Of a stretch of DNA of 38,482 nucleotides, positions 1 to 38,482 are shown piece by piece (within the stretch, counting starts at the first letter, position 1; each line of letters begins with the position of its first letter). Origin of the DNA: Lentisphaeria bacterium (GTDB lineage: Bacteria > Verrucomicrobiota > Lentisphaeria > Victivallales > Victivallaceae); contig JAFVYP010000170.1 in NCBI GenBank assembly GCA_017508555.1, positions 1 to 38,482 of the forward strand, read 5' to 3'. The notes beneath the pieces were generated by a model. It saw only the letters and a program-made list of their open reading frames with translations. It searched no databases and was not told the DNA's origin. The position numbers and the translations under genes are program-made.

Positions 1-1
1 C

Positions 2-937
2 ACGCACATGCACTCTCTGGATTGGTTTGCCGCCGATTCCTCTCCCGGGACCATCAACGCCATCATGCGTTACATGGGGTTTGATATCTGCTCTCTGGCT
101 GTCAAAGATATCTCTTCTTACAACGGCAAGCTGGATCCTGCCAAATATTCTGATGACAAGGTCCTTTTCCTGGACGGACAGGAGTATCATCCTTTCAACT
201 GGAAAGATCGTTTCGATCACGTGGGCCACAACAATTACCACATGCTTCCCATCGGCATCGATCCCGGCGCCTATACACCGGAGTTCACCTGCAGTTATTA
301 TGGCGATGAAGAGGTCGATGCCTACTTGAAAAAGGCCATTGACCTTGTTCATAAAAACCACGGCGCGGTCTGTGCCACCCATCCGGAAAACGTGGATTAC
401 TGGTTCGACTATGACTACGACGCCGTGGATACTGAGCCGCTCCACTCCCTGGAAGGAAATAATATCGAAAGATTCTGGCTCAACGGCGGCAGGATCGCCA
501 TGATGAACAGCGTTGACCTGTACGGTCTGCGCCGCATGCTTGATAATCCTGTGGTCAACTTCATTTATCTGGAAGGAAAAGCCCCCTGCCGCGACAGTGT
601 GGTTGAAGCTGTCAAAAAACGTCATACCATTGCCGCCGTATTTTTTACCGATGCCGATATCCGTCTGGATCATTATCTGCCCGGAGATGTGGTGAAAACG
701 GCTGAGGCGCAGCAGGCGGTCCTCAGGATCAAGGCGCGCATTGCCAAAGGTGTTGTCAAAGAGGTCAGGGTCTATTCCGGAAAAGAGGTGATCTGCCGCT
801 GCTCACCCGGAACAGCTGAGATCGACTTGGAAATCGCCATGCAGGGGATGACGCTGGATAAATTCATCCGTGTGGAGGCTGAAGGCGATGATCCGGCAAG
901 GATCCTTGTCAGCACCCCGTTTTTTCTTGAAGATTGA
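2..937 (+). CDS. PHP-domain metallohydrolase, CehA/McbA-type (5' end outside window)
   Basis: The open frame reaches the left edge, so the N-terminus is missing; about 311 residues are visible. It opens with T-H-M-H-S, the H-x-H metal-binding motif that starts a PHP domain. Further on are D-G-Q-E-Y-H, a region rich in His (D-H-V-G-H) and A-T-H-P-E-N, matching later PHP metal-ligand motifs in order. The C-terminal 100 residues look like a beta-rich accessory region. PHP proteins are metal-dependent phosphoesterases or hydrolases; the CehA/McbA branch is common in polysaccharide-degrading bacteria and its substrates are mostly unknown. The next gene is convergent, only 35 bases away, and I see no terminator hairpin between them. 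The PHP assignment is fairly secure; the substrate is unknown. Confidence 0.72.
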   Translation, partial: THMHSLDWFAADSSPGTINAIMRYMGFDICSLAVKDISSYNGKLDPAKYSDDKVLFLDGQEYHPFNWKDRFDHVGHNNYHMLPIGIDPGAYTPEFTCSYYGDEEVDAYLKKAIDLVHKNHGAVCATHPENVDYWFDYDYDAVDTEPLHSLEGNNIERFWLNGGRIAMMNSVDLYGLRRMLDNPVVNFIYLEGKAPCRDSVVEAVKKRHTIAAVFFTDADIRLDHYLPGDVVKTAEAQQAVLRIKARIAKGVVKEVRVYSGKEVICRCSPGTAEIDLEIAMQGMTLDKFIRVEAEGDDPARILVSTPFFLED

Positions 938-972
938 CCGCACTGCTCCCGGTTTGAAAAAAGGATGCCGTC

Positions 973-1716
973 TCAGAAGGTGCCGCAATAGATCTGCGTT
1001 TCCTGAGGTTCTGTCACAAGACCGTTACGGGCGTGGCGTTCAAAGAGGGCGCGGAGTTCGGCGGTAAAGAGAGCGTACTGCCTGTCTCCCGGCTGAAGGG
1101 CATAGGAGCGGGAGCGCATATTGCCTTCAAAGGCTGCCGGATCCATCGTAAAGGGATTGTCGAAGGAGACGACTTCGACAGTCTTGAAAAACGTGTTCCG
1201 CAAAAAAGCATCCCCCTCTTCCGGAGAGCGTTTCCCGGCATGTCCGTTTTTGAAACGGGGACAGTATTTTTGGCAGATCCGATTGCGTTCGACGGTAAAA
1301 TCATTTTTCAGACTTGTATTCCAGATGATCGCCGTTTTTCCACCGGGACGCAGGAGGCGCAGCGCCTCCTTTTTGAAAAGTTCAGCGTCCAGCCAGTGGA
1401 AGGCCTGGGCAACGGTGATGAGGTCGAAAGAGTTTTCCGGCAGTCCGGTGTTTTCTCCCGTACCGCCTGAACAGGGGATCTCCGGAAGAAGAGCCTGAAA
1501 CATGGCCCGCATTTCCTCATTGGGTTCCACGGCGGAGACATGCTGAAAATGGTCCGGCAGAAGCCGGGTGAAGATCCCCGTTCCGGCGCCGATATCCAGA
1601 ACGTGTTCTCCGGCAGTACGGGATCTCAGCCAGCGGACGGCTGTTTCCGGGTAAGAGGGACGGAAACGGGCATAATCCGCTGACTTGAGCGTGAAGAGTT
1701 CTGTGTTTGCTGGCAT
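973..1716 (-). CDS. Class I SAM-dependent methyltransferase
   Basis: The 247-residue product carries the Rossmann motif I V-L-D-I-G-A-G-T-G at residues 39-47 and an acidic residue ending the second strand (A-V-E-P-N, Glu near 65) that would bind the ribose of S-adenosylmethionine. F-D-L-I-T-V-A-Q-A-F-H-W-L follows as motif II, then L-R-P-G-G-K. It resembles the Methyltransf_11 families that act on small molecules. It is the last gene of the minus-strand train, 47 bases after the symporter stop. No clear Shine-Dalgarno sequence precedes its ATG, so it may rely on coupling to the upstream genes. The substrate cannot be told from sequence. Confidence 0.85.
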   Translation of the reverse strand: MPANTELFTLKSADYARFRPSYPETAVRWLRSRTAGEHVLDIGAGTGIFTRLLPDHFQHVSAVEPNEEMRAMFQALLPEIPCSGGTGENTGLPENSFDLITVAQAFHWLDAELFKKEALRLLRPGGKTAIIWNTSLKNDFTVERNRICQKYCPRFKNGHAGKRSPEEGDAFLRNTFFKTVEVVSFDNPFTMDPAAFEGNMRSRSYALQPGDRQYALFTAELRALFERHARNGLVTEPQETQIYCGTF

Positions 1717-1763
1717 TTTTCAAGTGCTTTCAAAACTGCGGAAGGGCGTGCCTGAAAAGGCTT

Positions 1764-3071
1764 TTATTTGTTGAGCATATCCAGTTTTTTGCCGACGACG
1801 TAGGTGCCGATATTGTCTCCGGCCACGTTGCAGGCCGTTTCAAACATATCCAGCAGGGGATTGATCCCCAGGGCCAGGGCAACGATGGTCGATGTCTGCG
1901 CAGGCGTCAGATGCAGGGAATCCAGCACCAGAAACAGCAGAAAGATGCTGCCGCCGGGAACACCGCCCGCTCCCACGGAGGCAAAGACAACGCTGATGAC
2001 CAGAAGAAGCATCTGGGCGAGAGTCAGCTCAAAACCGAATAAATTGGCCGCCAGGACAGCAAAGACTGGCAGATGGATACAGACGCCGTCCATATTGACC
2101 GTCGCTCCCAGAGAGAGGGTGAAGTTGGCCAGTTCGCTCTTGACCTTGAGCTTCGCCGCCGCTGTTTTCAGAGAAACCGGCAGCGCCGCCGCGCTGGAAC
2201 GGGTGACAAAGGCCGTCAGGATCGGTTCCCGCAGCTGCCACAGCACCGGATAAGGATTGACGCGGCAGATGAGGGCCACGATCATGGGATAACACACCAG
2301 CAGCATCAGCATGATACCGCAGATGACGCACAGAGCCACCTGAAAATAAGATTGGAACAATTCAATGCCGTAAACGGCAAAATTGCAGGCCGTCAGCGCA
2401 AAGACGCCGATGGGAAAATAGGCCATGATCCAGTCGATCATTTTGAAGATCGTGTTCTGCATGGCGCCGATGATCTCAAGCATCCGGGAAACAGCCTCTC
2501 TGACAGCGTTATCCTCTGTCGTATCCAGCACGGTACGGGCGGCCAGACCGAACAGGATGGCAAAGACGATCACGGGCAGAAAATTACCCTCGGCAAGGGC
2601 CTTGAAGGGATTGGCAAAGAGGCCCAGCAGGATATTGAGGAAGGCATTTCCCGCGCTGCTTTTGCCGGTCATGGCAGCCACCTGGGCGGAAAGTTTTCCG
2701 GCAAGTTCTCCTGCGGAGGCAAGTTTCGGGTTGAATAAAAGCGCGATCAGGGAGCCGAACACAGCGGCAAACAGGGAGGTGAAGAGATACCAGGCGCAGA
2801 CGCCTGCACCCATTTTGCCGAAGGTTTTGACCGGCAGACTTGCCGCACCGTGGATCAGTGAGAAAAAGATAATGGGGATCACGATCATTTTCAGCATGTT
2901 CACCAGAACGGCACCGAAGGGGGAAAGGATGGAGACTGTTTTGTTCAAAAATCCGCTGCCGTAAACATTGCCCAGATAATAGATCAGCACCCCTGCGGCA
3001 CAGCCGAGGACAAAAGCGCCCAGATTGCGCCAGATGAGAGGGATACGGTTATACAACTTGAAAATATTCAT
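1764..3071 (-). CDS. SLC1/DAACS-type amino acid:cation symporter
   Basis: The 435-residue polytopic protein has the signatures of the dicarboxylate/amino acid:cation symporter family (GltPh, GltP, DctA). These are a serine-rich first hairpin (R-S-S-A-A-A-L-P), the N-M-D-G cation and substrate motif, a second hairpin G-A-G-G-V-P-G-G, and a last helix with D-M-F-E-T-A-C-N-V-A-G-D. The family imports acidic or neutral amino acids or C4-dicarboxylates with Na+ or H+. The residue matching the Arg of GltPh that binds the substrate side-chain carboxylate (R397) is Glu411 here, so a canonical aspartate or dicarboxylate substrate is doubtful. An AAGGA ribosome binding site lies 8 bases before the ATG. 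It sits between the sialate esterase and the methyltransferase on the same strand. Confidence 0.9.
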   Translation of the reverse strand: MNIFKLYNRIPLIWRNLGAFVLGCAAGVLIYYLGNVYGSGFLNKTVSILSPFGAVLVNMLKMIVIPIIFFSLIHGAASLPVKTFGKMGAGVCAWYLFTSLFAAVFGSLIALLFNPKLASAGELAGKLSAQVAAMTGKSSAGNAFLNILLGLFANPFKALAEGNFLPVIVFAILFGLAARTVLDTTEDNAVREAVSRMLEIIGAMQNTIFKMIDWIMAYFPIGVFALTACNFAVYGIELFQSYFQVALCVICGIMLMLLVCYPMIVALICRVNPYPVLWQLREPILTAFVTRSSAAALPVSLKTAAAKLKVKSELANFTLSLGATVNMDGVCIHLPVFAVLAANLFGFELTLAQMLLLVISVVFASVGAGGVPGGSIFLLFLVLDSLHLTPAQTSTIVALALGINPLLDMFETACNVAGDNIGTYVVGKKLDMLNK

Positions 3072-3133
3072 TTTTCTTTTCCTTGTTTTTTTCCTTTGAT
3101 TTGCAGATCGTCAAAATATGTTGTTCTGCTGTT

Positions 3134-5083
3134 TCAAATCGCCTCTTCAGAAGAGAAGGCCGGAGCGGGATTTTTTCCGTCATACAGGATGTTATTGGGA
3201 TTATCCGCCCAGGCGTAACGGACAGAGCGGGGTTCGGGAACTTGAGCGGATGAGAGTTTGAGGATATTGCCGCAAAGCTCTGCTGTATCCGCGGGGAAGA
3301 ATTTTCCGTCCTCACCTGCCAGATAAAAACTTTTGCCGGGATGATCTGTGAGCAGCATATTTTCCGCGAAGCGGAAAGCAAGTTTCAGCGCGCTGCCGTC
3401 AGGTTCAGCTTTGTCAAAAAGCGGACCGCCGGGGGCATTTTCCCGGTGGTAAATATAATGCAGGGCGGCATCTGCCAGACGGAGACCGACGGTTTTTTTA
3501 TCCTGCGGATGGATGTCCTCAGCCTCTCCTGTCCCCAGAGCCGTTGCGAGATAGACCTGCGGCACCGTGCGGCTGACCCGATACTGCGCCTGCCGCAGGA
3601 TCGCCCAGGTCGAGTAGGGATCATACTCTTTGGGCGCATGGAAATCGGCCAGCTGGACGAGGAAGAAGGGCAGTTCAGGCTGATCCAGATGATAACGCCA
3701 GTCCTGGATCATATTTTCCAGTTTTTTCTGATAACTGCGGGCTTCGGCGATCGTCTGGGCGTTGGATTCTCCCTGATACCAGAGAACGCCGCTGAAGGTA
3801 AAGGGGAGCAGGGTGGCAAACATGCTCTCAAAAAGCACGCCGGGCGTATTGGGGGCGCTGGAACTGTAAGGCATCAGGATGATTTGGCCAAGATCATATT
3901 CCGGCTGAGCTTTCCAGAGACCGGCCAGGGGCAGTTCCTGATCTTTTCCGGCAAGGCGCCAGAGGTCATCCGGACCGCGGAAAGCGCCGTCGTAAGCAAA
4001 GGAAAAGCCGCGGATGGCGATGGTGTTTTCTCCCTCTCTGACAAGAGAGCCGGGGATCTTATAGCATCGGGGCTGATCCCAGAACTGGCTATCCAAACCT
4101 TCTCCGGATCGTCCGATCTCAACGCCGTTGAAATAGGCGGTATCCTGTTTGTCGATGCCTCCTGTTTTAAGGAAAAGCTCCTTTCCGGCCATTTCCGGCG
4201 GAATGGTGATCTTGCGGCGTATCCAGACGGCGCCGTTACCGGAGATCTCCTGATCCACCCAGCTTCCGGGGATGGTCATATCCTGCCAGCTGGCGTCATC
4301 TTTTTCCGGAGCGGCCCAACCCTGGATAAAACCGGTATTGCCCCGGTCGGGACGGGCAAACTCCTTGAGCATTTCATCCAGTTCGATGGGTTTTCCGGAC
4401 CAGGCCTTTTTCTGGCTGCGGATCTTTTCCCAGAGTTCCAGTTTCTGAAGGGTGTCGGGATTGCGCCGCAGGGCGGCAGGACTTGTCCAGGCCTCCACCA
4501 TCGTTCCGCCCCAGGAACAGCAGACAAGGCCCACGGGAACATTCTGTTCAGAAGCGATGCGGCTGCCGAACCAGGCGGCGACAGCCGGGGCCAGAGGGGC
4601 GTTTCCGGTGGTCATGGGCTGCCAGGAGCCTTCAAAAAACTCCTCTTTGCATCCGGTGCATTTGTTGGGAACGGTGATGAAACGCAGACGGTCTGACGGA
4701 CAGACTGTTTCAATGAACTCTCTTTTCTGCCGGGAGCGGAGCGGCTCACTGCCGTCTGAGTGCTGAAGGGGAAGTTTGGCATCAAGGAGATAGGCCATAT
4801 TGGACTGTCCGGAACAGAGCCAGACCTCTCCTGCGAGAATGTTTCTGACGGCGGCGCTTTCCCGGGGATCATCCGGAGAGGTGATCGTCAACTCATAGGG
4901 ACCGCCCGCTTCAAGGGGCGGCAGGGCCAGCTCAAAATAACCGGTGGAAGAGGATTTGCCGTAAAAAGTCATGCCGGCGATCGTGCCTTCCAGCAGGATC
5001 GCCGGAGAGGTTTTGCCCCTCACCGTCACTGAACGGCCCTGCTGAAGCACAGCGCCGTCTGAAAAAAGAGTACTTAACTGCAT
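3134..5083 (-). CDS. Sialate O-acetylesterase (SASA family)
   Basis: The product is 649 residues from the ATG at 5083, which has GGAG 7 bases upstream; a TTG further upstream (5110) would overlap the previous gene and is less likely. The SGNH-type nucleophile motif C-S-G-Q-S-N-M (Ser94), a second block L-W-Y-Q-G-E-S-N-A, and the catalytic Asp/His pair D-I-H-P-Q-D (Asp523, His525) are all present. A galactose-binding-like jelly-roll insert (W-I-R-R-K-I-T-I-P onwards) splits the catalytic domain, as is usual in the family. Such enzymes remove O-acetyl groups from sialic acids, and many bacterial members act on acetylated plant polysaccharides. No signal peptide is visible at this start, so the enzyme is probably cytoplasmic. 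It lies 23 bases after the MBL-fold gene, in an apparent operon. Confidence 0.92.
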   Translation of the reverse strand: MQLSTLFSDGAVLQQGRSVTVRGKTSPAILLEGTIAGMTFYGKSSSTGYFELALPPLEAGGPYELTITSPDDPRESAAVRNILAGEVWLCSGQSNMAYLLDAKLPLQHSDGSEPLRSRQKREFIETVCPSDRLRFITVPNKCTGCKEEFFEGSWQPMTTGNAPLAPAVAAWFGSRIASEQNVPVGLVCCSWGGTMVEAWTSPAALRRNPDTLQKLELWEKIRSQKKAWSGKPIELDEMLKEFARPDRGNTGFIQGWAAPEKDDASWQDMTIPGSWVDQEISGNGAVWIRRKITIPPEMAGKELFLKTGGIDKQDTAYFNGVEIGRSGEGLDSQFWDQPRCYKIPGSLVREGENTIAIRGFSFAYDGAFRGPDDLWRLAGKDQELPLAGLWKAQPEYDLGQIILMPYSSSAPNTPGVLFESMFATLLPFTFSGVLWYQGESNAQTIAEARSYQKKLENMIQDWRYHLDQPELPFFLVQLADFHAPKEYDPYSTWAILRQAQYRVSRTVPQVYLATALGTGEAEDIHPQDKKTVGLRLADAALHYIYHRENAPGGPLFDKAEPDGSALKLAFRFAENMLLTDHPGKSFYLAGEDGKFFPADTAELCGNILKLSSAQVPEPRSVRYAWADNPNNILYDGKNPAPAFSSEEAI

Positions 5084-5106
5084 GAAATTCTCCTTCACAT
5101 TTCGTG

Positions 5107-5871
5107 TCAAATGGTATAGGTGTTGCCGTCTTCAGCAATAATGACAGGCTCTCCCCAGGCGGCTTCGGCGCGGGCTTTGGCGCCGTCATAATCGTTAAGG
5201 ATCTCCCGGCCGGAATGGACGAACATGATCTTCCGGACGCCCGCCTGGTCGGCTCTGAGGCCGGCACAGACCTCTGAGGCTTTGTGATGTCCGGTTTCCA
5301 TCATCAGCAGATCACAGTTGTCCAGCCAGTCCCCCATATCGGAATAGTGCCGGACATCTCCGGAATAGATCACCTGTTTGCCTTCTGCGGTGATACGGAA
5401 ACTGTAAGAGGTGAATTTTCCGTCCTCCGGAACCCCCAGATGGAAGTTGTGCCGGGCCTCCACGCGGATATTTTCATCTTCAAAGATCACACCGTCCGTG
5501 TAATAGGCCGGTTCTATCCTGATCCTGTCGCTCCACTCCAGAGCCATGAAGCCCTCGATGAATTTCCAGATGACAGGGGAGGGCAGGTGCAGGGTGATCG
5601 TTTCCGGATGGTCCAGATCCTGCATAAAGACCAGTTTGCGGATATTCCAAAAGAGATCCGGCAGACCGCCTGCGTGGTCCCGATGGGGATGGGAGATGAA
5701 AATATGTTCGATATCGGTAATGGGCAGTCTTTTGAGCCAGGCAGTACGGGCGCAGCCGCTGCCGGCATCAAAGCAGTAAAGTTTGCCGTTGACTTCGATC
5801 ATGCAGCAGGCGTGCTGCCGTGTGGGCATGGGTTCTGTTCCGGCACAGGTGCCGATGGTGTGGATCTTCAT
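5107..5871 (-). CDS. MBL-fold metallo-hydrolase
   Basis: The product is 254 residues from the ATG at 5871, preceded by AAGGA with 7-base spacing; an in-frame ATG nine codons earlier lacks such a site. The metallo-beta-lactamase zinc motif is intact, S-H-P-H-R-D-H, giving His61, His63, Asp65 and His66. Later ligands are plausible in Y-S-G-D-V-R, E-T-G-H-H and F-V-H-S-G-R. This layout is close to the RNase Z-like and phosphodiesterase-like branch of the superfamily, but the exact substrate is open. It starts 43 bases after the lnt stop and ends 23 bases before the sialate esterase start, so the three are probably co-transcribed. Confidence 0.85.
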   Translation of the reverse strand: MKIHTIGTCAGTEPMPTRQHACCMIEVNGKLYCFDAGSGCARTAWLKRLPITDIEHIFISHPHRDHAGGLPDLFWNIRKLVFMQDLDHPETITLHLPSPVIWKFIEGFMALEWSDRIRIEPAYYTDGVIFEDENIRVEARHNFHLGVPEDGKFTSYSFRITAEGKQVIYSGDVRHYSDMGDWLDNCDLLMMETGHHKASEVCAGLRADQAGVRKIMFVHSGREILNDYDGAKARAEAAWGEPVIIAEDGNTYTI

Positions 5872-5914
5872 TGTATCTTCCTTATGGATATGTTTCAAAG
5901 CAAAAAACGATTTT

Positions 5915-7609
5915 TCAGTCTGCCGCGCCTGTTATTTCCGCCAGTCTTTTCATCCGGTCGTGGAAACGGCTTGAAACGGCGCAGAGCCTGTAAACAGCAA
6001 AGAGGGCCAGCAGCAGAATGAACCACTCCCCATAGCGGGTGTAAAAGGTCCGGGGAGGATCAAGCGGAACGGGGACCGTGATGACCTCTGCCGCCCGGCA
6101 CCGGAGCAGCTCCGGACGGGGACTCTTCCCCGTGGGATCAATGATCCTGAAGGAGCCGTCAGGCATGACCACGCCGCTGCCGCCGTTGTTGCCGCAGCGG
6201 ATCATGGGCAGAGCCGTTTCCACGGCCCGCAGGACAGCGTTGGCCAGGTGCTGTTCCGGTTCGCTGCTGCGGGGATACCAGGCATCATTGGAAAGCACGA
6301 TCAATACATTGGCGCCCCGCCGGGCAAAATGACGTATGACGTAAGAGAATACCCCCTCGTAGCATACGGCAGTTCCGGCGCGGAACTTTTCTGACAGCAC
6401 GATGGGATTGGCGTTTTTTCCGGGGACAAGATCCCGTCCCATGTCGATACAGCGGATGAGGAATCCCGGCAGGTAACGGCGGAAGGGGATGTATTCTCCG
6501 AAAGGCACTCTGTGCAGTTTGTCATATTTTGTGCGGAGCGTTCCCGTTTCATCAAAAAGCAGCGCACTGTTGGTGGCGCCGGGAGCGGTGCTGCCGGTCG
6601 AGTTGTCAAAATCCAGTGCGCCGATGAGAAAGGGGACCTGCCGGGAGCGGCAAAGCTCTTTGACAGTCTGCTGGTACAGGGCGGCCAGACGTCCGTAGGC
6701 TGTGGTCTGGGGATAACGGGACAGATCATAAGCTGTGTAGAAGGGAATGGGGACAGCTCCCTCCGGCCAGATGACCAGATGGGGCCTGGCTCCTTTGTCA
6801 AGCAGCGCTTTTGTGGTTCCGGCATAGATCTCCAGGGCCTCTGCCGCCTGTTCCAGTGTGGCGTGCCGCCGCTGGGAAAGGTTGCCCTGGATCAGCGCCG
6901 GTGAAAAGTCTGCGGTTTTGACCGGAGGCGGATTTTTCAGCCGATAAAAGCCCGCCGCCGCCGCCAGCAGGATCACGCCTGTCAAAAGGCAAAAGACGGT
7001 TTTTGAGCGGTAAATCAGAAGCGCCGCCCAGGCTGTATTAGCCAGCAGCACGAGAAAATTGACCCCGTAGTGGCCGGTCCAGACCGCGATCTGCAGCAGA
7101 ACGGGAACCTTCCAGAGAGTGACGGAAAAATCGTTCCAGGGGAAAAGTCTTGATCTTGTCCACTCCAGCAGGACGAACAAGACGGAAAGCTCCAGCGCGT
7201 ACAGCAGGACTTTCCCCGCAGATTGTTTTTTGGCGGGGAGCGTTCCCTCCATATCCAGCGTGTTGCTGCGCAGAAAAGGGACAGCTCCGGCAAAGACGGC
7301 GGGCCACAGGGAAAGGACCGGGGCGATCAGAAAAGGAACGATCGCTTCGATCTCACGGAGAAAGCGGAAAGCGAACAGCGCCCATCCCATTCCCCAGACC
7401 CATCCGTAAAAAAATGCCGCTTTTGTTCCCGCCCGGTGAAGGACAAAAAGGAGCGGCACCAGACAGAAAGCGGCAAGACATGTCAGATTGAACGGCGGCA
7501 GCGCTGCGGCGTAGAGACAGCCGCCGGCAAAGCAGAGGAGCGTTTTGAAACAAAAGTCGATTTTCCTGCGGCGGGACGCCGGAAGGGAGGAAAAGGCTGG
7601 CAACTTCAT
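5915..7609 (-). CDS. lnt: Apolipoprotein N-acyltransferase
   Basis: The 564-residue inner-membrane protein has about six hydrophobic segments in the first 220 residues, followed by a periplasmic nitrilase-fold domain and a final transmembrane helix near 528-545. The catalytic triad is recognisable: Glu283 in W-P-E-G, Lys364 in Y-D-K-L-H-R-V-P-F-G-E-Y, and Cys416 in A-V-C-Y-E-G-V-F. The block S-N-D-A-W-Y and the sequence R-A-V-E-T-A-L-P-M-I-R are also standard. Lnt adds the third acyl chain to the N-terminal Cys of lipoproteins, fitting the lipoproteins elsewhere in the window (18597, 22555, 28452). It heads the minus-strand gene train, with no strong Shine-Dalgarno before its ATG. Length and motifs are complete, so it should be functional. 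Confidence 0.95.
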   Translation of the reverse strand: MKLPAFSSLPASRRRKIDFCFKTLLCFAGGCLYAAALPPFNLTCLAAFCLVPLLFVLHRAGTKAAFFYGWVWGMGWALFAFRFLREIEAIVPFLIAPVLSLWPAVFAGAVPFLRSNTLDMEGTLPAKKQSAGKVLLYALELSVLFVLLEWTRSRLFPWNDFSVTLWKVPVLLQIAVWTGHYGVNFLVLLANTAWAALLIYRSKTVFCLLTGVILLAAAAGFYRLKNPPPVKTADFSPALIQGNLSQRRHATLEQAAEALEIYAGTTKALLDKGARPHLVIWPEGAVPIPFYTAYDLSRYPQTTAYGRLAALYQQTVKELCRSRQVPFLIGALDFDNSTGSTAPGATNSALLFDETGTLRTKYDKLHRVPFGEYIPFRRYLPGFLIRCIDMGRDLVPGKNANPIVLSEKFRAGTAVCYEGVFSYVIRHFARRGANVLIVLSNDAWYPRSSEPEQHLANAVLRAVETALPMIRCGNNGGSGVVMPDGSFRIIDPTGKSPRPELLRCRAAEVITVPVPLDPPRTFYTRYGEWFILLLALFAVYRLCAVSSRFHDRMKRLAEITGAAD

Positions 7610-7943
7610 TTTTTATCGGACAACTCCTGCTTTTTTTGTATGCTTTGTTCCCGACAAGGGTCGATGGTATCGCGGGGAGGGGGCCGAACGTCGGCTCCGT
7701 TATCTTTCTTTTCGCGGGAAAAGAGGTTTTTCCCCTCCCCCGCACCCCACCCCTTTTCGAGAAAAGCGAAGTATTTTTTAGTTTTTATCATTTATCTACC
7801 CGTATCGGGAACAGAACTTTTTTGTAAGTATTCTTGTTGTTAAACTTGAAAAAAACATGCTTTCAGTGTAATTTACATCACAAGCGGCCTCAAATCAAAT
7901 GAGAGCTGTTAATTTTAACGCTTGTTTTTACGGATTTTTTATT
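7610..7943. other. Divergent intergenic region lnt / nadB
   Basis: This stretch of about 330 bases has no convincing gene. It holds the nadB promoter (7846-7874). Around 7720-7760 one strand is very rich in G+A and the other in C+T, with imperfect inverted segments (TTTTCGCGGGAAAAG, then CCCCTCCCCCGC). I find no convincing hexamer pair for lnt on the minus strand. A loose inverted repeat ACAAGCG / CGCTTGT (about 7879 and 7919) flanks the start of the nadB leader and may be chance. A short in-frame extension of nadB to an ATG at 7899 cannot be excluded. Confidence 0.6.
7846..7874 (+). promoter_or_regulatory. Sigma-70-like promoter for nadB
   Basis: TTGAAA at 7846-7851 and TAATTT at 7869-7874 are separated by exactly 17 bases, a good fit to a housekeeping promoter. 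The predicted start is near 7881, just upstream of the nadB frame. It would drive nadB, pcnB and the GHL10 gene together, since those three are nearly contiguous. Confidence 0.55.
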
Positions 7944-9605
7944 ATGGCTGAAAATAATGAAGTGCTGCATTTTGACCATATTGTGATCGGCAGCGGTCTT
8001 GCGGGGCTTTCCAGCGCACTGCATTTGGCGCGCTGCGGGCGGAGTGTGGCGGTGGTGACCAAGCGTGAGATTGATGAGTGCAACAGCCGTTTGGCTCAAG
8101 GCGGCGTGGCCTGCGTCATGGATGCGCTGGATACCTTTGATGAACATGTTCAGGATACGCTGGTCGCAGGTGCCGGTCTCTGCAATGAAAAAGCTGTTCG
8201 TGCGATCGTGGAAGCGGGGCCTGAGGCTATCCGGGAGCTGATCGAACTGGGCGCGAAGTTCACCACCCGGGGCGATTTGGGCTACAAAGAGGAAAAGAAC
8301 GATTACGATCTGGGCCGCGAAGGCGGACATCACAAGCGCCGGATTCTCCATGCCGGGGATATTACCGGCGCTGAACTGGAACGGGTGATGGTCGAAGCCG
8401 TGACGGCAATGCCCAACATCAGAATATTCGAGTACCATATCGCCATCGACCTTGTGATGAGCGCCCGTCCCACGGAAAAGACGCCGGGACGGTGTTCCGG
8501 CGCGTATGTGCTGGATATCAAACAGGGCAAAGTCATCACCATGCTGGCACCTGCAACGGTCATCGCCTGCGGCGGTGCCGGGAAGGTCTATCTTTACACC
8601 AGCAATCCCGATGTGGCCTGCGGTTCCGGTGTGGCAATGGCCTACCGCGCGGGAGCGAAGATCTCCAATATGGAGTTTATCCAGTTCCATCCCACGATCC
8701 TGCACCATCCGGAAATCCGCTCTTTTCTCATCAGCGAGGCTCTGCGGGGCGAGGGCGCTGTCCTCAAGGCCCGTAACAGTAAAAATGCCGAACCTGAAGA
8801 GTTCATGCACAAATATCACCCCATGAAAAGTCTGGCGCCCCGCGACGTGGTGGCCCGCGCCATCGACAGCGAGATGAAACGGACCGGGGAGGAGTGTGTG
8901 TTTCTGGATATTCGCCATCTTTCCGAGGAGCGTCTCAAACTGCGCTTCCCCCATATTTTTGCCAAATGTCTGGAAGCGGGGGTCAATATGGCTTATGATC
9001 TGATCCCCGTGGTGCCTGCGGCGCACTTTTCCTGCGGCGGCATCACGACGGATATCAACGGCGCCTCCAGCATCATCGGTCTTTATGCCGCCGGAGAAAG
9101 CGCCTGTACGGGATTGCACGGCGCCAACCGTCTGGCCAGCAACAGTCTGCTGGAAGCGCTGGTGGTTTCCCGTTTCCTGGCCCGGGATATCGACGAGAAA
9201 TTTGAAGAGCTTTCCCGGAACAAACCGGAGGAATCTGCACCGATGCACTGGTCCAACGGCAATGCCACGGACTCCGATGAGCAGGTGGTGATCTCCCACA
9301 ACTGGGAGGAGATCCGCCGTTTCATGTGGGACTATGTGGGGATCTACCGCACCAACAAGCGTCTGGAACGCGCCCGGAACCGTATCCGTCTTATCCAGAA
9401 GGAGATCGACAAATACTACCGTGACTTCATCGTCACAGCGGATCTGATCGAACTGCGCAATATCGCCACGGTGGCAGAATTGATCATCACCTGTTCTCTC
9501 AAACGGCATGAAAGCCGCGGACTGCATTTCAACGCAGATTATCCGGAACCGGATCCCCGTCTGGCCTGTGTGGATACTGTGATCTTCAAGAAGCTGGAGA
9601 AATGA
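7944..9605 (+). CDS. nadB: L-aspartate oxidase
   Basis: The FAD-dependent enzyme oxidises L-aspartate to iminoaspartate, the first step of de novo NAD synthesis in the cytoplasm. From the ATG at 7944 it has 553 residues, close to the family's 530-550, and opens with the FAD motif G-S-G-L-A-G at 16-21. Other family blocks follow: S-R-L-A-Q-G-G-V-A, R-E-G-G-H-H (from residue 125) running into R-I-L-H-A-G-D-I-T-G, F-I-Q-F-H-P-T, S-E-A-L-R-G-E-G-A, R-D-V-V-A-R-A, and A-A-G-E-S-A-C-T-G-L-H-G-A-N-R-L. The C-terminal H-E-S-R-G-L-H motif is also typical. An ATG at 7899 would add 15 residues with no counterpart I know of; neither start has a clear Shine-Dalgarno. nadA and nadC are not in the window. 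Confidence 0.95.
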   Translation: MAENNEVLHFDHIVIGSGLAGLSSALHLARCGRSVAVVTKREIDECNSRLAQGGVACVMDALDTFDEHVQDTLVAGAGLCNEKAVRAIVEAGPEAIRELIELGAKFTTRGDLGYKEEKNDYDLGREGGHHKRRILHAGDITGAELERVMVEAVTAMPNIRIFEYHIAIDLVMSARPTEKTPGRCSGAYVLDIKQGKVITMLAPATVIACGGAGKVYLYTSNPDVACGSGVAMAYRAGAKISNMEFIQFHPTILHHPEIRSFLISEALRGEGAVLKARNSKNAEPEEFMHKYHPMKSLAPRDVVARAIDSEMKRTGEECVFLDIRHLSEERLKLRFPHIFAKCLEAGVNMAYDLIPVVPAAHFSCGGITTDINGASSIIGLYAAGESACTGLHGANRLASNSLLEALVVSRFLARDIDEKFEELSRNKPEESAPMHWSNGNATDSDEQVVISHNWEEIRRFMWDYVGIYRTNKRLERARNRIRLIQKEIDKYYRDFIVTADLIELRNIATVAELIITCSLKRHESRGLHFNADYPEPDPRLACVDTVIFKKLEK

Positions 9606-9606
9606 C

Positions 9607-10824
9607 ATGAGAAAAGATCTGCCGGTATCTTCCCATGCCCGTTCCGTTGTCCTCCAGCTTCAGAAAGCGGGTTTTGAAACTTACATCGTGGGGGGCGCCA
9701 TCCGTGATATGCTCATGGGACGGGAGCCTAAAGACTTCGATATATCCACTGCCGCCACGCCGGAGGAGGTGCGTCATGTTTTCGGACGCCGTTCCAGCCG
9801 CATTATCGGCAAGCGTTTCCGTCTGGCGCACGTTTACTGCGGCAGGGAGCTGTTTGAAGTGGCCACTTTCCGCAAGGCGCCGGCCGTTACGGGACAGGAT
9901 GGACGCAAATCTCCCGACGGCGGCGGCATGCCCGAAAACCTCATTATCTCCGACAACGCTTTCGGAACCAGTCAGGAGGATGCCGCCCGCAGGGATTTTA
10001 CGGTCAATGCCCTCTTTTATGATCCTGAAAAAAAGGAGATCAAAGATTTTACAGGCAAGGGCCTCGAAGATATCGAGCGTGGACTTGTCCGTGCCATCGG
10101 AGAGCCTGCGCTGCGTTTTGAAGAGGATCCTGTCCGTATGCTCCGGGCCTTGAAACTGGTGGGACAGTATGAATTTGTCCTTGATAACGCCACGGAAAAT
10201 GCGCTTTTCGCCAAGCTGCCCCTGTTTGATCTGGTCAGTCCCAGCCGCCGGGCTCTGGAGCTTGAAAAGATCCTTCAATCCGCTTACGGGGACCGGCAGC
10301 TTGAGGCTTTTCATGACTACGGTCTGCTGGCCCGTTTTCTGCCCCGTCTGGAGGAAAAATGGGACACCGCCGCCGGTCAATACGCCCTTGAACTTCTTTT
10401 TGAACGCAACTGCCGTATGGAAGAGGGATATTTCCGCAACAGCATCTCTCTTGCCATGGCGGCGCTGGCACTTCCCTTTGTGGAGGAAGCTCTGGGCAGC
10501 GCGCCCGGAGAATTGTGGCAGCCGGGACAGGAGTCAGAGGAGGTTGTCAGCTCCGTTATCGACCAGCTGTTTTATCCTCAAAATATGATGGTCCGCATGC
10601 GCGAAGCGGCCTGCCGTCTGCTGAATCTTCTGCCGTTGATGGAGCTTCGTGAAAACCACATGCTCCGCCGGATCTATTCCAGCCGCAGTTACGGTCATGC
10701 CCGCGAACTGCTGTTCATCCGTCTGGCCGTTGCGGGGAAATCGCTTGAAGAGTGCGAAGCACTGTGGCCTGACAGCGTGCCTGAAAGAGGTCCCCGTGTC
10801 CGCAGAAACCGTGGACGGCGCTGA
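9607..10824 (+). CDS. pcnB: PcnB-type poly(A) polymerase / CCA tRNA nucleotidyltransferase family
   Basis: The 405-residue class II nucleotidyltransferase has the signature G-G-A-I-R-D (29-34) and the metal-binding pair D-F-D at 43-45. I-G-K-R-F-R-L-A-H-V then E-V-A-T-F-R is characteristic of bacterial poly(A) polymerases rather than of most CCA-adding enzymes. R-R-D-F-T-V-N-A-L-F-Y and F-E-E-D-P-V-R-M-L-R-A are shared by both. The C-terminus is strongly basic (R-R-N-R-G-R-R), as in Escherichia coli PcnB, where it binds RNA. GGAG lies 7 bases before the ATG, inside the last codons of nadB, so translation is probably coupled. It would add 3' A-tails that speed RNA decay; a CCA-adding role cannot be ruled out without a phylogeny. 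Confidence 0.85.
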   Translation: MRKDLPVSSHARSVVLQLQKAGFETYIVGGAIRDMLMGREPKDFDISTAATPEEVRHVFGRRSSRIIGKRFRLAHVYCGRELFEVATFRKAPAVTGQDGRKSPDGGGMPENLIISDNAFGTSQEDAARRDFTVNALFYDPEKKEIKDFTGKGLEDIERGLVRAIGEPALRFEEDPVRMLRALKLVGQYEFVLDNATENALFAKLPLFDLVSPSRRALELEKILQSAYGDRQLEAFHDYGLLARFLPRLEEKWDTAAGQYALELLFERNCRMEEGYFRNSISLAMAALALPFVEEALGSAPGELWQPGQESEEVVSSVIDQLFYPQNMMVRMREAACRLLNLLPLMELRENHMLRRIYSSRSYGHARELLFIRLAVAGKSLEECEALWPDSVPERGPRVRRNRGRR

Positions 10825-10825
10825 G

Positions 10826-12004
10826 ATGAAAATGGCTGCTATCGCTCTTGCTGCATCTCTTGCCGGTGTGACATCAGCCCGTGAGTTCCGCGGCGTCTGG
10901 GTGGCCACCGTGGGAAATATGGATTTCCCCCGCAGCGCTTCAGCTCAGGTGTTCCGTAAAAATTTCAGCACCCTCGCCGGAAAACTGGCCCGGAGGGGAT
11001 GTAATGCCATGATCTTTCAGGTACGCTCCAACTGCGATGCCTTTTATCCGGGGAAACACGCGCCCTATTCTGTTTTTCTGGCGGGGCGGGAAGGCCGGGG
11101 CTTTCCCGGTTTCGATCCGCTCAAATATATGATCGCAGAGAGCCGCCGTCAGGGGATGGAGTTTCATGCCTGGTTCAATCCCTACCGCGTGGTGCGGGAG
11201 ACCCGTTTGAGCAAAGCGGCTTATCTGGCAACTCTTGCGCCCTCCAATTTCGCCCGCAAAAATCCGCATCTTGTGCTGGCTGTTCCTCTTGGAAACAAAC
11301 GCATCAGTCTGATGCTCAATCCGGGAGAGCCTGAAGTCATCCGTCATGTGGTCGATACCGTCAGCGATGTGGCTCTGCGTTATGCACCTGATGCCATTCA
11401 TTTTGACGATTATTTTTATCCTTACGACGGGCAGGGGATCCCGGACGGAGCCGCTTACAAAAAGTACAACAAAAGCAAACTCTCTCTGGATGCCTGGCGC
11501 AGAAACAATGTCGATCAGCTGATCCAGCGGGTGCGGCGTGCGCTGGATAAGATCAATGCCCGGGGAGGGCGCCGGGTCGCTTTCGGGATCAGTCCCTTCG
11601 GGATCTGGGGCAATTACAGCGCCCGCTGTCCCCAGGGCTCCCGGACAAAGGGGAAAGAGTCTTATTTTCAGTTGAGGGCTGACAGCCGTCTCTGGGTCAG
11701 AAAAAGATGGGTGGATTACATCGTTCCCCAGCTTTACTGGCACAGGACCCATCCTCAAGCCTCTTTTACTGTTCTGCTTGACTGGTGGTGCCGGACTGTG
11801 AAGGGGACGGGCGTGAAACTTTACATCGGCCATGCTCTTTACCGTTTCGGAGAAAAGGAGTGGGGAACAGATGAGCTGCGTTCCCAGCTGTATCTGGTGC
11901 GGTCCCGGGCGGAGGCATCCGGATCTGTTTTGTTTTCCTGCCGCCATCTGCTTTCACCTCCCACGGCGGCCATCCGTGCGGGGACGGCAAAGATTTGGCG
12001 GTGA
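10826..12004 (+). CDS. Secreted GHL10-type glycoside hydrolase (DUF187)
   Basis: The product is 392 residues from the ATG at 10826, which begins one base after the pcnB stop and opens with a signal peptide (about 1-18, ending V-T-S-A). The frame stays open upstream inside pcnB, but that part overlaps a conserved gene. The mature protein begins R-E-F-R-G-V-W-V-A-T, the usual start of glycosyl hydrolase-like 10 TIM barrels, with F-D-D-Y-F-Y-P-Y (Asp194, Asp195) in the position of the catalytic strand. Members of this family have been linked to cleavage of peptidoglycan or related glycans, but the substrate here is not known. Linkage to nadB and pcnB probably reflects operon structure, not shared function. 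Confidence 0.85.
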   Translation: MKMAAIALAASLAGVTSAREFRGVWVATVGNMDFPRSASAQVFRKNFSTLAGKLARRGCNAMIFQVRSNCDAFYPGKHAPYSVFLAGREGRGFPGFDPLKYMIAESRRQGMEFHAWFNPYRVVRETRLSKAAYLATLAPSNFARKNPHLVLAVPLGNKRISLMLNPGEPEVIRHVVDTVSDVALRYAPDAIHFDDYFYPYDGQGIPDGAAYKKYNKSKLSLDAWRRNNVDQLIQRVRRALDKINARGGRRVAFGISPFGIWGNYSARCPQGSRTKGKESYFQLRADSRLWVRKRWVDYIVPQLYWHRTHPQASFTVLLDWWCRTVKGTGVKLYIGHALYRFGEKEWGTDELRSQLYLVRSRAEASGSVLFSCRHLLSPPTAAIRAGTAKIWR

Positions 12005-12145
12005 ATACTTGAAAAAATTTGAAATATGATGTATTTTTAACCATTTGAAAATGGCATTGTTCCTGACACGGGCAGACAAATGATAAAAAATCAAAAAAGA
12101 CGCTGCCTGTTTTGAAAAGAGTATAAAAGTTTTTCCGGAGAGTTT
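12005..12145 (+). other. Intergenic region with possible weak terminator
   Basis: This AT-rich gap separates the GHL10 gene from the rhamnosidase. It contains two small inverted repeats: CCATT / AATGG near 12041-12054, and ACGGGCAG / CTGCCTGT (12068-12075 and 12103-12110, 27-base A-rich loop), the latter followed by TTTGAAAA. Either could attenuate transcription, but neither is a textbook terminator. No clear hexamer pair for a rhamnosidase promoter was found. Confidence 0.3.
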
Positions 12146-14959
12146 ATGGATTGGTCATCGGCGCGTTGGATATGGCTTGAAAACGGAGGGGATTCATACG
12201 GTCAGTATGTGGTTTTTCAGCGGGATTTCCGTCTGGATTCTTTGCCGGATCAGGCTCTTCTTGCGCTGACGGCGGATTCCTCCTACCGTCTGCGCGTCAA
12301 CGGCCAGTGGTGTGCCGACGGTCCGGCGCGGGGATATCCGGAACACTGGTTTTATGATACAGTGGATTGTTCCCACCTGTTGCGCAGCGGTCTCAACCGT
12401 ATTGAAGTCGAGGTCCATTATTTCGGTTGCGGCACCTACAAGAGCCTCTGCCAGCGGGGCGGTTTTCTGGCCTGTCTTGAGCTTTGCCGCGGGGAGGATA
12501 AAGAGTATATCTGTACCGACACCTCCTGGCGTGCTGCCGTCATCCCCCAGTGCTGCAGCCGGACAGTCAAGCGTTCCAATCAGCTGGAACAGGTGGAGTT
12601 GTACGACAACTCCCTGACGGATGCGCCGGCGTTTGCTCCGGCGGCGGTTGTCTGCGACCCCGAAGCCGGTCCCTGGAAAAATCTCACCCCCCGCCGGACG
12701 CCCATGCTTACCCGCCGGGAGGCGCTCATCCACCGGGTGACGGCGGCATGTCTTGTGGAAAAGGAATATGATACGCTGATGCTTGATCCCCATTGGATCC
12801 TTTTCCCCGGGAGCAACGCCATCAATTACTGTGATACAGCCGTTGTCATTTGTGCTGTGGAGTTTACGGCTTCTGAAAGTTTTGAAACGCTCTTTGTTCT
12901 CAACCGTGCTTTTGCGTCACTCAACGGCGTGCCGCTGGTTCGCGGAGAACGGGTGAAAGTGCCCGCCGGAGAAAACTTTCTTGTTTTCGGTCCGGAAAAT
13001 TTCAGCAGCCACGGAGCCAATGCCTTCGGTGTCGGTTTTCCGAAAACGGAAAAATTCTCTTTCGGACGGAAGGTCAAGGCCTCTGTTCCTGAACTGTCCG
13101 TCAGAATACCGGATATGCCCTATGTCTGGTCCAATAAAGAGTTTCTGGCACTGGTCCCCGCTTTTGACGCGCTGAAAGAAAAAACTCTTGCGCTCCGGTG
13201 CATGAGAGCGTTTTTTACGCTTTTCCCGCAGACGGATGAATGGTCTCCCGGGGAGATCTTCAGTGATGCCGGCTGTATGAGTTTCCAGAACCGTATTCCT
13301 CATCCGCTGCCGCCCGGAAGCGTGGAAAATCTTCAGGCTCTGATCTATCCCGATGACCGCTGTGCCGTGCTGCATCCTGTTGACGGATATGATATTGAGC
13401 TTTGTTGTGATCTGGGGGCCCAGAATGTCGGTTACTGGAATTTTGTCATCCATGCCCCTGCGGGAACGGTTATTGACCTGTACGCCGTGGAGTATATGGA
13501 CGGTGCAGGGAAGATCCAGCACACGGGGGAGGCCTGTTTCAACGGTATGCGTTACATCTGCCGCGAAGGCTGGAACCGTTTCACCAGCAGGGCCCGCCGC
13601 AGCGGAAGATACATATTTATAACAGTCCGCAATATGACAGCCGAGGTCAGGATCCAGTCTCTGCGCCTTGTGGAATCCACTTATCCCGTTGTTCCCTGTG
13701 GCCGTTTCCAGTCGTCGGATGACATTCTGAACAGGATCTACACCATTTCCGAACGGGCGCTCAAGCTGTGCATGGAGGATACGTTCGTGGATTGTCCGCT
13801 TTACGAACAGACCTTCTGGACCGGAGATGCCCGCAATGAGGCTCTTTTCTGTCTTTCCGCCTTCGGGGCGCCGGATCTGGTCAAGCACTGTCACGCGCTG
13901 GCAGGAGACTCTCTGGAACACTTCCCCCTGACGGGGTGTCAGGTTCCTTCCGGATGGAGCTGCCTGATCCCCGCCTTCAGCTTTCTCTGGGTCCTCTATC
14001 TGCGGGATATCCTGCATGAACTGGATGATGTTGAGTATGTGCGTCAAATGTATCCCAAAGTCCTTCAGCTGCTTGACAATGCGGAAAAGATGCTTGATCC
14101 TGATACGGGACTTCTCAAGAGTTATCACTGGAACTTTTTTGAATGGAGCAGGATCGACTGTTCGCATCCGGTCATGCTGTATAACACCATGCTGTTCAAA
14201 GGGGCGCTGGATGCCGCTTGCGAGCTGGCTTCTCCTGCCGGGGCCGGAACGGAAACGCAAGAGCGCCTTGCCGCTCTGGCAGAAAAACTCAAAGAGGCGG
14301 TCAATGCCCGGTGGGATGAGAGAAATCTGGCCTATTTTGAAGCGCTGGATGAAGAGGGAACGCCGGTGGCGGCATTTTCCATGCACACCAGTATATTGTC
14401 GATCCTTTTTGACATTGTTCCGGAAAAATGGCGGGCGTCGGCCTGCGCCAATACCATTGCACCCCGCAGCGGACTTGCCGGCGTCGTGACGCCCTTTGCT
14501 GCGGCCTTTTGGTACGAAGCTCTTGAAAAACTCAACTGTCAGGAGCAGATTTTGGAACATATCCGCAGCGGCTACAAGCAGATGCTTGATTACGGCGCCG
14601 ATACGGTTTGGGAAAATTTCCCCGGCGCCCGGGAGCTGAACGGACTGCTGACGCGCAGTCACTGTCACGCCTGGTCGGCATTGCCTCTGAGCTTTTTCCC
14701 CCGGATCATTCTGGGGATCTATCCGGCGCAGGGGGGCCGCCTGCTTGAGATCAGTCCCTTCATCCAGACGCTTGAATTTGCTTCCGGGACCCGCTGGACG
14801 GTTCCCGGCCCCGTCAGCGTCAGCTGGAAAAAGCATGAAGATAAGACAGTGACCGTTGATGTTCAGGCGCCTGCGGGGACAGAGGTCCGTTTCCGCAGCA
14901 ACGTTTCTCTGCGGGATCATGAGGTGAAATTCAATGTAACTTATTCAACAGGAGTTTGA
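12146..14959 (+). CDS. Alpha-L-rhamnosidase-like glycoside hydrolase (GH78 type)
   Basis: The 937-residue protein has the GH78 architecture. N-terminal beta-sandwich domains begin W-I-W-L and include L-R-V-N-G-Q-W. The (alpha/alpha)6 barrel carries the signature D-C-P-L-Y-E-Q-T-F-W-T-G-D (Asp549 to Asp561, with Glu554 at the expected general-acid region). The C-terminal beta-sandwich includes T-V-P-G-P-V-S-V-S-W. GH78 enzymes remove terminal alpha-L-rhamnose from plant pectin, flavonoid glycosides or bacterial glycans. The family usually shows D-E-R where this protein has Y-E-Q, so the subgroup is divergent and the exact sugar is uncertain. No signal peptide is visible; the start has GGAG with 7-base spacing. 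Its stop is one base before tadB, and the last codons contain the tadB ribosome binding site. Confidence 0.85.
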   Translation: MDWSSARWIWLENGGDSYGQYVVFQRDFRLDSLPDQALLALTADSSYRLRVNGQWCADGPARGYPEHWFYDTVDCSHLLRSGLNRIEVEVHYFGCGTYKSLCQRGGFLACLELCRGEDKEYICTDTSWRAAVIPQCCSRTVKRSNQLEQVELYDNSLTDAPAFAPAAVVCDPEAGPWKNLTPRRTPMLTRREALIHRVTAACLVEKEYDTLMLDPHWILFPGSNAINYCDTAVVICAVEFTASESFETLFVLNRAFASLNGVPLVRGERVKVPAGENFLVFGPENFSSHGANAFGVGFPKTEKFSFGRKVKASVPELSVRIPDMPYVWSNKEFLALVPAFDALKEKTLALRCMRAFFTLFPQTDEWSPGEIFSDAGCMSFQNRIPHPLPPGSVENLQALIYPDDRCAVLHPVDGYDIELCCDLGAQNVGYWNFVIHAPAGTVIDLYAVEYMDGAGKIQHTGEACFNGMRYICREGWNRFTSRARRSGRYIFITVRNMTAEVRIQSLRLVESTYPVVPCGRFQSSDDILNRIYTISERALKLCMEDTFVDCPLYEQTFWTGDARNEALFCLSAFGAPDLVKHCHALAGDSLEHFPLTGCQVPSGWSCLIPAFSFLWVLYLRDILHELDDVEYVRQMYPKVLQLLDNAEKMLDPDTGLLKSYHWNFFEWSRIDCSHPVMLYNTMLFKGALDAACELASPAGAGTETQERLAALAEKLKEAVNARWDERNLAYFEALDEEGTPVAAFSMHTSILSILFDIVPEKWRASACANTIAPRSGLAGVVTPFAAAFWYEALEKLNCQEQILEHIRSGYKQMLDYGADTVWENFPGARELNGLLTRSHCHAWSALPLSFFPRIILGIYPAQGGRLLEISPFIQTLEFASGTRWTVPGPVSVSWKKHEDKTVTVDVQAPAGTEVRFRSNVSLRDHEVKFNVTYSTGV

Positions 14960-14960
14960 A

Positions 14961-15848
14961 ATGGTTGTTACTGGAGCTTTCTGGCCGGCGGCTTTTGCTT
15001 TTGTTGCAGTGACTCTTGCCATGCTGGTTTTGATCGATTTCGGAACTTACGTGGCCTCCCGTTACCGGGAGCGTTATCTGGAAGAGGCTAAAACGGAGCT
15101 GGATGATGTTCTGATCCAGATCCCGCCGGGGCGTATTTTGGATCTTTCCATCGCGGCCAGTGCCGTCGGCGGGATCATCACCATCATCATCATGCTGCTT
15201 CAGCTGGACTCCTTTTCCTGGCAGTGGGGTATCCCCGTGGCCCTTGCAGTGGCGGCGCTGCTTTTTCCGGCGCCCCGCTTTGCGCTGAAATATATCCGCA
15301 AAAAGCGTCTTGCCAAGTTCAACTTTCAGCTTGAAGATGCACTGGGAATGATGTCCGGCGCGCTGAAAGCGGGGTTCAGTATCAATCAGGCGCTGGAAGA
15401 GGTGGCTGCCTGTGATCTTCATCCGGTGTCCGTGGAGTTCCGCCTGCTGCTTCAGGAGATCCGTCTGGGAGTCCCCCTGGATCAGGCTCTGGAAAATATG
15501 AGCGGCCGTCTGGGGTCTGATGACTTTGATCTGGTGGTGACAGCCATCGTTACCGCCCGTCAGACAGGCGGTGAACTGACGGGAACGCTGGAACGTGTGG
15601 CCATGCTCATCCGCGAACGTGTCCGTATATCCCAGCGCGTGATGGCTCTGACGGCTATGGGACGTTTGCAGGCAGCGATGATCGGCGCCATGCCCTTTCT
15701 GCTGATGGTGGGTCTGCATTATGTAAGTCCTGAGATGATGTCGGCCTTTACCCACAGTGCCGTCGGAGTCATCGCCATTGCCGCGGTCGTTCTTCTTGTC
15801 GCCTGCGGTTTTATCGCTATCCGTAAAATCACCAACATCGAGGTCTGA
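14961..15848 (+). CDS. tadB: Tad-type secretion platform protein TadB (T2SF domain)
   Basis: The 295-residue membrane protein has an N-terminal transmembrane helix, another pair around residues 64-100, a cytoplasmic helical bundle with F-Q-L-E-D-A-L and G-A-L-K-A-G-F-S-I-N-Q-A-L, and two C-terminal helices. This is the type II secretion F-domain layout of TadB, the inner-membrane platform of Flp/Tad pili. The A-R-Q-T-G-G-E-L-T-G-T-L block is typical. AGGAG lies before the ATG within the rhamnosidase stop region, so translation of the two is probably coupled. TadB works with TadC and an ATPase (TadA/CpaF) that is not in this window. Confidence 0.85.
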   Translation: MVVTGAFWPAAFAFVAVTLAMLVLIDFGTYVASRYRERYLEEAKTELDDVLIQIPPGRILDLSIAASAVGGIITIIIMLLQLDSFSWQWGIPVALAVAALLFPAPRFALKYIRKKRLAKFNFQLEDALGMMSGALKAGFSINQALEEVAACDLHPVSVEFRLLLQEIRLGVPLDQALENMSGRLGSDDFDLVVTAIVTARQTGGELTGTLERVAMLIRERVRISQRVMALTAMGRLQAAMIGAMPFLLMVGLHYVSPEMMSAFTHSAVGVIAIAAVVLLVACGFIAIRKITNIEV

Positions 15849-15850
15849 GC

Positions 15851-16720
15851 ATGCTGTCTTTGTTTTCCGGTATCTGTGCAGGGATCTCCTGCGGGTGTAT
15901 CGTCTTTTTTCTCGGCCGTGTCCTGTCGGGGGTGGAGTTTGAGAAAAAGGAGGGGGCGTTTACCAACCGGCGTGTACCGCTTGTTTTTATGGTGGCCATG
16001 CCTTTTTTGAAGATCATCCAGCCGCTTGTGCGTTTGTTTTGCACACGTGTGGTGATCTCCAACCAGCAGGTCAAGCTCAATATGGCCGGCTATTCCGAGA
16101 TGTTTACGGCTGAAAAATTCATTGGTATCCGTGTGTTTTTTCTTCTGGTTGCGCTGGGCATTTTGAGTTTGGGAGTGCTTTCCGGGCGGTTGATGATCCC
16201 TTTTCTGATGAGTATTTTGATCGCGGTCTATCCCGGTGTGTGGCTTTCGTCCACCATCAAGGCCCGGCATTTGAGCATTATGAAGGCACTGCCCAACCTG
16301 CTGGACGTGCTGACGCTTTCAGTTGAATCCGGCCGTGATCTTCTTTCCAGCATGCGGGATATTCTGGCGCGCCGCAAAGTCGATCCGCTGGGAGAGGAAC
16401 TGATGATCGCCTTCCGCGAGATCCAGCTGGGCCGCAAACGTGCCGAGGCCTTGAAGGCCATGGCCGACCGTGTGCGGCAGATCGACCTGACAGCCACAGT
16501 CAACGCCATTTGTCAGGCTGACGAACTGGGCGTAAGCATCGGACAGCAGCTGCGGATCCAGAGCGATGCGCAGCGGGCCAAACGCTTTGCTCTGGCAGAG
16601 AAGCTGGCCAATGAATCGTCTGTAAAGATCATTATTCCCGTGGTGCTTTTTATTCTGCCGGCGGTCTTTATCATTCTGCTGGGGCCTCTGATCCTGCAAA
16701 CGATAGAAATGTTCAGGTAA
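15851..16720 (+). CDS. tadC: Tad-type secretion platform protein TadC (T2SF domain)
   Basis: The product is 289 residues, with N-terminal hydrophobic helices, L-P-N-L-L-D-V-L-T-L-S-V-E-S-G-R-D-L opening the cytoplasmic F domain, the block A-I-C-Q-A-D-E-L-G-V-S-I-G, and a pair of C-terminal transmembrane helices. This is the TadC layout; its start two bases after tadB, with GAGG 7 bases before the ATG, is the normal tadB-tadC order. TadB and TadC are thought to form the inner-membrane rotor or platform that assembles Flp pili or pseudopili. Sequence and position agree well. Confidence 0.87.
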   Translation: MLSLFSGICAGISCGCIVFFLGRVLSGVEFEKKEGAFTNRRVPLVFMVAMPFLKIIQPLVRLFCTRVVISNQQVKLNMAGYSEMFTAEKFIGIRVFFLLVALGILSLGVLSGRLMIPFLMSILIAVYPGVWLSSTIKARHLSIMKALPNLLDVLTLSVESGRDLLSSMRDILARRKVDPLGEELMIAFREIQLGRKRAEALKAMADRVRQIDLTATVNAICQADELGVSIGQQLRIQSDAQRAKRFALAEKLANESSVKIIIPVVLFILPAVFIILLGPLILQTIEMFR

Positions 16721-16724
16721 GTGT

Positions 16725-17129
16725 ATGATCTGTAATGTCGATACAAAAAAATATCTGGCGGCTTATCCGCTGTGGGCCCGTGATCCCTTCACCCGTTTGC
16801 GGGGGATGTTGTGGCGGCGTTTTGTCTGCGGCAAATTTGACGCGCTTGTTTTTGAACATTGCAATTCTGTGCATACCTGTTTTATGGGATATCCGCTGGA
16901 TCTTGTTTTTATTGACGGTGAAAGAAAAGTTGTATCGGTCTGTAAACGTGTTCCTCCCTGGCGGGTGATCTGCGGCGGCAGGGGAGCCCGTGCGGTGATC
17001 GAGCTGCCGCCGGGGGCGATCGAATTTTCAGGGACACTTCCCGGACACACTCTTAATTTGGATTCAACATTGTCCCGAGAGGGTATTGAAAAATTTTCAT
17101 CGGAAGCTATTTTATTATCAGAGAACTGA
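16725..17129 (+). CDS. DUF192 family protein
   Basis: The 134-residue protein matches DUF192. The R-L-R-G-M-L block is followed by a hydrophobic strand with L-V-F and H-T-C-F-M-G-Y-P-L-D-L-V-F-I-D, where the family usually has M-W-M-x-x-T-x-x-P-L-D-x-x-F, and then V-P-P-W and a V-I-E-L-P-P-G-A end. The family's biochemical role is not established. It often lies beside tad or type II secretion genes, as here, 4 bases after tadC. Unlike many members it has no signal peptide, so it would be cytoplasmic. Confidence 0.75.
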   Translation: MICNVDTKKYLAAYPLWARDPFTRLRGMLWRRFVCGKFDALVFEHCNSVHTCFMGYPLDLVFIDGERKVVSVCKRVPPWRVICGGRGARAVIELPPGAIEFSGTLPGHTLNLDSTLSREGIEKFSSEAILLSEN

Positions 17130-17181
17130 TTGGCTGTGCATGAAAAGCGTTTTTTATCAAATGTCAGGAAAATAAAAAATC

Positions 17182-18600
17182 ATGAAAATCACATTTCTCA
17201 ACGGCAGTTCTTCCGGCCAGACGCTGGATTCGGGGGAGTTGCAGGAGATCACTCTGGGGCGTGACAATACCAATATGATCCCTCTGGATATGGAGGGTGT
17301 GTCGCGCAATCATGCTGTGCTGCGCTTTGCAGAGAACGGCTGGCTGATCTGTGATCTTGGCAGTACCAACGGAGTCAAGGTCAACGGAACGCTGATTGCC
17401 GGAGAGTTTATGCTCAGTGACGGAGATCTGATCGAAATCGGCACGCAGAAACTGGCCGTTTCCGGATTGAGAGGCAAAACGCCTGTGATCTCCTTTGCAC
17501 CGGCGCAGGGGACCATGGTCGTTGAGTCCGGGGCTGCTCAGGAAGAGGCGCAGGATGAGTTTGACCGCGATAAGCTGATGGCTTCCATCAGTGCGGGAAC
17601 ATTGTTTACAGCCGGAACGCCGGAACAGGTGATGTCTCCGGAGCAGCCTGTTTCAGATGATCGTCAGACGATCCCCTCCATCAAAGTCGGCGGGCGGAAA
17701 TTTATTTCACCGGTTTTGTTTTATACGATCGTTGTCTGTCTGACTGTGGTTGCGCTGACGGCCTGTCTCAAGTTGTTTTCTCCGGCGAAAAAGGTGTCAG
17801 GCAGTACGGCGGCTTCAGTGAGCAATCAGCCTCTTTCCCTCTATTTTGAAAAATTGACCGTATCTCAGGAAAATGTTTTCCGCTTTTCTGTTTCCATCGA
17901 AAACCGGAAGGCTGTATTTTATATCGACGACATCCGCAGCCGCCGTCATCCCGAACCTTTCATCGTCGAAAATCCTGCGGGATTGGAGGTGTTGATAAGC
18001 CGTTTGAACAATTCCGGTATCTGGAACGTCAGGTCAGCTGCCGTACGGAATGATTCCAGCGGCCTTTACCGCCGTCTGGGCGTTGTTCTCGGGGGAAAGA
18101 TCGTCAATCTTTCTCTGAGCGGCCACCGCGTGGGGGCTGAGGTGGAGGATATTGAAAGTGCGATCTATGAATTTGCGGAAGGCTGCGGCATGCAGACGGT
18201 TTCACTTTCCGGAGACGAGATCCTCAAAATGGCCACCGATAATTTCAATAAAGCTGAAGATCTTTACGCCAACCGGGAATCCGGCGGGGCCAATTTGCGT
18301 GACTCCATCGCCCGTTACCGTCTGGTCGTCAATTATCTCAATGAGTTTTCGCCGCCTCAGGCTATCTGGAAAAAGGCAAAGATCCGTTTGACGGAAGCGG
18401 AAAGTCTGCTGAAAAACAAATTGGATGAGTTGGAATACCGGCGCGTGACCTTGCAGAATGCCCGTGATTTTACCGCTCTCCGGCGGGTGTTTCTTGAGAC
18501 GATGGAGTTGACAGAAAGGGATTCCAAAGAATACAATCTTGCGCGTAAGCGTTTGCATATCCTTGACAGTCACCTGAAAAAAAGCAGAGGTTCAAGATGA
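17182..18600 (+). CDS. Membrane-anchored FHA-domain protein
   Basis: The product is 472 residues. Residues 20-95 form a forkhead-associated domain with all hallmark positions: G-R at 26-27, S-R-N-H at 41-44 and D-L-G-S-T-N-G at 58-64. FHA domains bind phosphothreonine. A flexible acidic linker follows, then one transmembrane helix at about 175-198 and a 270-residue remainder that would be periplasmic, ending in charged helices. The topology suggests a link between cytoplasmic phosphorylation and an envelope machine, a theme known from FHA proteins of Tad and type VI secretion loci. No kinase is in the window. The stop overlaps the start of the PEGA gene (ATGA). Confidence 0.82.
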   Translation: MKITFLNGSSSGQTLDSGELQEITLGRDNTNMIPLDMEGVSRNHAVLRFAENGWLICDLGSTNGVKVNGTLIAGEFMLSDGDLIEIGTQKLAVSGLRGKTPVISFAPAQGTMVVESGAAQEEAQDEFDRDKLMASISAGTLFTAGTPEQVMSPEQPVSDDRQTIPSIKVGGRKFISPVLFYTIVVCLTVVALTACLKLFSPAKKVSGSTAASVSNQPLSLYFEKLTVSQENVFRFSVSIENRKAVFYIDDIRSRRHPEPFIVENPAGLEVLISRLNNSGIWNVRSAAVRNDSSGLYRRLGVVLGGKIVNLSLSGHRVGAEVEDIESAIYEFAEGCGMQTVSLSGDEILKMATDNFNKAEDLYANRESGGANLRDSIARYRLVVNYLNEFSPPQAIWKKAKIRLTEAESLLKNKLDELEYRRVTLQNARDFTALRRVFLETMELTERDSKEYNLARKRLHILDSHLKKSRGSR

Positions 18601-19922
18601 AGATCCTTTTTAATTGTATGCTCGTTGTTTTTTCCCTGCTGCTCTTTTGCGGCTGCGGCAAAAAGGCGCCTACAACGGGAAAAATCGAGTTTTCGGGTCC
18701 TCCGGGACTGGTGGTGTCCTTCCAGGGAAAAGCCTTCCGGAAAACGCCGGTCGTTCTCCGGACACGGCCGGGAGAGTATAATTTCCGTCTTGCAGCGCCC
18801 GGATATTATCCGGAGTTCAGACGTGTTGCCGTCCGTGCTGGTGAGGTGAATAAGGTCAAAGTTCAGCTTGAGTCAGTCCGTTCCGCCATTTTGATCGACA
18901 GCGAGCCCCGGGGGGCCAAAGTGCGTTTTCAGGGAGAGATCCGGGGCGCGACGCCCCTGATCCTCTCAGATCTTCCTGCCGGAGAACATGCTGTTCAGCT
19001 GCTCATGCCCGGTTATTCCGAGGAACAGATCCGCTGGCGCATTACCGATGAGCGTCTCCATCCCCGGATGATTGCCAAACTTAAAATGACTTCCGGCCGG
19101 ATCGTTGTCAAAACGGTTCCGGATACGGCAACTGTCTTTATCAACGGCAAGCGCGTGGGACTTTCGCCGTACAGCAGTACGCTTGAATCCGGCGTGTATG
19201 CCCTGCGTATCGAGAGAGAGGGGTTCAATTCCATTGAGGAGCAGGTCATCGTTCCCCGGGGCGGGACAGTCCGGCGCGATATCCGTCTGGAAACGACTCC
19301 CGGAACGATCAAGATCACCAGCAGTCCCTCCGGTGCGGAGGTGTTCCTGAACGATAAAAAAGTGGGCGTGACGCCCTGGACCGTTCCCGGTGTCCAGCCG
19401 GGAAATTACCGTATCCGTGCGGCTTTTTCCGGATATGATTTTGTTGAAAAAACAGTCTCCGTCGCTCCTTCACAGACGGAAAATGTCCATCTGACGCTTG
19501 CGCGCAGTACCGGCAGTGCAAGTTTTGTGATCCGTCCAGCGGGGGTCCAGTGTCTTGTTGACGGTCGTCTCTGCGGCGTTGTCCAGGCTGTCGGAGATTC
19601 TGTTACGGAGACCCGTCCGATCGTTGTTGAGAATCTTTCTCCCGGCAGGCATGTCCTGACTGTGACCCATCCCCGTGCGCTTCCTGTGAAAAAGGAGATC
19701 AGTTTCACCATTGCGAAAGGCAAGCGCTATACGGCCAGGGAAAAAATCGAACTGTGGGTTTCCAACTGTGAGATCACTTTCAAGGATGGACGGGTCGAAA
19801 GCGGTATGATTTACAGTGAGGATGAAAAATTCATTTATTACAGTCCCACAGTGGGCATCCGCTATCCTGTCCAGCGGAACTATATCCGGACGATCAAATA
19901 CATTCCTGTAACGGCAAAATAA
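18597..19922 (+). CDS. PEGA-repeat lipoprotein
   Basis: The product is 441 residues, with an N-terminal signal sequence ending F-C-G-C, making Cys20 the likely lipidated residue. The mature part is about five tandem PEGA-type beta-sandwich repeats, each with a P-x-G-A-x-V-x-x-x-G/D-x-x-x-G-x-T-P core (for example S-E-P-R-G-A-K-V and S-S-P-S-G-A-E-V) and a G-x-Y/H-x-x-R/L-x-x-x-G-Y end. The last 60 residues are a different small beta domain. PEGA domains are found in surface-anchored or S-layer-associated proteins and are of unknown biochemical role. Overlap with the FHA gene by 4 bases implies coupled translation, so the two products probably work together at the envelope. Confidence 0.82.
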   Translation: MKILFNCMLVVFSLLLFCGCGKKAPTTGKIEFSGPPGLVVSFQGKAFRKTPVVLRTRPGEYNFRLAAPGYYPEFRRVAVRAGEVNKVKVQLESVRSAILIDSEPRGAKVRFQGEIRGATPLILSDLPAGEHAVQLLMPGYSEEQIRWRITDERLHPRMIAKLKMTSGRIVVKTVPDTATVFINGKRVGLSPYSSTLESGVYALRIEREGFNSIEEQVIVPRGGTVRRDIRLETTPGTIKITSSPSGAEVFLNDKKVGVTPWTVPGVQPGNYRIRAAFSGYDFVEKTVSVAPSQTENVHLTLARSTGSASFVIRPAGVQCLVDGRLCGVVQAVGDSVTETRPIVVENLSPGRHVLTVTHPRALPVKKEISFTIAKGKRYTAREKIELWVSNCEITFKDGRVESGMIYSEDEKFIYYSPTVGIRYPVQRNYIRTIKYIPVTAK

Positions 19923-19996
19923 AGCCGGAAAATGTTTTTTGGAAGGGAAAAAAGTCCGTATTGCGAAAAATTATGAAAAATATCCTGTCTGACGGA

Positions 19997-20025
19997 TTGA
20001 CATTTTGTGTTATTGGCGCTAAGTT
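19997..20025 (+). promoter_or_regulatory. Sigma-70-like promoter for the Sel1-repeat gene
   Basis: A consensus TTGACA at 19997-20002 is followed after 17 bases by TAAGTT at 20020-20025. The -35 is perfect, the -10 partial. Transcription would start near 20032, giving a leader of about 60 bases before the Sel1 ATG, which has AAGGA 7 bases upstream. The Sel1, TolC and HlyD genes may therefore be expressed partly apart from the tad and FHA genes. Confidence 0.55.
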
Positions 20026-20094
20026 AAATGACGTTGAATTATGTAAATTGGCCATTCAGGGCAGTTTTGTGTATCAAAAGTTAAGGATTTCACC

Positions 20095-22476
20095 ATGAGG
20101 AAACGGTGTTTTTGCACACTTTTTGCGGTTTGGGCATGCAGTACCCTGATCGCTGCCGGAAATGAGGCTGTTATTCTGAAATCAGCGGCTTCCTGTTTCA
20201 ATTTGCCTGCGGGCAGCAAAATGACTTCCCAGGAGGCTGTTGCCCGCTTTGAAAAAGAGGCGGCCAGAGGAAATGCCGCCGCTGCTTCCCATTTGGGACT
20301 TTTTTATCTGCGCGGGATCGGCGTGAAAAAGAATCCGGTCCGTGCGTTCAGTCTTTTTACCCGCGCCGCTGCCAAAAATGATGTTTTGGGACATTTCGGC
20401 GCCGGATATTGCTATTACAGCGGGAACGGTGTCAAAAGAAACATCAAAGCTGCTGAAACGTCACTCCGCAAAGCCGCGGCGCTGGGCAACAGTGATGCCA
20501 TGCTGCTTCTGTTCAACATTTACCGCTACGGCTGGAACGGCAAAATGGACCGTGCCGAGGCGTTGAGCATGCTCCGGGGCGCTGTCAGCGCCGGGAATGC
20601 CGCCGCGCTCTGCCGTTTGGGTGTCTGTTATCTTAAAGGTGAGCTGGTCGGAAAAGATGAAAAAGAGGCTGTGCGCCTGTTGCAGGCCGCTTCCTTGAAA
20701 GGCTCTGCCGATGCGGATGTGCTTCTTGCCCGCTGTTATGCGGAGGGGACCGGGGTCGATGCTGACCGTGAGGTCGCTGAGGCCTATTTGCAGAAAGGCA
20801 TCAATTCCGGCAAGGCCTCCGCCTATGTTTTGCGCGGTGATCTTCAGCTGAAAGCCGGTGCGGAAAGTGAAGCGCTCAAATCTTACACAGAGGCTGTCAA
20901 GCGGGATGCCGCCGCCGGAAATCTGGCGCTGGGCAAATACTATAACGGAAAGAAAAACAAAGCGGCTGAAGCCGACCGGTATCTGCGCCTTGCCGCCAAT
21001 GCCGGAAGCGTGGAAGCCATGTATATCATCGGCAGCGGCTGTCTTGCCCGCAATAAACAGGTCTCCTACGGCTTGAGCATGCTGAACAAAGCCGCCGCCA
21101 TCGGAGATGCCCGTTCTCAGCTGGTGCTTGGCAAGTTCTATTTGAAACAGCTTTCCCCCCGTGAAAAGGATAAGGCTTTCAGTTATCTGAAAAAAGCTGT
21201 GGAATCCGGTCTCGGAGAGGCCTGGTATTTCCTTTCGCTCTGCTACCGTAACGGCTACGGTACGAAATATAATCCCGGAATGGCTGCCGATGCCGCCAAA
21301 AATGCCGCCGATGCCAATGACAGTTACGGACAGCTTCTCTACGGTGTGTACTGCCGTGACGGCATCGGGGTCCAGAAAGATCTTGACAGAGCCAGACGTT
21401 ACTTTGAAATGTCTGCCGCTCAGAACAACCGTCATGCCCGCGCTGCGCTGGCTGAGCTTGTTATCAATAAAGAGGCAGAAAGCGGCAAAGAGGTGTACGA
21501 GGCATCTTCTCTTGCCATGCTTGAAGCTGCCGCCAAAGACGGCAACGTGAATGCCAAATACCTTTTGGGCAAGATCTATACCGAAGGAAAAGGTGTTGCC
21601 CGTGATTACAATCTGGGCCGCCGTTATTTGGAAGAGGCCGCCCGCGGCAAACATGCCGCTGCCCTGAATCTGCTGGCTGTTTACCATGCCCGGGGCATTG
21701 CCGGAGAAAAGAGTCTGGAAAAAATGCTCAAGTGTTTCCGTGAGGCTGCTGCTTTGGGCAATGCGGAAGCCTATACCAAACTTGGCCGTTGCTATTTTGA
21801 AGGATTGGGCGTTTCCAAAAATGTCCGTGAAGCTGTGAAAAACTTCACCCGTGCGGCGGAGCTGGGTTCTCCTGAGGGCGAATTCTGGCTGGGAATGTGC
21901 CGCCTGAAAGGGATCGGAACGCCTGTGGATAAGAACGGCGGATTCCGTACGCTTTTCCGTGCTGCCGCCAATGGCTGGGCAGAAGCCTGCTGTTATGTCG
22001 GTATGTGCTACAATGACGGAGTCGGTGTGAAAAAAGATGCCCGGAAGGCTTTCAATTTCTTCAAGAAGGGTGCTGAGCTGGGTTCCGGAGATGCTATGTA
22101 TCAGCTGGGACTGATCTACAACAACGGAACGGCGGATGTGAAACGCGACCGCAAGGCCGCCTTCGAGTGGTTTTCCAAATCCGCCCGTGAAGGCAACTCC
22201 TACGGCATGTATTTCCTGGCTCCCTTCTATGAGTACGGAGAGATCGTGAAAAAGGATACGGTCAAAGCGGCCGCGCTTTACCGTCAGAGTGCTTATGCCG
22301 GCAACCGCTATGCCCAGTATCTGCTGGGACGCTGTTATGAAAACGGTATCGGTGTGTTTGTTGATGAACGTGAAGCGATGCGCTGGTATCAGAAATCTGC
22401 GGAAAATGACTTCCCCCTTGCCGAGGAAGCTATGATAAGGCTGGAAAAAAAGCGGAATGACGCCAAAATGCTTTGA
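20095..22476 (+). CDS. Long Sel1-repeat (TPR-like) exported protein
   Basis: The product is 793 residues, with an N-terminal signal peptide (positively charged start, hydrophobic stretch to about 20, L-I-A-A). From about residue 45 almost to the end it consists of some 20 tandem Sel1-like repeats of about 36 residues, with the pattern A-x-x-x-L-G-x-x-Y-x-x-G-x-G-V-x-K-D followed by A-x-x-x-x-x-x-A-A-x-x-G. Sel1 arrays form alpha-alpha superhelices that bind other proteins. The likely role is a periplasmic scaffold or adaptor; the partner is unknown. Some repeats in the middle (about residues 230-330) are shorter and less regular. Its own promoter lies at 19997-20025. The following gene is a TolC-type lipoprotein, 78 bases on. 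Confidence 0.88.
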   Translation: MRKRCFCTLFAVWACSTLIAAGNEAVILKSAASCFNLPAGSKMTSQEAVARFEKEAARGNAAAASHLGLFYLRGIGVKKNPVRAFSLFTRAAAKNDVLGHFGAGYCYYSGNGVKRNIKAAETSLRKAAALGNSDAMLLLFNIYRYGWNGKMDRAEALSMLRGAVSAGNAAALCRLGVCYLKGELVGKDEKEAVRLLQAASLKGSADADVLLARCYAEGTGVDADREVAEAYLQKGINSGKASAYVLRGDLQLKAGAESEALKSYTEAVKRDAAAGNLALGKYYNGKKNKAAEADRYLRLAANAGSVEAMYIIGSGCLARNKQVSYGLSMLNKAAAIGDARSQLVLGKFYLKQLSPREKDKAFSYLKKAVESGLGEAWYFLSLCYRNGYGTKYNPGMAADAAKNAADANDSYGQLLYGVYCRDGIGVQKDLDRARRYFEMSAAQNNRHARAALAELVINKEAESGKEVYEASSLAMLEAAAKDGNVNAKYLLGKIYTEGKGVARDYNLGRRYLEEAARGKHAAALNLLAVYHARGIAGEKSLEKMLKCFREAAALGNAEAYTKLGRCYFEGLGVSKNVREAVKNFTRAAELGSPEGEFWLGMCRLKGIGTPVDKNGGFRTLFRAAANGWAEACCYVGMCYNDGVGVKKDARKAFNFFKKGAELGSGDAMYQLGLIYNNGTADVKRDRKAAFEWFSKSAREGNSYGMYFLAPFYEYGEIVKKDTVKAAALYRQSAYAGNRYAQYLLGRCYENGIGVFVDEREAMRWYQKSAENDFPLAEEAMIRLEKKRNDAKML

Positions 22477-22554
22477 CCGTATTGCTCCGTTTTTTCCAAA
22501 GGACATAAAAATTAAACAAAAATAAACATATTCAAGAAAGATGGGAGACTTCTC

Positions 22555-24195
22555 ATGATGTCTGTAAGATCAAAAAAACTGGCAGCGTTTGCAATTCTTG
22601 CCGCTGTTGTGGCCGGCGGATGTAAACCCGCTCAGGATTACCGTGACGAGCGTGCAGAGTATGCTGTCAAACATTTTGAATTTGCCCGTTATCGCGAGAT
22701 GATGGAAGGCAAACAGCTTTCTCTGCAGGAATGTATCAAACTTGCCCAGGAAAACAACCTTGAACTCAAAGTGATGGCTATTGAGGAACAGGTCGCCAAG
22801 GAGATGCGGACTGCTGAAATGCTGGGAATGCTTCCTGAACTGAATATTTCCGATAACTTTTCCGGCCGCAGCAATACGCCTGCCTCCTCCAGCAGAAAGA
22901 CTGCTGACGGCGGTTTGACTTACGGATACAGTACCAGTCAGGATAGAAACGTCAATTACTTCAATATTGATCTTGCGCTGAGCGTTGTTGACTTCGGTCT
23001 GGCTTATTTCAACACCCAACAGGCCCGTGACCGGGTGATGATCCGCGAGCAGCGGACCCGCCGTGCCGGACAGAATCTGACTTTCGATGTGGTGAAGGCC
23101 TATTTCCAGGTGGCCGCCGCCCAGCGTGCCATCAAAATCACCACCGTTCTTCTTGAAGACTGCCGCAGCCGTTATCAGCTGATCGAAAAATTGAGCAAAA
23201 AACGCGCCATCATGCCTTTCCGTGCCTTTGACGAGACCAAACGTTTTGTTGAAATGGAAAAGCGTCTGACCAACTATGTCCGCAGTTACGAAAACAGCTG
23301 TGTCGAGCTGCGTTCTCTGCTGGGTATGCATCCCGGCGGAAAGATCCTTGTGGATGACTCCTATCTCAACCAGGTGCCGAAGTTTGAATTTCCCGAGATC
23401 GAGCTGATGGAGCAGATCGCTCTTCTGGAAAGACCTGAGCTTTACGAGATCGACATGCAGAAGCACGTCAACGTGCTGGAATGCCGCAAAGAGATCGTCA
23501 AGATGTTCCCCAACGTCCGTCTGTTCTACGATTTTGTGAACAGCAACAACAGCTTCCTTTACCATGCCAGCTGGTATGAGCTGGGTATCCGTGCGGCCTA
23601 CAACCTGCTGAAACTGCCTCAGCACATCCAGCAGTACCGCGCTTACAGCGCCCAGGTGGACGCCGAAGAGGCCCGTACCTTCTCTCTGGCCATCGGTATC
23701 ATGGCGCAGGTGCGTATCGCCCATGCCAATCTGATCTCTGTCAAAGAGCGTTATGAGATCGACAACAAGGTTTACAACGCCTATTCCAAAAACCTCAAAT
23801 GGGCTATCGCCAGCAAGAAGCTGACCGGAGAGCTCTCCAATCTGGAGCTCGATCACATGCGTTTGGCTACTGCCGAGACGGAGATTGAACGTCTGATGTC
23901 TCTGGGCAATATCTATGTTGCCTATTTCCGTATCCTCAACACCATCGGTATCAATAAACTGGATGCCGGAAGTCTCAACGCTTTGCGTGCTGAGCTGCTT
24001 GCCGCCAGAAACCGCGCTGCGGAGGAACTCAAGAAGGCCGAAAACGATCACAAGACCAAGCTGGATAAAGCTGCGGCCGATGCCAGGAAAATGGCCGGAG
24101 ATGATTTCAAGATCGTTGAAAAGCCTGTTTCCGCCTTCGGCGATATCGACTTCATCGCCATCTATGATGCCGACGGAGCCAAGAGCAAAAAATAA
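22555..24195 (+). CDS. TolC-family outer-membrane efflux lipoprotein
   Basis: The product is 546 residues from the first of two adjacent ATGs (22555), with GGGAG 7 bases upstream. A lipobox V-A-G-G-C puts the acylated Cys at residue 23. The mature part has the TolC-type layout of two repeats, each beginning with a helix such as L-S-L-Q-E-C-I-K-L-A-Q-E-N-N-L-E-L (residues 55-71), followed by beta-barrel strands and long coiled helices with many Glu, Arg and Ala. The last 60 residues form a charged coiled coil not typical of TolC. TolC proteins are the outer-membrane duct of tripartite efflux or type I secretion systems. Two adaptor genes follow directly. Confidence 0.85.
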   Translation: MMSVRSKKLAAFAILAAVVAGGCKPAQDYRDERAEYAVKHFEFARYREMMEGKQLSLQECIKLAQENNLELKVMAIEEQVAKEMRTAEMLGMLPELNISDNFSGRSNTPASSSRKTADGGLTYGYSTSQDRNVNYFNIDLALSVVDFGLAYFNTQQARDRVMIREQRTRRAGQNLTFDVVKAYFQVAAAQRAIKITTVLLEDCRSRYQLIEKLSKKRAIMPFRAFDETKRFVEMEKRLTNYVRSYENSCVELRSLLGMHPGGKILVDDSYLNQVPKFEFPEIELMEQIALLERPELYEIDMQKHVNVLECRKEIVKMFPNVRLFYDFVNSNNSFLYHASWYELGIRAAYNLLKLPQHIQQYRAYSAQVDAEEARTFSLAIGIMAQVRIAHANLISVKERYEIDNKVYNAYSKNLKWAIASKKLTGELSNLELDHMRLATAETEIERLMSLGNIYVAYFRILNTIGINKLDAGSLNALRAELLAARNRAAEELKKAENDHKTKLDKAAADARKMAGDDFKIVEKPVSAFGDIDFIAIYDADGAKSKK

Positions 24196-24200
24196 GCAAA

Positions 24201-24971
24201 ATGAAAAACGGGTATTTTACCGCCGTCTTAAGCGTCTGCACAACACTGTTGTGCGGCGCTTTTGCGTCTGAGCATCCGGTCAAGGTGGTGCTTTTTCCCT
24301 TTCGTGAGGCGACGCTTGTCTCTCAGATCGACGGCACGATCACCAAATATCATTTCAGAGTCGGTCAGCCTTTTACTGCCGGCAGCTGTCTGCTGGAGTT
24401 TGATGCGACGCCCTATCGGATCGAATTGGATCGTATGTCTGCGCGGCGGGAGGAGATCCAGGTACAGCTGAAACTGGCACAGGAAACATTTATTTCCCAA
24501 AAGCAGCTTTTTGAGCAGGATTTTCAGAGCAAACTTGAAATCGAAAAGCGCAAAGCTGAATTTGAGGCGTTGAAAGCCCGTTTGAAGAGTGCCGCCGCCG
24601 ATTGCGCTGAAGCGCAGCTGCGTTTGGGCTACTGCAAACGCACAGCACCTTTTGACGGACGTCTGGAACAGATCATGTGCCGGGAGCATGAGACGGTCCG
24701 AACCGGGCAGCCGCTGTTCAGGATCATTTACGATAAACAGCTTCTGGCAGTGATGAATATTCCTTTGAGCGAACTCAAACCGGTGGGAACGGAGCTTCAA
24801 TTTCTTTTCCATGAGGGGCGGACCCGTGTTGCAGGAAAAATCTACGAGATCTCTCCGCAGGCGGATCACCGTTCGGGAACGATCGAGATCAAAGCTGTGA
24901 TCTCCAATACGGATGGGAAACTCACCTGCGGTATGACAGGGGAACTTCTCCGTACTCCTGCCGGAAAATAG
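24201..24971 (+). CDS. HlyD/MFP-type periplasmic adaptor
   Basis: The product is 256 residues with a cleavable signal peptide (C-G-A-F-A then S-E). The biotinyl-lipoyl-like half-motif is V-S-Q-I-D-G-T-I and L-L-E-F-D, followed by a long coiled-coil hairpin (about residues 75-140), a second lipoyl half with T-A-P-F-D-G-R and P-L-F-R-I-I, and a beta-barrel domain ending L-T-C-G-M-T-G. This is the periplasmic adaptor (membrane fusion protein) fold of RND and ABC efflux systems. The start is only 5 bases after the TolC stop, without a clear Shine-Dalgarno. It is shorter than typical RND adaptors (about 350-400 residues), consistent with a compact type. Confidence 0.83.
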   Translation: MKNGYFTAVLSVCTTLLCGAFASEHPVKVVLFPFREATLVSQIDGTITKYHFRVGQPFTAGSCLLEFDATPYRIELDRMSARREEIQVQLKLAQETFISQKQLFEQDFQSKLEIEKRKAEFEALKARLKSAAADCAEAQLRLGYCKRTAPFDGRLEQIMCREHETVRTGQPLFRIIYDKQLLAVMNIPLSELKPVGTELQFLFHEGRTRVAGKIYEISPQADHRSGTIEIKAVISNTDGKLTCGMTGELLRTPAGK

Positions 24972-24981
24972 CTTCTTTGTC

Positions 24982-25875
24982 ATGGACCTTTTGACGATTT
25001 TGAAAAAGAGATTTACCCGGAAACGGCGGATCGCGGCAGGTATTTTGCTGGCGGCGGCCGTTCTTTTTTTTATTCCCTTCAACTGGCGTCTGTCACTTCC
25101 CGGGGAAGTGCGTTATGAAATGCAGAACCGTCTTATTGCAGAAGAAACTGGTTTTATCCGCGTTACTCCCGGAGAGGTCAGCCGTTCTTACTCTAAAGGA
25201 GAGACGATTTTTGAACTGAGTGATCCTTTGCTTTTCTTTGCCCGTGAGCGGGTGCAGCACATGCTCCGCTACGACAGTCTGCTGTTTGAACAGCAGCGGA
25301 TGTCCCGCAAGACCATCGGCGACAGTCTGTTGACGGGGCGCAGGGTCAGCAGTGATATGCAGGCTGCTGCTGAATTGGAACGCAAGATTCGTCAAGGTAA
25401 AAAAACGGCTTCAGAAAACCTGATCTTCATTCCAGAAATAGGTCGGGAGTCAAAAGATTTCCGCGTTGTTTCCGGAACCGTTTTGGGAAAACTGTGCGCC
25501 GGAAAACTCATTGTGCGGGCTTATGCCGACGATCAGGATATCAAACATATCCGTTCGGGACAAAAGGTGCGTCTGCTTGTCAAAGACCGTCTTGCCGGTG
25601 TTTCCGGAAAAGTCAGGAAAGTCTATTATATCCCGGTCGTTCTGCGTGATTCTCCGGCTCTTGCAGCTTACGGCGGAGAAATTCCGGTCGATTTTGATGA
25701 AAACGATCCGGAAAAACCCCGTTCCTACCGGCCTGTTTATTTTGTGGATATCCAGCCGGACCGGCCTCTTGTTTTTCAGTGCGGCCGTTTTGTCCGTGCG
25801 GAGGTCTCTTACCGCATTACAGCCGCTGCCCGTATCTGGCAGCTGCTTCTTTCCGCTTTCCGCCGCGAGATCTGA
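24982..25875 (+). CDS. HlyD-like adaptor, divergent, membrane-anchored
   Basis: The product is 297 residues. A basic N-terminus is followed by one transmembrane helix (about 20-35), then a periplasmic lipoyl-like region (L-P-G-E-V-R-Y, E-T-G-F-I-R-V, K-G-E-T-I-F-E-L) with a short helical hairpin. A second beta domain includes L-I-V-R-A-Y-A-D-D-Q-D-I and I-R-S-G-Q-K-V-R-L. The overall order is that of a HlyD adaptor. It resembles the HlyD half of the M50-peptidase/HlyD pairs seen in related bacteria, but no M50 peptidase is here. No lipobox is present. It ends 4 bases before the convergent CobS-like gene. It presumably works with the adaptor before it and with the TolC protein; the inner-membrane transporter is missing. 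Confidence 0.68.
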   Translation: MDLLTILKKRFTRKRRIAAGILLAAAVLFFIPFNWRLSLPGEVRYEMQNRLIAEETGFIRVTPGEVSRSYSKGETIFELSDPLLFFARERVQHMLRYDSLLFEQQRMSRKTIGDSLLTGRRVSSDMQAAAELERKIRQGKKTASENLIFIPEIGRESKDFRVVSGTVLGKLCAGKLIVRAYADDQDIKHIRSGQKVRLLVKDRLAGVSGKVRKVYYIPVVLRDSPALAAYGGEIPVDFDENDPEKPRSYRPVYFVDIQPDRPLVFQCGRFVRAEVSYRITAAARIWQLLLSAFRREI

Positions 25876-25879
25876 CCCG

Positions 25880-26668
25880 TCAGAGGATAAAGATCACACC
25901 GGCCAGGAGCAGGATCAATTCTGTGATTTTGCCGCTCAATGTAATCAGATCCGATGTAACAGGCGCGGCGGTCAGAATAAAGTTTTTATGCAGGATCGTC
26001 CCCAGCCCTCCCACGATGGCCGCAGCGGCAATGGCGGCGGCGGGAAAGATGAAAAAGGTGGTCAGCGCGATCAGTCCCGGTAGGATCCAGATGGCTTTTT
26101 TTCTGTTTTCGGGGATCGGCAGATAGGGGGGCATATTCATTTTACGGGGCAGTGTGGCAAAGAGCATCTGGATCGTGAAGGCGCCTGAAAAGAGGGGGAT
26201 GCACCACAGGGAGGCCCGGTGAAATGCCAGCAGGGCAAAGCAGATGAATTCCAGAAGAAGGATCAGCATGGCCGAGAGGGTCCCTGCGCTTTTTTCAAGG
26301 GAGCGGTCTTCAGCGGAAGCCTCCGTTGCCGCTTCGATCCAATCGTAATCATCCAGTTTGCGGCGGATACAGGAAAGCAGCAGGCGCAATCCCCGTCCGG
26401 AGTCTTTGTATTCCGCAAGAAAGACGGCCGCCGCGGCGAAGAGGCCGGACGCCACATAATGATTGAGCCAGCTGATATGGAGGAGGCCGCAGAGAAGAGC
26501 CAGCAGCGCTCCTACGGTGATCCCTGTCAACGCAAAGCCTGCGGCGATTTGAAGAGACGTGGGGGAACAGCCCTGAACGCGCGCGGTGAGCCGGCGGGGC
26601 AGGGGACGGTCGATGAGCATTTCCCACGCGGTACAGAAACCGCTGAACCATTGTTTGAAACCGGTCAT
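25880..26668 (-). CDS. Polytopic membrane protein, distantly CobS-like
   Basis: The product is 262 residues with about six hydrophobic helices, and an AGGAGG ribosome binding site lies directly before the start. The ends resemble adenosylcobinamide-GDP ribazoletransferase (CobS): an early R-P-L-P-R-R, where CobS has a similar T-R-L-P-V-P-R-R, and a last helix T-E-L-I-L-L-L-A after T-S-D-L-I-T, where CobS has G-D-T-L-G-A. However, the acidic D-G-L-A-D-T-x-D-G motif and the G-D of CobS are absent. If related it has probably lost cobalamin synthesis. It may instead be an unrelated membrane protein. It is 38 bases after the O-acyltransferase gene on the same strand. Confidence 0.5.
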   Translation of the reverse strand: MTGFKQWFSGFCTAWEMLIDRPLPRRLTARVQGCSPTSLQIAAGFALTGITVGALLALLCGLLHISWLNHYVASGLFAAAAVFLAEYKDSGRGLRLLLSCIRRKLDDYDWIEAATEASAEDRSLEKSAGTLSAMLILLLEFICFALLAFHRASLWCIPLFSGAFTIQMLFATLPRKMNMPPYLPIPENRKKAIWILPGLIALTTFFIFPAAAIAAAAIVGGLGTILHKNFILTAAPVTSDLITLSGKITELILLLAGVIFIL

Positions 26669-26706
26669 GGATACCTCCTCTTGTTTTGTTTTTTCCGGGG
26701 TGAAGA

Positions 26707-27477
26707 TCAGCTTCGGGAGAGGGCGCGGATCCTCCGGTACTCTCCGTCCATCAGGTCATGCATTCTTGACGCGAGAGATTTGCGGTCTTCTCCCGGCAAA
26801 TGATCTTCCACCTGCATAATATACACGCATGTATGTATTTCTTTCAAGCCTAAAACGCCCCAAACATGAGGTAAAAAGCTGATATCTCCATACCAGGCGG
26901 GATCGAAGGACCCTTCCGGGGACTCTTTGTGGGTCACCAGAACGGGCAGCATGGAGACATCTGTGTTCAGGACAGATTCAAACGCTGTGGATTTGAAAGG
27001 CAGAAGGCCGTTTTTGCCATCGGTGCTTGTTCCCTCTGGATAAACCAGCATGGAAAGATCGTTTTTCAGCGTATCTGCGATCTCACCGGCTGTTTGCGCA
27101 GCCCTGATCCTGTTCTTTCTGTCGATCCAGACGGGACGGGATACGGCCACCAGAGGGCCGAAAAAAGGCCACTTGCGCATTTCCGCTTTGGGGGCGAAGC
27201 GCAGGGGAAAGAGTGTTCCCTCTGCGATGATGTCCAGATATCCCAGATGGTTGCTCAAGACCAATTTGCCTGCGGCAGAAGAGGGGTCGCCGCAGACGGT
27301 GATCTTCATGTTGAGGATACGGGCCATGCCCCGTGCCCAGAAACGGGCACAGTGGGAGCAGAAGGCTGTTGCTTTCCATTTGTTTCTGCCCAGGCTGAAC
27401 AGGAAAACGAACACCAGAAGAGAACTGCACCAGAGGGCAGTCAGAATGATTTTTTTCAGACGCCGGAAATTTTTCAT
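26707..27477 (-). CDS. PlsC-family O-acyltransferase, likely lyso-aminolipid acyltransferase
   Basis: The product is 256 residues with an N-terminal membrane helix and the acyltransferase motifs in order: N-H-L-G-Y-L-D (His77 and Asp82, the H-x4-D active site), P-V-W-I-D-R-K-N-R, and Y-P-E-G-T-S (E-G-T at 148-150). This is the LPLAT/PlsC family, which esterifies lysophospholipids. Its gene starts in the stop codon of an OlsB-like N-acyltransferase (TGATG). That pairing is the layout of olsB-olsA and glsB-glsA, where the second enzyme O-acylates lyso-ornithine or lyso-glycine lipid. The alternative is an ordinary 1-acylglycerol-3-phosphate acyltransferase. AAGG lies 7 bases upstream of the ATG. 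Confidence 0.85.
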   Translation of the reverse strand: MKNFRRLKKIILTALWCSSLLVFVFLFSLGRNKWKATAFCSHCARFWARGMARILNMKITVCGDPSSAAGKLVLSNHLGYLDIIAEGTLFPLRFAPKAEMRKWPFFGPLVAVSRPVWIDRKNRIRAAQTAGEIADTLKNDLSMLVYPEGTSTDGKNGLLPFKSTAFESVLNTDVSMLPVLVTHKESPEGSFDPAWYGDISFLPHVWGVLGLKEIHTCVYIMQVEDHLPGEDRKSLASRMHDLMDGEYRRIRALSRS

Positions 27478-28265
27478 CAGGGAACCTTGAAATGCCGGCA
27501 GTATTTATCCGGCAGATTGATAAAATCAAACCACACCGGGAAGTCGATGGAACCGAATTCCCGGTCGAACGCAGGCGCGCCGCAGATCTTGGCGCCGATC
27601 CTGAGATATCCTTTGAAAAGAGGCGGGAGTGTTTTCAGGAGCCGATCATCCTGATTCCGGGCTGTCTCTCCCGGAGGCAGGCGGAATCCTCTTCTGACGA
27701 CGGCCCGGGGAGCCTCTGTGACCAGACCTTTTTCTGTCATTTTGCGGAAAAGGGCCCGTGCCAGGGGAAAATCATTGTGTTCCAGACTGGCGCAGCCGAG
27801 CATGTAATTGAACTTCATTCTTTTATGGCACTCTGCCAGACCTGTCCAGAGCAGGGCGGCGGCAGAGCCGTTGCGGAATTCCGGAGCCACGCAGGAGCGG
27901 CCCAGCTCCACTGTTTTTTCCACGTAAGGCTCCAGTCCTGAAAAGCGGTATTCCCTTGCGGAATAGAATCCCTCTTTTTTCCGGATACAGGAACCGGCCC
28001 GCAGGCGGCATGTTCCCACAACGGAGCCGTCTTTTCTGTCAACGATAAGGATATGGGCGCAAGTGGCGTCGAAAACATCGCTTTCGCAGTCATCTCCTGT
28101 CAGGGCGTCCAGGCGTCCCTGTTCCTCTTTGAACACACGGAAACGCAGACGCTGAGCCTGACGGATCTCTGCCGGATTTTCGGCGGATTTGACCAAAAAA
28201 CGTTCTCCTTCTGTCAGGACGGCGGGACCGGGGATCTCGGTCGTTTGAAATACCTCTGAAATCAT
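27477..28265 (-). CDS. OlsB/GlsB-type N-acyltransferase (GNAT, hemolysin-like)
   Basis: The product is 262 residues from the ATG at 28265; a TTG two codons earlier is closer to the GGAGG and is an alternative start. It has the Acetyltransf_5 layout of ornithine and glycine lipid synthases: R-Q-A-Q-R-L-R-F-R-V-F near the N-terminus, C-E-S-D-V-F-D, V-V-G-T-C-R-L-R, E-L-G-R-S-C-V-A-P-E-F-R-N-G, and a C-terminal G-A-K-I-C-G-A-P-A-F-D-R-E-F. OlsB attaches a 3-hydroxyacyl chain from acyl-ACP to the amino group of ornithine (GlsB to glycine). It overlaps the next gene by one base. Presence of both acyltransferases supports an aminolipid pathway; the amino acid used cannot be read from sequence. Confidence 0.82.
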   Translation of the reverse strand: MISEVFQTTEIPGPAVLTEGERFLVKSAENPAEIRQAQRLRFRVFKEEQGRLDALTGDDCESDVFDATCAHILIVDRKDGSVVGTCRLRAGSCIRKKEGFYSAREYRFSGLEPYVEKTVELGRSCVAPEFRNGSAAALLWTGLAECHKRMKFNYMLGCASLEHNDFPLARALFRKMTEKGLVTEAPRAVVRRGFRLPPGETARNQDDRLLKTLPPLFKGYLRIGAKICGAPAFDREFGSIDFPVWFDFINLPDKYCRHFKVP

Positions 28266-28297
28266 TTGCAATTTTCCTCCAGCTTCCTCTCTCTTCT

Positions 28298-28316
28298 CCG
28301 GGACAAAAAGTCCCGG
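28298..28316. promoter_or_regulatory. Perfect inverted repeat at the olsB transcription start
   Basis: CCGGGAC, AAAAA, GTCCCGG gives perfect 7-base arms. The minus-strand -10 hexamer is 28321-28326, so transcription of olsB should start at about 28313-28315, inside this repeat. It could be a repressor operator overlapping +1, or a 5'-terminal stem-loop stabilising the olsB mRNA. On the plus strand it is not followed by a T-run, so a terminator is unlikely. Confidence 0.6.
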
Positions 28317-28320
28317 TGTT

Positions 28321-28348
28321 ATTATAGCCTTTTTGTACGTTTTTGCAA
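28321..28348 (-). promoter_or_regulatory. Sigma-70-like promoter for the olsB-type operon
   Basis: On the minus strand TTGCAA (28343-28348) is followed by 16 bases and then a consensus TATAAT (28321-28326). The -10 is perfect. It lies about 56 bases upstream of the N-acyltransferase ATG and would drive it together with the O-acyltransferase and the CobS-like gene. Confidence 0.6.
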
Positions 28349-28361
28349 GAAAAAATCTGGT

Positions 28362-28388
28362 AATTTCCGGGAAATTGTGCTATATTAT
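28362..28388 (+). promoter_or_regulatory. Candidate promoter with palindrome for the Na/Pi operon
   Basis: AATTTCC-G-GGAAATT at 28362-28376 is a perfect 15-base inverted repeat. It ends four bases before TATATT (28381-28386), which has an extended TGC in front. No good -35 hexamer sits 17 bases upstream, as expected for a promoter that needs an activator or an extended -10. The repeat would lie just where a regulator could contact RNA polymerase. Confidence 0.4.
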
Positions 28389-28418
28389 TCCTGATTTGAC
28401 TTGATAGATCATTCAAAA

Positions 28419-28432
28419 GCCGGGGATCCGGC
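28419..28432 (+). other. Leader hairpin before the Na/Pi gene
   Basis: GCCGG, GGAT, CCGGC forms a 5-base stem with a 4-base loop. It lies about 13 bases before the AGGA ribosome binding site of the Na/Pi gene and may affect ribosome access. It is short and could be chance. Confidence 0.3.
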
Positions 28433-28451
28433 AAAATATGCAGGAAGTTTT

Positions 28452-30884
28452 ATGCGAAAGTTATTTTATCTGACAGTTGCCGGTTTTCTGCCGGTCCTTT
28501 TGTTGTTTTCCGGTTGTTCCAAAACGCCGGCGGAGCCCTGCCGTGTCAAGGTGACATCCGGCGCAGAGCAGCGGGCTTTCGGCGGAGAAAAGTATAAAAT
28601 GCCGATCCGGGCCATGATCGAAGGAGAGGTGAAAAATCTGCTGGGTCAGAAAAAACATGTTCCCTGTCCCGGCGTGAAGGTCCGTGTCCGTCCGGCGGCA
28701 GGATCTGATCTTGTTGTGGAGCAGCGCGAATTTGTTTCCGATGCCGGCGGCGAGATCTCTGTGGCGGTTTCTGCCGGAAAAAAATCAGGAGACCAGTTCC
28801 TTGAGATCATTCCCGAAAACCGCCATGCCAAACCGGCTGTTGTCCGTCTGGTGACAGGTGTGGGCATTGAAGGAGACAATTCCGAGACCATCGCAGGAGA
28901 GGTCGCCGATAAGCCTCTCTGCGTCAAAATCATGCGCGAAGGCAAACCCGTCAGCGGCGTTCCGGTGCGTTTTGAACTGCGGGCCTCCTCTGAAGGCATG
29001 AAAAGCACAGCTCAGATCCTCAAGCCCTCCGTCGTTACCAATAAGGAGGGCGTGGCCAGCACCCGGGTCAAGGTCGGGGAAAAAACCGGTATTTATCAGG
29101 TGGGGGTTGAGATCCAGAGTCCTGAAAAGGGACTGGTTTACCGCGGCATGTCTGTCAATCTCTTCGGATTCAACCTGATCCATGTGCTGGTCAGCGTCTT
29201 CGGCGGACTGGCCCTCTTCGTGTTCGGTATGAATCTGATGAGTGACGGTATCAAAAATATCGCCGGGGAAAACATGAAAAAGATCATCCGTTTCTTCGCG
29301 GCAAGAAGCGTGATCGCTGTTCTGGCGGGGGCATTGGTCACGGCCGTTTTGCAGTCCAGCAGTTCCTCGACGGTCATGGTCATCGGATTTATCAACGCAG
29401 GTTTGCTCAACTTGACCCAGGCGATCGGCTTGATTATGGGAGCCAATATCGGTTCAACGGTGACGGCTCAGCTGATCGCGTTCAATCTTTCCGGGATCGC
29501 CATGCCGGCGATCATTCTGGGATTTCTCATGTCTCTCAACCGTCCCCGGCATCCCATGCACTGGTGGGGCATCGGTATCCTGGGATTCGGTTTCCTCTTT
29601 TACGGTATGACCATGATGTCCAGCGAATTGAAGGTGCTGGGCAGCATGCCTTCCTTCAAGGCCTTCTTTCAGCTCTTTGACTGTACGCCCCTTGTCAAAG
29701 GCGGCTTCATGCCCATCGGCGCTGTCATGGGGGCTATCGGTATCGGTGTGGCGGCAACAGTTCTTGTCCAGTCCAGTGCGGCTGTGACCGGTCTGGTGCT
29801 GGCTCTGGCGGCGGGCGGACTGGTCAACTTCTATACGGCTGTTCCTTTGATCCTCGGCTCCAATATCGGAACGACGATCACGGCGCAGCTGGCGGCCATC
29901 ACTGCCAACAGAGTGGCCAAGCAGGCGGCGCTGGCTCATACGCTCTTCAATGTGATCGGCGTGCTGATCATGCTGGTTTTTCTCTACATTCCCTGGGGCG
30001 CGGAAAGAACGCCGCTCTTTCTGGCCATGGTCAACAGCATGACGCCCGGTGACGCGCTGGCGGAGATCCCCCAGAATATCGCCCGTCATATTGCCATGGC
30101 CCACACCATTTTCAACGTTGTCGTGACCATTATCCTGCTGCCGGCCGTGGGGCTGCTTGCCCGGATCTGCAACTGGGTGATCCCCATTCACGATCAGGTC
30201 AAAGTCACCATGCTGGAACCCGGTTTGCTCAGTACGCCCTCGGTGGCTTTGAAACAGTCCTCCGCTGCGATACGGATGATGGTGGAAGATGCCTGGAAAA
30301 TGGTTGCCATTGCTGTCAATGAGCATTTTCTCAAGGCGGAGAACGATCCTGAAAGCGTCAAACACCTTGAGGAGGAAGAAGCCAAGATCGACGAAATGCA
30401 GAGTGAGGTCACGGCTTACCTTGTCCGTCTGACCCGCCGTCAGCTTTCCGTTCCCCAGTCTGAGCTTGTGCCGCTGCTGATGCACTGTACCAACGATGCG
30501 GAACGTATTGCCGACCATGTGGAAGTCATCCTCAATCTGACCTCCCGTCTGCGGGAGTCGGAGCGCAAACTTTCCGACGCGGCCGTGGCGGATCTGAAAA
30601 ACTTGTGGGGTATTCTGGACGATCAGGCGAAAAACGTGATCGCAGGTCTGGGAGATACCAAACTCATTCAGGTCAAAACCGCCCTCAAAGAGGAAGCGAA
30701 AGTGGCCAAACTGGCTGAAGAGTTTGAAAACGATCATATCAAGCGTCTGCGGGAGGGCAACTGCTCCGCAGATATGGGCATCATCTTCATTGAGATGCTG
30801 GGAGAGTTGAACAAGATCGGCGACCGTTTGGGCAACATTTCCGAACGTACGCCGGAAATCCAGAAACATTATATCGGTCTTTGA
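28452..30884 (+). CDS. Na/Pi cotransporter with lipoprotein Ig-like ectodomain and PhoU tail
   Basis: The product is 810 residues from the ATG at 28452, which has AGGA 6 bases upstream; an in-frame ATG at 28401 would hide the lipoprotein signal. Order: lipobox L-F-S-G-C with Cys22; a periplasmic part of about 215 residues that looks like two Big_1-type domains (each with G-V-x-V-R-x-x-P/L and a D/N-x-x-G strand, such as V-V-T-N-K-E-G-V-A-S-T); then the transporter core. The core has two repeats with Q-S-S-S-S-S-T-V (from residue 301) and Q-S-S-A-A-V-T-G (from 440), each followed by G-A/S-N-I-G. A cytoplasmic PhoU-like helical domain covers about 600-810. Core and PhoU tail match NptA/YjbB-type phosphate cotransporters; the lipoprotein ectodomain is unusual. 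Confidence 0.9.
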   Translation: MRKLFYLTVAGFLPVLLLFSGCSKTPAEPCRVKVTSGAEQRAFGGEKYKMPIRAMIEGEVKNLLGQKKHVPCPGVKVRVRPAAGSDLVVEQREFVSDAGGEISVAVSAGKKSGDQFLEIIPENRHAKPAVVRLVTGVGIEGDNSETIAGEVADKPLCVKIMREGKPVSGVPVRFELRASSEGMKSTAQILKPSVVTNKEGVASTRVKVGEKTGIYQVGVEIQSPEKGLVYRGMSVNLFGFNLIHVLVSVFGGLALFVFGMNLMSDGIKNIAGENMKKIIRFFAARSVIAVLAGALVTAVLQSSSSSTVMVIGFINAGLLNLTQAIGLIMGANIGSTVTAQLIAFNLSGIAMPAIILGFLMSLNRPRHPMHWWGIGILGFGFLFYGMTMMSSELKVLGSMPSFKAFFQLFDCTPLVKGGFMPIGAVMGAIGIGVAATVLVQSSAAVTGLVLALAAGGLVNFYTAVPLILGSNIGTTITAQLAAITANRVAKQAALAHTLFNVIGVLIMLVFLYIPWGAERTPLFLAMVNSMTPGDALAEIPQNIARHIAMAHTIFNVVVTIILLPAVGLLARICNWVIPIHDQVKVTMLEPGLLSTPSVALKQSSAAIRMMVEDAWKMVAIAVNEHFLKAENDPESVKHLEEEEAKIDEMQSEVTAYLVRLTRRQLSVPQSELVPLLMHCTNDAERIADHVEVILNLTSRLRESERKLSDAAVADLKNLWGILDDQAKNVIAGLGDTKLIQVKTALKEEAKVAKLAEEFENDHIKRLREGNCSADMGIIFIEMLGELNKIGDRLGNISERTPEIQKHYIGL

Positions 30885-30899
30885 CCGGGGGGAACTGCC

Positions 30900-31748
30900 A
30901 TGAGCAGAACGATCAAATTTGAACAGGTTGTGGAAGCAGCGGCTTCCCTCTGCGGCCGGGCGGCCTGTTTTCTGCCGCAGGACGTGAAGGAGAGTCTGCT
31001 TGCCGCAGGCAAAAAGGAAACGGGAGAGCTGGGAAAGGATTTCTTCCGTCAGTATGAGGAAAACTTCAAAATCGCCGAGGCCGATCATCTGCCCCTCTGT
31101 CAGGATACCGGTTTTGCCGTCTGGTTCGTGGAGTACGGCACAGATCTCAAATTGGATAAAGGCGATATTTATGCGGCTCTCAACGAGGGAACAAGGCAGG
31201 GATATACGGCTCATTTTTTGAGAAAATCCATTGTGACGGATCCTCTTTTTGACCGTAAAAACACCAAAGACAATACGCCCTGCATCATCCACCTGACGCT
31301 GGTGGAGGGGGATCAGCTCAAACTGACGCTGGCGCCCAAAGGCGGCGGTTCTGAAAATATGAGTGCCCTCAAGATGCTCAAGCCCTCCGACGGACGGGCC
31401 GGTGTGGTCAAATTCATTGTGGATACCGTTGTTGCGGCGGGGGGCAATCCCTGTCCGCCCACGGTTGTCGGAGTCGGTATCGGCGGCACGATGGAAAAGG
31501 CCGCCCTTCTGGCCAAGACCGCGCTTTTGCGGGATATCGGCAAACCCAGTGCCGATCCCAGATATGCGGAACTGGAAAAGGAGATCCTTGAAAAGATCAA
31601 TGCGTCCGGCGTTGGACCTCAGGGACTTGGCGGAGATATTACCAGTCTGGCTGTCCATATCGAATGGCATCCCTGTCATCTGGCCAGTCTGCCTGTGGCT
31701 GTCAACATCAACTGTCACGCCGCGCGTCACGCGCAGGTGATCCTGTAA
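30900..31748 (+). CDS. Class I fumarate hydratase, alpha subunit
   Basis: The 282-residue protein matches the N-terminal half of class I [4Fe-4S] hydro-lyases. The three cluster cysteines are in L-P-L-C-Q-D-T-G (Cys67), G-N-P-C-P-P (Cys185) and N-I-N-C-H-A-A-R (Cys272). G-G-G-S-E-N-M-S-A-L and G-V-G-I-G-G-T are also conserved. It forms the enzyme with the beta subunit encoded next; the reaction is fumarate to malate, although tartrate dehydratase has the same two-subunit plan. The start has a G-run about 7 bases upstream and lies 15 bases after the Na/Pi gene, so they share a transcript. Confidence 0.9.
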   Translation: MSRTIKFEQVVEAAASLCGRAACFLPQDVKESLLAAGKKETGELGKDFFRQYEENFKIAEADHLPLCQDTGFAVWFVEYGTDLKLDKGDIYAALNEGTRQGYTAHFLRKSIVTDPLFDRKNTKDNTPCIIHLTLVEGDQLKLTLAPKGGGSENMSALKMLKPSDGRAGVVKFIVDTVVAAGGNPCPPTVVGVGIGGTMEKAALLAKTALLRDIGKPSADPRYAELEKEILEKINASGVGPQGLGGDITSLAVHIEWHPCHLASLPVAVNINCHAARHAQVIL

Positions 31749-31762
31749 GGAGGCCTTGGGAA

Positions 31763-32287
31763 ATGACGAAGAAACTTGTTGCGCCTTTTGATGCGGAAAC
31801 CGTAAAAAGTCTCCATGCAGGGGATAGAGTCCTGCTTTCCGGCAAGATCTGGACAGGCCGGGACGCCGCCCATAAACGCCTTTGCGCGCTTCTGGATGAG
31901 GGAAAAGAACTGCCTGTGGCTCTTGAAAATGAATTGATCTATTTTGTTGGTCCCTGTCCGGCGCCTCCGGGGTTTGCCATCGGCAGTGCCGGCCCCACCA
32001 CCAGCGGACGTATGGATGCCTATTCTCCGCGTCTGATCGACGCCTGCGGTCTGGCCGGAATGATCGGCAAGGGATTCCGTTCTGCGGAGGTCATTGCGGC
32101 CATGCAGCGGGGACCGGCTGTGTACTTTGCCGCCACCGGCGGGGCAGGAGCTTTGATTTCCCGCTGTATCAAAAAAGCGGAGGTGGCCGCCTTTGAGGAT
32201 CTGGGTCCCGAAGCCATCTACCGTTTGGAGATCGAAGATCTGCCTCTTGTGGTCGCTATTGACTGTTACGGCAAATCCTTATATTGA
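31763..32287 (+). CDS. Class I fumarate hydratase, beta subunit
   Basis: The 174-residue protein matches the C-terminal half of class I fumarase: L-S-G-K-I-W-T-G-R-D-A-A-H, G-P-C-P-A-P-P-G, G-P-T-T-S-G-R-M-D at the substrate site, and F-A-A-T-G-G-A-G-A-L. The ATG at 31763 follows a strong AAGGAGG; the frame is open further upstream, but that stretch overlaps the alpha subunit. Together the two subunits make a complete split enzyme. A class I L-tartrate dehydratase (TtdB) is the alternative; there are no tartrate genes nearby. Confidence 0.9.
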   Translation: MTKKLVAPFDAETVKSLHAGDRVLLSGKIWTGRDAAHKRLCALLDEGKELPVALENELIYFVGPCPAPPGFAIGSAGPTTSGRMDAYSPRLIDACGLAGMIGKGFRSAEVIAAMQRGPAVYFAATGGAGALISRCIKKAEVAAFEDLGPEAIYRLEIEDLPLVVAIDCYGKSLY

Positions 32288-32310
32288 GCGCTCGGGAGAC
32301 GGAGGTACTT

Positions 32311-33339
32311 ATGAGCCGTTTTTTTCTTTCCGCCTGGGGCGAAAATGAAGCTGCCGGGATCTATACGTTTGATCTCAAAGAAAATGGATATCCTGAAAAA
32401 GAGGCCTTCATCCCCTTTTTTCATGCCGGATATCTTGCATGGAACAGGACCCGGCGTTTTCTGTACGCCACGGGCGGTCTGAATGAAAACACTGACTGCG
32501 TGGGGGCTTTTGCTGTTTCAGACGATGGAAAGCTGACATTGCTCAATAAGGAGGCCAGCTGCGGATGCTCCTGCTGTCACCTGTGTGTGGCTCCGGATGA
32601 CTGTTTTGTGTATGCCGCCAATTATACGACGGGGAATTTTACGGAATTTTCTCTCCGTTCCGACGGTTCTCTTTCTCCGGCTGTCAGGACTTTTCAGCAC
32701 GAAGGGAAGGGACCTCATCCGGAACGTCAGCGTTCAGCGCATACGCACTTTTGCTCCTTTACGCCTGACGGAAAGTATCTTCTGGTGATCGATCTGGGGA
32801 TAGATGCTGTTATGGCTTATCCCTATGTTCCCGGAAAGGGCATTGAGCCGGAAAAAGTCATCCGTACGGATGTTGCTCCCGGCCGGGGGCCCCGGCATCT
32901 GATTTTCGACCGGTCCGGAAAAATCGCTTATCTGATAACGGAGCTGGGCAATACGGTTATGAGTTTTGCCTGTGACAACGGCCGATTTGCCCTTCTGCAT
33001 GAGGTTTCCACCTTGCCCTGCCGTATTGATTATCCCACCAAGGCTTCAGCCATCCGTCTTTCTGCGGACGAACGTTTTCTGATTGCCACCAACCGGGGAT
33101 TTGATACGGTCGCCGTTTTTTCTCTTGACGGCGCAGGCGGTATGGTGCTGGCGGATCTGACGCTTTCCGGCGGAAAAAGTCCCAGAGATGTGAATTTTCT
33201 CGGAAACGGCAGATTTTTTGCTGCCGGAAATGAATTTTCCGATGACGTTTATTTCTTTGACTTCAACCGTGAAACGGGAAAACTCACCCCCAACGGCCAC
33301 AAACTTGCTCTTCCCCGGCCCCTCTGTTTTTGCGAGTAA
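32311..33339 (+). CDS. Lactonase-family beta-propeller, 6-phosphogluconolactonase-like
   Basis: The product is 342 residues, from the ATG with GGAGG five bases upstream. The 7-bladed propeller family (YbhE type) is recognised by G-K-G-P-H-P-E-R-Q-R-S-A-H-T-H, D-L-G-I-D-A-V, G-R-G-P-R-H-L-I-F and F-L-I-A-T-N-R-G-F-D-T-V. These enzymes hydrolyse 6-phosphogluconolactone in the pentose phosphate pathway, and some act on other sugar lactones. No signal peptide is visible, so it is cytoplasmic. The gene ends the Na/Pi-fumarase operon, 40 bases before the terminator. Confidence 0.88.
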   Translation: MSRFFLSAWGENEAAGIYTFDLKENGYPEKEAFIPFFHAGYLAWNRTRRFLYATGGLNENTDCVGAFAVSDDGKLTLLNKEASCGCSCCHLCVAPDDCFVYAANYTTGNFTEFSLRSDGSLSPAVRTFQHEGKGPHPERQRSAHTHFCSFTPDGKYLLVIDLGIDAVMAYPYVPGKGIEPEKVIRTDVAPGRGPRHLIFDRSGKIAYLITELGNTVMSFACDNGRFALLHEVSTLPCRIDYPTKASAIRLSADERFLIATNRGFDTVAVFSLDGAGGMVLADLTLSGGKSPRDVNFLGNGRFFAAGNEFSDDVYFFDFNRETGKLTPNGHKLALPRPLCFCE

Positions 33340-33378
33340 CTCCGTAAGACGCCGCCTCCGGTATCCGGCACTGCTGAA

Positions 33379-33428
33379 ATACCCCCATGGTGCAGAATGA
33401 TGATTGCGCCATGGGGTATCGTTTTTTT
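33379..33428 (+). terminator. Intrinsic terminator of the Na/Pi-fumarase-lactonase operon
   Basis: ATACCCCCATGGTGC (33379-33393) pairs with GCGCCATGGGGTAT (33406-33419), leaving one bulged C and one G-U pair. A 12-base loop separates the arms and a run of seven T follows (33422-33428). This is the clearest terminator in the window. On the minus strand the bases after the stem are T-poor, so it would end the plus-strand transcript mainly. Confidence 0.82.
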
Positions 33429-33444
33429 CAGGATGTCAAACGGT

Positions 33445-35388
33445 TCAGTACCGTTTGAAGGCAACGTTCCGCACATAAGGAGAGTGGGCTTCCTTGAAGC
33501 CGGGGATGCCTTTGAAGAAGCTGAACTTGAAGTGGAACTCATCCAACCGGGAGGCCAGTTTGATGACCAGACGCTGCTTTTTGCCGGTCAGCGTCACCTG
33601 GGGAGATCCGCCGTAAAGGGAGTTCATTTTACTGTGGATCTCTGCCGACTTGATCAGCTTGCCGTCCAGATAACACTCAAAGGGACAGTCCGCAAAGAAG
33701 GAAAATGAAACATCTTCGATCACCCCGTCGGACTGGAATTCCCTGACCAGATAACAGCAGGAGGCCCCGTCAAATGAATAAAGATCGCTGCGGGAAAATT
33801 TATCCACGGCCTTTTCAACGACAAAAGGCCATTCTCCGGGAAGTTCCCCCTCAAGAAGCGCCTTTTCATCCAGATAGGCGAACTTGGGACGGATATGGCA
33901 GTTGACGGCATCGCAGGAATACTGCGGCAGATTGCCGGGATTGCAGGTCAATTCGTCATTCTGGTAAGGACAGATTTCAAGAGCATCCTTATCCCACATA
34001 TCCCAGTAGGGGCCGTAAACCAGGTACTGGGCGGCGCTGTGGAGACCGAAGGTATCTTCCAGAACGGTGGTTTTGTCCGCCTTTTTGAGAACTGTGCTGA
34101 AGAGGCTCTTTTCAGGAATCATGCTGACATCATCCGCCAGGCGGATATGGATTTGGACACAAGCCGAGGTCCCGGCAGGGATTTCAACGGCAAAATCAGA
34201 TTTTTCCAGACAGGTCCAGGCAGGTCCTGAAATCTCAAGAGTGCCGCAGAAAGGCTCCGCAAAGGGATTGGTGATCTCAAGGGTCACAACTGTCTCTTTA
34301 TTTGTCCAGAGGACAGGTTCATTGTTTCCATAGCTGTAAGTGATCTCAAAGGCAGGTTCCGGCAGAGGACGGACGGTGATTTCCGGCGCATCCGTGATGA
34401 GGACCTCTTTGTTGAGGACTTGCGCCACTTCAAGACCAATGGCGGCTGTTTCTGCGGCAAAGTCAGTGAGGGGCGCGTTTTTATGGTCGATATCGCAGGC
34501 GCAGACGAGGGTTTTGCCCATTCTGTCACACCAATCCTGCGGCAGAGCTTTGCTGCCGTGGAGTGCACCCCATAAGGCACCGGCGGTGGCACAGGAACAA
34601 TCCACATCCCAACCAATCTGAACACACAGACGCATGATCTCTTTGAAATCGTTGCCGCCGCGGAAAAGCGCCATCATGGCAAAGGCGTTGTTGATCAGTG
34701 CATTCGTAGAATCGGACACGCCGTAACGCCTGACGATCTGAAGCCACAGCTCCTTTTCGTCCTGATATTTTTCACAAAGTTCTCTGACACCGAAATACAG
34801 CTGCCGTCCGATATTGTCTGCGGGAACGACAGCGCAGCATTTTTCAAAAAGTTCGACAGGATCATTTTCAAAGAAAGCCAGAGAGGCGGCCGCAGCAAGG
34901 AACTGTTCCAGTTCAATACTTATTTTGCCATGATCCAGACAGCCGTCTTTGGCGGCGTATTCCATGGCCAGCTGCGGATTGCCGGGAGAGATGAAACCCC
35001 AGATCTCACTGCGGATGGGACAGCCTTCCGAGTGTTTGAAAAAATCATTGTCCCACAATCCCGACAGCGGCGGATAGATCCCGTGTTCGATATTGTCGAT
35101 GAATACACCGTATTCGCAGCAGACGTAAAAGCAGTTTTTCTGCCAGAATTCCGCCAGCTGACGGGAGCTGGGGCGGATGCCGATTTTCTGAAGTGCCTCA
35201 AGCCAGACGACCTGAATATCCAGATCGTCATTGGGATACAGTTTGGCGGGCCATAAATTGTCGTATTCCGCCTTGTTGAACTGTTTGTGACACTCATAGG
35301 GGGCACCGACGATCCCGCCCAGAGATTTGCCGATCCAACCGCCAAGGATGCGGTCAAGATAAGTTGCGTAATCAATTGTTTTTTTCAT
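33445..35388 (-). CDS. ADP-ribosylglycohydrolase-family protein with C-terminal beta-sandwich
   Basis: The product is 647 residues. The first 320 form an ADP-ribosylglycohydrolase-type all-helical domain: I-L-G-G-W-I-G-K-S-L-G-G at 14-25, acidic N-D-D-L-D at 53-57 where the family has its first metal-binding T-D-D-T, and G-W-D-V-D-C-S-C-A-T-A-G near 260, where the usual form is G-G-D-T-D-T. The remaining half is beta-rich and looks like a jelly-roll or carbohydrate-binding region. Family members remove ADP-ribose from proteins or act on similar ribosides; long forms with an extra beta domain are seen in polysaccharide-degrading bacteria and their substrates are unknown. The start has only a weak GGAA before it. 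No signal peptide is visible. Confidence 0.85.
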   Translation of the reverse strand: MKKTIDYATYLDRILGGWIGKSLGGIVGAPYECHKQFNKAEYDNLWPAKLYPNDDLDIQVVWLEALQKIGIRPSSRQLAEFWQKNCFYVCCEYGVFIDNIEHGIYPPLSGLWDNDFFKHSEGCPIRSEIWGFISPGNPQLAMEYAAKDGCLDHGKISIELEQFLAAAASLAFFENDPVELFEKCCAVVPADNIGRQLYFGVRELCEKYQDEKELWLQIVRRYGVSDSTNALINNAFAMMALFRGGNDFKEIMRLCVQIGWDVDCSCATAGALWGALHGSKALPQDWCDRMGKTLVCACDIDHKNAPLTDFAAETAAIGLEVAQVLNKEVLITDAPEITVRPLPEPAFEITYSYGNNEPVLWTNKETVVTLEITNPFAEPFCGTLEISGPAWTCLEKSDFAVEIPAGTSACVQIHIRLADDVSMIPEKSLFSTVLKKADKTTVLEDTFGLHSAAQYLVYGPYWDMWDKDALEICPYQNDELTCNPGNLPQYSCDAVNCHIRPKFAYLDEKALLEGELPGEWPFVVEKAVDKFSRSDLYSFDGASCCYLVREFQSDGVIEDVSFSFFADCPFECYLDGKLIKSAEIHSKMNSLYGGSPQVTLTGKKQRLVIKLASRLDEFHFKFSFFKGIPGFKEAHSPYVRNVAFKRY

Positions 35389-35428
35389 TTTTTTTTCCGT
35401 TGAAGTAAATAATTGTATTTTTATTGAA

Positions 35429-35445
35429 AATGTCCGAAGGACATT
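35429..35445 (-). terminator. Hairpin at the 3' end of the secreted-protein gene
   Basis: On the minus strand AATGTCC, TTC, GGACATT forms a perfect 7-base stem that overlaps the stop codon of the gene at 35444. It is followed by TTCAATAAAAAT, which is AT-rich but lacks a real T-run. It may be a weak terminator or attenuator between this gene and the ADP-ribosylglycohydrolase gene 41 bases further on. Confidence 0.42.
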
Positions 35446-36193
35446 ATTTTGCTTTCAGCAGGAGTACTGCTTCATCAGTCAGGGTATCCTCTTTGCGCCA
35501 CTGGTACTGCCAGCGGCCGCCGTTGAGACTGCAGGGATAATTACGGTCCCGGCTGAGCGAGGCGATTGCACGGGGGGCCTGAAGGGTCACTTCAGCCTCT
35601 TTCCCTGCAAGGGTGAGCTGCCGGGGAACATCCCAAAAACGGATTTTTTTATTGCCGGAAAGAACAAAATTTTCCGTTTTTCCTCCGGCGGAAAGTGTTG
35701 TGAAGGGATTGGTGTAGTACCAGACCAGGCGGAGTCCTGAGTTGATCGTGCAAATCGTTTCCTTTGTTTTCCGGTAAGTGATCCTGAGCCTGACGGCGGA
35801 AGAATTTTTTTCAAATTCGTAACGGCAAGTGACTTTCACTCCCTGAAGCGGGGTTATGACCGGAGAACTGTTGCGGAAAAATCCGCCCGTCCGTTCAATG
35901 ATAAAGTGCGTTTTGTCGTTTCTGATGATCTGTGTTTCCGCCCGGCGTTCTTCGTACAATGCGTAAGTTTTGCCGTCCTTGCCTGTGGCCGTATCGCGGA
36001 AAAGGATGATACCGGGCGTCTTGCCGTTGGAAAAACGGAATTCTCCCGGAAACATGCTGCCTTCCAGAAAAGTACAGGCAAAGTGATCTGTTTTCACATG
36101 CCAGTTGCCGGAAACGCTGTCAAATCTGCCGAGGGCAGCGGCATGGATGTGGAAAACAGCTGTCAGAGAGAGGAAAAAGAGCAGATATTTCAT
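35444..36193 (-). CDS. Secreted protein of unknown function
   Basis: The product is 249 residues with a signal peptide (M-K-Y-L-L-F-F-L-S-L start, cleavage near H-A-A-A). The mature part is beta-rich, with many aromatic and charged residues in alternation (W-H-V-K-T-D-H-F, C-R-Y-E-F-E, W-Q-Y-Q-W-R), like a galactose-mutarotase-like or carbohydrate-binding sandwich; I cannot name the family. Its ATG overlaps the stop of the DUF6259-type gene by four bases (ATGA), with GGGAG seven bases upstream, so both are probably made together and act on the same glycan. Confidence 0.75.
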   Translation of the reverse strand: MKYLLFFLSLTAVFHIHAAALGRFDSVSGNWHVKTDHFACTFLEGSMFPGEFRFSNGKTPGIILFRDTATGKDGKTYALYEERRAETQIIRNDKTHFIIERTGGFFRNSSPVITPLQGVKVTCRYEFEKNSSAVRLRITYRKTKETICTINSGLRLVWYYTNPFTTLSAGGKTENFVLSGNKKIRFWDVPRQLTLAGKEAEVTLQAPRAIASLSRDRNYPCSLNGGRWQYQWRKEDTLTDEAVLLLKAK

Positions 36194-38481
36194 TTGGCAT
36201 CTCCCGGAATATAGCGCCAGTTGCGGAAGTTGCAGACTGAACCGCCGTTGAGTTTGAAAAAGATTTTATGTTTGCCGCCGATGGGCATCAGCGCTGGAAT
36301 ACGGTACTTGCGGTAATCGTTCCAGGTCTCTGTCAGGACATTTTTGCGGTCGAGAATCATTTTGGCGACCTGCGTACCGGAGTCGGGATGGCCTGTCATA
36401 ATCTGGATATTGCCGCCGCCGCTGTAACTGGGAGCGGAAACTTCCACTTCAAAATATCCGCGGGACGGGGAACCGAAATCGCCAGTTCCTGCAAAAAAGA
36501 CACAGTAGAAAACGTTATCCAGCACCATCTGTTCTTTGTTGACTCTGGCTCCCAGAACGAGGGGGGAGGCCGCCGCCTGCTGCCATTGGGCGGCGTCGAA
36601 TACCGGCGTTTCAGGAAAAACCATCCTGTCCACGCCGAAGGGATCTTTTTCCGTAAAGGTTTTGCGGATAACTGCAAAGGAACGGTCGATTTTCTGCCGG
36701 AGTCCGGCGGAGGGTTTCTTACCATACAGACGCAGTTCACAGCCGTAAGGTTCAAGTGAAAAGAGATTTCCCCGGGCTGTTTTTTGGCCTGACTGCCAGA
36801 TGCCGCAGGGGGCGTCGGGTTCAGAGGCGATCCTGCCGGTCTGCGTTTTGGCTGTCGTATTGACCAGCAGCAGCAGCCTGCATCCTGCCAGCTCCCAGGC
36901 GCCGGAAATGACCGGCAAAGTCCCCACATTTTTTGTGCCGTGGTTTCCCCAGCGGGTATAGATCTTTTTGCCCAGACCTTCCAGACGGGGCGGACGGCTC
37001 ATCAGACCGCAGTTGAAGAAATCCAGCGCCGCTGTCCGCAGATGGAGCAGACGTTTGAGATAGCGCCGGAAAACGCCTTTGGCGGGAGAGGTGAGCTCCA
37101 CCGTTCCGAAGTGTCCCATTTGTTCTCCCTGGACCAGCTGGACAGCGGTTTTGACAAAGGGGGCCTCCAGATCTGCCCCCACCGGATCGCGGCTGGTGTA
37201 TTGTGTTCTGCCCGCGTAAACAAGGGTATGGAGCGGGATCTGATGATCGTGCATCCAGCGCCAGGGAGCCAGGGCATCCATCAGACCGACGCAGTGTTCG
37301 GAGTTATCTTCGGTAATGGTGATGGCGTCGATATCGTGTTTTTTCCAATAAGCGCGGACAGGCATGAAGGCTTTTCTGTGACCATTGACATTCCAGCTGG
37401 CAGGATCATTGGCCGGATGGCCGTGCGCGGGGATCTGGCAGAGGATGGGGCGGGCTGCGCCCAGCTGATCGACGAAACAGCCGGCGACCCCCTGCGCCGT
37501 CAGACGGGTCATCATGTCATACATGGCTTTCCGGTAAACAGGAGAGGCCGGACAAAGCACCGCACAGGGGACGCCGTAGGGTTCCAGCTGGATACTGCCG
37601 TCAGCTTTTCTGACAGCGGCGGCTTTGCCGAGCGTATTGTAGAGCGTGGCCTTGCCCCGCTCGTCCCGTGTGGACCACAGACGGCCGTTCGTATAGCTGA
37701 TGACGCGGATATCGTGCTGTCTCATCAGCTTGGCGTAAGCAATATATTCGGTATTGGCACGGGGAATGGGACAAAGATGATGTCCCGGTCCCCGTTCCCA
37801 CCAGTACCAGTGCTGAATGGTATATCCCTGACCCATATATTCCCGCAGTTTGATGCTGTCGGCAGCATCCGGAATATGGAATACAAGCAGATTGAGACCA
37901 TTTTTTCTGAACCATTCGGGCGTATCGGTGTTGGGCAGATCTTTCCGCCACCACAGGGCGTTGATCCGTTCCAGCTCCTGACGGTAAAGGAGTCCGGTAT
38001 CGTACCAGTCGCCTTCAAAGCTTTGGATGGAAGCGGCTCCGGGCAGGGAGGAAAAACTGTTGCTTTTTGTCCGGGAACTCCGGGGAACAGGCCGGTCGAT
38101 CCTGACTTCAAGACCATCCGTGTCGATGCGGAAGGAGTAGTTCATCATCCGGGCATGGGGATCGCCCGGGGAAAAGTAAACGCCCCCTTTGCTGTCATAG
38201 AGGGCACCGAACTGCATGGATGTCAGCATCCGGGGATAGATGCCGGTGTAAGTCACCTTCCGGGCAGCTGCATTTTTATAGAGCAGACCGCCTGCTTCCG
38301 GAACAACAAGAGAGCTCTTCTTTTCATCCAATGGCGCGAGGACCAGAGAGGGCAGGGTCACTCTGTCAAGGATCGCTGCGTAGGTTTCTGACCGGGCTTC
38401 CAGGGTGTAATCCAGGCGGCTGCCGTCAAAGGTCCAGCAGGATCTTCCGCTGACGGCCGGAAACTCTTTTCTTGCATGACT
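36190..38481 (-). CDS. DUF6259-type glycoside hydrolase-like protein (5' end outside window)
   Basis: The frame is open to the right edge, so the N-terminus is missing; about 763 residues are visible. A GTG at 38361 is an internal codon, not a convincing start. A TIM-barrel domain is suggested by Q-H-W-Y-W-W-E-R-G, R-V-I-S-Y-T-N-G-R-L-W, V-A-G-C-F-V-D-Q-L-G (a plausible nucleophile position at the end of a strand) and A-I-T-I-T-E-D-N-S-E (a plausible acid/base). A beta domain with Y-G-C-E-L-R-L-Y follows, and then a C-terminal sandwich with V-C-N-F-R-N-W. This is the layout of DUF6259 and GH36-like clans in Lentisphaerota and related phyla. The substrate is unknown. Confidence 0.7.
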   Translation of the reverse strand, partial: SHARKEFPAVSGRSCWTFDGSRLDYTLEARSETYAAILDRVTLPSLVLAPLDEKKSSLVVPEAGGLLYKNAAARKVTYTGIYPRMLTSMQFGALYDSKGGVYFSPGDPHARMMNYSFRIDTDGLEVRIDRPVPRSSRTKSNSFSSLPGAASIQSFEGDWYDTGLLYRQELERINALWWRKDLPNTDTPEWFRKNGLNLLVFHIPDAADSIKLREYMGQGYTIQHWYWWERGPGHHLCPIPRANTEYIAYAKLMRQHDIRVISYTNGRLWSTRDERGKATLYNTLGKAAAVRKADGSIQLEPYGVPCAVLCPASPVYRKAMYDMMTRLTAQGVAGCFVDQLGAARPILCQIPAHGHPANDPASWNVNGHRKAFMPVRAYWKKHDIDAITITEDNSEHCVGLMDALAPWRWMHDHQIPLHTLVYAGRTQYTSRDPVGADLEAPFVKTAVQLVQGEQMGHFGTVELTSPAKGVFRRYLKRLLHLRTAALDFFNCGLMSRPPRLEGLGKKIYTRWGNHGTKNVGTLPVISGAWELAGCRLLLLVNTTAKTQTGRIASEPDAPCGIWQSGQKTARGNLFSLEPYGCELRLYGKKPSAGLRQKIDRSFAVIRKTFTEKDPFGVDRMVFPETPVFDAAQWQQAAASPLVLGARVNKEQMVLDNVFYCVFFAGTGDFGSPSRGYFEVEVSAPSYSGGGNIQIMTGHPDSGTQVAKMILDRKNVLTETWNDYRKYRIPALMPIGGKHKIFFKLNGGSVCNFRNWRYIPGDAK

Positions 38482-38482
38482 G

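Follow-up and report, generated by a model that had tools for sequence, protein, structure and literature searches.

The usual account of selectivity in the glutamate-transporter family centres on one arginine: members that have it take acidic substrates, and members that lack it take neutral ones. A symporter gene of a gut bacterium of the Lentisphaeria raises the question of what is transported when an acidic residue stands in place of the arginine. The gene lies in the window, by which we mean the whole stretch of 38,482 nucleotides analysed here, and its product has glutamate (Glu411) at the position of Arg397 of GltPh, an archaeal Na+/aspartate symporter. As the preliminary description of this DNA had stated, Arg397 is described as binding the side-chain carboxylate of aspartate (PMC12668577), and the arginine is reported to be lost in neutral amino-acid members (PMC5750217, PMC3737229). 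The same description suggested that the glutamate could suit a basic or a zwitterionic substrate. Since an entire branch of the family shares this glutamate with SstT of Escherichia coli, the exchange most likely marks a neutral (serine-like) importer and not a novel type of transporter for basic amino acids.

Family, fold and the residue at position 397

The gene begins with ATG and encodes a protein of 435 residues (P0001) whose C-terminal end reads ...ALALGINPLLDMFETACNVAGDNIGTYVVGKKLDMLNK (Table 1). It matches PF00375 over its full length (residues 12–428; 340.9 bits against a gathering cut-off of 27.9). A phmmer search of the PDB aligns the whole protein, with GltPh (6bat_A) as the best chain (E = 1.2e-69). 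An AlphaFold model built from 38 sequences (mean pLDDT 82.9, pTM 0.83) has the fold of the glutamate-transporter homologues. Among solved structures it comes closest to 6uwl, an intermediate outward-facing state of GltPh (Z = 47.5, rmsd 2.1, 398 residues). The NCBIfam models for GltP/DctA miss their cut-offs with this protein (NF008440, 160 versus 638 bits; NF002461, 124.8 versus 513; NF009587, 98.5 versus 570).

The stretch around Glu411 aligns with GltPh without gaps (DMFETACNVAGD over DMGRTMVNVTGD), so that DMFET stands over DMGRT. This alignment and the codon itself, which reads TTC on the + strand and GAA on the − strand, confirm the Arg-to-Glu exchange first noticed from the letters. The surroundings are retained as had been described: Asp408, Thr412, Asn415, Gly418 and Asp419 are all kept. 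An arginine supplied from elsewhere in TM8, the last helix, is excluded by the alignments, which place no other arginine there. One binding-site arginine is still present, Arg291, which corresponds to Arg276 at the tip of hairpin 1 and is thus found in GltPh too. The Na+-site residues of GltPh (Thr92, Ser93, Asn310, Met311, Asp312 and Asp405) are matched by T, S, N, M, D and D at the aligned sites; because the equivalents of these residues and of Asn401 are kept, the symporter is probably coupled to Na+.

Table 1. Positions in the window of the symporter gene, its site residues and the neighbouring genes
Feature	Position	Strand	Evidence
SDF/SLC1 symporter CDS, 435 aa	1764..3071	-	PF00375, AlphaFold model, fold match to GltPh 6uwl
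Glu411 codon (GltPh Arg397 position)	1839..1841	-	invariant in 38/38
Asp408 (GltPh Asp394; substrate amino group in GltPh)	1848..1850	-	alignments
Asn404 (GltPh Asp390)	1860..1862	-	alignments; Asp390 role, PMC7682989
Asn415 (GltPh Asn401; substrate main-chain carboxylate)	1827..1829	-	alignments
Asp419 (GltPh Asp405; Na+ site)	1815..1817	-	alignments
His333 (GltPh Tyr317)	2073..2075	-	alignments; Tyr317 role, PMC12668577
Val330 (GltPh Thr314; substrate contact)	2082..2084	-	alignments
Asn326-Met327-Asp328 (NMD motif, Na+/substrate site, kept)	2088..2096	-	alignments
Arg291 (GltPh Arg276, hairpin 1 tip), proposed charge partner of Glu411	2199..2201	-	alignments; R/K in 55/55 Glu-type members with a letter there
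Apolipoprotein N-acyltransferase-like gene	5915..7609	-	
Metallo-beta-lactamase-fold (metallo-hydrolase) gene	5107..5898	-	
SASA-type esterase gene	3134..5110	-	
Methyltransferase gene	973..1716	-	

Conservation in relatives and census of position 397

A scan of species genomes for the symporter gave 80 loci. Judged by record titles, they come mostly from metagenome assemblies of Lentisphaeria/Victivallales, many of them from animal guts; Kiritimatiellae, Planctomycetes, Riflebacteria, Marinimicrobia, Parvimonas, Tissierellia, a few Proteobacteria and one Thermoplasmata archaeon are also represented. In every DMFET-type relative whose sequence spans the site, the letters are D-M-[FVL]-E-T. In the alignment of 38 sequences, whose 37 other members are 43–80% identical to the window protein, Arg291, Val330, His333, Asn404, Asp408, Glu411, Asn415 and Asp419 are invariant. 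A chance substitution or a sequencing error at codon 411 is excluded by the presence of the glutamate in all 38 aligned homologues. Conservation of the glutamate in a clade had been named beforehand as the check to make, and it is borne out by this alignment, by the census below and by SstT. Two of the loci (L075 and L080, from Lentisphaerota strain zth2 and another Lentisphaerae assembly) carry two DMFET symporter genes in tandem. In two gut relatives (L074 and L082), Cys or Ser replaces the Na+-site residue Asp405 (NVTGCNIC, NVTGSNIC), and a changed ion coupling is possible there.

For the census, we collected PF00375 matches extending to the profile end from 194 sampled genomes of the window's own phylum and from 149 genomes of a second phylum, that of a Parvimonas genome (G224). 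Among the 112 sequences fetched from the first sample, position 397 (GltPh numbering) is R in 58, E in 48, M in 1, G in 1 and unreadable in 4. The 103 sequences of the second sample have R in 61, G in 20, E in 10, N in 4, A in 2, M in 2 and H, L and V in 1 each, with 1 unreadable. Glu397 occurs in three sequence contexts: one is DMFET, as in the window gene, another is QDSCET, the SstT type, and the third reads DMI/VET..NVWSD. The last is a second Glu397 subfamily, common in the window's genus and phylum and accounting for 20 of the 112 sequences of the own-phylum census; its members are L028–L031, L184–L186, L188, L189, L191–L196, L198–L204, L299, L300 and L304.

Other variants were seen in passing. 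L147 (genome G186) has Met at 397 (DMFMT) together with an acid (Glu) at 390 and a retained Arg276, and might be an intermediate between the Arg and Glu types. The glycines of the second phylum mark the QDSFGTACNVTGD group (e.g., L282, L301, L307 and L310), in which TM7 is N-H-L-like, not N-M-D, and which is another likely neutral-substrate subfamily. Genomes G040, G042, G049, G176 and others, with several cases per genome in G049, contain open frames of about 730–790 residues whose match covers chiefly the N-terminal part of the SDF profile, as if the last helices had diverged or the domain were fused to another.

Correlated changes and the charge of the site

Partner residues, which the preliminary description had not noted, changed along with Arg397 (GltPh residue first): Thr314 to Val330, Tyr317 to His333 and Asp390 to Asn404. 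In GltPh, Asp390 coordinates the guanidinium group of Arg397 (PMC7682989), and Arg397 makes a cation–π contact with Tyr317 and a salt bridge to the side chain of aspartate (PMC12668577). We counted such couplings over 177 pooled rows with E or R at 397 (58 Glu, 119 Arg). An acid at 390 is present in 118 of 119 Arg rows versus none of the 51 Glu rows that have a letter there (7 more are gapped), and a basic residue (R/K) at 276 is present in 55/55 Glu rows versus 16/117 Arg rows. Thr314 is found in none of 57 Glu rows versus 83/117 Arg rows, and Tyr317 in none of 57 versus 90/117; Asn401 is retained in all rows. Since the rows are related, these counts show the pattern of a few lineages, and the corresponding Fisher values are not independent evidence. 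A test on independent pairs found only two pairs on supported branches and had no power, and the counts are for this reason read as clade patterns.

Added up over positions 276, 390, 394 and 397, the formal charge is −1 in 55 of the 58 Glu rows, and three rows are without the 276 column; among the 119 Arg rows it is −1 in 84, 0 in 34 and −2 in 1. On this count of formal charges, the Glu-type site is charge-permuted and not more acidic, a constant-charge permutation that a specialist may not expect.

These data bear on the basic half of the earlier suggestion, by which the protein would be a symporter for lysine, ornithine or arginine with Glu411 binding the cation of the side chain. In principle this is conceivable for a glutamate that lies one helix turn from Asp408, and the contacts that GltPh makes with a side-chain carboxylate are gone. 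However, the idea is weakened by the unchanged charge sum, the extra acid being offset by the basic residue at 276 (Arg291 here) and by the lost acid at 390. It also has to accommodate SstT, which has the same glutamate and takes serine and threonine (PMC10070963), and the neighbours of the 80 loci, among which, as far as they are recurrent or clearly readable, no basic amino-acid gene was recognised. Nothing in these results points to lysine or ornithine, and we regard a basic substrate as improbable.

Transport of an acidic amino acid or dicarboxylate would require the side-chain carboxylate to be bound by Arg291 in place of Arg397. The nearest solved relatives are indeed aspartate transporters, and in GltPh Arg276 is near the site; computational work cited in PMC6175574 has it hydrogen-bonding Asp394 in simulations. 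A glutamate beside the substrate carboxylate would repel it, however, and no Glu-type member that has letters at these positions shows Thr314, Tyr317 or an acid at 390. Published mutants point the same way: the affinity of GltPh R397A for its substrate is drastically reduced, and EAAT3 with its arginine neutralised shifts in selectivity toward neutral amino acids (PMC6175574, PMC3737229). We consider this reading very improbable.

Relation to E. coli SstT

Of the four E. coli members of the family, only SstT (b3089) has Glu at 397; GltP, DctA and TcyP have Arg. SstT is described as a Na+-dependent threonine/serine symporter (PMC10070963). Its NCBIfam model (NF010151) is the best-scoring one for the window protein, at 179.9 bits, which is below the curated equivalog cut-off of 308. 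SstT shares with the window clade Glu397, Arg276, the loss of Thr314 and Tyr317, and the hairpin letters R-S-S-A (hairpin 1) and G-G-S (hairpin 2). The two differ in TM7, where SstT has N-M-A (and thus lacks Asp312) and the window clade N-M-D; in TM8, which reads QDSCETALNSSTD in SstT instead of DMFETACNVAGD; and at Val330 and His333, where SstT has Ala and Thr. The highest identity of E. coli SstT to any row of the 85-row tree described below is 27%, to L079 of the window clade.

Trees were built with the five trait columns removed. In a tree of 85 rows, the DMFET clade and SstT form one group (SH-aLRT 97), confirmed as one side of a branch. A careful free tree of 43 rows, with more SstT members, placed SstT apart from the DMFET clade; on the same set, a tree forced to hold the two together was better than the free tree by 17.3 log units, which means that the free search had missed this grouping. 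The AU test did not reject one common origin for the three Glu groups (p = 0.388), and the DMI/VET..NVWSD group stands apart in both the 85-row and the 43-row trees. As the SstT branches are long, we take a sister grouping of the DMFET clade and SstT as likely rather than secure, and we therefore say that the window protein would work like SstT and not that it is SstT.

PDB sequence searches with the window protein or with E. coli SstT returned no chain named SstT, and the natural Glu-type site thus appears not yet to have been solved structurally. Titles and the opening parts of abstracts, in a literature from which subscription journals were mostly absent, yielded no paper on a glutamate at the Arg397 position in SstT or its relatives.

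Gene neighbourhood

In four of the 80 loci, a gene for L-serine ammonia-lyase lies directly downstream of the symporter gene on the same strand, with a gap within about 110 bases (L088, labelled Formivibrio; L091 and L093, proteobacterial; L092, labelled Verrucomicrobiota). The lyases of L091, L092 and L093 pass the TIGR00720 cut-off; that of L088, cut by the contig end, scores 140.9 against 345.1. The two lyase types are 41% identical. In L093, the glycine-cleavage gene gcvT lies upstream of the symporter. The linkage is confined to one patchy sub-branch, in which L089 is without the pair. A tblastn search with two of these lyases found no further match in the other loci, including 60 mostly Arg-type ones (L112–L141, L223–L252; flanks of at most 1.5 kb per side). 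Among the relatives of G775 and G777, two of the genomes with the pair, matches turned up in 1/76 and 2/81, all of them known cases. In the window's own group there is no positive association, SDH_alpha being present in 5/20 genomes with a DMFET gene versus 19/40 without one (hand count), and no serine ammonia-lyase (SDH_alpha) turned up in the genome that holds the window (completeness about 77%).

The window gene itself belongs to a same-strand run (973–7609, − strand) with genes for an apolipoprotein N-acyltransferase-like protein, a metallo-beta-lactamase-fold protein, a SASA-type esterase and a methyltransferase (Table 1). No conservation of this grouping, and no conserved operon around the gene, was seen in the relatives' loci; the esterase, methyltransferase and metallo-hydrolase say nothing about the substrate. 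Rfam searches for a riboswitch or T-box clue gave only four tRNAs in 16 relatives' loci and no match in window positions 1–8000. The available text of PMC2494555 names DAACS among the transporter families regulated by T-boxes and holds no link to serine or threonine for it. Elsewhere in the window, long open frames oppose each other on both strands at 7890–9608 (572 aa on −, 568 aa on +) and at 12146–14959 (937 aa on +, 667 aa on −).

The zwitterionic half of the earlier suggestion is favoured by these neighbours, in which a serine ammonia-lyase adjoins the gene in some relatives, and by the shared glutamate of SstT. Another neutral amino acid could still be the main substrate: alanine, glycine, cysteine, asparagine/glutamine or a D-amino acid. 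The changes in the pocket favour a zwitterion and not serine specifically, the window's own group lacks the lyase linkage, and Val330 and His333 are unlike the Ala and Thr of SstT. On the other hand, those neighbours that proved informative are all serine/glycine genes, and Glu397 together with Arg276 is common to SstT. We hold this alternative to be rather unlikely.

Proposed function and mechanism

We propose, as the more probable interpretation, that the window protein is a trimeric SLC1/DAACS symporter of the elevator type, probably coupled to Na+, which transports a small neutral (zwitterionic) amino acid and functions in the manner of SstT. The most likely substrate is L-serine, L-threonine or both. 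A published precedent is GltPh R397C, which is reported to transport serine (PMC5750217). As in GltPh, the amino group and the carboxyl group of the substrate would be held by Asp408 and Asn415. A site for a second carboxylate would be missing, as Arg397, Thr314, Tyr317 and the arginine-holding Asp390 are all replaced. Glu411 would be held and neutralised by Arg291 of hairpin 1, perhaps also by His333. The hydroxyl of the substrate could donate a hydrogen bond to this glutamate, or the glutamate could help to hold the substrate ammonium; the remaining pocket would suit a short neutral side chain.

More tentatively, and with considerable doubt, the Glu-type site might represent a second general pocket of the SLC1/DAACS family. 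The Arg397/Asp390 pair would be exchanged for Glu397 and a basic residue at 276 at constant net charge, marking neutral symporters of the serine/threonine type that are maybe proton-sensitive through Glu/His; many proteins now labelled dicarboxylate/amino acid:cation symporters could then be re-annotated from four residues. Glu397 is common (48 of 112 in the own-phylum census) and always comes with a basic 276 and without an acid at 390. Should serine uptake be confirmed, such a rule of four residues might set right the names of many genes in bacteria and archaea, and structural work on SLC1 would gain a natural charge-swapped site.

Comparison with known systems

The window protein belongs to a known family, and its glutamate has a known precedent in SstT. 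The DMI/VET..NVWSD group has Glu397 and the basic character of position 276 in common with the window clade, and it differs in having Lys276, Cys314, Phe317 and Tyr390. The archaeal Na+/aspartate symporters GltPh and GltTk share with the window protein the whole fold, Arg276, Asp394, Asn401, the N-M-D motif and Asp405, whereas their Arg397, Asp390, Thr314 and Tyr317 are replaced by Glu, Asn, Val and His, respectively. The neutral amino-acid exchangers ASCT1 and ASCT2 (SLC1A4/A5) resemble the window protein in the loss of Arg397 and in the neutral substrate that we predict for it, but they are described as having Thr or Cys at this position (PMC5750217), where the window protein has Glu.
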